DNA of 38,780 bases from Flavivirga aquimarina (GTDB lineage Bacteria > Bacteroidota > Bacteroidia > Flavobacteriales > Flavobacteriaceae), in assembly GCF_030540835.1 (NCBI RefSeq), contig NZ_JAUOEK010000013.1, positions 1-38,780 on the forward strand, read 5' to 3'. The translations under genes were made by a program, and so were the position numbers. Below are positions 1 through 38,780 of this stretch, piece after piece. Below the pieces are notes generated by a model. It had not been told where the DNA came from. It made no database searches and saw only the letters and a program-made list of their open reading frames with translations. Position 1 is the first letter of the stretch, and every line of letters begins with the position of its first letter.

Positions 1-25
1 CCATAGAGGTATTTCGCTGGTTTCA

Positions 26-47
26 TTTTGACCTAAAAAGGTCAAAA
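26..47. terminator. small perfect hairpin, possible terminator
   Basis: A 9-bp perfect stem (TTTTGACCT / AGGTCAAAA) closes on a four-base loop. No long T-tract follows on either strand beyond the stem's own Ts, so termination is only a guess. It lies near the window edge, and the gene it would serve is not visible. Confidence 0.3.
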
Positions 48-65
48 ACCGAAATTCTGTATTTA

Positions 66-141
66 GATTCCCGTTTTCACGGGAATGACAATTTCAACGG
101 AAACCCCGAGGCAGAGCCTCGAGGAATTCTTTTCGATTAAA
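66..141. repeat. dispersed intergenic repeat, copy 1 (two hairpins)
   Basis: This 76-bp block recurs at 15963-16038 in the same orientation with about 85-90% identity by eye. Copy 1 contains two perfect hairpins: ATTCCCG/CGGGAAT (67-73 with 80-86) and CGAGGC/GCCTCG (107-112 with 116-121). It lies between an unseen upstream gene and the HAD gene at 194. The form resembles the non-autonomous REP/BIME-like repeats common in Bacteroidota intergenic DNA; that class assignment is inference. Confidence 0.7.
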
Positions 142-193
142 CCCTAAAAAAACCAATAAAGTAAAATACAATATCTTCGCAAAAAAAATAAAA

Positions 194-868
194 ATGCTAA
201 AAGCCGTTATTTTCGACATGGATGGAGTTATTATTGATAGCGAACCCATGCACAACAAGGCATACCATGATATGTTTGATGAAGTAGGTATTGACGTTTC
301 CGATACACTATACGAATCGTTTACCGGACAATCTACTATCAACATTTGCAAACGTTTATGTGAGCATTTCAATCTTACCGAAACTCCGGAAACCTTAGTG
401 GCATTAAAACGAAAACATTACAAGCGTTTTTTTGAAAGTAATTCCGGCCTAACACTCATCGATGGTGTTTTGGATTTAATAAAAGACTATCATCGCAATG
501 GTCTGACCTTAGTTTTGGCATCGTCTGCCAGCATGCCAAATATCAATCGGATTTTTGAGCGTTTTGATTTAGATCAATATTTTGTTGCTAAATTAAGTGG
601 TGGTGATTTAAAAGCCTCTAAACCGCATCCTGAAATTTTTATTAAAGCCGCTGAAGCTTCTGGATTTAGCACTAATGAATGTATGGTTATTGAAGACTCT
701 ACCAATGGTATTGAAGCCGCCAAAGCTGCCCGCATCTTTTGCGTAGGCTTTGATAGTTTTCACTCTAAAAACCAGGATTATAGTAAAGCAGATATGGTTA
801 TAAAAGATTTTAAGGACATTGCGTTTAGTAAGATAAATAACTTAACACAAAAACCTATAAGCAATTGA
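194..868 (+). CDS. HAD superfamily hydrolase, beta-phosphoglucomutase-like subfamily
   Basis: This 224-residue cytosolic protein is a haloacid-dehalogenase-type phosphatase or phosphomutase. Motif I is FDMDG with nucleophile Asp8 and acid/base Asp10, followed by a helical cap at about 15-85. Motif II is the Ser110 region (LVLASS), motif III is the Lys143 of SKPHP, and motif IV is the acidic pair Glu167-Asp168 (VIEDSTNG). The VIEDSxxG form and cap size match the subfamily of beta-phosphoglucomutase, phosphoglycolate phosphatase and sugar-phosphate phosphatases. The substrate cannot be told from sequence. The gene stands alone, with repeats on both sides. The ATG start is supported by the motif beginning at residue 7. 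Confidence 0.88.
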   Translation: MLKAVIFDMDGVIIDSEPMHNKAYHDMFDEVGIDVSDTLYESFTGQSTINICKRLCEHFNLTETPETLVALKRKHYKRFFESNSGLTLIDGVLDLIKDYHRNGLTLVLASSASMPNINRIFERFDLDQYFVAKLSGGDLKASKPHPEIFIKAAEASGFSTNECMVIEDSTNGIEAAKAARIFCVGFDSFHSKNQDYSKADMVIKDFKDIAFSKINNLTQKPISN

Positions 869-903
869 TTACAAATCAATTGACTCTACTATTAAATATT
901 ACT

Positions 904-1001
904 TATCATTCCGAACGAAGTATGAGGAGGAATCTCATAATTAATAGGATTTCTCGTCGTTCATTCTTCTTCCGATAGCTATCGGAACTGTCGAAATGAC
1001 A
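904..1001. repeat. putative intergenic element with short inverted ends and central palindrome
   Basis: The ends are imperfect inverted repeats (TATCATTCCGAAC at 904 against GTCGAAATGACA ending at 1001). Near the right end is an 18-bp perfect palindrome, TTCCGATAGCTATCGGAA, at 970-987. No gene overlaps it. It fills most of the gap between the HAD gene and the convergent minus-strand unit, and may be a MITE- or REP-like element. Confidence 0.5.
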
Positions 1002-1076
1002 AACAACTCTATAAGAGCGTTAAAATAATAATCAAGCAATTGTTTATATCAAGTTAAATACTTTAAACAGTCTCTA

Positions 1077-1235
1077 TTAATCGTCATTATTTTGCGACGT
1101 TGCTTTTTGAATAATCGCTTTTAAGCGTTCCTTTCTTAATATTTCTTCGGTTCGCTTTTTATTTTTATTCCGGGCCATTAGTTTAGCATGTTTCGCCTTG
1201 TTTTTGGTGTTTTTATCATGCCCCTTCTTTGCCAT
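1077..1235 (-). CDS. small highly basic protein of unknown function
   Basis: A 52-residue ORF starts at ATG 1235, only 9 bp beyond the stop of ccsBA, so it is probably co-transcribed with it. About a third of its residues are Lys or Arg. It begins MAKKGHDKNTKNKAKHAK and ends in an acidic NNDD. It has no membrane segment and no cysteines. The composition suggests nucleic-acid or ribosome contact, or a small disordered protein. I do not recognise the family. That it is coding rests on the clean ATG-to-stop frame, the operon spacing and the ordered charge pattern. Confidence 0.6.
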   Translation of the reverse strand: MAKKGHDKNTKNKAKHAKLMARNKNKKRTEEILRKERLKAIIQKATSQNNDD

Positions 1236-1244
1236 AATGCAAAC

Positions 1245-4200
1245 TTATTTCTTATAATGTTTAGCATAGCCTTTATAAGAGAAAAATCCTAACAGAGCAA
1301 TTAATACGCAGGCAACTCCAATCATTTTAAAACTAAGCACCTGATCTCCACTTGCATAAGAATGTAATCCGGCAAGGTAAAAATTCACCCCAAAATACGT
1401 CATTAAAACAGTCGATATTGCTATAATAGACATTAAATTAAAGAACCAACGCCCTCGAAGCCCAGGAATTAAACGCATATGTATAACAAAGGCATAAATC
1501 ATAATACTAATAAGCGCCCAAGTTTCTTTAGGATCCCAACCCCAGTAACGTCCCCAACTTTCATTTGCCCACATACCTCCTAAAAAGTTACCGATGGTAA
1601 ACATAATTAAACCTACAGTTAAAGCCATTTCTGTAACTGTAGTAAGCTCTTGAATATTAAGCAACATTTTTTCTTTGTTTCTTTCTTTAGTAAATATCAT
1701 TAAGAATAGGGATACTATTCCTAATATCATACCTAAAATAAAAGGGCCATAACCTGCTACGATTACAGAAACATGAATCATTGACCAATAACTTTTCAAC
1801 ACTGGTTGTAAATTTGCGATAGCTGGGTCTAACCAGTTTTTATGAGCAAATAATAAAATTACAGCAACGACAAACGTAGTAGAAGCTATTGTTAAGTCAC
1901 TTTTTCTACCAAAGCCTAAGCCAAAGAACATAGTAGACCATGATACATACAACATAGTTTCGTATGTATCTAACCAAGGCGCATGCCCGGATATATACCA
2001 CCGAGCTATCAAGCCTAAAGTATGGATAATGAATACAGCAATAACAAGCCATCTAAAAACACTAACCGTTTTATTTACAAACTTACTTTTATCTTTAAGT
2101 ATTTGAAAAATTAAGGCAACAAACATAATAATGCCAAATAGCAAATAAAATAAATAGAGCTTTTTAAAAATATCGTATTTATTATAAGTGATTTCGGTAT
2201 TCACTTTCTCATCGCTTAGCATCACCTCAGCACCATATTGATGCTGTGTCTTTTTGAAGGCAGCTAATAGCTTTGATGCTTCAGAAAAATCGCCTGATTG
2301 TTTCGCATTATTTAATGTATAGAGATAGACTCTAAAACCATTATTAACAAAATTGCCGTAAAGAGAGTCTTTAATCTTAATTCGCTCTCTTCCATATTCC
2401 GAAGCTGAAATCCATTTATTATTGTCATCATCAGGAATAGGAAATATTTTTAATGAAGCACCGTCAATAGTAGCATATAGTAAATTAACACGCTGATGCA
2501 CTTTAATGAATTGTTTTTGAAAAGCATTAGGAGTCAATGTGCTAGAAGCTTCATTAATATAAGCATCCAATTTATAATCACCTCTCTCTGTAAAGAAATC
2601 AGCTAACGTTGCATATTTTTCAGTTTTTTCTATTCCAATAATACGGCGAATTGAATCTGCTTTTTTGAGCTCTAAATAAATAATAGGTACGTTATACCAA
2701 AGCATAGGGCTTTCCTGTATTGATAAGAATACCTGGTCTGCACTAAAACCTTCATAGTTATCACGACTACTTACTTTACGAAGCATTTCAGAAGCATAAG
2801 TATTTACAGGCTTCATACGCCCATCAAGATCCTGAATGACCATATGTCCAAATTCCTCAGCATGTGCTTTTGGAACTATGTTTACCTTTAAAATAGAATC
2901 TATTTGTGCTTTTGCAGGCTTTGAATGGTCATGACCATCATTCGGTGAGTGTTCCTGAGAAAAAGCATTCAATCCAAAACATAACACAATAACCGTAAGT
3001 AATTTTGCTTTTTTAGATTTAATCTTATCTAGTTGCTTTTTTAAATACCCAAAACGAGAATCTTTAACAAACAAAATAGCCATCATCCCAAAATAAAGAA
3101 GGAAATAACCAATATAAGTTATTAAAGAGCCCCAATAATCATGATTTACAGAAAGAATGGTTCCTTTCTCATCTGGATCAAACCCAGATTGGAAGAAACG
3201 ATAGCCACCATGATCTAAAATGTTGTTCATGAAAATTTTATAATCGTAATCACCTTCTTTTTCATCTAAAACCGTTATTTGACTAGAATACGCAGAATAT
3301 CCTTTTTCAGTTCCAGGATAGCGTTCTGCTTCAAAATCATTTAATTTTATATTAAAGGGCAGCTCTAATTCTTTTGCTCCATATTTTAATGCGAAATCCA
3401 GGCCACCAATGGTAACCTGTTTATAATTTCCATTAATGCCCTGTCCGCCCAATACGCCTACAGACTTTGTTTCTCCATTTGCTGTTACTTTAAATACAGC
3501 TCCATCGGTATCGTTTTTTAAAAGCTGTGATTTTTGTACAACATCAAAAACACCTTTAACAACTGGTTTTGGAAATACCATTTGCATATTACCTATCACA
3601 TAGCGCGAACGTAGTATTAAAGGTTGTATACTATCTTTTATTAATTTTCCTTGTGCTCTGGTTGCCATAGTCATGTACTCACCCTCAAAAGGAGATTCAA
3701 TAGTAAGTTCACCTTTATTATGTGTAATATTTATGGCACCATCGGTTGGTTTATTAAGGGAAAATAAAATATTATGGATACTTTGTACCTGTCCTTCTTT
3801 TAAAAAGTGATTATGTGGACCATTTACTCCTGCTTCAACTATTTTTAAATAGGCTTCTCCATTTTCATTTGGAACAATATCTTCTTCAGCTCCTACTATA
3901 AATTTTTCTAATTCGATAATAACCGGTTGTTTATCGTAGTCGGTTTTAATTTTAAAATCGTTATCTAATCGTCCTGAAAAATCAACTTTGCTTTCTATAT
4001 AACGTTGTTGTAATTGTCCGTCTATTTCATAATCACCAACAATTTGTGTTGTTACATAAGTATCTCTGGATAAGAATGTGTTTTCTGTAGCACCTTCTCT
4101 AATAGGCATCATACCTTCAAAGCCTGTATATCTGGTAATAAAAGCGCCAAACAAAATTAAAATAAAGGATAGATGTAAAATAAGCGTGGCCCACTTTTCT

Positions 4201-4430
4201 TTTTTATACAATCGGAATCTAAAAATATTGCCCGTAAAATTTATTACAAAAAACACCATAATGGCTTCAAACCACCGCGCATTATAAATTAAATTTCTGG
4301 TATAAGGTGTCGGCGATGTTTCTTGTCCTACATCTAAAAATGTACCTGTTGCCATGGCTGCTGCAAAAACAATAAATAAAATAGCAGTAAGACGAGTTGA
4401 AAAGAGAATGTTGGCGAGTTTATTTTGCAT
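1245..4430 (-). CDS. ccsBA: cytochrome c biogenesis protein CcsBA (fused ResB-CcsA)
   Basis: This 1061-residue System II haem exporter and cytochrome c synthetase acts in the inner membrane, attaching haem to apocytochromes c on the periplasmic side. The ResB/CcsB half has membrane segments at about 14-31, 55-72, 82-99 and 434-455, with a large periplasmic domain between the third and fourth. A further hydrophobic stretch at 477-490 is followed by a His-containing linker (GHDHS, about 499-503) and a second periplasmic domain. The C-terminal CcsA half has several helices and the haem-handling WWD-type motif WGWDPKETW (about 963-971). The length fits the fused form of Bacteroidota and Epsilonproteobacteria. 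A TAnnTTTA-like -7 element lies on the minus strand at 4456-4463. Confidence 0.95.
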   Translation of the reverse strand: MQNKLANILFSTRLTAILFIVFAAAMATGTFLDVGQETSPTPYTRNLIYNARWFEAIMVFFVINFTGNIFRFRLYKKEKWATLILHLSFILILFGAFITRYTGFEGMMPIREGATENTFLSRDTYVTTQIVGDYEIDGQLQQRYIESKVDFSGRLDNDFKIKTDYDKQPVIIELEKFIVGAEEDIVPNENGEAYLKIVEAGVNGPHNHFLKEGQVQSIHNILFSLNKPTDGAINITHNKGELTIESPFEGEYMTMATRAQGKLIKDSIQPLILRSRYVIGNMQMVFPKPVVKGVFDVVQKSQLLKNDTDGAVFKVTANGETKSVGVLGGQGINGNYKQVTIGGLDFALKYGAKELELPFNIKLNDFEAERYPGTEKGYSAYSSQITVLDEKEGDYDYKIFMNNILDHGGYRFFQSGFDPDEKGTILSVNHDYWGSLITYIGYFLLYFGMMAILFVKDSRFGYLKKQLDKIKSKKAKLLTVIVLCFGLNAFSQEHSPNDGHDHSKPAKAQIDSILKVNIVPKAHAEEFGHMVIQDLDGRMKPVNTYASEMLRKVSSRDNYEGFSADQVFLSIQESPMLWYNVPIIYLELKKADSIRRIIGIEKTEKYATLADFFTERGDYKLDAYINEASSTLTPNAFQKQFIKVHQRVNLLYATIDGASLKIFPIPDDDNNKWISASEYGRERIKIKDSLYGNFVNNGFRVYLYTLNNAKQSGDFSEASKLLAAFKKTQHQYGAEVMLSDEKVNTEITYNKYDIFKKLYLFYLLFGIIMFVALIFQILKDKSKFVNKTVSVFRWLVIAVFIIHTLGLIARWYISGHAPWLDTYETMLYVSWSTMFFGLGFGRKSDLTIASTTFVVAVILLFAHKNWLDPAIANLQPVLKSYWSMIHVSVIVAGYGPFILGMILGIVSLFLMIFTKERNKEKMLLNIQELTTVTEMALTVGLIMFTIGNFLGGMWANESWGRYWGWDPKETWALISIMIYAFVIHMRLIPGLRGRWFFNLMSIIAISTVLMTYFGVNFYLAGLHSYASGDQVLSFKMIGVACVLIALLGFFSYKGYAKHYKK

Positions 4431-4542
4431 AATGAGAACCCTTTTTAAGGAGCTGCAAATTTAGGCATTTATGTTTATTTTGTAGTGTTAAAGTATTGAA
4501 AAAAAAAGATGAATGATAAATATGGGTTCTATTTGATTTATG

Positions 4543-4567
4543 CTCGCTAAGACGCAGAGACGCCAAG
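4543..4567 (+). repeat. GACGC-type 25-mer, copy 1 of 4
   Basis: One of four same-strand copies of a 25-bp sequence with consensus CTCGCWAAGACGC followed by ARAGACGCWAAG. The others are at 5178, 5302 and 8096. It lies upstream of ccsBA. A GAACACT/GAATACT heptamer run follows at about 4632-4652. Confidence 0.75.
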
Positions 4568-4650
4568 TTAAATACATTTATAGAAATGACTAACTCGATA
4601 TGCAAAAACCATGAACCGATTACCGCAAACCGAACACTGAACACTGAATA

Positions 4651-5040
4651 CTAACCCACCCTTGCTTCAAATATCTTTAAATATAAAAACGTACTCATTT
4701 TTCTGGCACGCCTTTTTGCATTTTCGGCATAATCGCCTTCAAAAAGTTCATCAACAGTTTCAAACCATAAATTCAACCAGAGTCCAAAATGTGATTGTGA
4801 AATACTATGGTTATTTTCTTTATCAACTTTAATATGTGCTTCTAAAGGGTTTCCTAAATATTTAGTCTTTAAAAACAAACTCGATTCCCAAAAGGTTGTT
4901 AATCGCTCTAGGTGGTCATCCCAATCTTTAATAACATCATTAAAAAAGGGTGCTAAAACGGTATCCTTTCTTACTTTATCGTAAAATGATGACACTAATA
5001 AAAACACGTCGTCTCTGGATTTAATGTCTTTTTTATTCAT
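4651..5040 (-). CDS. group III truncated haemoglobin
   Basis: This 129-residue single-domain globin binds haem. Group III proteins are thought to handle O2, NO or other small ligands, but the role here is unknown. Visible family features are the B-helix FY pair (Tyr20), an aromatic-rich core (Trp40, Trp51), and the SHFGLWLNLW segment holding the proximal histidine (His84). The frame also opens at a TTG three codons earlier (5049). I prefer the ATG at 5040, because MNKKDIKSRDD is a normal N-terminus for the family. A CAAAGTTA block (minus-strand TAACTTTG) at 5047-5054 lies directly upstream. If it is the -7 element, the transcript is nearly leaderless. Confidence 0.88.
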   Translation of the reverse strand: MNKKDIKSRDDVFLLVSSFYDKVRKDTVLAPFFNDVIKDWDDHLERLTTFWESSLFLKTKYLGNPLEAHIKVDKENNHSISQSHFGLWLNLWFETVDELFEGDYAENAKRRARKMSTFLYLKIFEARVG

Positions 5041-5096
5041 AGAAAACAAAGTTAGACTATTTATTAATTTGTGAGACGTAAAGTCGCAAAATGATT

Positions 5097-5326
5097 AAAA
5101 ATGAAAGATGAGATCATTCTAGTTAATACGTAAGGGGAGTAAAAACCTATAATTGCAAAACTGAATACTTATTTTTTCTCGCAAAGACGCAGAGACGCTA
5201 AGGGATTGAAAATGGAAGATAAGATCATTCTAATTATGACGTAAAGAGAGTTAAAGAACCTACGACTGCTAACTGCTACTGAACACTGAATACTTTTTTT
5301 TCTCGTAAAGACGCAGAGACGCAAAG
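5097..5326. repeat. tandem ~115 bp intergenic repeat with two GACGC 25-mers
   Basis: Two direct copies, about 5097-5203 and 5208-5326, share the order AAAATGRAAGATRAGATCATTC, a less conserved stretch, CTGAATACTT, then the GACGC-type 25-mer (5178-5202 and 5302-5326). The 367-bp gap between the haemoglobin gene and the DUF2520 gene is almost entirely this repeat plus a short AATTCGT microrepeat at about 5375-5401. No gene is seen in it. Confidence 0.7.
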
Positions 5327-5417
5327 ATAAAAAGACACAAAAATTTAATCATTGAAGTTAGACTAAAAAATCGGAATTCATAATTCGTAATTCGTAATTC
5401 GTTAGTATTTTAGCAAT

Positions 5418-6185
5418 ATGATTTCAGTAGTGATTTTAGGTTCGGGTAATGTTGCAACTCACTTATTCAAGGCTTTTAGCACAGCAGATGATATTGTTGT
5501 AAATCAGTGGTACAGCAGGCGTATAGACGCTATTAATTCTTATAAAAACGATGTTGAAATTATTGATGATTTGTCATTAATTAAAGATGCCGATGTTTAT
5601 ATTTTGGCGGTAAGTGACGATGCTATTGCTGAGCTTTCATCTCAGCTTCCTTTTGAAAACAGATTAGTTTTACATACTTCTGGCAGTGTTAATGTTTACG
5701 ATATTGACAAAAAACACAAACGCGGTGTGTTTTACCCGTTGCAAACCTTTAGTAAAGATGCTGAAATAGATTTTGCTCATGTGCCAATTTGTATTGAAAC
5801 TATCGACAAAAAAAGCTATCCTGTTATAAAAAATTTGGCTTTAGCTATTGGTAGCCCTACAAAAAAGGTTAATAGCGATCAACGTAAAGTATTGCATTTA
5901 GCGGCTGTTTTTGTAAATAACTTCACAAATCAGCTTTATAGAATAGGACATGAAATTACTGAAAGCCAAAGTGCTGAATTCGATCTTTTAAAACCTCTTA
6001 TTCTGGAAACTGCTAAAAAAGTACAGGATCTGTCTCCTTTTAAAGCACAAACGGGACCTGCTAAACGCAATGATAAAAATACGATGAATAAGCATTTAAA
6101 ACTTTTAGAAGATCAACATCATAAAGATATTTATCAATTATTAACCACTTCTATACAACGTACACATGGTAGAAAAAAGTTATAA
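5418..6185 (+). CDS. Rossmann-fold protein with DUF2520 domain
   Basis: This 255-residue cytosolic protein has an N-terminal NAD(P)-binding fold with GSGNVATHL (about 8-16) and an all-helical C-terminal DUF2520-type domain (about 120-250). The layout resembles pyrroline-5-carboxylate reductase and F420-dependent NADP oxidoreductases. The substrate of this family is not established. It overlaps the next gene (KdsC-like) by 20 bp, so the two are translationally coupled. The same pair occurs widely in Bacteroidota, from general knowledge. The ATG start is supported by the glycine-rich loop beginning at residue 8. Confidence 0.85.
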   Translation: MISVVILGSGNVATHLFKAFSTADDIVVNQWYSRRIDAINSYKNDVEIIDDLSLIKDADVYILAVSDDAIAELSSQLPFENRLVLHTSGSVNVYDIDKKHKRGVFYPLQTFSKDAEIDFAHVPICIETIDKKSYPVIKNLALAIGSPTKKVNSDQRKVLHLAAVFVNNFTNQLYRIGHEITESQSAEFDLLKPLILETAKKVQDLSPFKAQTGPAKRNDKNTMNKHLKLLEDQHHKDIYQLLTTSIQRTHGRKKL

Positions 6186-6696
6186 AGAATACTTAGAGCA
6201 TATTACGACATTTATTTTCGATGTTGATGGTGTTTTAACTGATGGTACGGTAACCGTAACATCATCTGGCGAGATGTTACGTAAAATGAACATTAAAGAT
6301 GGTTACGCTTTAAAAACGGCTGTCGATATGGGATATAATGTTTGTATTATTTCTGGAGGTTCCAACGAAGGAGTTCGCAAGCGTTTACAAGGATTAGGAA
6401 TTTCTAATATCTATTTAGGTGCTCATAACAAAATTGAACAATTAGATGAATATCTTAACAACAATGATATTAAATCTGAAAATGTCCTTTATATGGGTGA
6501 CGATATTCCTGATTTCCCAGTAATGCAACGTATTGGTTTACCTTGCTGTCCACAGGATGCTGTTCCTGAAATAAAAAATATATCAAAATACATTTCACAT
6601 AAAAAAGGTGGAAAAGGAGCCGTTCGCGACGTTATTGAACAAGTCCTTAAGGTACAAGAGAAATGGAATGGTAATTTTGGGGCTAAGTATGATTAA
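6166..6696 (+). CDS. kdsC: KdsC-like HAD phosphatase (3-deoxy-D-manno-octulosonate 8-phosphate phosphatase family)
   Basis: This 176-residue, cap-less C0-type HAD enzyme is expected to hydrolyse KDO-8-phosphate to KDO for lipopolysaccharide. Visible motifs are DVDGVLTDG (nucleophile Asp19, acid/base Asp21), ISGG (about 62-65), a Lys near 89, and MGDDIPD (Gly111-Asp116). Length and motifs match tetrameric KdsC and the related YrbI/NeuA-associated phosphatases. The exact substrate is inferred. It overlaps the DUF2520 gene by 20 bp and is followed by a repeat-rich gap. Confidence 0.85.
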   Translation: MVEKSYKEYLEHITTFIFDVDGVLTDGTVTVTSSGEMLRKMNIKDGYALKTAVDMGYNVCIISGGSNEGVRKRLQGLGISNIYLGAHNKIEQLDEYLNNNDIKSENVLYMGDDIPDFPVMQRIGLPCCPQDAVPEIKNISKYISHKKGGKGAVRDVIEQVLKVQEKWNGNFGAKYD

Positions 6697-6701
6697 AAAA
6701 T

Positions 6702-6798
6702 AATCAGTGTTCAGTGGTCAGTAAGTAGTGTTCAGTGGTCACTGCTACTGTTTACTGAACACTGAATACTGAACACTACTTACTGAACACTAAATACT
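6702..6798. repeat. heptamer-rich imperfect inverted repeat
   Basis: The whole gap between KdsC and the next gene is built from AGTGTTCAGTGGTCAGTAAG-type units on the left and ACTGAACACTGAATACTGAA-type units on the right, so the two halves are imperfect reverse complements around a CTGCTACTG centre. The transcript could form a long hairpin. The same GAACACT heptamer occurs at about 4632, 5283 and 8154. Confidence 0.7.
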
Positions 6799-6801
6799 TT
6801 A

Positions 6802-7116
6802 ATGCGAAAAAAAAGAAGACATAGCACCGGGTTTGGCTATATTGGCTTTGGGAATAACCAAAGTGTTTTCAATCAGCATTCTAACAAACCATTTTCTGTT
6901 CTTAAAGAAAAATTAGATCAAGAAACACATTTACACTTTCAACTCAATTTTTCTCATAAAAGTTTAACCAAATCGGAAAAAGAAATCATAAAAAATAAGA
7001 TTAGAAAAGATGAAAAAATCAGAAAGCAAAAGACTATTATTGTATTCATTTTTGTATTTTCCCTCGTCCTTTTATTAATCAAATTATTAATTGACAGTTT
7101 CATGTCAAGAATATAA
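6802..7116 (+). CDS. small membrane protein of unknown function
   Basis: A 104-residue ORF with a basic, Gly/Asn-rich start (MRKKRRHSTGFGYIGFGN), a charged middle (Lys/Glu-rich, about 55-78) and one membrane helix near the C-terminus (about 79-98). I do not recognise the family. It sits 21 bp before the UbiA-type gene in the same direction, so it may share its transcript. The clean ATG and the hydrophobic-to-charged layout favour a real protein. Confidence 0.65.
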   Translation: MRKKRRHSTGFGYIGFGNNQSVFNQHSNKPFSVLKEKLDQETHLHFQLNFSHKSLTKSEKEIIKNKIRKDEKIRKQKTIIVFIFVFSLVLLLIKLLIDSFMSRI

Positions 7117-7137
7117 ACAAAAAGTACATTTTACACA

Positions 7138-8052
7138 TTGAATTTCTTAAACCTTATCCGCTGGAAAAATTTACTCATGATTGCCCTTGTGCAATTACTT
7201 ATTAAATATGCATTTTTAGAGCCATTTGGTGCTCAAATAAGCTTAAGCCCCTTAGGTATCACTCTTCTAATCCTCGCAACTATTTTTATTGCTGCTGCAG
7301 GAAATATTATTAATGATATCTATGATGTGGAAACTGATGCTATAAACAAACCAGATAAATTAATTGTGGGTAAATCCATTTCAGAGAAAACAGCATATAA
7401 TTTATTTATTGCTTTTAATGTTATGGGAGTTGGTATAGGTTTCTACATATCGTATCTGGTTGGAAAAAATCCATTCTTTTCCATTTTTGTTGTTATTTCT
7501 GCTTTACTTTATGTGTATGCTACTTATTTAAAACAACTATTTTTAATAGGTAATATTATTATTTCAGTATTAGTAGCATTGAGTATTGTTATTGTTGGTG
7601 TTTTTGAATTACTACCATCTATCACCCCTAATAATCAATCATTACAACTATTCTTTTTTAAAATTATTTTCGATTATGCCATATTTGCTTTCATCATTAA
7701 TTTATTACGAGAAATAACTAAAGACATTGAAGATATTGATGGCGACCATAAAGCCGGGATGAAAACGCTACCTATCGTAATTGGCAGAGAACGTGCTACT
7801 AAAATATTATTTGTTTTATCGCTTGTACCACTTTTTCTTATTGCTTATTATACGATTGATTCGTTGTATAAAAATCAAATGGCTGTTATTTACTTTTTAT
7901 TGTTTATAATTGGTCCGCTACTGTATATAAGTATTAAGATTGCTGGTGCTAAAACAAAAAAAGATTACCATCATATTAGTAACATGCTTAAATTAGTGAT
8001 GCTTTTTGGGATGTTGTCTTTACTGCTTTATACTTTTACTTTTAATAGTTAG
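7138..8052 (+). CDS. UbiA-family prenyltransferase (geranylgeranylglycerol-phosphate geranylgeranyltransferase-like)
   Basis: This 304-residue integral membrane protein has about eight to nine helices. Both Asp-rich prenyl-diphosphate motifs are present: NDIYDVETD (Asn59-Asp67) and DIEDIDGD (Asp196-Asp203). Members in Bacteroidota are usually annotated as geranylgeranylglycerol-phosphate geranylgeranyltransferase-like; the true acceptor is not known. The start is TTG at 7138. It is chosen because the NFLNLIRWKN segment before the first in-frame ATG (7177) looks like a normal N-terminus for the family and forms the beginning of helix 1. The Maf gene follows after a repeat-filled gap. Confidence 0.85.
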   Translation: MNFLNLIRWKNLLMIALVQLLIKYAFLEPFGAQISLSPLGITLLILATIFIAAAGNIINDIYDVETDAINKPDKLIVGKSISEKTAYNLFIAFNVMGVGIGFYISYLVGKNPFFSIFVVISALLYVYATYLKQLFLIGNIIISVLVALSIVIVGVFELLPSITPNNQSLQLFFFKIIFDYAIFAFIINLLREITKDIEDIDGDHKAGMKTLPIVIGRERATKILFVLSLVPLFLIAYYTIDSLYKNQMAVIYFLLFIIGPLLYISIKIAGAKTKKDYHHISNMLKLVMLFGMLSLLLYTFTFNS

Positions 8053-8095
8053 AAGTTAGGGGTTGGAAATATGAAGGTTTAAGTTGGAGTTTTTT

Positions 8096-8120
8096 CTCGC
8101 TAAGACGCAAAGACGCAAAG
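8096..8120 (+). repeat. GACGC-type 25-mer, copy 4 of 4
   Basis: Same 25-bp sequence as at 4543, 5178 and 5302, in the same orientation. As at the other sites, it is followed by the GAACACT heptamer array. Confidence 0.75.
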
Positions 8121-8153
8121 TTAAACTGATACTGAACACTGCTACTGCAAACT

Positions 8154-8188
8154 GAACACTGAACACTGAACACTGAACACTGAATACT
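8154..8188 (+). repeat. tandem heptamer array GAACACT x4 + GAATACT
   Basis: Five head-to-tail 7-bp units end seven bases before the maf ATG. The array lies in the spacer where the transcription start and leader of maf would be expected, so its length could change between strains by slippage. Confidence 0.8.
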
Positions 8189-8194
8189 AAAAAC

Positions 8195-8788
8195 ATGCTT
8201 AACGAAAAACTAAAAAACCACCGTATTATTTTAGCTTCCGGTTCTCCCAGAAGACAAGAGTTTTTCAAAAATTTAGGTTTAGATTTTGAGATTATTCTAA
8301 AGCCGGTAAAAGAAGAATATCCGCCACGTTTAACACATTTTGAAATTAGCAACTACCTTGCTCAATTAAAAGCTCTTTCCTTTAAAAAAGAACTTAAGGA
8401 TAATGATATTCTTATTACCAGTGACACTATTGTTTGGCACAATAATGAAGCTTTAGGAAAACCCAGAGACAAACAGGAAGCTTTTTCTATTTTAAAATCT
8501 TTGAGTAATACAACTCATGAAGTTATAACTTCTGTTTGCTTTACAACAAAATCTTTTGAAAAAACATTGCATGCCATTACCAAAGTAAGTTTCAAAAACT
8601 TAACCGATGCTGAAATTGAATACTATATAAATACTTGTAAACCCTTTGATAAAGCAGGTGCTTATGGTATTCAGGAATGGATAGGTCAAATTGGCGTCAC
8701 TAAACTAGAAGGTTCCTATTTTAATGTTATGGGCTTACCCACTCATCTTGTTTACAAAACGTTAAATGCTATTGCAGACGCATCTTAA
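8195..8788 (+). CDS. maf: Maf-family nucleoside triphosphate pyrophosphatase
   Basis: This 197-residue cytosolic enzyme belongs to the Maf/YhdE house-cleaning family, which hydrolyses dTTP/UTP or modified nucleotides to monophosphates. The signature LASGSPRRQEFF begins at about residue 13. The acidic catalytic loop is TSDTIVWHNNEALGKP (about 70-85), and the C-terminal half has the family YINTCKPFDKAGAYGIQ segment. Length is typical. The Asp-Thr substrate loop fits the dTTP/UTPase branch, but I cannot prove the specificity. A heptamer repeat array lies directly upstream, and the lipoprotein gene 31 bp downstream has its own promoter. Confidence 0.92.
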   Translation: MLNEKLKNHRIILASGSPRRQEFFKNLGLDFEIILKPVKEEYPPRLTHFEISNYLAQLKALSFKKELKDNDILITSDTIVWHNNEALGKPRDKQEAFSILKSLSNTTHEVITSVCFTTKSFEKTLHAITKVSFKNLTDAEIEYYINTCKPFDKAGAYGIQEWIGQIGVTKLEGSYFNVMGLPTHLVYKTLNAIADAS

Positions 8789-8801
8789 GTTTGTAACTTT
8801 A
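8772..8801 (+). promoter_or_regulatory. predicted promoter TTG-N19-TAACTTTA
   Basis: TTG at 8772-8774 and TAACTTTA at 8794-8801 are 19 bases apart, as in Bacteroidota promoters (TTG-N19-TAnnTTTG, here with a final A). It overlaps the end of maf and ends 18 bp before the ATG of the lipoprotein gene. Confidence 0.5.
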
Positions 8802-8819
8802 GCTTAAAATTTATTTAAA

Positions 8820-9773
8820 ATGAAAAAGATTCTTAAAACAAGGGGGCTTTTTTGGTGTACTATTGGTCTTCTAACATTCATGTCTTCATGCCAAAAAAAC
8901 ACTAAGGCTAAAGATATTGCAGAAAAAACAGAAAAATGGGAAACACATTTTACAATAGAAAAACCATTTAATAAAAACGAACTTTCTAAAAATTTTAAAG
9001 ACTATTGGTATGCTGGTGAAGCAGAAATATCGTCATACAAATTAGAACAAGCCCGTTATGGCGAAATAAGAAACGGTCATGCCGTTTTAATATATGTTAC
9101 AGAAGATTTCCTGCCAGATACTCAAGTAAAAGCAGACAAACAAAATGCAGACAATATTCCTGTTTTAAAATTAAATGCTACTAAAAACTTCAATACTGGT
9201 ATTTATCCGTATTCCATAATGCAAAGTACCTTTTACCCTGTTTCTAATAATAAGCATGCTATAAAAATATCCAGTTCTATGCAAGAATGGTGCGGACACG
9301 TATATTCTCAACTTAACAACAAAGAGCAATTCGAGATCATGTCGCATTCTTATTTTGAGGGCGAAGCCGATAAACGTTTTAACTTAGATAAAGCCATTTT
9401 AGAGAATGAATTATGGACACAATTACGTATAGACCCTAAATCGTTGCCAACTGGAGATTTAGAAATTATTCCTTCTTTTGAATATAACAGATTAAGACAT
9501 CTTCCTATAAAAGCGTATAAAGCCAAAGCTTCTTTAATGAATGGTAGCTATACCCTACATTATCCTAACTTAAATAGAACATTAGTTATTAATTTCACTC
9601 CTAATTTTCCTTTCGATATATTAGGCTGGGAAGAAACGTTTAAAAGCGGTTTTGGTCCTAAAGCTAAAGAATTAACTACTAAAGCAACAAAATTAAAAAC
9701 TATAAAATCGGCTTATTGGAGAAAGAATCATAATAAAGACGAAATTTTAAGAAAAGAACTTCAATTGAAATAG
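8820..9773 (+). CDS. conserved lipoprotein of unknown function
   Basis: A 317-residue protein with a lipoprotein signal: basic KKILKTR, a hydrophobic core at about 9-20, and lipobox MSSC with Cys24. The mature part has no membrane helices, many aromatic residues (EWCGHVYSQL, GWEETF) and a basic C-terminus. Proteins like it recur next to maf in flavobacteria and are sometimes mislabelled 'septum formation inhibitor Maf'; that comes from memory, not from a search. There is no nucleotide-binding Maf signature. It is probably anchored to the inner or outer membrane facing the periplasm. Function unknown. Confidence 0.75.
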   Translation: MKKILKTRGLFWCTIGLLTFMSSCQKNTKAKDIAEKTEKWETHFTIEKPFNKNELSKNFKDYWYAGEAEISSYKLEQARYGEIRNGHAVLIYVTEDFLPDTQVKADKQNADNIPVLKLNATKNFNTGIYPYSIMQSTFYPVSNNKHAIKISSSMQEWCGHVYSQLNNKEQFEIMSHSYFEGEADKRFNLDKAILENELWTQLRIDPKSLPTGDLEIIPSFEYNRLRHLPIKAYKAKASLMNGSYTLHYPNLNRTLVINFTPNFPFDILGWEETFKSGFGPKAKELTTKATKLKTIKSAYWRKNHNKDEILRKELQLK

Positions 9774-9811
9774 TTATTTTATCTTTGAAGCATATCTAAA
9801 ATTATAGTGAT

Positions 9812-10333
9812 ATGTCAGACTATTTCTCCTTACATCAAGACAAAATAATAAACTCTACTATAGTATTAGTTGTTTTTTTTGTTCTTCAACTTATCATAGG
9901 AATCATAGTCCGTGCTATTGGAAAATCAAAAAAAATCTTCACAAGTAGAGCAAAAATAGTGGCGCGCTATTTTTCGGTGAGTCTTTTCCTTATTACATTA
10001 CTTATCATCGCTTTTATATTTGGCGTTAACATCGACGATTTAGTTGTTGTTTTTTCATCTGTCTTTGCCGTTATAGGTCTTGCGTTATTTGCCAGTTGGT
10101 CTATATTAAGCAATGTTACTTCGGGCATTATACTATTTTTTTCCTTCCCATATAAAATTGGCGATAAAATTAAAATTCATGATAAAGAACTTGAAATAAC
10201 AGCTATTATAGAAGATATAAGATCCTTTCAAATTCATTTAAGAACAGATAATGGGAATCTGGTAACTTATCCTAATAATATGCTCTTGCAAAAAGCCGTA
10301 ACTCTTATAGAAAAAGATGCTTTCGATAAGTAA
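9812..10333 (+). CDS. small MscS-type mechanosensitive channel protein
   Basis: This 173-residue protein has three predicted membrane segments (about 13-33, 48-72, 78-110). They are followed by the MscS beta domain: YKIGDKIKIHDKELEITAII and LRTDNGNLVTYPNNMLLQKAV. The pore-lining helix runs into SNVTSGIILFFSFPYKIGD, the normal junction to the beta domain. It ends just after that domain and lacks the alpha/beta C-terminal domain of E. coli MscS, so it is a minimal family member. A TATCTTTG -7-like element lies at 9780-9787 without a clear -33 partner. Expected to release solutes on osmotic downshift. Confidence 0.82.
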   Translation: MSDYFSLHQDKIINSTIVLVVFFVLQLIIGIIVRAIGKSKKIFTSRAKIVARYFSVSLFLITLLIIAFIFGVNIDDLVVVFSSVFAVIGLALFASWSILSNVTSGIILFFSFPYKIGDKIKIHDKELEITAIIEDIRSFQIHLRTDNGNLVTYPNNMLLQKAVTLIEKDAFDK

Positions 10334-10399
10334 TAGTTAAATCACACTTACATAAGTTAAAGAAACATTAAAACCCATCTTTTAGGCATTTTACTTTGC

Positions 10400-10407
10400 T
10401 ATATTTG
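10400..10407 (+). promoter_or_regulatory. predicted -7 element TATATTTG
   Basis: A perfect TAnnTTTG match 23 bp before the PIG-L gene start. No TTG at the expected distance upstream, so confidence is limited. It would drive the four-gene unit 10430-15848. Confidence 0.4.
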
Positions 10408-10429
10408 GTTTTTAGTTAACTAAACAATC

Positions 10430-12952
10430 ATGCAAAAAAGGATACCCTGCGTATTAATATTACTCGTTTTATTTTCTTTTTCATACGCCCAAAAACCAAA
10501 AAAGCCTTCATCTTCAGAGATATACGAATCTATTCAAAAACTTAATTTTTTAGGTTCTGTTTTATATATCGCAGCACACCCAGATGATGAAAATACCCGC
10601 TTAATATCTTACATGTCCAACCATGTAAAAGCACGAACTGCATATTTATCGCTTACACGAGGTGATGGCGGACAAAACCTTATTGGCCCTGAAATTAGAG
10701 AGCTATTAGGTGTTATTCGAACTCAAGAATTATTGGCAGCAAGGCGTATTGATGGCGGAGAGCAGCTTTTTACCAGAGCTAACGACTTTGGTTATTCAAA
10801 ACACCCTGATGAAACTCTTAATATTTGGGATAAAGAAACGGTTTTAAGTGATGTGGTTTTAGCCATTAGAAAATTTAAGCCGGACATCATTATTAATCGA
10901 TTCGATCATAGAACACCCGGAACCACACACGGGCATCATACTAGTTCTGCTATGCTAAGTTTTGAGGCTTTCGATTTAGCCAATGCCGAATCTGCCTATC
11001 CAAATCAGCTAAAACAAACTAGTCTGTGGCAACCCAAACGCTTATTTTTTAATACCGGTTGGTGGTTTTATGGCAGTCGGGAAAAATTTGAGAAAGCAGA
11101 TAAAAGCAATATGGTTCATTTCGATATTGGTGTATACTACCCTTTAAAAGGGTTATCCAATAACGAAGTAGCATCTCTAGCCAGTAGTCAACATTTATGT
11201 CAAGGTTTTGGACGTTTAGCACAACGAGGTTCACAAAATGAATATATAGAATTTTTAAAAGGAGAACCACTAAAGAATAATGAAAACATTTTTGCTGGTA
11301 TAGATACTTCCTGGAATCGTGTTACGGGTGGCAAAGCTATTGGAGATATTTTATACACCGTTGAAAATAATTTCAACTTTAAAAACCCCTCAGAGCATAT
11401 ACCACAGCTCATTGAAGCCTATCAATTACTTCAAAACATTGAAGACGACCAATGGAAAGTTCAAAAAACAAAAGAACTAAAAGCTATCATAGAAATGTGT
11501 GCTGGTCTGTATTTAGAAGCTTCCGCTGAAACTAATTGGGCAACACAAAACGAATCTATGAACTTAAATATAGAAGTTCTTAATAGAAGTAGTACACCTA
11601 TCTCTTTAGTAAGTTTTAATCATACAGGAGGCATTAACATTTCAAAAAATATCTCTTTAAAAAACAATGTTAAATTTTCTTTTAAAGAAGTTATGGAAAT
11701 CGATAATACAGTGCTGCCAACGACACCTTATTGGCTTACTGAAAAAGGATCTTTAGGAATGTATAAAGCCGATGAAAAATATATTGGCCTACCAGAAACT
11801 CCCAGAATATTTAATGTTGATTTTAACTTACTTATTAATAATGTTCCTATAACATTTACCAAGCACATCATTCAACGATTTTCAAAACCAGATAAAGGAG
11901 AATTGTATCGGCCGTTCGAAATAATCCCTGAAGTTTCTGCTAAAATGGCCGAAAAGGTTATTATTTTTGAAAACAATGACCAACGAGATATTGCTGTAAC
12001 TGTAAAGGCTGGGCGAGATAATTTAGACGGTTATGTAGAATTACGCCATCCAAATGACTGGAGCGTATATCCTAAAAAACAAAAAGTAAATATTATACAT
12101 AAAGGTGAAGAGCAAACACTTATTTTCACTGTAATTCCGCCAAAAAGTCAAAGTGAAGGCTATGTTGCCCCTATGGTACATATTAATAATAAAAAGTACT
12201 CAAAAGAACTCATTGAAATAGATTACGAACACATTCCTTTTCAAACGGTTTTACTTCCTAGTGAAAGCAAAGTGGTTCGCTTAGATATTAAAAAGAAAGG
12301 CAAAAACATTGGATATATAGCTGGTGCTGGTGATGTAGTTCCTGAAAGCTTAAAGCAAATTGGGTATCATGTATTAACTATTAAACCAGAAGACATTAAC
12401 CCTGAAATGCTAAGTCGTTTCGATGCCATAGTTTTAGGTATAAGAGCTTATAATACCGTAGAAGCTTTGCAATTTAAACAAGAAATATTATTTGATTTTG
12501 TAGCCAAAGGAGGTAACATGATTGTACAATATAATACGAATCGTAGGCTCAAGACAAACAAACTTGCACCATACCATTTAAAATTATCAAGAGACCGTGT
12601 TACCGATGAAAATGCTGAAGTCCGGTTTTTAAATCCGCAACATGAATTGTTAAATTATCCAAATAAAATAACACAACAGGATTTTAAAGGTTGGACACAA
12701 GAACGCGGGTTATATTTTCCAAATGAGTGGTCTGAAGAATTCACGCCTATTCTATCTATAAATGATAAAAATGAATCCCCAAAAGATGGTAGTTTATTAG
12801 TTGCTAAACATGGTAAAGGGCATTATATATATACTGGTTTAAGCTTTTTTAGAGAATTTCCAGAAGGTGTTTCCGGAGCTTACCGATTATTTGCTAATAT
12901 GCTATCTATTGGGAAAGAAGATTTGAAACAAAAAAAGACATTAAATAATTAG
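10430..12952 (+). CDS. exported PIG-L family deacetylase with C-terminal ThuA/amidotransferase-like domain
   Basis: An 840-residue protein with a cleavable signal peptide (hydrophobic 7-18, SYAQ about 18-21). The PIG-L/LmbE zinc deacetylase domain covers about 38-280. Its first motif is AHPDDE (His50, Asp52, Asp53), and the His-rich third motif is GTTHGHH (His167, His169, His170). A beta-sandwich stretch follows (about 360-600). The C-terminal part (about 615-830) looks like a class-I amidotransferase/ThuA-like fold (NIGYIAGAGDVVPE, IVLGIRAYNT). PIG-L enzymes remove N-acetyl groups from GlcNAc-type substrates. The substrate here is unknown. Export and the neighbouring symporter suggest an extracellular or periplasmic amino-sugar compound. 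Confidence 0.9.
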   Translation: MQKRIPCVLILLVLFSFSYAQKPKKPSSSEIYESIQKLNFLGSVLYIAAHPDDENTRLISYMSNHVKARTAYLSLTRGDGGQNLIGPEIRELLGVIRTQELLAARRIDGGEQLFTRANDFGYSKHPDETLNIWDKETVLSDVVLAIRKFKPDIIINRFDHRTPGTTHGHHTSSAMLSFEAFDLANAESAYPNQLKQTSLWQPKRLFFNTGWWFYGSREKFEKADKSNMVHFDIGVYYPLKGLSNNEVASLASSQHLCQGFGRLAQRGSQNEYIEFLKGEPLKNNENIFAGIDTSWNRVTGGKAIGDILYTVENNFNFKNPSEHIPQLIEAYQLLQNIEDDQWKVQKTKELKAIIEMCAGLYLEASAETNWATQNESMNLNIEVLNRSSTPISLVSFNHTGGINISKNISLKNNVKFSFKEVMEIDNTVLPTTPYWLTEKGSLGMYKADEKYIGLPETPRIFNVDFNLLINNVPITFTKHIIQRFSKPDKGELYRPFEIIPEVSAKMAEKVIIFENNDQRDIAVTVKAGRDNLDGYVELRHPNDWSVYPKKQKVNIIHKGEEQTLIFTVIPPKSQSEGYVAPMVHINNKKYSKELIEIDYEHIPFQTVLLPSESKVVRLDIKKKGKNIGYIAGAGDVVPESLKQIGYHVLTIKPEDINPEMLSRFDAIVLGIRAYNTVEALQFKQEILFDFVAKGGNMIVQYNTNRRLKTNKLAPYHLKLSRDRVTDENAEVRFLNPQHELLNYPNKITQQDFKGWTQERGLYFPNEWSEEFTPILSINDKNESPKDGSLLVAKHGKGHYIYTGLSFFREFPEGVSGAYRLFANMLSIGKEDLKQKKTLNN

Positions 12953-12954
12953 TT

Positions 12955-13065
12955 ATGGTAGATGAAAAGCAACCTAAACAACCTTGGCTCAAACTTTATT
13001 CTATTGTATTAATTGCTAATGCCATATACTTCATTGTTTTTTACTTAATAACACAATTATTTTAA
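12955..13065 (+). CDS. 36-residue single-span membrane microprotein next to symporter
   Basis: A complete ORF starts at ATG two bases after the PIG-L stop and ends four bases before the symporter ATG. The product is MVDEKQPKQPWLKLYSIV followed by a hydrophobic helix (about 14-34) ending in TQLF. Its tight fit between two genes of the unit argues for translation. Size and layout (short polar, Pro/Trp-containing N-terminus plus one helix) recall the small accessory subunits of some sodium:solute symporters. No sequence motif proves this. Confidence 0.65.
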   Translation: MVDEKQPKQPWLKLYSIVLIANAIYFIVFYLITQLF

Positions 13066-13069
13066 AAAC

Positions 13070-14884
13070 ATGCAGACTTTAAATTGGATCGATTGGGTTG
13101 TTTTAATTACTACATTGCTGGTAATTGTTGGATACGGCACATGGAAAACCAAAGGTAGTAGTACTGTACAAGACTATGTACGTGGTGGGAATACAACAAA
13201 ATGGTGGACCATCGGGCTTTCTGTTATGGCAACGCAGGCCAGTGCCATTACGTTTTTGTCTACAACAGGACAGGCTTTTTCAGATGGTATGGGTTTTGTT
13301 CAGTTTTATTTCGGTTTACCCATAGCCATGGTGATTATATGCATCGTCTTTATTCCCCTCTATCATCGTTTAAAAGTTTATACGGCTTATGAGTTTTTGG
13401 AAAACAGATTCGATTTAAAAACCAGAAGTTTAGCTGCTATTTTATTTTTAATTCAGCGTGGTCTTGCTGCCGGAATAACAATTTTTGCACCTGCCATTAT
13501 ACTATCTGTTGTTTTAGGTTGGAATATAACTTATCTAAATATAGCCATAGGAATCTTAGTTATTATTTATACCGTCACTGGAGGTACTAAAGCTGTTACT
13601 GTAACGCAAAAACAACAAATGTTTGTAATTTTTGCAGGGATGCTTGCTGCCTTATTTATAATCTTAGGTTTAATTCCAGAAGATGTTTCTTTTACTGAAG
13701 CCGTAGATATAGCTGGAGCTACTGGTAGAATGGAGGTTCTTGATTTTTCATTCGACTTAGAAAACAGGTATACTGTTTGGTCTGGTTTAATTGGTGGTAC
13801 ATTTTTAATGTTATCGTATTTTGGAACAGATCAAAGTCAAGTACAACGCTATTTGTCTGGTAAGTCTATGAAAGAAATGCAAATGGGGCTCATCTTTAAT
13901 GGGTTATTAAAAGTTCCTATGCAATTCTTCATTTTACTTGTTGGGATCATGGTTTTTGTGTTTTATCAATTCAATCCAGCACCTCTAAACTTTATAGATG
14001 CTTCAACAAAAACAGTTTTAACTTCGGAATATTCTAAACAGTATCAAGATCTTCAACAAAAGCAAAATCAGCTTTTTAATAAGAAAAAAGAGCTTAGTTT
14101 ATTGTTTTCACAAAATAACGATACGTCTATAAAAACGACATTATTACATCTAGACAGTATTGAAAAAACATACCGATTAGAGTCTAAATATTTAATTAAA
14201 AGAGCTATTGATACAGTTTATGCGAACCAATATGATAATCTAAAAAATGAGCTACAAGTTATTGATAATAAAAAAAGTGACATTTATAATATCAAGAAAG
14301 AAGAATTAAAAGACTTGTATAAAGCCTCTGCAAAAGACACACAAACAAATGACAGAGATTACATGTTTATTTCCTTTATTCTTAAGTATCTTCCAAAAGG
14401 ATTAATTGGACTATTATTGGCTGTTATTTTATCTGCTGCGATGTCATCAACAGCCTCAGAAATAAATGCTTTAGCTACTATAACTTCTATTGATTTATAT
14501 GGCAGAAACCTTAAGGATGAAAAGGATGAAAAGCATATGGTTAAAGCCACTAAGATTTTCACTCTTGTTTGGGGTATTGTTGCTATAATAATTGCTTGTT
14601 TCGCTAATCTTGCAGAAAACTTAATCCAGTTAGTAAATATTATCGGATCTATTTTTTACGGCAATGTGCTCGGTATATTCCTATTAGCTTTTTTCTTTAA
14701 ATTTGTTAGAGCTAACGCAGTTTTCTTTGCTGCTTTAATTACTCAAACTATAGTTATAGCAGGTTGGTGGTTTGATTGGATGCCTTATTTATGGTTAAAT
14801 TTATTTGGGTGTGTTCTAGTTATATTAATCGCTTTCGTAATTCAATTTTTCGCAGTACAAAATGACAAAACAATCAAAACATAA
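13070..14884 (+). CDS. sodium:solute symporter (SSS family) with charged insert
   Basis: A 604-residue transporter with about 13 membrane helices. The SSS-family core is visible: GGNTTKWWTIGLSVMATQASAITFLS (helix 1, about 39-64), the long GTKAVTVTQKQQ segment and LSAAMSSTASEINALAT. Between helices there is a polar Lys/Gln/Glu-rich insert of about 115 residues (about 313-428) that looks like a coiled coil. Many family members lack it. The gene overlaps the next one by 23 bp and follows the microprotein by 4 bp. The cargo is probably a sugar or sugar-acid derivative made by the PIG-L protein; that is inference from context. Confidence 0.9.
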   Translation: MQTLNWIDWVVLITTLLVIVGYGTWKTKGSSTVQDYVRGGNTTKWWTIGLSVMATQASAITFLSTTGQAFSDGMGFVQFYFGLPIAMVIICIVFIPLYHRLKVYTAYEFLENRFDLKTRSLAAILFLIQRGLAAGITIFAPAIILSVVLGWNITYLNIAIGILVIIYTVTGGTKAVTVTQKQQMFVIFAGMLAALFIILGLIPEDVSFTEAVDIAGATGRMEVLDFSFDLENRYTVWSGLIGGTFLMLSYFGTDQSQVQRYLSGKSMKEMQMGLIFNGLLKVPMQFFILLVGIMVFVFYQFNPAPLNFIDASTKTVLTSEYSKQYQDLQQKQNQLFNKKKELSLLFSQNNDTSIKTTLLHLDSIEKTYRLESKYLIKRAIDTVYANQYDNLKNELQVIDNKKSDIYNIKKEELKDLYKASAKDTQTNDRDYMFISFILKYLPKGLIGLLLAVILSAAMSSTASEINALATITSIDLYGRNLKDEKDEKHMVKATKIFTLVWGIVAIIIACFANLAENLIQLVNIIGSIFYGNVLGIFLLAFFFKFVRANAVFFAALITQTIVIAGWWFDWMPYLWLNLFGCVLVILIAFVIQFFAVQNDKTIKT

Positions 14885-15848
14885 AATTATAAACTGGGGT
14901 ATTATTGGCTTAGGAAATATTGCCAATAAATTCGCAAAAGATTTAATAACTATTAAAGATGCGCAACTATACGCAGTAGCATCAAGGTCTCAGGAAAAAG
15001 CAGATGATTTTGCTTCAACATACAACGCTATTAAAGCTTATAATAATTATGAAGCTTTAGTAAAAGATTCGAATATTGATGCTGTTTACATTGCTACACC
15101 ACATGCTTTACATAAAGAAAATACATTATTGTGTTTAGAACATGGCATTGCTGTACTATGCGAAAAGCCTTTTGCTATGAATGCCGAAGAGGTTAGTATT
15201 ATGATTTCTAAAGCTAAAGAAAAAAAGGTACTTCTTATGGAAGCGCTTTGGACTTATTTTCTTCCTCATTATCAATATGTTTTACAAGAGTTAAATAATA
15301 AAACCTATGGCAATATTTTAAAAATTGAAGCAGATTTTGGGTTTTATCGTGAGTTTGATGATACTACCAGACTTTTTAAAAAATCTTTAGGAGGAGGCAG
15401 TTTATTAGATATCGGTATCTACCCTATTTTTGTAGCATTATCTACGTTAGGTATTCCAAAAGATATAGAAACAGATGCTACTTTTTTTGAAAATGGGGCA
15501 GATTCATCATGCAGCATGATTTTTAAATATGATCATGAAATTACGGCCAATTTAAAAAGTACCCTTTTAGAAAAAACACCTACCGAAGCTATTTTCTACT
15601 GTGAAAAAGGAACTATTAAAATTAATAGTGGCTTTTTCATGCCCACTACGGTTACCATAATTTCCAATGATAAAGAAAAAACCATCGATTTTAATTACAA
15701 AACGATTGGATACAATTACGAAGCACTACATTTTAATGATCTCTTACGAAAAGGAAAAACTGAAAGCGACATTATGACTTTCAATTTTAGTAAACAGCTT
15801 ATAAAGCTTCTTGACGATGTGAGAACACACATTAAATTAGAATATTGA
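14862..15848 (+). CDS. Gfo/Idh/MocA family oxidoreductase
   Basis: A 328-residue cytosolic NAD(P)-dependent sugar dehydrogenase-type protein. The Rossmann domain has GLGNIANKFAKDL (about 16-28) and ends with the family CEKPFAMN segment (Lys of EKP, about 100). The C-terminal domain has the GGGSLLDIGIYPI motif typical of the dimeric-dihydrodiol/glucose-fructose oxidoreductase branch. It overlaps the symporter by 23 bp, so the two are translated together. It probably oxidises the imported sugar. A strong terminator follows at 15925-15954. Confidence 0.9.
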   Translation: MTKQSKHKIINWGIIGLGNIANKFAKDLITIKDAQLYAVASRSQEKADDFASTYNAIKAYNNYEALVKDSNIDAVYIATPHALHKENTLLCLEHGIAVLCEKPFAMNAEEVSIMISKAKEKKVLLMEALWTYFLPHYQYVLQELNNKTYGNILKIEADFGFYREFDDTTRLFKKSLGGGSLLDIGIYPIFVALSTLGIPKDIETDATFFENGADSSCSMIFKYDHEITANLKSTLLEKTPTEAIFYCEKGTIKINSGFFMPTTVTIISNDKEKTIDFNYKTIGYNYEALHFNDLLRKGKTESDIMTFNFSKQLIKLLDDVRTHIKLEY

Positions 15849-15924
15849 AATTAAATAGTTTTTTTAAATAACAACATATAGAAACATTATATTTTTTTCA
15901 GAAAACATATAATAAAAACCCATA

Positions 15925-15954
15925 AAAAACGCAGCCTATACGGCTGCGTTTTTT
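15925..15954 (+). terminator. intrinsic terminator of the PIG-L/symporter unit
   Basis: GCAGCC (15931-15936) pairs with GGCTGC (15942-15947) around TATAC. Flanking A-runs and T-runs (AAAAAAC / GTTTTTTT) extend the stem and give a T-tract on the plus strand. It may also act on the minus strand for the DUF2911 gene, since it is nearly symmetrical. Confidence 0.85.
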
Positions 15955-15962
15955 TATATTGA

Positions 15963-16038
15963 GATTCACGTTTTCACGAGAATGACAATTTCAATGGAAA
16001 CCCCGAGACAGAGCCCAAGGGAATTCTTTTCGATTAAA
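15963..16038. repeat. dispersed intergenic repeat, copy 2
   Basis: Second copy of the block at 66-141, same orientation. Here the hairpins are partly degraded (CGAGACAGAGCCCAAGG in place of the perfect stem). The block runs into the stop codon of the DUF2911 gene. Confidence 0.7.
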
Positions 16039-16882
16039 TCGCTCCCCATTCTTTAAGAGAATCTTTATTCATTTTTATATAATTTTCATTCTCTTCTTTT
16101 TCAGCACCAGCTAAAGATTTTTTAGCCGCTTTAATAGCGCCTTTCTTATCTCCTGCCTTTGCATAAATTAAAGACTGTTGTCTTAACATCCAAAAAGGAG
16201 CCTTATTTTTAGTCATATCAATGGCTTTATCAATCCATATCTTTGCCTCATTAATATCTTTACCTTCTCGTAAATAATAAACAGCCGCAGAGTAATAATC
16301 ACCAGAACTTGGTCCACTCATTACTTTCTTTATATTAGCAATAACGGCTTCATCTGTAGGCACCTCAAATTTAACACCTACATAAACATCCTCCCACATC
16401 ATACCTAAGGTAGCATTGCTATTACTTAAATCGTCTAATGTTATGGTAAAAGTTTCTATTTTAACAGGCAGTTTAAAAACATCAGCAGTCGTTTTTGCAG
16501 CTACAAATTTTTCATCAAATTCTTTAGGTGTTCCAGATTTTTTCCCGTCATTATAAAAAACGACTTCCCAATTATCTTTATTTGGTACGGTAAAAATTGA
16601 ATACGAACCAGCTTTAAGCGTTTGTCCATCAATAGTGACTTCAGTACTAAAAGTGATTTTAGTTCTGGCGTTAGCACCTGTTCTCCAAGATTTACCGTAA
16701 GGCACTAAATCTCCAAAAATAGTACGCCCTTTCACCCCGGGACGAGAATACTCTATAGTTACATCTGTTAAACCTACTTTTTGTTCCATTTTAGAAAATG
16801 GACTTGGTGCTGGTGTTTTAATTTGCGCACTTACATTCAAAGAAAACGTAAGTATTAAACCAATTAATAATAGTTTTTTCAT
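16034..16882 (-). CDS. exported DUF2911-domain protein
   Basis: A 282-residue protein with a clear signal peptide (MKKLLLIGLILTFSLNVSAQ). The DUF2911 domain covers about 22-175 and includes the family features VEYSRPGVKGRTIFGDLVPYGKSWRTGANA-like text (here beginning VTIEYSRP) and GSYSIFTVP. The C-terminal quarter is helical and TPR-like (KIWIDKAIDMT, GDKKGAIKAAKKSL). It is periplasmic or surface-exposed. Function of the family is unknown; many Bacteroidota carry several copies. Stands alone on the minus strand, its stop lying inside a dispersed repeat. Confidence 0.85.
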   Translation of the reverse strand: MKKLLLIGLILTFSLNVSAQIKTPAPSPFSKMEQKVGLTDVTIEYSRPGVKGRTIFGDLVPYGKSWRTGANARTKITFSTEVTIDGQTLKAGSYSIFTVPNKDNWEVVFYNDGKKSGTPKEFDEKFVAAKTTADVFKLPVKIETFTITLDDLSNSNATLGMMWEDVYVGVKFEVPTDEAVIANIKKVMSGPSSGDYYSAAVYYLREGKDINEAKIWIDKAIDMTKNKAPFWMLRQQSLIYAKAGDKKGAIKAAKKSLAGAEKEENENYIKMNKDSLKEWGAI

Positions 16883-16975
16883 TTTGATTATGTTTAATTA
16901 TGAGTTTTAATAACACCCCTAAATTACACATACAAAATCCTTTTATTGTTAACAAAAACTTAAAATAAGAGATTG

Positions 16976-16983
16976 TATATTTG
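16976..16983 (+). promoter_or_regulatory. predicted -7 element TATATTTG
   Basis: A perfect TAnnTTTG match about 77 bp before the aquaporin ATG. There is no TTG at the normal distance. The leader contains a weak hairpin (GGTTTCT pairing with AGAA...ACC) just before the gene. Confidence 0.4.
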
Positions 16984-17059
16984 CGGCATATTATATAATT
17001 ATAGGCTTAAAGGTTTCTAAATAGAAAAGGTAGAACCCGTAACGCGAAAAGTAAATCTA

Positions 17060-17722
17060 ATGAAAAAGTATTATGCAGAAATAATAGGAACATTTGCCAT
17101 GGTATTTTGTGGTTGTGGTGCTATGACTATAAATGAAATTACCAACGGTAGTATTTCTCATGTTGGTGTAGCTATTACTTGGGGACTTATTGTTATGGCT
17201 ATGATTTATGCTTTTGGAGAAATTTCTGGAGCCCATTTCAACCCGGCTGTAACTATTGGTTTTGCCTTTGCTAAAAAGTTTTCTTGGAAAAAGGTTCCTA
17301 AATATATACTTGCTCAAGCCATTGGTGCCATTTTGGCATGTTTTATTTTATGGTTTTTGTTTCCTCAGAGTCAATTTTTAGGAGAAACAACACCTGCCGA
17401 AGGCTTTGCGCCATTTAAAGCTGCTATTTTAGAGTTTCTACTAACTTTTTTCCTTATGGTAGTTATTATAAATGTTTCTACAGGCAGTAAAGAAATTGGT
17501 ACCATGGCAGCTATTGCAGTTGGTGGTGTTATTCTTTTAGAGGCTATGTTTGCTGGTCCTATGACCAAAGCTTCTATGAACCCTATTCGCTCTATAGCTC
17601 CTGCTCTTTTTACCGGAAATTTTCAATACTTATGGCTTTATATAAGTGCTCCCATTTTAGGAGCCATTACAGCTGTTTCCTCTTGTAAATTAGTAAAAGA
17701 TGACAATTGTTGCGACTGTTAA
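17060..17722 (+). CDS. aquaporin/MIP family channel with altered second NPA motif
   Basis: A 220-residue inner-membrane channel with six helices and two half-helices. The first signature is HFNPAVTIG (Asn61-Ala63). The second is SMNPIRS (Asn174-Pro175-Ile176) in place of NPA, with the selectivity-filter Arg177 kept. It carries water or small neutral solutes; glycerol, urea or metalloid acids are possible and cannot be separated here. The C-terminus is cysteine-rich (DDNCCDC, Cys217, Cys218, Cys220), which is unusual for aquaporins. The Asp/Glu-rich loop is short. It stands alone, downstream of a TATATTTG element. Confidence 0.9.
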   Translation: MKKYYAEIIGTFAMVFCGCGAMTINEITNGSISHVGVAITWGLIVMAMIYAFGEISGAHFNPAVTIGFAFAKKFSWKKVPKYILAQAIGAILACFILWFLFPQSQFLGETTPAEGFAPFKAAILEFLLTFFLMVVIINVSTGSKEIGTMAAIAVGGVILLEAMFAGPMTKASMNPIRSIAPALFTGNFQYLWLYISAPILGAITAVSSCKLVKDDNCCDC

Positions 17723-17816
17723 AAGTAGGATAAAAAGCTTTTATATGTTAATTTTTTTTTAATAAAAAACATAAATCTCATATATTTTACTATATTGGTG
17801 AATTCTGGCATAAAAA

Positions 17817-18065
17817 TTGTCCGACAGGTATAAATATAGATTAAAATTCATGGATATTATTAGTAACGCTTTAGAATTCGAACAACGCAAGCAATCTTTT
17901 AAAACAACTAGCGAACGAATAGAAGCATCAAGAGAAGTTAAAAACTTAATATTAAGTTTAAATAAAATTTACAAAGTAGAAAAGGATCCAGAAATAATGG
18001 ATTTAATGAAACGCTTAACTGTAATTAAACAAAAAATAGAGAAAAGGCTAAAAGGTAGGCCTTAA
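17817..18065 (+). CDS. small helical charged protein of unknown function
   Basis: An ORF of 82 residues from TTG 17817, or 71 from ATG 17850 (MDIISNALEFEQRK). It is rich in Lys, Glu and Leu, probably all helical, with no membrane span and a basic end (KQKIEKRLKGRP). I do not recognise the family. The regular heptad-like spacing of Leu/Ile (VKNLILSLNKIYKV, IMDLMKRLTVIKQKI) suggests a helical hairpin or short coiled coil. The start is undecided: TTG starts are used elsewhere in this window, but the ATG is the cautious choice. A hairpin at 18167-18206 follows. Confidence 0.6.
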   Translation: MSDRYKYRLKFMDIISNALEFEQRKQSFKTTSERIEASREVKNLILSLNKIYKVEKDPEIMDLMKRLTVIKQKIEKRLKGRP

Positions 18066-18166
18066 ACATCTTATTCATTGTATTCAATTCTAATTGCAAT
18101 GAAAGATATCTTCTAATAACATTAAATTAAACTTAGAGATTAATATATTATTAATCCTAAAAATTT

Positions 18167-18206
18167 AACCCCAGAATGTATGAAGTTTTCATATTTTTCT
18201 GGGGTT
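18167..18206. terminator. hairpin, likely transcription terminator
   Basis: AACCCCAGAA (18167-18176) pairs perfectly with TTCTGGGGTT (18197-18206). The loop itself can pair (TATGAA with TTCATA), giving one long stem. A T-run is inside the descending arm rather than after it. It lies in the 257-bp gap between two small genes, where no other feature is seen. Confidence 0.6.
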
Positions 18207-18322
18207 TAGCTTGTTACAAAATCTGTAATAAATTGATTTAATAATGCTTATTTAATATTAAAGTGAGTATTGTTTTTTAGGTTAAAAATACTTATTTTTA
18301 TTTACCAAATCTTTTTAACCTA

Positions 18323-18547
18323 ATGATAAAACGAAACCGAATTGAATCTTCAATACTGGCTAGTATTGGTTATGATTCTAAAACTAAAATCCTAGAAGTA
18401 GAACTCAAAAAAAACAAACAAATCAGACAATATCATAACTTCCCTAAAGACGAATGGGTGGAGTTTAAGGATACCGATTCTAAAGGATTATACTTCTTAA
18501 AGTACATAAAAGATAAATACGATGAATTACGTTTTGCTCAAAAATAG
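18323..18547 (+). CDS. KTSC-domain protein
   Basis: A 74-residue protein that is almost entirely one KTSC domain: SSILASIGYDSKTKILEVEL, a YHNFP segment and DSKGLYFLKYIKDKY near the end (Ser-Lys-Gly about 53-55). The domain occurs alone or fused to lysyl-tRNA synthetase-like and nuclease proteins, and may bind nucleic acid; that role is not proven. Start at ATG 18323, just after an A/T-rich leader. Confidence 0.82.
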   Translation: MIKRNRIESSILASIGYDSKTKILEVELKKNKQIRQYHNFPKDEWVEFKDTDSKGLYFLKYIKDKYDELRFAQK

Positions 18548-18632
18548 CTATTAGCTATATTCTTTTATATACCTTAAAAACAAGTTTATAGTTAACAGAA
18601 ATGACTTTATGCCAAGGCTGAAAAAATGAGAG

Positions 18633-19943
18633 TTAATTTATTCTTTCAATTTTGGCTCCAATGGCACGCAAACGCTCATCTATTCTTTCATAGCCGCGAT
18701 CTATTTGCTCAATGTTTTGAATGGTTGATGTTCCTTTTGCCGAAAGTGCTGCTATAAGTAATGATACCCCTGCACGAATGTCTGGAGATGTCATTGTTGT
18801 AGCTTTTAATGTCGATTTATAATCGTGTCCAATAACGGTAGCTCGATGCGGGTCGCATAGTATAATTTTTGCTCCCATATCAATTAATTTATCGACGAAG
18901 AACAAACGACTTTCAAACATTTTTTGATGCACTAAGACACTCCCCCTGGCTTGTGTTGCTACGACTAAAATAATACTTAACAAATCTGGTGTAAACCCAG
19001 GCCATGGAGCATCAGAGATCGTTAAAATAGATCCATCAATAAAGCTTTGTATTTCATAACCATTCGTATGGGCTGGTATGTGGATGTTATCGCCTTCTCT
19101 TTCTATAGTAATTCCTAATTTTCTAAAAACATTAGGTATCACTCCTAAGTCGTCCCAAGACACATTGGTAATAGTTAGTTCACTTTTTGTCATAGCAGCG
19201 AGTCCTATCCAACTACCAATCTCAATCATATCTGGTAACATGGTATGGTCTGTGCCTCCTAAAGTTTCTACACCATCAATAATAAGCATATTAGAACCAA
19301 CACCGCTTATTTTGGCGCCCATTCTATTAAGCATTTTACATAATTGCTGTAAGTAAGGTTCGCAAGCTGCATTGTATATGGTCGTTTTTCCTTCAGCTAA
19401 AACTGCAGCCATAACGATATTTGCAGTTCCTGTAACGGAAGCCTCTTCAAGGAGCATGTAAGTCCCTTTTAGCTTATCGGCTTCAACACCATAAAACTGT
19501 TCTTCTCTACTATATCTAAATTTGGCTCCAAGGTTTATAAGCCCTTCAAAGTGAGTATCTAGTCGTCGTCTACCAATTTTATCACCGCCGGGTTTTGGAA
19601 TGTAACCTTTACCAAAACGCGCTAATAAAGGTCCCACAATCATAATGGATCCTCGTAAACCACGTCCGTCGACTTTAAATTCGTCAGATTCTAAATAATC
19701 TAAATTAAGATTGTCTGCCTGGAAAGTATATGAGCCGTGTCCTATTTTTTCAATTTTAACTCCCAACTTTCTTAACAAGCTAATAAGCTTATTAACATCT
19801 ACAATGTCTGGGATGTTATTAATTGTTACTAATTCTGGTGTTAGTAAAACAGCACATAAAATTTGTAACGCTTCATTTTTGGCTCCTTGGGGTTGTATAC
19901 TTCCTTTTAGTTGATGGCCACCTTCAATTTTAAATGTTCCCAT
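18633..19943 (-). CDS. murA: UDP-N-acetylglucosamine 1-carboxyvinyltransferase, Asp-type active site
   Basis: A 436-residue cytosolic enzyme that transfers enolpyruvate from PEP to UDP-GlcNAc, the first committed step of peptidoglycan synthesis. Family marks are the N-terminal GAKNEAL (Lys22-Asn23, about 20-26), RGLRGSIMIVGPL and the active-site loop KPGGDKIGRRRLDTH. The residue matching E. coli Cys115 is Asp121 (codon 19581-19583). Cys-to-Asp enzymes remain active but are not alkylated by fosfomycin, as known for Mycobacterium and Chlamydia MurA. It is the last gene of a minus-strand unit, 8 bp after the DUF4290 gene. Confidence 0.97.
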   Translation of the reverse strand: MGTFKIEGGHQLKGSIQPQGAKNEALQILCAVLLTPELVTINNIPDIVDVNKLISLLRKLGVKIEKIGHGSYTFQADNLNLDYLESDEFKVDGRGLRGSIMIVGPLLARFGKGYIPKPGGDKIGRRRLDTHFEGLINLGAKFRYSREEQFYGVEADKLKGTYMLLEEASVTGTANIVMAAVLAEGKTTIYNAACEPYLQQLCKMLNRMGAKISGVGSNMLIIDGVETLGGTDHTMLPDMIEIGSWIGLAAMTKSELTITNVSWDDLGVIPNVFRKLGITIEREGDNIHIPAHTNGYEIQSFIDGSILTISDAPWPGFTPDLLSIILVVATQARGSVLVHQKMFESRLFFVDKLIDMGAKIILCDPHRATVIGHDYKSTLKATTMTSPDIRAGVSLLIAALSAKGTSTIQNIEQIDRGYERIDERLRAIGAKIERIN

Positions 19944-19951
19944 ACGTGTAA

Positions 19952-20641
19952 CTAGTAACGTTTTCTTTGTTTCTTTTTATGATGACCTTTCTTATTATTG
20001 TTATTCGAAAATTTATTCTTAGAACGTAACAAACTAGTAGCGTCTGATAAATCTTCTTTGGAATCTTTTAAATTAATTTTTCCTCCAGAAAGTTCGTATA
20101 AATGACTGAAAATCACAGCATCTTCAACAGTGTCTTTATTCCAATTTAAAAAACACTTTTTCATATGATTAGCAATTGTATATACTAAAGCTTCTTTAAG
20201 CTCTCCTTCTTCCCATGTATTTGCAACATCAATCATCGTTTTTATATTGTTTCCATAAAAACGGTATTTAGGAAAATTTTGCGGATATTTTAAAGGCTCT
20301 GGACGTTCTTCAAAAAGTTCTTTAGTGGGCTTTTCGTAAGGAGAGTCAACATCTAATTCAAAATTAGACATAATAAAAAGTTGATCCCAAAGTTTATGTT
20401 GAAAATCCGGAACGTCTCTTAAATGCGGTTGCATATTTCCCATTACAGAAATAATCGCCTTCGCTATTTTATTACGCTCTTCTTTTACTTCTATAGTTTT
20501 AGCATGATTAATCATTTTCTGCATATGGCGTCCATATTCAGGAATAATTAAATGCTCACGCTCTGTATTGTATTCTAAATTATCTATATTCAAAATTAAA
20601 TGTGTAGAGTTAATTGTTTCTGCATGTAAGTTGTTATGCAT
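19952..20641 (-). CDS. DUF4290-domain protein
   Basis: A 229-residue cytosolic protein typical of Bacteroidota. The conserved part is about 20-190 (LEYNTEREHLIIPEYGRHMQ, NYIANHMKKCFLNWNKDT-like text). The tail is strongly basic (NKKGHHKKKQRKRY) and could touch nucleic acid. The frame opens at a TTG (20647), but the ATG at 20641 (MHNNLHAET) is the likelier start. It lies between DUF493 and murA with gaps of 21 and 8 bp, an arrangement that ties it to the same transcript. Function unknown. Confidence 0.85.
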   Translation of the reverse strand: MHNNLHAETINSTHLILNIDNLEYNTEREHLIIPEYGRHMQKMINHAKTIEVKEERNKIAKAIISVMGNMQPHLRDVPDFQHKLWDQLFIMSNFELDVDSPYEKPTKELFEERPEPLKYPQNFPKYRFYGNNIKTMIDVANTWEEGELKEALVYTIANHMKKCFLNWNKDTVEDAVIFSHLYELSGGKINLKDSKEDLSDATSLLRSKNKFSNNNNKKGHHKKKQRKRY

Positions 20642-20662
20642 GCGCAAAATACAAAAAAAGAA

Positions 20663-20962
20663 CTAAAGACTTATCACCCCTTCAACTTTTTCTGCTACTT
20701 CTTTATACTTTTCAATAACTGTATCGGGGTTCTTCATCAATAAATTGATAGAAACACTAGTATATTTTCCGTTTTTAGATTCTGTCTTATTTATAACAGC
20801 CCCCATATTATTAAAAATGGTCTCTAACTTAACTATTTTTTCAACATCAGATTTTACAATAAACTTATATAAATATTCTGCTGGCCAACTTGCAGTTTCA
20901 TATAATTGTGTTTTTAGTTTTTCGTAAAACTCTTCAGAATCTGGAGATGTATTCATAGTCAT
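20663..20962 (-). CDS. DUF493 (YbeD-like) family protein
   Basis: A 99-residue alpha/beta protein with the family's ACT-like ferredoxin fold: FKIVS-type strand (YLYKFIVKSDVEKI), NKTESKNGKYTSVSINL and a C-terminal YKEVAEKVEGVISL. Members of this family are thought to be small regulatory or binding proteins; no reaction is known. First gene of the DUF493-DUF4290-murA unit. ATG at 20962 gives MTMNTS; the second ATG, two codons on, is also possible. CAAATATA at 20974-20981 (minus TATATTTG) lies right upstream. Confidence 0.85.
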   Translation of the reverse strand: MTMNTSPDSEEFYEKLKTQLYETASWPAEYLYKFIVKSDVEKIVKLETIFNNMGAVINKTESKNGKYTSVSINLLMKNPDTVIEKYKEVAEKVEGVISL

Positions 20963-20973
20963 TTTATATCATG

Positions 20974-20981
20974 CAAATATA
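20974..20981 (-). promoter_or_regulatory. predicted -7 element TATATTTG (minus strand)
   Basis: A perfect TAnnTTTG match on the minus strand, 11 bp before the DUF493 start. No TTG at the normal distance is visible. It would drive DUF493-DUF4290-murA with a very short leader. Confidence 0.4.
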
Positions 20982-21158
20982 TAGTTTCATATGTTTATAT
21001 CCTTATTTTTATAATCATACTTAAGAATAAATTAACACAAATAGATAACTTGTGTTCAAACGTTATTAAGAGAATAATAAAGCTTAATTATAAGTGTTCT
21101 TCTTTGTATTTTTTTTATCGCGGTTTAATTCCGATTTTTACAGCAAAATAATACCGAT

Positions 21159-21698
21159 TTGGACACTAAAAAGATTGTAATTACCGGCGGTCCGGGAACA
21201 GGTAAATCTACTTTAATAAACGAATTAATAAGTAGAGGATATACCTGCCTTGAAGAAATTTCGCGTCAGGTTACTTTAGATGCTAAAACACAGGGTATTG
21301 ACCAGTTGTTTTTAACAAATCCGTTATTGTTTAGCGAGTTGCTTTTAAAAGGAAGGCAAAAACAATTTTTAGATGCCGAAATGCTTTCTTCTGAAATTAT
21401 TTTTTTTGATAGAGGAATTCCAGATGTATTAGCTTATATGGATTATATTGGTGACTCGTATCCGCAGAGTTTTATAAAAGCTTGTAAAGACCACCCTTAC
21501 GATACTGTTTTTATATTAAAGCCATGGGAAGCTATTTATAAGAGTGACAACGAGCGTTATGAAAATTTTGAGCAAGCTATAAACATTCACGAACACTTAC
21601 TAAACACCTATAAACATTATAACTATAACCTTATTGATGTTCCTTTTGACACTGTTGAAAATCGAACCGATTTTATTTTAAACACATTGAATATGTAA
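21159..21698 (+). CDS. P-loop ATPase/kinase-like protein (AAA_28 type)
   Basis: A 179-residue cytosolic nucleotide-binding protein. The Walker A loop is GGPGTGKST (Gly10-Thr18). A Walker-B-like segment is IIFFDRGIPDVLAY (about 84-97). The C-terminus (NLIDVPFDTVENRTDFIL) resembles the small ATPases related to NadR-type kinases, whose substrate is often unknown. The start is TTG at 21159. There is no ATG near the P-loop, and DTKKIVITGGPG is the standard first strand. It ends one base before recQ begins, so the two are co-expressed. Confidence 0.82.
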   Translation: MDTKKIVITGGPGTGKSTLINELISRGYTCLEEISRQVTLDAKTQGIDQLFLTNPLLFSELLLKGRQKQFLDAEMLSSEIIFFDRGIPDVLAYMDYIGDSYPQSFIKACKDHPYDTVFILKPWEAIYKSDNERYENFEQAINIHEHLLNTYKHYNYNLIDVPFDTVENRTDFILNTLNM

Positions 21699-21699
21699 T

Positions 21700-23604
21700 A
21701 TGGAACATCCCATTAACATATTAGAACGCTATTGGAACTTTACCGAATTTAGGTTTAACCAAGAGGCTATTATTAATGCGGTTATTGATGGCGAAGATAC
21801 TTTTGTGTTATTGCCAACGGGAGGTGGAAAATCCTTATGTTTTCAGATTCCTGCTTTAGCAAAAAAGGGAATTTGTATCGTTATTTCGCCTTTAATTTCT
21901 CTTATGAAAGACCAAGTACTTGCTTTAAATAATAAAGGCATTAAAGCTATGGCTATTACAAGCGGAATAAGTTATAACCAACTAGATACTCTTTTAGATA
22001 ACTGCATATATGGGAATTACAAGTTTTTATATATATCGCCAGAACGTTTACAGCAAGAGTTGGTACAAGATCGCATTAAACAAATGCATGTTAATTTAAT
22101 AGCTGTAGATGAAGCACATTGTATTTCGCAATGGGGAAGTGATTTTAGACCTGCTTACAGAAACATATCGCTTTTAAGACGAATACAACCCAGTGTTAAT
22201 GTAGTTGCCTTGACTGCTTCTGCTAAACCAGAAGTTGTTGAGGATATTATAAAAGAGCTTGATTTTATTCAGCCTAAAATATTTAAAACGTCTTTTGCCA
22301 GACCCAATTTAGCGTATATGGTTTATCATGAAAATGATAAGTACTACCGGCTTGAAACTATTTTAAAAAAGCATGTAGCATCATCAATCATTTATGTTAG
22401 AAACAGGAAGCTAACTACAGAAATTAGTTCGTTTTTAAAATCTAAAAACATTTCTTCAACTTATTATCATGGAGGGCTTTCAAATATTGAAAAGGATAGC
22501 AACATGGCTGCATGGTCACAAAACCAAAAACAGGTTATGGTAGCTACAAATGCTTTTGGTATGGGTATTGACAAACCTGATGTTAAAACAGTGATTCATT
22601 TTAATTTACCAGAAAGTATTGAAAGTTATTTTCAGGAAGCTGGGCGTGCGGGACGTAATGGTAAAAAGGCCTTTGCTGTAATTTTAAAAAATAACAGCGA
22701 TTCTGTTTTAGTAAAAAATCAGTTTTTAAATGTTTTACCAACAGTAAGTTTTATTAAGCAGGTTTATAAAAAGTTATGTAGCTATTTTCAAATATCGTAT
22801 GGTGAAGGCGAATATCTAACGTTCAATTTTGAGTTTAACACCTTTTGTAAAACTTATAATTTTAGCCCAGTTTTATGCTATAATGCCTTGTTATTATTAG
22901 ATAGAAATAGCGTTATCACCTTGTCTAAACAGTTTAAAAATAAAGTAACTGTTCAATTTATTATATCTAGCTCAGCCCTTTTTAATTATTTAGACACACA
23001 TCAGGATTATAATATTATTGTAAAATCAATATTAAGAATGTATGGTGGTATTTTCGACCATGTTACTAAGGTTGACTTGATGAAAATTTCTAAAAAAGCA
23101 TCAGTAACTGAAAATAAATTAATACCGATACTTCAACAATTAGAACGCGACGAAATCATTACCCTTGATTTGGCAAAAACTGATGCTCAAATCACTTTTA
23201 TAGAACCTCGAGAAGATGACAAGACTATTAACAGGATTGCATCAACCATAGAACAGCAAAACGAATTAAAGCAACATCAAGTTCATGCCATGCTTGATTA
23301 TATTGAAAATGATTCGGTTTGTAAAAGTATACAACTCCTCACTTACTTTGGTGAAAAAGACATAGAAGCATGTGGTATATGTTCGGTTTGTATAAACTCT
23401 AAAAAAGGAGTTGCACCTCAAGACATACATACCATAAAAAAGCGTATTATAGGGTTATTAGAAAACAGTGACCTATCATCCAGAGACATGATTTCAACTT
23501 TAAATTGTAAAGAAGCTGATTTAAAAATAGTTTTAAAGTTGCTATTAGAACATAACATTATAACCATTACTTCAACAAACACATATAAATTAAGTCATAT
23601 ATGA
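21700..23604 (+). CDS. recQ: RecQ-family ATP-dependent DNA helicase, rearranged C-terminal region
   Basis: A 634-residue 3'-5' helicase for recombination and fork repair. The helicase core covers about 1-330: Walker A LPTGGGKSLCFQ (about 39-50), DEAH (VDEAHCISQWGSDFR, about 138-152) and motif VI EAGRAGRNGKK. The zinc-binding cysteines (Cys near 540, then ACGICSVC at about 557-564) come some 215 residues after the core. In E. coli RecQ they follow it directly. Winged-helix-like sequence fills the gap, and a second winged helix ends the protein. No HRDC domain is visible. It overlaps fmt by 4 bp (ATGA). Confidence 0.93.
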   Translation: MEHPINILERYWNFTEFRFNQEAIINAVIDGEDTFVLLPTGGGKSLCFQIPALAKKGICIVISPLISLMKDQVLALNNKGIKAMAITSGISYNQLDTLLDNCIYGNYKFLYISPERLQQELVQDRIKQMHVNLIAVDEAHCISQWGSDFRPAYRNISLLRRIQPSVNVVALTASAKPEVVEDIIKELDFIQPKIFKTSFARPNLAYMVYHENDKYYRLETILKKHVASSIIYVRNRKLTTEISSFLKSKNISSTYYHGGLSNIEKDSNMAAWSQNQKQVMVATNAFGMGIDKPDVKTVIHFNLPESIESYFQEAGRAGRNGKKAFAVILKNNSDSVLVKNQFLNVLPTVSFIKQVYKKLCSYFQISYGEGEYLTFNFEFNTFCKTYNFSPVLCYNALLLLDRNSVITLSKQFKNKVTVQFIISSSALFNYLDTHQDYNIIVKSILRMYGGIFDHVTKVDLMKISKKASVTENKLIPILQQLERDEIITLDLAKTDAQITFIEPREDDKTINRIASTIEQQNELKQHQVHAMLDYIENDSVCKSIQLLTYFGEKDIEACGICSVCINSKKGVAPQDIHTIKKRIIGLLENSDLSSRDMISTLNCKEADLKIVLKLLLEHNIITITSTNTYKLSHI

Positions 23605-24548
23605 AGGATTTAAGAATCGTATTTATGGGCACACCAGATTTTGCTGTTGCCACTTTAAAAGCATTAGTAGAAAATCAATACCATATAGTTGGTGTTATAA
23701 CGGCCCCCGATAAACCGGCAGGTCGTGGACGCAAACTAAACGAAAGTGCTGTGAAGTTATATGCGAAGGAAGCCAACTTAAATATTTTACAGCCAACTAA
23801 TTTAAAAAGTGATAACTTTTTAGATGAACTAAAAGCTCTTAAAGCAAATCTTCAAATTGTAGTGGCCTTTAGAATGCTCCCAAAAGTAGTCTGGCAAATG
23901 CCTGAATATGGTACTTTTAATTTGCATGCATCACTACTACCAAACTATCGTGGAGCGGCTCCTATTAATTGGGCTATAATTAATGGTGAAACCAAAACAG
24001 GGGTTTCAACATTTTTTATCGACGAAAAAATTGATACTGGTAATATGATTCTTCAGGAGGAAGTTGAAATAGCTTCTGATGAAAATGTTGGAAGCCTATA
24101 CGACAAATTAATGAATATAGGGAGTTTCTTAGTTTTAAAAACAGTTGACTTGATAAAAAAGGGTGATTTTAAGACCACTCCACAAAATGCATCTAAAGAT
24201 ATTAAAACCGCTTATAAATTAAATAAAGACAATTGTAAAATTGATTGGAACGAGTCTATAGACAATATATATAATAAGATACGTGGTTTAAGTCCATATC
24301 CGGCTGCATGGTGTACTTTAATAAATGGAGATCATGAATTAGATATAAAAATATATCATGTAGACAAAGAAATGACGCCTCATACAAAAAGTATAGGAAC
24401 CATAGTTTCTAATAAAAAAGAGTTAAAAGTTGCAGTTACAAACGGTTATATTATTATAAACGATATTAAGCTTCCTGGCAAAAGAGCTATGGATATAAAG
24501 TCTCTATTAAATGGCTACACTTTTGAAAAAAATGCCAAAGTACTCTAA
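23601..24548 (+). CDS. fmt: methionyl-tRNA formyltransferase
   Basis: A 315-residue cytosolic enzyme that formylates initiator Met-tRNA using 10-formyl-tetrahydrofolate. The N-terminal fold has FMGTPDFAVATL (about 8-19) and the loop APDKPAGRGRK. The catalytic segment is NLHASLLPNYRGAAPINWAI (about 110-129), with Asn-His and the SLLPxYRGAAPI signature, then the catalytic Asp in DTGNMI. The C-terminal OB-like domain (about 205-310) binds the tRNA. The start overlaps the recQ stop by 4 bp, so the two are translationally coupled. Confidence 0.96.
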   Translation: MKDLRIVFMGTPDFAVATLKALVENQYHIVGVITAPDKPAGRGRKLNESAVKLYAKEANLNILQPTNLKSDNFLDELKALKANLQIVVAFRMLPKVVWQMPEYGTFNLHASLLPNYRGAAPINWAIINGETKTGVSTFFIDEKIDTGNMILQEEVEIASDENVGSLYDKLMNIGSFLVLKTVDLIKKGDFKTTPQNASKDIKTAYKLNKDNCKIDWNESIDNIYNKIRGLSPYPAAWCTLINGDHELDIKIYHVDKEMTPHTKSIGTIVSNKKELKVAVTNGYIIINDIKLPGKRAMDIKSLLNGYTFEKNAKVL

Positions 24549-24651
24549 ACCCCTATTCTCATTGATATTTCAAAAACTCGACGAAATACACTTCCTTTAT
24601 TAACAAAAGCATCAAGTTATTAACAATACTATGTATTTCCCTTGCTATTAC

Positions 24652-24681
24652 TTGCGTGGTTGCATAATCCGTATAAATTTG
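24652..24681 (+). promoter_or_regulatory. predicted promoter TTG-N19-TAAATTTG for HU
   Basis: TTG at 24652-24654 and TAAATTTG at 24674-24681 with exactly 19 bases between, the flavobacterial consensus. It leaves a leader of about 50 bases before the HU ATG at 24738. Confidence 0.75.
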
Positions 24682-24737
24682 TAGTAGGATTTAACAATAA
24701 TGTTTAACCAATTTTATTAATAATTAAATTTTATATT

Positions 24738-25010
24738 ATGAACAAAACAGATTTAATCGACGCAATGGCAGAACACGCAGGAATTACTAAAGCAGCTGCA
24801 AAAAAAGCTTTAGAGTGTGCAATCATTGAAATTGAAGGAGCTTTACAAAAAGGTAATAGAGTTTCTTTAGTAGGATTTGGATCTTGGTCAGTTTCTAAAA
24901 GAGCTGCAAGAGAAGGAAGAAATCCTCAAACTGGACAAACTATCAAAATCAAAGCTAAAAACGTTGTTAAGTTTAAAGCTGGATCAGATTTATCAAATGC
25001 AGTAAACTAG
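24738..25010 (+). CDS. HU family DNA-binding protein
   Basis: A 90-residue nucleoid protein that bends and compacts DNA as a dimer. Features are NKTDLIDAMAEHAGITKAAAKKAL, then the GxGSWSV strand and the arm beginning RAAREGRNPQTGQTIKI (about 52-68) with the intercalating Pro. Full length for the family. It has its own promoter upstream and a terminator 20 bp downstream, so it is a single-gene unit, probably strongly expressed. Confidence 0.97.
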   Translation: MNKTDLIDAMAEHAGITKAAAKKALECAIIEIEGALQKGNRVSLVGFGSWSVSKRAAREGRNPQTGQTIKIKAKNVVKFKAGSDLSNAVN

Positions 25011-25030
25011 TTATTTACTCTTTTTATATT

Positions 25031-25066
25031 AAAAGATGCTCTCAAATTTTGGGAGCATCTTTTTTT
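25031..25066 (+). terminator. intrinsic terminator of HU gene
   Basis: AAAAGATGCTC pairs with GAGCATCTTTT around a loop of about 12 bases, followed by a T-tract. The reverse strand also ends in Ts, but no minus-strand gene is next to it. Confidence 0.9.
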
Positions 25067-25082
25067 ATATCAACAAAACAAG

Positions 25083-25114
25083 TTTGCTTTTTTAATAAAT
25101 AAATATTAGATTTA
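25083..25114 (+). promoter_or_regulatory. predicted promoter TTTG-N20-TAGATTTA
   Basis: TTTG at 25083-25086 and TAGATTTA at 25107-25114, 20 bases apart, 20 bp before the YqgE ATG. One base longer than the best spacing and with A in the last position. Confidence 0.45.
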
Positions 25115-25134
25115 GTTACTAATTCCTCAAAAAC

Positions 25135-25698
25135 ATGATAACAATAAAACCAAAAAAAGGGGATTTGTTAATCGCTGAACCTGCGATAATAGGTGATGTT
25201 TCTTTTAACCGATCGATTGTATTAATAGCAGATCATTCTTCTAAAGATGGAGCTATAGGTTTCATTCTTAACAAACCTTTAGAGTACACTATTAACGAGT
25301 TGGTTCCAGAAGTTGAAGCTACTTATAAAGTTTATAATGGTGGTCCGGTAGAACAAGATAATTTATATTTTATCCATAAAATACCAAAATTAATCCCAGA
25401 AAGTATTGAAATTTCTTTAGGTATTTTTTGGGGAGGTGATTTTAACAAAGTAGTTGAACTTATTACTAATGGTGATATAAGCGAAAAGGATATTCGTTTT
25501 TTTCTCGGGTATTCTGGTTGGGAAGCAAATCAATTAGAAGAAGAGCTTAAAGCTAATTCTTGGGTTGTTACCAAAAATATTTATAAAAATGATATTATAG
25601 AGAAAGACTATAAATCATTTTGGAAAGAAAAGATGTTAGAATTTGGAGGTGAGTATAGTATTTGGTCTAATGCACCAGAAAACCCAAACTATAATTAA
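25135..25698 (+). CDS. YqgE/AlgH family protein
   Basis: A 187-residue cytosolic protein of the UPF0301 (YqgE/AlgH) family. Visible features are the N-terminal KGDLLIAEPAIIGDVSFNRSIVLIADHS, GFILNKPL (about 43-50), YNGGPVEQDNLYFIH and GYSGWEANQLEEEL (about 126-139). The fold is known, but the biochemical role is not; AlgH was once thought to regulate alginate synthesis. Its stop overlaps by four bases the stop of the convergent aminotransferase gene. Confidence 0.92.
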   Translation: MITIKPKKGDLLIAEPAIIGDVSFNRSIVLIADHSSKDGAIGFILNKPLEYTINELVPEVEATYKVYNGGPVEQDNLYFIHKIPKLIPESIEISLGIFWGGDFNKVVELITNGDISEKDIRFFLGYSGWEANQLEEELKANSWVVTKNIYKNDIIEKDYKSFWKEKMLEFGGEYSIWSNAPENPNYN

Positions 25699-26537
25699 TT
25701 CAATCTTACCTTAACATTCAACTTTTGCAATAGGTTTTTAGATACTTCATTAAGATATACCTTCTTTCTATATTTAGTTACTGGTTGAATCCCTACGATA
25801 ACATTTGTTATAAAAATTTCATCAGCTTTTTGAAGCTCAAATGGGGATATTGATTCTTCAACAATGTCATAATCAGGTAAACTTTTAATAATATCTATAA
25901 TTTGTTTACGCATGATTCCTTTTAAACAGCCATCACTTATTGGAGACGTTTTTATAATATTACCTTTTACTAGGAAAATGTTACCATTAAGCGCTTCTAT
26001 TACATGCTTATTTGTATTTAAAACTATACCATTGTGTAAATTATTCTCTTTTACATAAATACTCCCTACGACATTTAACGCTTTATTATTCGTTTTTAAA
26101 GTAGATAATAAACTTGGTGATACATAATGGTCTTTAAACAGATCCACTTCATAAAAACTATCCTGAAGTAAGTAAAAATCATCTTGAATAGGTTTTACTG
26201 AAATTATAAAACTCACATCATTCGAATTTGGAGTATATAATCCACCTTCATTTCTATGTACTATCAATTTTACTCTTGCAGATGACTTTAATAGTTCATT
26301 AGATTCTAACGTACTAAGAATTTGTTCTTCTAAATATTCCATGGTAAAACTCATAGGGATTTCCATGCGCATAATACGCATAGATGCCATGAGCCTAAAA
26401 TAATGATCTTCCCAAAATAAGATGTTGCCAAAACTTGCTTTTATAGTTTCAAATAAAGCATCACCATAGTTATAGCCTCTATTTTCAATTGAAAGTATTG
26501 TGCTTTCTTCTAGAATATTTCCATTAAAATTTGTCAT
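25695..26537 (-). CDS. class IV aminotransferase (aminodeoxychorismate lyase/BCAT-like)
   Basis: A 280-residue PLP enzyme of fold type IV. N-terminal features are NRGYNYGDALFETIKA (about 18-33) and an Arg-containing LKSSARVKLIVHR segment. The PLP-lysine region is LLSTLKTNNKALNVVGS (about 139-155), and the C-terminal region has ADEIFITNVIVGIQPV. It could be 4-amino-4-deoxychorismate lyase (folate) or a branched-chain or D-amino-acid aminotransferase. The short length and Gly-Asp-Ala-Leu-Phe-Glu favour the lyase branch, but it is not certain. Its ATG follows a terminator-like hairpin with no spacer (26541-26574). Confidence 0.85.
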   Translation of the reverse strand: MTNFNGNILEESTILSIENRGYNYGDALFETIKASFGNILFWEDHYFRLMASMRIMRMEIPMSFTMEYLEEQILSTLESNELLKSSARVKLIVHRNEGGLYTPNSNDVSFIISVKPIQDDFYLLQDSFYEVDLFKDHYVSPSLLSTLKTNNKALNVVGSIYVKENNLHNGIVLNTNKHVIEALNGNIFLVKGNIIKTSPISDGCLKGIMRKQIIDIIKSLPDYDIVEESISPFELQKADEIFITNVIVGIQPVTKYRKKVYLNEVSKNLLQKLNVKVRLN

Positions 26538-26540
26538 AAA

Positions 26541-26574
26541 AAATCCCGCTCTAATAGCTAATATAAGAGCGGGA
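26541..26574 (-). terminator. intrinsic terminator directly against an ATG
   Basis: On the minus strand TCCCGCTCT (26574-26566) pairs perfectly with AGAGCGGGA (26552-26544) around a 13-base loop. A run of six Ts follows and leads straight into the ATG of the aminotransferase at 26537. It should end transcription of the START-like gene upstream, and leaves no room for a promoter between hairpin and start codon. Confidence 0.85.
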
Positions 26575-26597
26575 CAAATATAATTTAAAATATAGAC

Positions 26598-26987
26598 TTA
26601 AACAGAACCAAGTACTTGCTTTAAATCAGAAATCTGATTTTCCCAAAGCATTTTGGCTTCTTCAACTTCGTCTTCATCAGCAAAATCGGTAATCATTAAC
26701 GATACATCTTTGGTAATTTCATCTACTTGAATTCTTATTTCGAAATACGAAGTTTGATCATCTTCATCATTTAACCACCTAAATTTAACACGTTCGCCAC
26801 TTTTTTTACTTAACAATTTTGCTTGTTCTTCACTATCATCCCATATAAAAGTGAATAGTTCACCTCGGGAATTCACATTATCTGAAAACCACTCTGATAG
26901 CCCAGAAGGCGTCGAAATATATTGATATAACAGCTGGGGTGATGCATGTATTGGAAATTCAATATCAAATTTAACTTTATCGTCCAT
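26598..26987 (-). CDS. START-like (SRPBCC/AHSA1-type) domain protein
   Basis: A 129-residue single-domain protein. The first strand and helix are FDIEFPIHASPQLLYQYISTPSGLSEWFSDNVNS, then strands with FTFIWDDSEEQA and RVKFRWLNDEDDQTSYFEIRI, and the last helix is DEVEEAKMLWENQISDLKQVLG. The deep cavity of the fold binds a hydrophobic ligand or a protein partner; no ligand can be named. The protein is very acidic. Its unit ends at the hairpin just downstream. Confidence 0.88.
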   Translation of the reverse strand: MDDKVKFDIEFPIHASPQLLYQYISTPSGLSEWFSDNVNSRGELFTFIWDDSEEQAKLLSKKSGERVKFRWLNDEDDQTSYFEIRIQVDEITKDVSLMITDFADEDEVEEAKMLWENQISDLKQVLGSV

Positions 26988-27074
26988 AAATAGTTTAAAA
27001 ATTTTAAGTTCCCAATATATACATTAATTGATAAGTAGAACAACTATTTTTAATAATATTTTATCTTATATCGG

Positions 27075-27105
27075 TTTGCTTACAATAATATTGTTTTTAT
27101 ATTTG
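27075..27105 (+). promoter_or_regulatory. promoter TTTG-N19-TATATTTG for tRNA-Met
   Basis: TTTG at 27075-27078 and TATATTTG at 27098-27105 with 19 bases between: a perfect Bacteroidota promoter, 15 bp before the tRNA. Confidence 0.85.
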
Positions 27106-27119
27106 CAGCCTTAAATTAT

Positions 27120-27193
27120 GGCGAGGTAGCTCAGTTGGTTAGAGCGTCGGATTCATAACCCGGAGGTCGGGGGATCGTGCCCCCCTCTCGCTA
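27120..27193 (+). tRNA. tRNA-Met (CAT)
   Basis: 74-base cloverleaf. The acceptor GGCGAGG pairs with TCTCGCT (G-U at each end), the D arm is GCTC-AGTTGGTTA-GAGC, the anticodon loop is TTCATAA, and the variable loop AGGTC is followed by a five-GC T stem. CCA is not encoded. The D arm and loops match elongator tRNA-Met better than initiator. The T loop reads ATCGTGC rather than the usual TTCGANT, which is odd (see findings). A promoter precedes it and a terminator follows it. Confidence 0.93.
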
Positions 27194-27208
27194 CTAAGGA
27201 AATAAAGG

Positions 27209-27240
27209 AAAACCCAAGGTTTAGAATCTTGGGTTTTTTA
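27209..27240 (+). terminator. intrinsic terminator of tRNA-Met
   Basis: AACCCAAG (27211-27218) pairs with CTTGGGTT (27228-27235) with a nine-base loop and a TTTTTT run, 17 bp after the tRNA. Confidence 0.9.
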
Positions 27241-27277
27241 CTTCTGTACAACATCAATACTTATTTTAGAATTATAC

Positions 27278-27490
27278 CCCGATAGCGCGGATTTGCAATC
27301 CGTGCCATATTTATTAAAAAAAACATGCAATATAACAACATAAAATTAGCTGTCTAAACTGGCATATTATCATTATAAAATAACCGATATCGGTCATAGT
27401 GGCTTTCTACTTTGTTGGGGTTTTCTGATTTTTCGTAAAGTATAAAAATCTTATTTAGTAGGGCACGGATTGCAAATCCGCGCTATCGGG
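27278..27490. mobile_element. MITE/REP-pair-like element, copy A
   Basis: A 213-bp non-coding element with perfect 29-bp terminal inverted repeats (27278-27306 and 27462-27490, starting CCCGATAGCGCGG). Each end is also a hairpin (CGGATT-TGC-AATCCG). The interior has a 12-bp palindrome ACCGATATCGGT (27383-27394). GTAG stands just before the right-hand hairpin (27458-27461), like the tetranucleotide in front of REP hairpins moved by RAYT transposases. Copy B at 28990-29203 differs at only about ten positions. No transposase and no clear target duplication are visible. Confidence 0.85.
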
Positions 27491-27898
27491 TTTAAGAGAA
27501 ATAAGAAAATCTTTGATAAGGTAGGTGTTCAAGCTAAATTCATACGATGGAATCAGTGGATTGAAGGTGACGAAACTCAATATATCCATGCACAACTTAA
27601 ACAACTAATGGAAACAGATGTTAAATTTAAAGATGCTGTATTTCACGATGTTAAAAATTATGTTGAACGCCAAATACACAAGGGTAAAGTATTCGCCACA
27701 CGCCAAGAAGCTTATAAAAAAGCTACTGACTGTATTTTAGAAAAAATCGCAGTTAATACTTGTATGGGAAGACGTTTTGAGCATATCAAACTATACCCAA
27801 GTACACAAAATAAATCATCAAAACTTATCTTATCAGGTAAAATTAATGCTCCTTATGGTTTGCATCGTCAACACTACGTTAAACTGACTGAACGATAA
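27491..27898 (+). pseudogene. 5'-truncated gene fragment of unknown family
   Basis: An open frame runs out of the right end of element A (which would add TTG and seven codons) and continues for about 135 residues to a stop at 27898. The first internal ATG is at 27608. The product is balanced and protein-like, with KFIRWNQWIEGDETQYIHAQ near the start, a charged helix (KNYVERQIHKGKVFATRQEAYKKATD) and a basic end (GLHRQHYVKLTER). Element A begins where the gene's 5' part should lie, so this is probably the remains of a longer gene. I do not recognise the family. Confidence 0.45.
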
Positions 27899-27904
27899 AT
27901 TACA

Positions 27905-28440
27905 CATCCACATCGCTTTTCCTTTTCTCGATCATATTAAGGTAGAGTTTGTCGTTGATCTTAAAAGATAGAATAAAGTTGATTTTAAAATTTGTAATAA
28001 AAAACTTTGTTCAAATAAGTGATTTTTACTACATTGTGTCCGCTATTAATCAGTTCTGGAATATAATATAATACACTGTTAGGGCTATCTGTGTATTATG
28101 TGTGTGTATTCGCTTTTACCAATTTGTAAAACGCGTTATGCAGTTTTATGCTGATTAATAACTAATGAATAAACTAAACAAACTTTTAAGATTAATTTCT
28201 TATAATGAAGTCTCTCTACTAGATGTCTCTCTACTAGCCGCTCCCTTAATTGTATTTATATTTTGGAGAATCATTAAAGATATAATGATATTGTCGATAA
28301 TCAAAAAAGATAAAAATATTAAAAACTTCAAAATATCTCGCAATGGAATTGAGGTAAACAAAGAACCTTCAAGAAAAAAAAAGAAAGAGAGGAAAAAAGA
28401 AAAAAAAAGTGAAGATTAACTATTTTTCTTTTTCCAAGTA
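27905..28440 (+). repeat. tandem ~540 bp unit, copy 1
   Basis: This unit and the next (28441-28985) share a leader block (GATCATATTAAGGT against GATCATATAAAGGT), a middle GTCCGCTATTAA/GTCAGCTATTAA block, a homologous small gene, and the same trailer (GATTAACTATTTT ... CAAGTAACCC). It is an old duplication: coding parts are roughly 75-80% alike by eye, leaders less. The 266-bp leader holds no gene that I can see. Confidence 0.7.
28165..28419 (+). CDS. membrane microprotein with lysine-rich tail, paralogue 1
   Basis: An 84-residue protein with a short N-terminal amphipathic part, one membrane helix (about 25-38, APLIVFIFWRIIKD at its end), and a second hydrophobic patch (IMILSIIKK). A long basic tail carries about fourteen Lys in the last 25 residues and ends in SED. 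Paralogue 2 shares WRIIK, IIKKDK, FxISR, IEVNKE and the KKK tail. The N-terminal part holds a 15-bp in-frame direct duplication (28210-28237, VSLLDVSLLA). Family not recognised. The tail is probably cytoplasmic and could bind nucleic acid or acidic lipids. Confidence 0.65.
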   Translation: MNKLNKLLRLISYNEVSLLDVSLLAAPLIVFIFWRIIKDIMILSIIKKDKNIKNFKISRNGIEVNKEPSRKKKKERKKEKKSED

Positions 28441-28985
28441 ACCCTAACATCTGTCACAAAGGATTTGTCTTCCTTGATCATATAAAGGTGATGTTTATTT
28501 CTGATTTTAAGCTACTTACATTGATATATGAAGATTGATAATACCTAATCCATTTTGTCAGCTATTAAATTTTTATTATATTTACGTATACTGCAAAAAG
28601 GTCTCTGTTAGTTTAGGACGATCTTTCAATTTTTAAATATCTGTATTATTAAAACGAATCGTTTGACAAATTAGTCAAATGCATTGGCTATTTATTAATA
28701 TAAATATTTATTGAAAGAACTAACTAAAATACTGAAATTTACTTCCAATGAAGAGACTTTATTAAATCATTTGATAATCGTTTCTTTTATTATATTTTTC
28801 TTATGGAGAATCATTAAAGAAATAATATTATTATTAATAATCAAAAAAGATAAAAAGATTAAAAGCTTCCGAATATCTCGTCTTGGATCAATTGAGGTAA
28901 ATAAAGAGCTTTCAAGAAAAAAAAGAAAGAGAAGAAAAAAGAAAAAAAATGAAGATTAACTATTTTCATTTTTTCAAGTAACCCA
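28441..28985 (+). repeat. tandem ~540 bp unit, copy 2
   Basis: Second copy of the unit, ending just before element B. Its 290-bp leader shows a short inverted repeat, TTTGAC-N6-GTCAAA (28662-28679), and no gene. Confidence 0.7.
28711..28959 (+). CDS. membrane microprotein with lysine-rich tail, paralogue 2
   Basis: An 82-residue paralogue of the protein at 28165. It starts at TTG 28711, and the start is supported by alignment (MKELTKILKF against MNKLNKLLRL). One membrane helix (about 20-36), WRIIKEIILLLIIKKDKKIK, then an RISRLGSIEVNKE strand and a tail of almost pure Lys/Arg (RKKRKRRKKKKNED). The conserved region is the helix end and the IEVNKE segment, which argues that both copies were kept as proteins. 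Family not recognised. It ends 30 bp before element B. Confidence 0.65.
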   Translation: MKELTKILKFTSNEETLLNHLIIVSFIIFFLWRIIKEIILLLIIKKDKKIKSFRISRLGSIEVNKELSRKKRKRRKKKKNED

Positions 28986-28989
28986 AATA

Positions 28990-29203
28990 CCCGATAGCGC
29001 GGATTTGCAATCCGTGCCATATTTATTTTAAAAAAACATTCAATATAACAACATCAAATTCGCTATTTAAACTGGCATATTATCGTTATAAAATAACCGA
29101 TATCGGTCATAGTGGCTTTCTACTTTGTTGGTGTTTTCTGATTTTTCGTAAAGTATAAAAATCTTATTTAGTAGGGCACGGATTGCAAATCCGCGCTATC
29201 GGG
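28990..29203. mobile_element. MITE/REP-pair-like element, copy B
   Basis: 214 bp, same orientation and ends as copy A, with 29-bp inverted repeats at 28990-29018 and 29175-29203, GTAG at 29171-29174 and the ACCGATATCGGT palindrome at 29096-29107. It differs from copy A by about nine substitutions and one indel, all internal. The rest of the 419-bp gap up to the sigma factor gene is A/T-rich DNA with a TATATTTG at 29337. Confidence 0.85.
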
Positions 29204-29336
29204 TTACAAATTGGTTTACTTTATTACTTCTTCTTTATGGAATATTTTTTTAATAACTCAGTTCTTGTCAATACGATACCCAACTACAAAAATTCCTTTT
29301 CGTTATTTATACTTAATCTAAATAAAATTTATTACT

Positions 29337-29344
29337 TATATTTG
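29337..29344 (+). promoter_or_regulatory. predicted -7 element TATATTTG of the sigma factor gene
   Basis: A perfect TAnnTTTG match 35 bp before the TTG start of the ECF sigma gene. No TTG at the right distance upstream. Confidence 0.4.
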
Positions 29345-29378
29345 CTCATAAAGCTATATCAGATAGATAAGTATTAGG

Positions 29379-29924
29379 TTGGATAAATCAGTTAAAAACA
29401 TATATAAACCAGGATCAAAGTCTTCTTTTGAAAACCTTTACCGAGATTTCTGGAAAAGGCTCTACATTATATGTTTTCAGAAGACCAATGATGCCGAAGC
29501 ATCTGAGGAAATGGTTCAAGACATATTTGTTTCCTTATGGAAAAAGGGCAAAGATTTAAAAATAGATAGCTCTATTGAAGTCTATTTGGTGGGAGCCGCA
29601 AAATACAAGGTGCTAGATTATTACCGTAGCCAAATTAAGCTCAAAGAATGTCATTTGGGGGATTGCAACCTGTGCGATCAAGCGGGTTTCGATGAAATAG
29701 TATTGGAACATAATGAAGCATTGGAGGGATTTTTGAAAGAAGATCTTGAGGTGATTGTAGACCGTTTGCCTTGTCAATGTCAAAAAGTCTACCGCTTGAG
29801 CAGGGAGAATAATTTGACCACCAAAGAAATTGCAACACTTTTAGATATTTCCCCAAAAACAGTCAAGAACCACATTACCAAAGCATTGTCCTACATCCGT
29901 CCGCATCTAAAAGGCAGTTTATAA
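29379..29924 (+). CDS. ECF sigma factor, FecI-like
   Basis: A 181-residue RNA polymerase sigma factor. Region 2 is about 20-85 (YRDFWKRLYIICFQKTNDAEASEEMVQDIFVSLWKKG), and region 4 about 125-175 with a helix-turn-helix (NNLTTKEIATLLDISPKTVKNHITKAL). It should switch on the TonB-receptor genes downstream when released by the FecR protein. Start at TTG 29379, giving MDKSVKNIYK; no ATG lies close before region 2. The FecR gene follows after 85 bp that hold a 14-bp palindrome (CTCTATATATAGAG, 29980-29993). Confidence 0.92.
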   Translation: MDKSVKNIYKPGSKSSFENLYRDFWKRLYIICFQKTNDAEASEEMVQDIFVSLWKKGKDLKIDSSIEVYLVGAAKYKVLDYYRSQIKLKECHLGDCNLCDQAGFDEIVLEHNEALEGFLKEDLEVIVDRLPCQCQKVYRLSRENNLTTKEIATLLDISPKTVKNHITKALSYIRPHLKGSL

Positions 29925-30009
29925 TATTTATCCATATTTTTTTAGGTGCCCGACTAGGACCTCATCCTTTTTTTTGCGACTCTATATATAGAGGACTTAA
30001 TCAAAAACG

Positions 30010-30933
30010 ATGGAAGTAACACCCCAAATATTAAAAAAGTACGTCAAGGGAAATTGCTCAGAAATAGAATCGAAAGCCGTAGAAGTATGGTTGAAATCAA
30101 CGAATAGTGTAAAGAAAACCGAAAAGAATCTTGACGTACCTACCTTTTTAGAGGAAAAGCTATGGCAGAACATCCAAGCTGCGACAGGTGACAGTCTGGA
30201 TTCTACTCGAAGCCTCAAGTCAACATGGAATTTTTTAGGCATCGCAGCAACAGTATTACTGTTTATAGGCCTTGGAATCTATAATGTGTTTTTTAACAAC
30301 TATGAGATTTATAAAACGGATGTTGGACAAATTCAAACCATTGTATTGGATGACGGTACACGGGTGTATCTCAACTCGGTTTCCGAGTTGAAAGTTCCTA
30401 AAGAATTCACTACATCATCTCGGGAAATCTCATTGAATGGGGAAGCTTTCTTTGAGGTTTCGAAAGACAGTCTACGACCTTTTATCATAAATACGCGATC
30501 ATCGCTGACCAAAGTTTTGGGTACGGAATTTAATCTTTCTGCATATGCCAATGAGAACGTTGCTCTTACCTTACATGGGGGACGTGTGCTGTTTGCTGCT
30601 AAAGATGGAAATCTCGATGATGGAATCATACTTCGACCCGGCGAACAAGCCATTTTGAAAGACAGCACGATTACTAAGAAAAGCGTAATCCCTCAAAATT
30701 ATATAGGTTGGATATCTGAAAAATTGATTTTTAACAATGAACCTTTTGAGCTAATAACCCAAAAGTTGGAACGTCGCTATGGGGTAACCATCCGTATTGA
30801 AAAAGAAAGCCTGAAAAAAGATTTTTTTAAGGGCAGGTATGACAAACCAAAACTAGATACGCTTCTCGAGGACTTAAGTTTTGTGTTGAAATTCAATTAT
30901 CGAAAAGAAGGCGAAATTATCATTATCTATTAA
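30010..30933 (+). CDS. FecR-family anti-sigma factor (DUF4974 type)
   Basis: A 307-residue inner-membrane protein. The cytoplasmic N-terminus (about 1-75) would bind the sigma factor, a membrane helix lies at about 78-96, and the periplasmic FecR domain (about 100-200) includes DDGTRVYLNSVSELKVP and GEAFFEV. The C-terminal DUF4974-type domain is about 238-307 (FNNEPFELITQKLERRYGV). It passes the signal from the TonB receptor's N-terminal domain to the sigma factor. Longer spacing (130 bp) to the receptor gene leaves room for a sigma-dependent promoter. Confidence 0.92.
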   Translation: MEVTPQILKKYVKGNCSEIESKAVEVWLKSTNSVKKTEKNLDVPTFLEEKLWQNIQAATGDSLDSTRSLKSTWNFLGIAATVLLFIGLGIYNVFFNNYEIYKTDVGQIQTIVLDDGTRVYLNSVSELKVPKEFTTSSREISLNGEAFFEVSKDSLRPFIINTRSSLTKVLGTEFNLSAYANENVALTLHGGRVLFAAKDGNLDDGIILRPGEQAILKDSTITKKSVIPQNYIGWISEKLIFNNEPFELITQKLERRYGVTIRIEKESLKKDFFKGRYDKPKLDTLLEDLSFVLKFNYRKEGEIIIIY

Positions 30934-31063
30934 CCAAAATACCGAAATATAAATGAAGTAAAATAAAATAGACACAAATGAAAGACCAGCATGCTGTCGC
31001 TAAACTACATACTGGCCCGATGTCATCTAATCGTTACAATTAAAGAACACCAAAATCAAAAAT

Positions 31064-33601
31064 ATGAAATTTAATACATTCTGTATACCCTCTAAAGGTA
31101 TATTAATACCAATATTCCTTTTATGCTTTAACGTATATACCCTTTTTGCGCAGACATCGATTCTGGACAAGGAAATCGCCATAACCTTTGAAAAAGAAAC
31201 CTTAGCCGATGCACTCACCAAATTAGAGCGTATGGCAAATTGCTCCTTTTCCTATGCGCCCAATGCATTAAGTGATAATCGAAAAATAAGTAAAGACTAC
31301 TCTGAGACAACCCTGCGTGAGATATTGAACGAATTACTTGTAGCATACCAGATTTACTACGCCGTTCGTGGTAATACGATTCTTATTCAGACCGACACAA
31401 AAAAAGGTCAGGTTACTGGTAAGACCGGTACCTTTAATGGTGATGTACTTCCCTTTGTTTCTGTTGTATTGAAAGGCACTAGTTTTGGCGCATCATCAGA
31501 TGAAGAGGGAAACTATAGTTTTTATGCACCGGAAGGAGAATATATCATAGTCAGTTCATCGATAGGTTTTGGGGTGGTTGAAAAAGACATCACTATAACC
31601 AAAAATAACATTACCATTATTGATTTTGAACTCGCCCAGACTTCAGAAAATCTGGATGAAGTTATCGTTACGGAAAGTAGGATTCCTGAAAATATTTCAG
31701 AGGTACCCTCGACTGTAATTATAATCTCAGGCAAAACATTGAATCAACAAGCGGCAATAGATGATAATCTACCGGATATTTTATCCTTAACAGTTCCAGG
31801 CCTTTCTCCCAGCGAAGAAAGTCAAAATGCATTTTCTACTAAATTAAGAGGTAGAGATCCATTGATGTTAATTGACGGAATTCCGCAAACCTCTCCTCTA
31901 AGAGATGGATCAAGAGACCTTAGAACAATTTCCACAGGAATTCTGGAAAGAATAGAGGTCATAAACGGAGCAACTGCCACGTACGGTAATGGTGCAACTG
32001 GGGGAGTAATAAATTATATAACCCAGCAACCTTTAAAACAAAATGGGAAGAAATTTAGTATGGATGTGAATGGTAACTTTAATCTTGCCAATACAGATGA
32101 TACTTTTGGTTACTCCATCAGTCCTACTTTTTTTTCAAAAACAAATGGTCTTGATATTATACTATCAGCAAGGTATAAAAAGACTGGAGTGCTAAGATCT
32201 GCCGACAGTGAGGTAATAAGTCCTCTTTATGGCCTTGGCGAAACGCAGTCCTCTAATATTTTTGGAAAAATAGGCTATACCATTGCTAAAGACCACCGTA
32301 TTGAGTTTATGGGAAACTCTTTTTATAGTCGTCAAGACAGTAAGTACATTAACGAAAATGGAGTATTCGGTGAGAAACCAGCTATTGGAATTCTTGGAGA
32401 TTCGGATATTAGGGGAGGAACGCCCAAAAACATAAACCTTTACTTAAAATATTCAGGTACTAATGTTTTTCTCAATACAGACATTAATGCCAATTGGTAT
32501 TATAATGGCTCAGAAAATATATTCGAGGGATACAATAAAATTTTAGCAACAAACCAAGGATTGCGCTTTAATTTTAAAACGGATATTCCTGTAAACCAAT
32601 CATCTCACTTGTCTTTTCTTTATGGCTTGGACCTATTGGAAGATTTTACAGTTCAAGAAAACCTTGACGGTAGTTTGGTAACACCTGAAATAGATTTAAA
32701 GAGTATAGCCCCTTTTGCACAAGCCAAATTAGTGTTAGGTTCGGGAATCGTCTTAAAAGGTGGTATTAGATACGAAAACATGCAGGTGGATATTAGTGAA
32801 CTCCTATTTGAAGGAAACATCATCGATAAAAACTCTTTTGACGATAATGCGCTTGTCTTTAATGCAGGATTGAAATACAATAAATTGAAGACTTTTCAAC
32901 CCTTTGTAAGCTTTTCACAAGGTTTCACTATCGGTGATATTGGTTTAGATCTCAGGAATGGTCTATCCGTTAATGATTTTATTGTAGAACCAGGTATTAC
33001 AAATAATTATGAATTAGGGTTTATGGGAAAAACGGGCATTTTAAAATATGAGGTTGCAGGTTACTACAGTACATCAGAAAAAGGAGTTAGATTTGTTGAG
33101 ACTTCCCCGCAAGTTTATGAATCAAGAATACAGCCTCAAAATATTTATGGTATTGAAGCCATTTTATCTGCCCCGATAACCGAAAAAATCTCTTTAATGG
33201 CTTCTGTAGGTTATGTCGATGGGGAAGAAGATAGTGATAATGACGGAGAATTCGAATCTAAGCTTTACAATGCAATTGTACCCCCTTTAAAACTAACAGG
33301 CACATTGAATTATAGGTTTTCGGCAAAATGGAATGCTCTACTTCAGATTTTTCATGTAGGAAGCAGGGATGTTTTTTCTACAGATGATATAGGCAAATAT
33401 GGTAAAAACCCTATAACGGGATACACTTTAGTTGATTTATTTTCTTCATACAGATTAGATAATATCACATTCAAATTAGGAGTGGACAATCTTTTTAATG
33501 CGGATTATTTCCCTGTAAATTCGGAGATTAGAGGTAGCGGCCCATACTATCAAAAAGGAAGTGGTATGACTTTAAATTTAGGTTTTGTGCTATCAATATA
33601 G
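31064..33601 (+). CDS. TonB-dependent receptor with signalling (STN) and carboxypeptidase-like domains
   Basis: An 845-residue outer-membrane transporter. A signal peptide (about 1-30) is followed by an STN domain (about 35-100), which contacts FecR. A CarboxypepD_reg-like beta domain (about 107-195) and a segment DEVIVTES before the plug follow. The plug covers about 212-320 (LRGRDPLMLIDGIPQ, NGATATYGNGATGGVINYIT), and then the 22-strand barrel runs to the C-terminus (YYQKGSGMTLNLGFVLSI). The layout is that of ferric-siderophore (FecA-like) transducers rather than SusC. The cargo is inferred from the sigma/anti-sigma pair and the PepSY gene. Confidence 0.93.
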   Translation: MKFNTFCIPSKGILIPIFLLCFNVYTLFAQTSILDKEIAITFEKETLADALTKLERMANCSFSYAPNALSDNRKISKDYSETTLREILNELLVAYQIYYAVRGNTILIQTDTKKGQVTGKTGTFNGDVLPFVSVVLKGTSFGASSDEEGNYSFYAPEGEYIIVSSSIGFGVVEKDITITKNNITIIDFELAQTSENLDEVIVTESRIPENISEVPSTVIIISGKTLNQQAAIDDNLPDILSLTVPGLSPSEESQNAFSTKLRGRDPLMLIDGIPQTSPLRDGSRDLRTISTGILERIEVINGATATYGNGATGGVINYITQQPLKQNGKKFSMDVNGNFNLANTDDTFGYSISPTFFSKTNGLDIILSARYKKTGVLRSADSEVISPLYGLGETQSSNIFGKIGYTIAKDHRIEFMGNSFYSRQDSKYINENGVFGEKPAIGILGDSDIRGGTPKNINLYLKYSGTNVFLNTDINANWYYNGSENIFEGYNKILATNQGLRFNFKTDIPVNQSSHLSFLYGLDLLEDFTVQENLDGSLVTPEIDLKSIAPFAQAKLVLGSGIVLKGGIRYENMQVDISELLFEGNIIDKNSFDDNALVFNAGLKYNKLKTFQPFVSFSQGFTIGDIGLDLRNGLSVNDFIVEPGITNNYELGFMGKTGILKYEVAGYYSTSEKGVRFVETSPQVYESRIQPQNIYGIEAILSAPITEKISLMASVGYVDGEEDSDNDGEFESKLYNAIVPPLKLTGTLNYRFSAKWNALLQIFHVGSRDVFSTDDIGKYGKNPITGYTLVDLFSSYRLDNITFKLGVDNLFNADYFPVNSEIRGSGPYYQKGSGMTLNLGFVLSI

Positions 33602-33617
33602 AGCTTGTACCCAATTC

Positions 33618-33651
33618 AGTAGAAAGAAACGATTAATCGTTTCTTTCTACT
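33618..33651. terminator. 34-bp perfect palindrome between receptor and PepSY genes
   Basis: Perfect palindrome centred between 33634 and 33635, each arm of 17 bases (left arm AGTAGAAAGAAACGATT), followed by TTTT on the plus strand. It ends nine bases before the ATG at 33661. It could act as a partial terminator, a processing site or a dyad operator. Confidence 0.6.
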
Positions 33652-33660
33652 TTTAAAACT

Positions 33661-34731
33661 ATGAATACCAAAAAATATTTAAGGAAAATTCATTTATGGC
33701 TGGGGTTAACAGCTGGCCTCATTGCCTCTTTTTCTGGTATTACAGGGGCTTTGTATGTTTGGCAACCTGAATTATCTGGCTTATTAGCACCAGAAGTTTT
33801 AAAGATTTCTAATGCAAATGCAACTACCTATAAAGACCATCTTAAAACGGCTAAAAACCTTGAAAAAATTCATAGAGATTCATTAGCGGCCATCAGATTT
33901 CCTGAAAGAGAAAGAGAAACTATTCAGGTTGATTTCATTAACGGAGATTGTTATTATTATCACCCTAGTAGTGGTGAATACTTAGGAAAAAACCCTTCAA
34001 CAATTACTTTTTTTAATACCCTTTTACAATTACATAGAAATTTATGTATAGGTGCCATAGGGTCATATATTATAGGAACATCTTCTTTATTTTTTTGTTT
34101 CTTAATACTCGGAAGTGGCTTCTATTTATGGTCTACCATATACCAAAAGCGATGGCGAAAAGGGCTTTCATTTAAGAAAAGTACTAATTCTAAAGTTCTT
34201 AATTTTAGTCTGCATAAGTTAATTGGTATATATGGATTGCTTCCTTTATTTATTATTGCTATCACAGGAGGGTATTTTACATACTATTCCGGATACAATG
34301 ATGTATTAAATATAATTCCCACTTTTAAAATCAAAAGCGAAACTTCATTGATCTTACCTAAAATCGGAGCACCATTTAATTTTGATAAAACGGCAATAGA
34401 TTTATATCCACATTATAAGATTATAACAATAAGTTACCCTTTGGGTACTGCATCTAACCATAGATTTCGTTTTATAAATTTAACAACAATTCAAAGTGGT
34501 TTAAGAAAACCTACTGAAATTTTCACTACGTCTGATAAAGTTGTTACAAAGGTCAAATCATATGAAACCTATAGTAAAACAGAAAAATTAACCGCTCAAA
34601 TGTACCCAATTCATATTGGTGAATCATTTGGGTTTATAAATCGGATTCTAGTTTTTTTGTGTGGACTTCTTCCAGCGGCACTCTATATTACTGGGTTACG
34701 TTTTTTTCTTTTTCGTAAAAAATTGATATAA
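33661..34731 (+). CDS. PepSY-associated transmembrane protein (siderophore reductase-like)
   Basis: A 356-residue inner-membrane protein with four main helices (about 11-32, 130-155, 185-210, 330-350). Helix-borne histidines (HLWLGLTAGL, LHRNLCIG, SLHKLIGIYG) are typical of haem-binding PepSY-TM proteins. A periplasmic PepSY part lies between helices 1 and 2. Related proteins in Gram-negatives reduce iron of ferri-siderophores in the periplasm. The position behind the receptor supports that role here. A 34-bp palindrome stands just before the start codon. Confidence 0.88.
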   Translation: MNTKKYLRKIHLWLGLTAGLIASFSGITGALYVWQPELSGLLAPEVLKISNANATTYKDHLKTAKNLEKIHRDSLAAIRFPERERETIQVDFINGDCYYYHPSSGEYLGKNPSTITFFNTLLQLHRNLCIGAIGSYIIGTSSLFFCFLILGSGFYLWSTIYQKRWRKGLSFKKSTNSKVLNFSLHKLIGIYGLLPLFIIAITGGYFTYYSGYNDVLNIIPTFKIKSETSLILPKIGAPFNFDKTAIDLYPHYKIITISYPLGTASNHRFRFINLTTIQSGLRKPTEIFTTSDKVVTKVKSYETYSKTEKLTAQMYPIHIGESFGFINRILVFLCGLLPAALYITGLRFFLFRKKLI

Positions 34732-35144
34732 AATGCAAGCTGTTGGTTGACGTAAAAATTAGCGCTATAATTTTTTGACAATTTTAATCCCCTGGTTTTG
34801 GTGATATCCTAATCACTTTATTAGTATTTATCTAAATTTCAGAAATTATTTATTATCTGTTTAAGTCTTGGGTATGGATATTCAAAATCTTTATTCGCTA
34901 CCGATGACAATTCAAATGACCGCAGAACTTTGACTATTGCTCCATATATAAGAGGATACTTAGTATTCATTTATAAAATAGTAAGCTCCCTTGGAAGCTA
35001 TTTAGCTAAAACACATAAAACAATGAGCCGATTAACAAAATTAATCGGCTCATTATTAAAAAACTTCTTTGATATTTTCCTTTAAATGGCTACAGATTGA
35101 TCCACGCTCATAAAATAGGAATTCTCTTTTTAAGGTTAAGATTA
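34732..35144. other. 413 bp gap, no gene seen
   Basis: Between the convergent PepSY and DUF4861 genes. It holds the terminator at 35022-35054. The rest (34732-35021) is low-complexity A/T-rich DNA. One frame from about 34870 to 35085 is open without a good start and shows no family motif, so I do not call it. Confidence 0.6.
35022..35054. terminator. 14-bp-stem hairpin terminator, DUF4861 unit
   Basis: AATGAGCCGATTAA (35022-35035) pairs perfectly with TTAATCGGCTCATT (35041-35054) around CAAAA. On the minus strand it is followed by GTTTTATG, so it most likely ends the uronate unit. It may also block read-through from the PepSY gene. Confidence 0.8.
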
Positions 35145-36320
35145 CTATGATTTCAGTTTAACAGTCAATGGATTTTTTATTTTTTTAGATACTGTATTTA
35201 AATAGGCTTCCCATTCTTGTTTATTATTAAACTGACCACTTTCTTTCCATCCAAATCCTGCATAATAAATTACTTTCCCATTAACAACTTTAAGATTTGC
35301 ATAAGCATTACTCAAATCTGTTTGTTCTGTATCATAGGTTTCGTAGTTCACAAAATAATCTACAGGAGCTATAATGGCTGTTCCAAGCTCTGAATCTGCA
35401 TGTGGTTGCCAATAACTTACCCAACCGGCTTTTTCATTTCCTGAAACTTCTCCATCTTTTTCATGAAGTGTTAAACCTGTAGAAATTGAGTCGGTGCCAC
35501 CTATTGAAACTTCAAATTTTGATAGGTTACTTCCTAAATCCAAACTAACAATTTTAGATTCTGTTATTTTATTACCATGAGCATCCCAATCGGCATATTT
35601 CAAGTAAAAGCTGGTTCTAATAGGACCTGTTGTTATAGTTCTCCATTCAATATAATTCTTAGAAAAATAATAAGTACTATCTTTTTTAACGGCCAAACCT
35701 CCTACTCCTCTGCTTATACCCACATGGAAATTATCAAGTCCTTCTGGGCTGGGTTCATGATAGGCTCCTGGTTTTTCTGTGTTTTTCTTATACCAATTAT
35801 TAATAATTGGATATTCTACTTTTTTTAACCAAGCATCTACTCCACTGGATAGGGTACCTCCTGAAACATTGTCTTCAACCATTTTTTGAGCTGTGGGTCC
35901 ATAAACTCTAAAGGCTACCTTATTATTTTCCCAGGTGTAATCATCTGTACGTTCTGGCACAAATCGTGAATAACAATACTCTGGAGCTTCAGGTTCTTCT
36001 TCTGCCGTAACGGTAACCACTTCATACTCTTTTTCTGTATTTGCAGGTACTTGAGGCTGAAATAATATGTCATCCATAACACCATCACCATCATTATCTA
36101 CAGTTTGAGTTACTTCCAGTTGTCCTGTTTTTATGTCTTTAATTCCAATTGCAGATAAATCATCTACTTTTAAAACATCTTTTGTTAGAACAACAGTTTC
36201 AAAAGACCTTTCGATATTTAAATCGTTTTTAATAATAAAAATCTTTTTTTCTTCTTTCTCCTTACAAGATTGAATTAACAATATTGCAGCTAATGCAGTA
36301 ATGGTTTTAAGTGCATTCAT
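35145..36320 (-). CDS. DUF4861-domain lipoprotein, uronate locus
   Basis: A 391-residue protein with a lipoprotein signal (ALAAILLIQSC, Cys19) followed by a charged linker (KEKEEKK). The DUF4861 domain fills most of the mature part, e.g. FVPERTDDYTWENNKVAFRVYG (about 123-144) and YHEPSPEGLDNFHVGISRGVGGLAVKKD. The family is found in polysaccharide-utilisation loci for alginate, pectin and ulvan; its reaction is not established to my knowledge. It is the last gene of the minus-strand unit and lies 21 bp after kduD. Probably attached to the outer or inner membrane, facing the periplasm. Confidence 0.88.
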   Translation of the reverse strand: MNALKTITALAAILLIQSCKEKEEKKIFIIKNDLNIERSFETVVLTKDVLKVDDLSAIGIKDIKTGQLEVTQTVDNDGDGVMDDILFQPQVPANTEKEYEVVTVTAEEEPEAPEYCYSRFVPERTDDYTWENNKVAFRVYGPTAQKMVEDNVSGGTLSSGVDAWLKKVEYPIINNWYKKNTEKPGAYHEPSPEGLDNFHVGISRGVGGLAVKKDSTYYFSKNYIEWRTITTGPIRTSFYLKYADWDAHGNKITESKIVSLDLGSNLSKFEVSIGGTDSISTGLTLHEKDGEVSGNEKAGWVSYWQPHADSELGTAIIAPVDYFVNYETYDTEQTDLSNAYANLKVVNGKVIYYAGFGWKESGQFNNKQEWEAYLNTVSKKIKNPLTVKLKS

Positions 36321-36341
36321 AGTTACTATTTTATATTAATA

Positions 36342-37133
36342 CTATTCGTTTGATGGTTTCCCTATGGTTGCCAAAATACCGCCATCTACATAGATGATTT
36401 GACCGTTAACAAAATTACTTGCCTTTGAACTTAAAAATATGGCTGCTCCTTGTAAATCGTCAGGGTCTCCCCATCTTCCTGCTGGAGTTCTGCCAATTAT
36501 GAATTCATTAAATGGATGTCCATCAACACGAATAGGTGCAGTTTGGCTGGTTGCAAAATACCCGGGTCCAATGCCATTAACCTGAATATTAAACTTGGCC
36601 CATTCTGTTGCCATGTTTCTGGTTAACATTTTTAAACCGCCTTTTGCTGCTGCATAGGCTCCTACAGTATTACGTCCTAATTCGCTCATCATAGAGCATA
36701 TATTAATAATCTTGCCTTCTTTTCTTTCTTTCATACCTTTTACCACATGCTTAGACACGATAAAAGGGCTTACCAAATCTACTTTAAGCACTTGTTCAAA
36801 GTCTGAAACCTCCATATCTTCTAAAGGGGTTCTTTTTATTATTCCAGCATTATTCACAAGAATATCTATAACACCTACTTCTTTTTCAATTTTAGCGATA
36901 TTTTCTATAACTAGAGATTCGTTGGTTACATCAAAAAGGTATCCGTAAGTTTTTAAACCTAAGGCTTTATATTCGGCAACCGATTTATTTAATTTCTCTT
37001 GAGAAGACGCTCCATTTATGACTAATGTTGCTCCCGCTTTTCCTAATCCTATGGCCATGGCTTGTCCTAAGCCATGTGTTCCCCCGGTAATTAATGCTGT
37101 TTTCCCTGTTAGATCAAATAAGTTTGTAGACAT
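36342..37133 (-). CDS. kduD: 2-dehydro-3-deoxy-D-gluconate 5-dehydrogenase (SDR family)
   Basis: A 263-residue cytosolic short-chain dehydrogenase. The cofactor loop is TGGTHGLG (Thr16-Gly23), with NNAG at 94-97. The catalytic triad is Ser147, Tyr160 and Lys164 (SMMSELGRNTVGAYAAAKGG), and the C-terminus has the FVNGQIIYVDGG motif. It interconverts 2,5-diketo-3-deoxygluconate (DKII) and 2-keto-3-deoxygluconate in breakdown of unsaturated uronates. SDR specificity is assigned from the adjacent kduI gene (5 bp apart). Confidence 0.92.
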   Translation of the reverse strand: MSTNLFDLTGKTALITGGTHGLGQAMAIGLGKAGATLVINGASSQEKLNKSVAEYKALGLKTYGYLFDVTNESLVIENIAKIEKEVGVIDILVNNAGIIKRTPLEDMEVSDFEQVLKVDLVSPFIVSKHVVKGMKERKEGKIINICSMMSELGRNTVGAYAAAKGGLKMLTRNMATEWAKFNIQVNGIGPGYFATSQTAPIRVDGHPFNEFIIGRTPAGRWGDPDDLQGAAIFLSSKASNFVNGQIIYVDGGILATIGKPSNE

Positions 37134-37138
37134 ATTTT

Positions 37139-37981
37139 TTATCTTAATTCGTTTATTTTACAAACATCCATATCTCCATAATCTAAGTTTTCACCAGCCA
37201 TACCCCATATAAAGGTATAATCGCTTGTTCCTGATCCTGAATGTATAGACCACGGTGGCGATATTACCGCTTCTTTATTTCCAATCCATATATGTCTTGT
37301 TTCTTGGGGCTCTCCCATAAAATGGCAAACTGCTTGATCTTCGGGCACATCAAAATAAAAATACACTTCCATTCTTCTATCGTGTACATGTGCTGGCATG
37401 GTATTCCATGAGCTACCTGATTTTAGCGTAGTCATACCCATTTGCAGCTGACAAACATCTACAACACTATTTACAATGTATTTTCTAAGTGTACGAGCGT
37501 TAGCAGTTTCGGGAGCTCCTAATTCGATAACTTCTACATCATCTGTTCCTATTTTTTTAATAGGATACGCTTTATGCGCTGGTGTTGAGTTTAAATAAAA
37601 TTGTGCGGGACTACTTCCCGAGTTACTTGAAAACACAACATTTTTATTTCCTTGTCCTACATATAATGCTTCTTTGTTATTTAAAACATAATCTGTTCCA
37701 TCAACTGTTACCGTTCCTGTATCTCCTATGTTAATAATTCCAAGCTCTCTTCTTTCTAAAAAATATTCAGCTTTTAATGGATCAATAGTCGATAGTTCAA
37801 CACTTTTTTCGACTGGTACGACTCCTCCGGTTATGAATCTATCATAATGTGAATACACTAAATTTAATGTATCTGGTTCTAATAAATTTTGAATTAAAAA
37901 TTCTTTTCTTAGTTCTGAAGTATCGTACTTTTTTACTGCTCCTGGGCCAGAAGCATAACGTGATTCGTAATTAATATTCAT
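37139..37981 (-). CDS. kduI: 5-dehydro-4-deoxy-D-glucuronate isomerase
   Basis: A 280-residue cupin-fold, zinc-dependent isomerase that converts DKI (from unsaturated uronates) to DKII. Zinc ligands are His198, His200, Glu205 (PAHVHDRRMEVYFYF) and His247 (PPWSIHSGSG), matching the E. coli enzyme. The N-terminal cupin has the GIINIGDTGTVTVDG strand. Length is exactly that of the family. It lies between the TRAP permease and kduD, so uptake and catabolism share one transcript. Confidence 0.96.
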   Translation of the reverse strand: MNINYESRYASGPGAVKKYDTSELRKEFLIQNLLEPDTLNLVYSHYDRFITGGVVPVEKSVELSTIDPLKAEYFLERRELGIINIGDTGTVTVDGTDYVLNNKEALYVGQGNKNVVFSSNSGSSPAQFYLNSTPAHKAYPIKKIGTDDVEVIELGAPETANARTLRKYIVNSVVDVCQLQMGMTTLKSGSSWNTMPAHVHDRRMEVYFYFDVPEDQAVCHFMGEPQETRHIWIGNKEAVISPPWSIHSGSGTSDYTFIWGMAGENLDYGDMDVCKINELR

Positions 37982-38050
37982 TTTTAGGTATTTGTTTATA
38001 TTTGATTTGTTTATATATTATTGACTCTTTTCTTTTACCAACTCTCCATT

Positions 38051-38780
38051 TTACAATCCAAACAGTTTAGGTAAAAACATGGATATTTGTGGGATGTAAA
38101 GTACTAATAACAGTACTATGATCATTATTGCCAAAAACGGTAGTAAAGGTTTTATTACTTGTGATACGGATATCTTTGCCACGCCACTTCCTACAAAGAG
38201 GATCGTTCCTACTGGTGGGGTACACAATCCTATACAAAGGTTTAGTACCATAACTATCCCAAAGTGTACTGGCTCCATACCCAAGGCCACCACTACGGGT
38301 AGGAAGATGGGGGTGAATATCAGTACGGCTGGGGTAATATCCATAAAGGTGCCTATAACCAGCAACACGATATTGATCACTAAAAAGATCACAAATTTAT
38401 TACTGAACTGTTCTAACAGGAAACTGCTCATCAGTTCTGGGATGCTCTCAAAGGAGAACAGCCACGACATGGCCATTGAGGTGCATATTAAAAACATCAC
38501 CACGGCTGTTGTCTTGGCACTGGTCAACAGTACATCTGGAAAGTCCTTTGTACTGATGTCTCCGTATATCAGGGCCAGTATGGCTGCGTACAGTACGGCT
38601 ATCACTGAGGCTTCGGTCGCTGTAAAGATGCCGGCTACAATACCGCCTACTACGATCACTAATAACAGTAAACTGAAAAAGGCTTTTCTAAAGTGTGTCC
38701 AGATCTCTTTTAGGGTCGATCGTTTTTCTTTTGAGAACTTTCTCTTTATGGCCACATAGGCGATGTACCCCATAAGGGCC
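38051..38780 (-). CDS. TRAP transporter large permease subunit (DctM), partial
   Basis: The C-terminal 240 or more residues of a membrane permease; the 5' part lies beyond the right edge. Visible features are GIVAGIFTATEASVIAVLYAAILALIYGD, MDITPAVLIFTPIFLPVVVALGMEPVHFGIVMVLNLCIGLCTPPVGTILFVG (the most conserved part of DctM) and six or so helices. With periplasmic and small subunits it would import acidic sugars using the sodium gradient. Base composition is clearly richer in G+C (about 45-55% in several lines) than in the neighbouring genes. Located upstream of kduI in the same unit. Confidence 0.93.
   Translation of the reverse strand, partial: ALMGYIAYVAIKRKFSKEKRSTLKEIWTHFRKAFFSLLLLVIVVGGIVAGIFTATEASVIAVLYAAILALIYGDISTKDFPDVLLTSAKTTAVVMFLICTSMAMSWLFSFESIPELMSSFLLEQFSNKFVIFLVINIVLLVIGTFMDITPAVLIFTPIFLPVVVALGMEPVHFGIVMVLNLCIGLCTPPVGTILFVGSGVAKISVSQVIKPLLPFLAIMIIVLLLVLYIPQISMFLPKLFGL

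Follow-up and report, generated by a model that had tools for sequence, protein, structure and literature searches.

Two copies of a short repeat element, here termed A and B, lie behind a tRNA-Met gene of Flavivirga aquimarina and are, as judged by alignment, internal-deletion derivatives of a RAYT (REP-associated tyrosine transposase) unit. A copy of this unit is present in the same genome. A and B are best read as REPIN-like MITEs born by internal deletion of the unit. It is highly probable that they are miniature, non-autonomous RAYT derivatives, presumably mobilised in trans, that were inserted separately behind tRNA-Met. A first-pass annotation had taken the pair for non-autonomous elements, and the deletion structure bears this out. 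The stretch of DNA analysed, referred to as the window, comprises 38,780 nt of contig NZ_JAUOEK010000013.1 (assembly GCF_030540835.1); its relevant features are listed in Table 1.

Table 1. Features at and around elements A and B (positions in the window)
Feature	Positions	Strand	Remarks
tRNA-Met (CAT), conserved neighbour, border of variable tract	27120..27194	+	ARAGORN, Rfam, synteny
Element A, RAYT-derived REP doublet (MITE/REPIN-like)	27278..27490	- (strand of RAYT remnant)	213 bp
REP, 3' side of RAYT remnant in A	27278..27306	-	foot TATG
REP, 5' side of RAYT remnant in A	27462..27490	+	foot GTAG, one base ahead of pattern
ORF, 142 aa	27470-27898	+	start inside A
Putative cyclodipeptide synthase C-terminal part, remnant cut at A's edge	27494..27895	+	aligned to 5ocd
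Microprotein 1, 84 aa, lysine/arginine-rich C-terminus	28165..28419	+	no family
Microprotein 2, 82 aa, tandem paralogue of microprotein 1	28711..28959	+	no family
Element B, second copy of same RAYT deletion derivative	28990..29203	-	214 bp; internal junction as in A
REP, 3' side of RAYT remnant in B	28990..29018	-	foot TATG
REP, 5' side of RAYT remnant in B	29175..29203	+	foot GTAG, one base ahead of pattern

Elements A and B and the RAYT unit of the same genome

The coordinates reported for A and B in the first-pass annotation proved exact, and the shared orientation and the identity of about 95% were borne out. The two elements have inverted ends and are identical in 205 of 214 aligned columns (95.8%, with one gap column), and a BLAST search of the genome with A recovers B at E 6e-95. 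The inverted arms measure 40 nt at 90% identity in A and 33 nt at 97% in B, with an imperfect palindrome at their heart. The REP core, CGGATTTGCAATCCG, is found at four sites in the window when up to two mismatches are allowed, whereas 100 shuffles gave 0.08 sites on average. The folding of single-stranded A and B is much stronger than that of 200 shuffled sequences (z -8.8 and -9.0); lone REP hairpins display a modest folding gain (z -1.6 to -1.8). One stem pair is T-A in 12 of 18 distinct REP cores and C-G in the other six, all six being from one genome.

The search with A also detects two matching halves on contig C114, one on either side of a single gene. This gene, a RAYT 184 codons long, scores above the Y1_Tnp cut-off. 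Two parts of A, positions 1-89 and 90-199, align with the two sides of the gene, collinearly and on one strand, at 82% and 75% identity. Contig C64 adds a third, shorter copy, C75 a REP and the end of C83 a half element. The C83 end carries the REP that is missing from the C114 unit. Contigs C83 and C114 probably adjoin, as their ends overlap by 140 identical bases at the start of C114 and C83 supplies the other REP; the end overlap is the basis of this adjacency, and a repeat could produce the same overlap.

When aligned, A and B correspond to the RAYT unit minus nearly the whole gene, and the gap is identical in the two. What persists on the RAYT strand is about codons 3-18 together with the last 16 codons. 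In B these remnants translate as TK*KATMTDIGYFITI and YASLNSEFDVVILNVF, and the full unit has TKYKATMTDTGYFITI and YASLDSELDIIILHIF. Stops interrupt the first remnant in both elements and the second remnant in A as well; by three-frame translation of the RAYT strand, the coding capacity of A and B is limited to these remnants. The C64 copy has a different gap over the gene, and about the first 15 RAYT codons are still open. Nine differences separate A from B; polarised on three RAYT units, five represent changes in A and two changes in B, with two unpolarised. With the identity of A to the surviving unit at only 75-82%, the immediate parent could be a lost or unsampled RAYT, or a relative of the unit.

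The REP pattern is present at nine sites across the genome (up to three mismatches), and three copies of the element have both ends: A, B and the C64 copy. A second RAYT type is encoded on contig C80. The C64 copy, the third miniature element (locus L141, positions 2784-3100), adjoins an apparent C-terminal remnant of this second type; the remnant is to the right of the element and has a different REP.

The tract behind tRNA-Met and the enclosed segment

A and B look like separate insertions, since their flanks are unrelated: the 200 bp flanks of the two, compared by BLAST, give short matches only, at E 0.03 or weaker. Similarity between the elements ends at the REP ends. The C64 copy is at a third, different genomic place. 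No repeat of 3-11 nt abuts both sides of A or of B, which fits Y1 transposition; members of IS200/IS605 are described, in the available part of the source, as producing no larger target duplications (PMC2817692). The right flank of the C64 copy is present in 12 of 12 genomes of the genus, its own included, and the left flank was found in its own genome only, with 25 candidates scored per genome in the relatives. An empty site for A, B or the C64 copy was not found among relatives.

The gap between tRNA-Met and A is 83 bp. This neighbourhood was compared at 91 loci of a START-like gene, from 11 congeners (1.5 kb flanks) and 80 named records (up to 10 kb), the genomes being partly shared. The tRNA-Met gene is beside the START-like gene at 89 of the 91. 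A, B, the enzyme fragment and the microproteins are seen at none of these loci, some of which are short; the module is thus not collinear in the relatives. The hotspot suggested earlier stands in the sense of a variable tract, beside which the START-like gene and tRNA-Met stay together. Over the 12 kb past the tRNA, the tract matches one of the 11 congeners only (G006), in a 50 bp tRNA terminator (to about 27254) and in 466 bp at 65% identity far downstream. Among the congeners, only G009, G002 and G010 have most of this stretch in common with one another.

Repeated words resembling GTACAACA are situated directly past the tRNA terminator at loci L063, L064, L072, L149 and L153. At L076 and L078 an apparent start of an integrase gene, judged by eye, follows tRNA-Met. 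At all of these loci the tract after tRNA-Met is possibly an integration site.

The segment enclosed by A and B (27491-28989, 1499 bp) holds a partial ORF and two paralogous small ORFs, as the first-pass annotation had described for its 1.5 kb. The partial ORF is, from its alignment, the remnant of a cyclodipeptide synthase (CDPS) gene. By phmmer it matches residues 97-206 of the 266 of PDB entry 5ocd at E 4e-6. Four other cyclodipeptide synthases in the PDB reach only E 0.4-0.61, and unrelated RNase P proteins score better (0.19-0.22). A Pfam scan up to E 1 gives no CDPS match for the ORF, and the CDPS model PF16715 has no match across the genome, this fragment included. With one significant match, the assignment is good, not beyond doubt. 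The match to 5ocd starts at the first residue of the query, four bases past the right end of A. The N-terminal third is missing, and the ORF does not amount to a complete enzyme.

Relatives of the enzyme fragment were not detected in 396 other genomes of the family or 394 other genomes of the phylum (overlapping sets), or in plasmids. Six PHROGs matches at E 0.03-0.15 are judged to be due to chance. CDPS clusters are reported in the related genus Kordia, in a source available in part, so this enzyme family would be no stranger among Flavobacteriaceae.

The two microproteins share 49 of 81 aligned residues, the gaps are whole codons and the stretch is 25% G+C. Microprotein 1 has no match in Pfam, NCBIfam, PHROGs or PADLOC; for microprotein 2 the same collections give nothing but one sub-cut-off Pfam match (E 0.038). 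One weak match to microprotein 1, at 36% and with stops (G347), is found among the 396 other family genomes, and none in plasmids. The enzyme fragment and the microprotein pair have a single occurrence in their own genome. The enclosed ORFs had been said to belong to no recognised family, which is true of the microproteins and not of the first ORF, given its match to 5ocd.

RAYT units and deletion derivatives in other genomes

A search for the element in 12 Flavivirga genomes, that of F. aquimarina included, gives matches in four; the match in G001 spans just 44 bp. In F. jejuensis (G005) and in a further congener, G007, the RAYT gene occupies the variable interval, bordered by conserved genes, that also holds it in F. 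aquimarina; in G007 it is inverted. The RAYT genes of F. aquimarina and F. jejuensis are identical at 543 of 555 bases, against 84% for 4.3 kb of neighbouring DNA and 347 of 387 ungapped columns for the START-like gene. At four-fold degenerate sites, the RAYT gene has 2 differences in 51 and the START-like gene 18 in 35. That the RAYT unit is far more alike than its neighbourhood points to a recent move or exchange between the species; gene conversion may be an alternative source of the likeness. The RAYT gene of G007 is identical to that of F. aquimarina at 483 of 555 bases, a divergence about that of ordinary genes.

Tandem copies are found beside RAYT genes in both congeners. In F. jejuensis (L137, contig C6, 1378-2515) there are two tandem RAYT copies, one truncated at its 3' end. 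Both contain the same internal in-frame stop, which suggests doubling of an already broken gene or spread of the stop; the truncated copy has an extra stop. The intact RAYT of G007 has beside it (L138, contig C23, 990-1560) a tandem row of four additional units of about 118 bp, each consisting of a REP and the last part of the RAYT gene. A second REP type, which surrounds the C80-type RAYT, is scattered over several contigs of G007 in at least 10 copies.

RAYT relatives at E 1e-40 or better are present in 61 of 359 family genomes, that of F. aquimarina included. Parallel cases were sought in nine genomes, the six closest outside the genus (G148, G276, G094, G241, G221 and G248) plus G005, G007 and G335, in stretches that extended at most about 10 kb to either side of the RAYT and less at contig ends. 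Internal-deletion derivatives are found near the RAYT unit in three of the nine. G094 has two copies of one derivative, in which one REP, the leader and 27-28 codons run directly into the last 5-6 codons and the other REP; the first copy matches at E 3e-63 and 5e-22. G276 has two derivatives. One retains both ends, with the leader and the last gene codons between the REPs, and the other matches on the 5' side and displays only a degenerate REP at its other end. In G248, one derivative is near its unit.

No both-ended derivative is present in the examined stretch of the other six. Extra REP or flank repeats are found in G241 and G221, and G335 shows a RAYT end only, at a contig edge. A doublet in G148 is not counted as a derivative: its REPs match the RAYT unit and its inner part does not. 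Together with A/B and the C64 copy, there are five deletion classes across four genomes. Five derivatives near units, and B relative to A, all have the same orientation (6 of 6, cases that are not independent). Uniform orientation would fit a strand-biased single-strand process, and the few, non-independent cases make this suggestive. A family-wide search for the element finds it in 2 of 397 genomes (F. aquimarina and G335); two candidates were scored per genome, so that absence from other family genomes means little.

Proposed origin, alternatives and known systems

The complete unit consists of a REP, a short 5' leader, the RAYT gene (184 codons; HUH/Y1 family) and an inverted REP. One internal deletion removed nearly the whole gene and left both REPs, the leader, the now decayed codons of about 3-18 and the last 16. 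It can be envisaged that the doublet, with its REP hairpins recognised on single-stranded DNA by a Y1 transposase acting in trans, is excised or copied and then placed at another site, with no duplication of the target. From the sequences, we infer such mobilisation in trans by RAYT for A and B, which would have entered the variable tract behind tRNA-Met separately, as the same derivative. The 5' loss of the cyclodipeptide synthase gene at A might have come about by insertion followed by deletion, or by recombination between two element copies.

A broader proposal is tentative and somewhat more open to doubt than to belief. The RAYT units of Flavobacteriaceae may be working single-strand transposons that move whole and repeatedly spawn REPIN-like miniatures, which insert nearby in the same orientation. 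If so, newborn REPINs would be on view in A/B, the C64 copy and the derivatives of G094, G276 and G248, several of which have spacers where the transposase gene can still be read.

A local segmental or tandem duplication, in which only an ancestor was mobile, could have given rise to A and B, which have the same orientation 1.7 kb apart and enclose microprotein genes that are themselves a tandem duplication; the tandem truncated copies adjoining RAYT units in two congeners would be in keeping with this. Such an origin is nonetheless unlikely, as the flanks of A and B have no common sequence beyond the short weak matches and the similarity stops at the REP ends. A composite mobile unit, with A and B as its ends and the 1.5 kb segment as cargo, is very unlikely. 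The segment does lie between same-orientation copies, is not seen at this place in relatives and includes an enzyme fragment without a match in the family and phylum genomes searched. Against this, the "cargo" is not intact, as its first gene breaks off where A ends, a second instance of the segment is absent from the genome, and related derivatives are found alone (C64, G248) or near other DNA (G094, G276). The idea that the pair moves or protects cargo, raised in the first-pass annotation, thus finds no backing in the unrelated flanks or in a truncated enzyme fragment seen in no other genome searched.

The strong, long hairpin would also suit terminators or an RNA gene, structural or regulatory, that serve the host and are retained for that reason. 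This is the kind of reading that had been named earlier as telling against a mobile sequence, and it is scarcely credible here: at the gathering threshold Rfam reports the tRNA as its sole match and nothing for A or B, the elements are not seen behind tRNA-Met in the relatives examined, and their interior is decayed RAYT coding sequence.

The parent type of A and B is the RAYT unit or REPtron (TnpA-REP), the subject of work reportedly by Nunvar 2010 and Quentin 2018. As described in the available portions of two papers, it is a RAYT gene between inverted REPs (PMC2817692, PMC6006769). The active-site words SHIH, WQ and YIHNNP of the F. aquimarina RAYT place it near the Bacteroidetes-rich subclasses 2.4 and 2.6, as these are given in the accessible text; the subclasses have N at the first place, whereas this RAYT has S. 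According to the same partial sources, whole REPtrons do not seem to transpose (PMC2817692, PMC6006769). The F. aquimarina unit differs in being far more alike between two species than its surroundings and in leaving deletion derivatives, and the comparison with F. jejuensis casts doubt on the idea that a RAYT unit never moves in one piece. RAYTs are said to appear incapable of self-mobilisation (PMC3116915, in part), which the loci described here seem to challenge, and transfer by RAYTs was held very unlikely in earlier work, as far as the available text goes. In Chryseobacterium, a gene called RayT is proposed to have moved next to a drug-resistance gene (PMC11194056, in excerpt), so movement of a RAYT in or near this bacterial family has already been suggested. 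Related literature, also available in part, includes PMC8049555, PMC8266576 and PMC7477175.

Like MITEs, A and B are short, have terminal inverted repeats and no evident product, and their ends match a transposase-bearing element in the genome. Unlike MITEs, their parent encodes a Y1 single-strand transposase, no target-site duplication is seen and there are very few copies. The TIRtron/TIRYT, as portrayed in the available part of PMC3733652, consists of RAYT-like genes bounded by long terminal inverted repeats, and the same repeats are met elsewhere as small repeat families. A and B differ in having REP hairpins at the ends, with the GTAG foot on one side, and in small copies that keep the ends of the gene.

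The REPIN, as defined in the accessible text of Bertels and Rainey 2011 (PMC3116915), consists like A and B of two inverted REPs and a spacer; in both, the doublet forms a single-strand hairpin (A and B at the z values given above) and a cognate RAYT is in the genome. Unlike a REPIN, A and B have a spacer of about 150 bp made of RAYT-unit ends, a GT[AG]G foot at one REP only (GTAG; the other, gene-3' REP has TATG) and a low copy number, with three both-ended copies and nine REP sites in the genome. Hundreds of copies are reported, in partially available sources, for classic REPIN hosts. A and B would thus work like REPINs or MITEs, and REPIN membership fails on copy number and one foot.

REPIN evolution is described in the available part of PMC3116915 as another unknown, with REPs around an IS200-like ancestor as one possible source. 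REPINs made from RAYT remnants were not found in the REPIN and RAYT literature consulted, which consists of partial texts and few subscription papers. Loci of the A/B type look like missing intermediates for an origin of REPINs from the REPs of an IS200-like ancestor. With REP doublets whose spacers are RAYT remnants, in five deletion classes and four genomes, the question of REPIN origin becomes testable, and leftovers of this kind near RAYT relatives of other bacteria suggest a route by which a widespread class of bacterial repeats may form.
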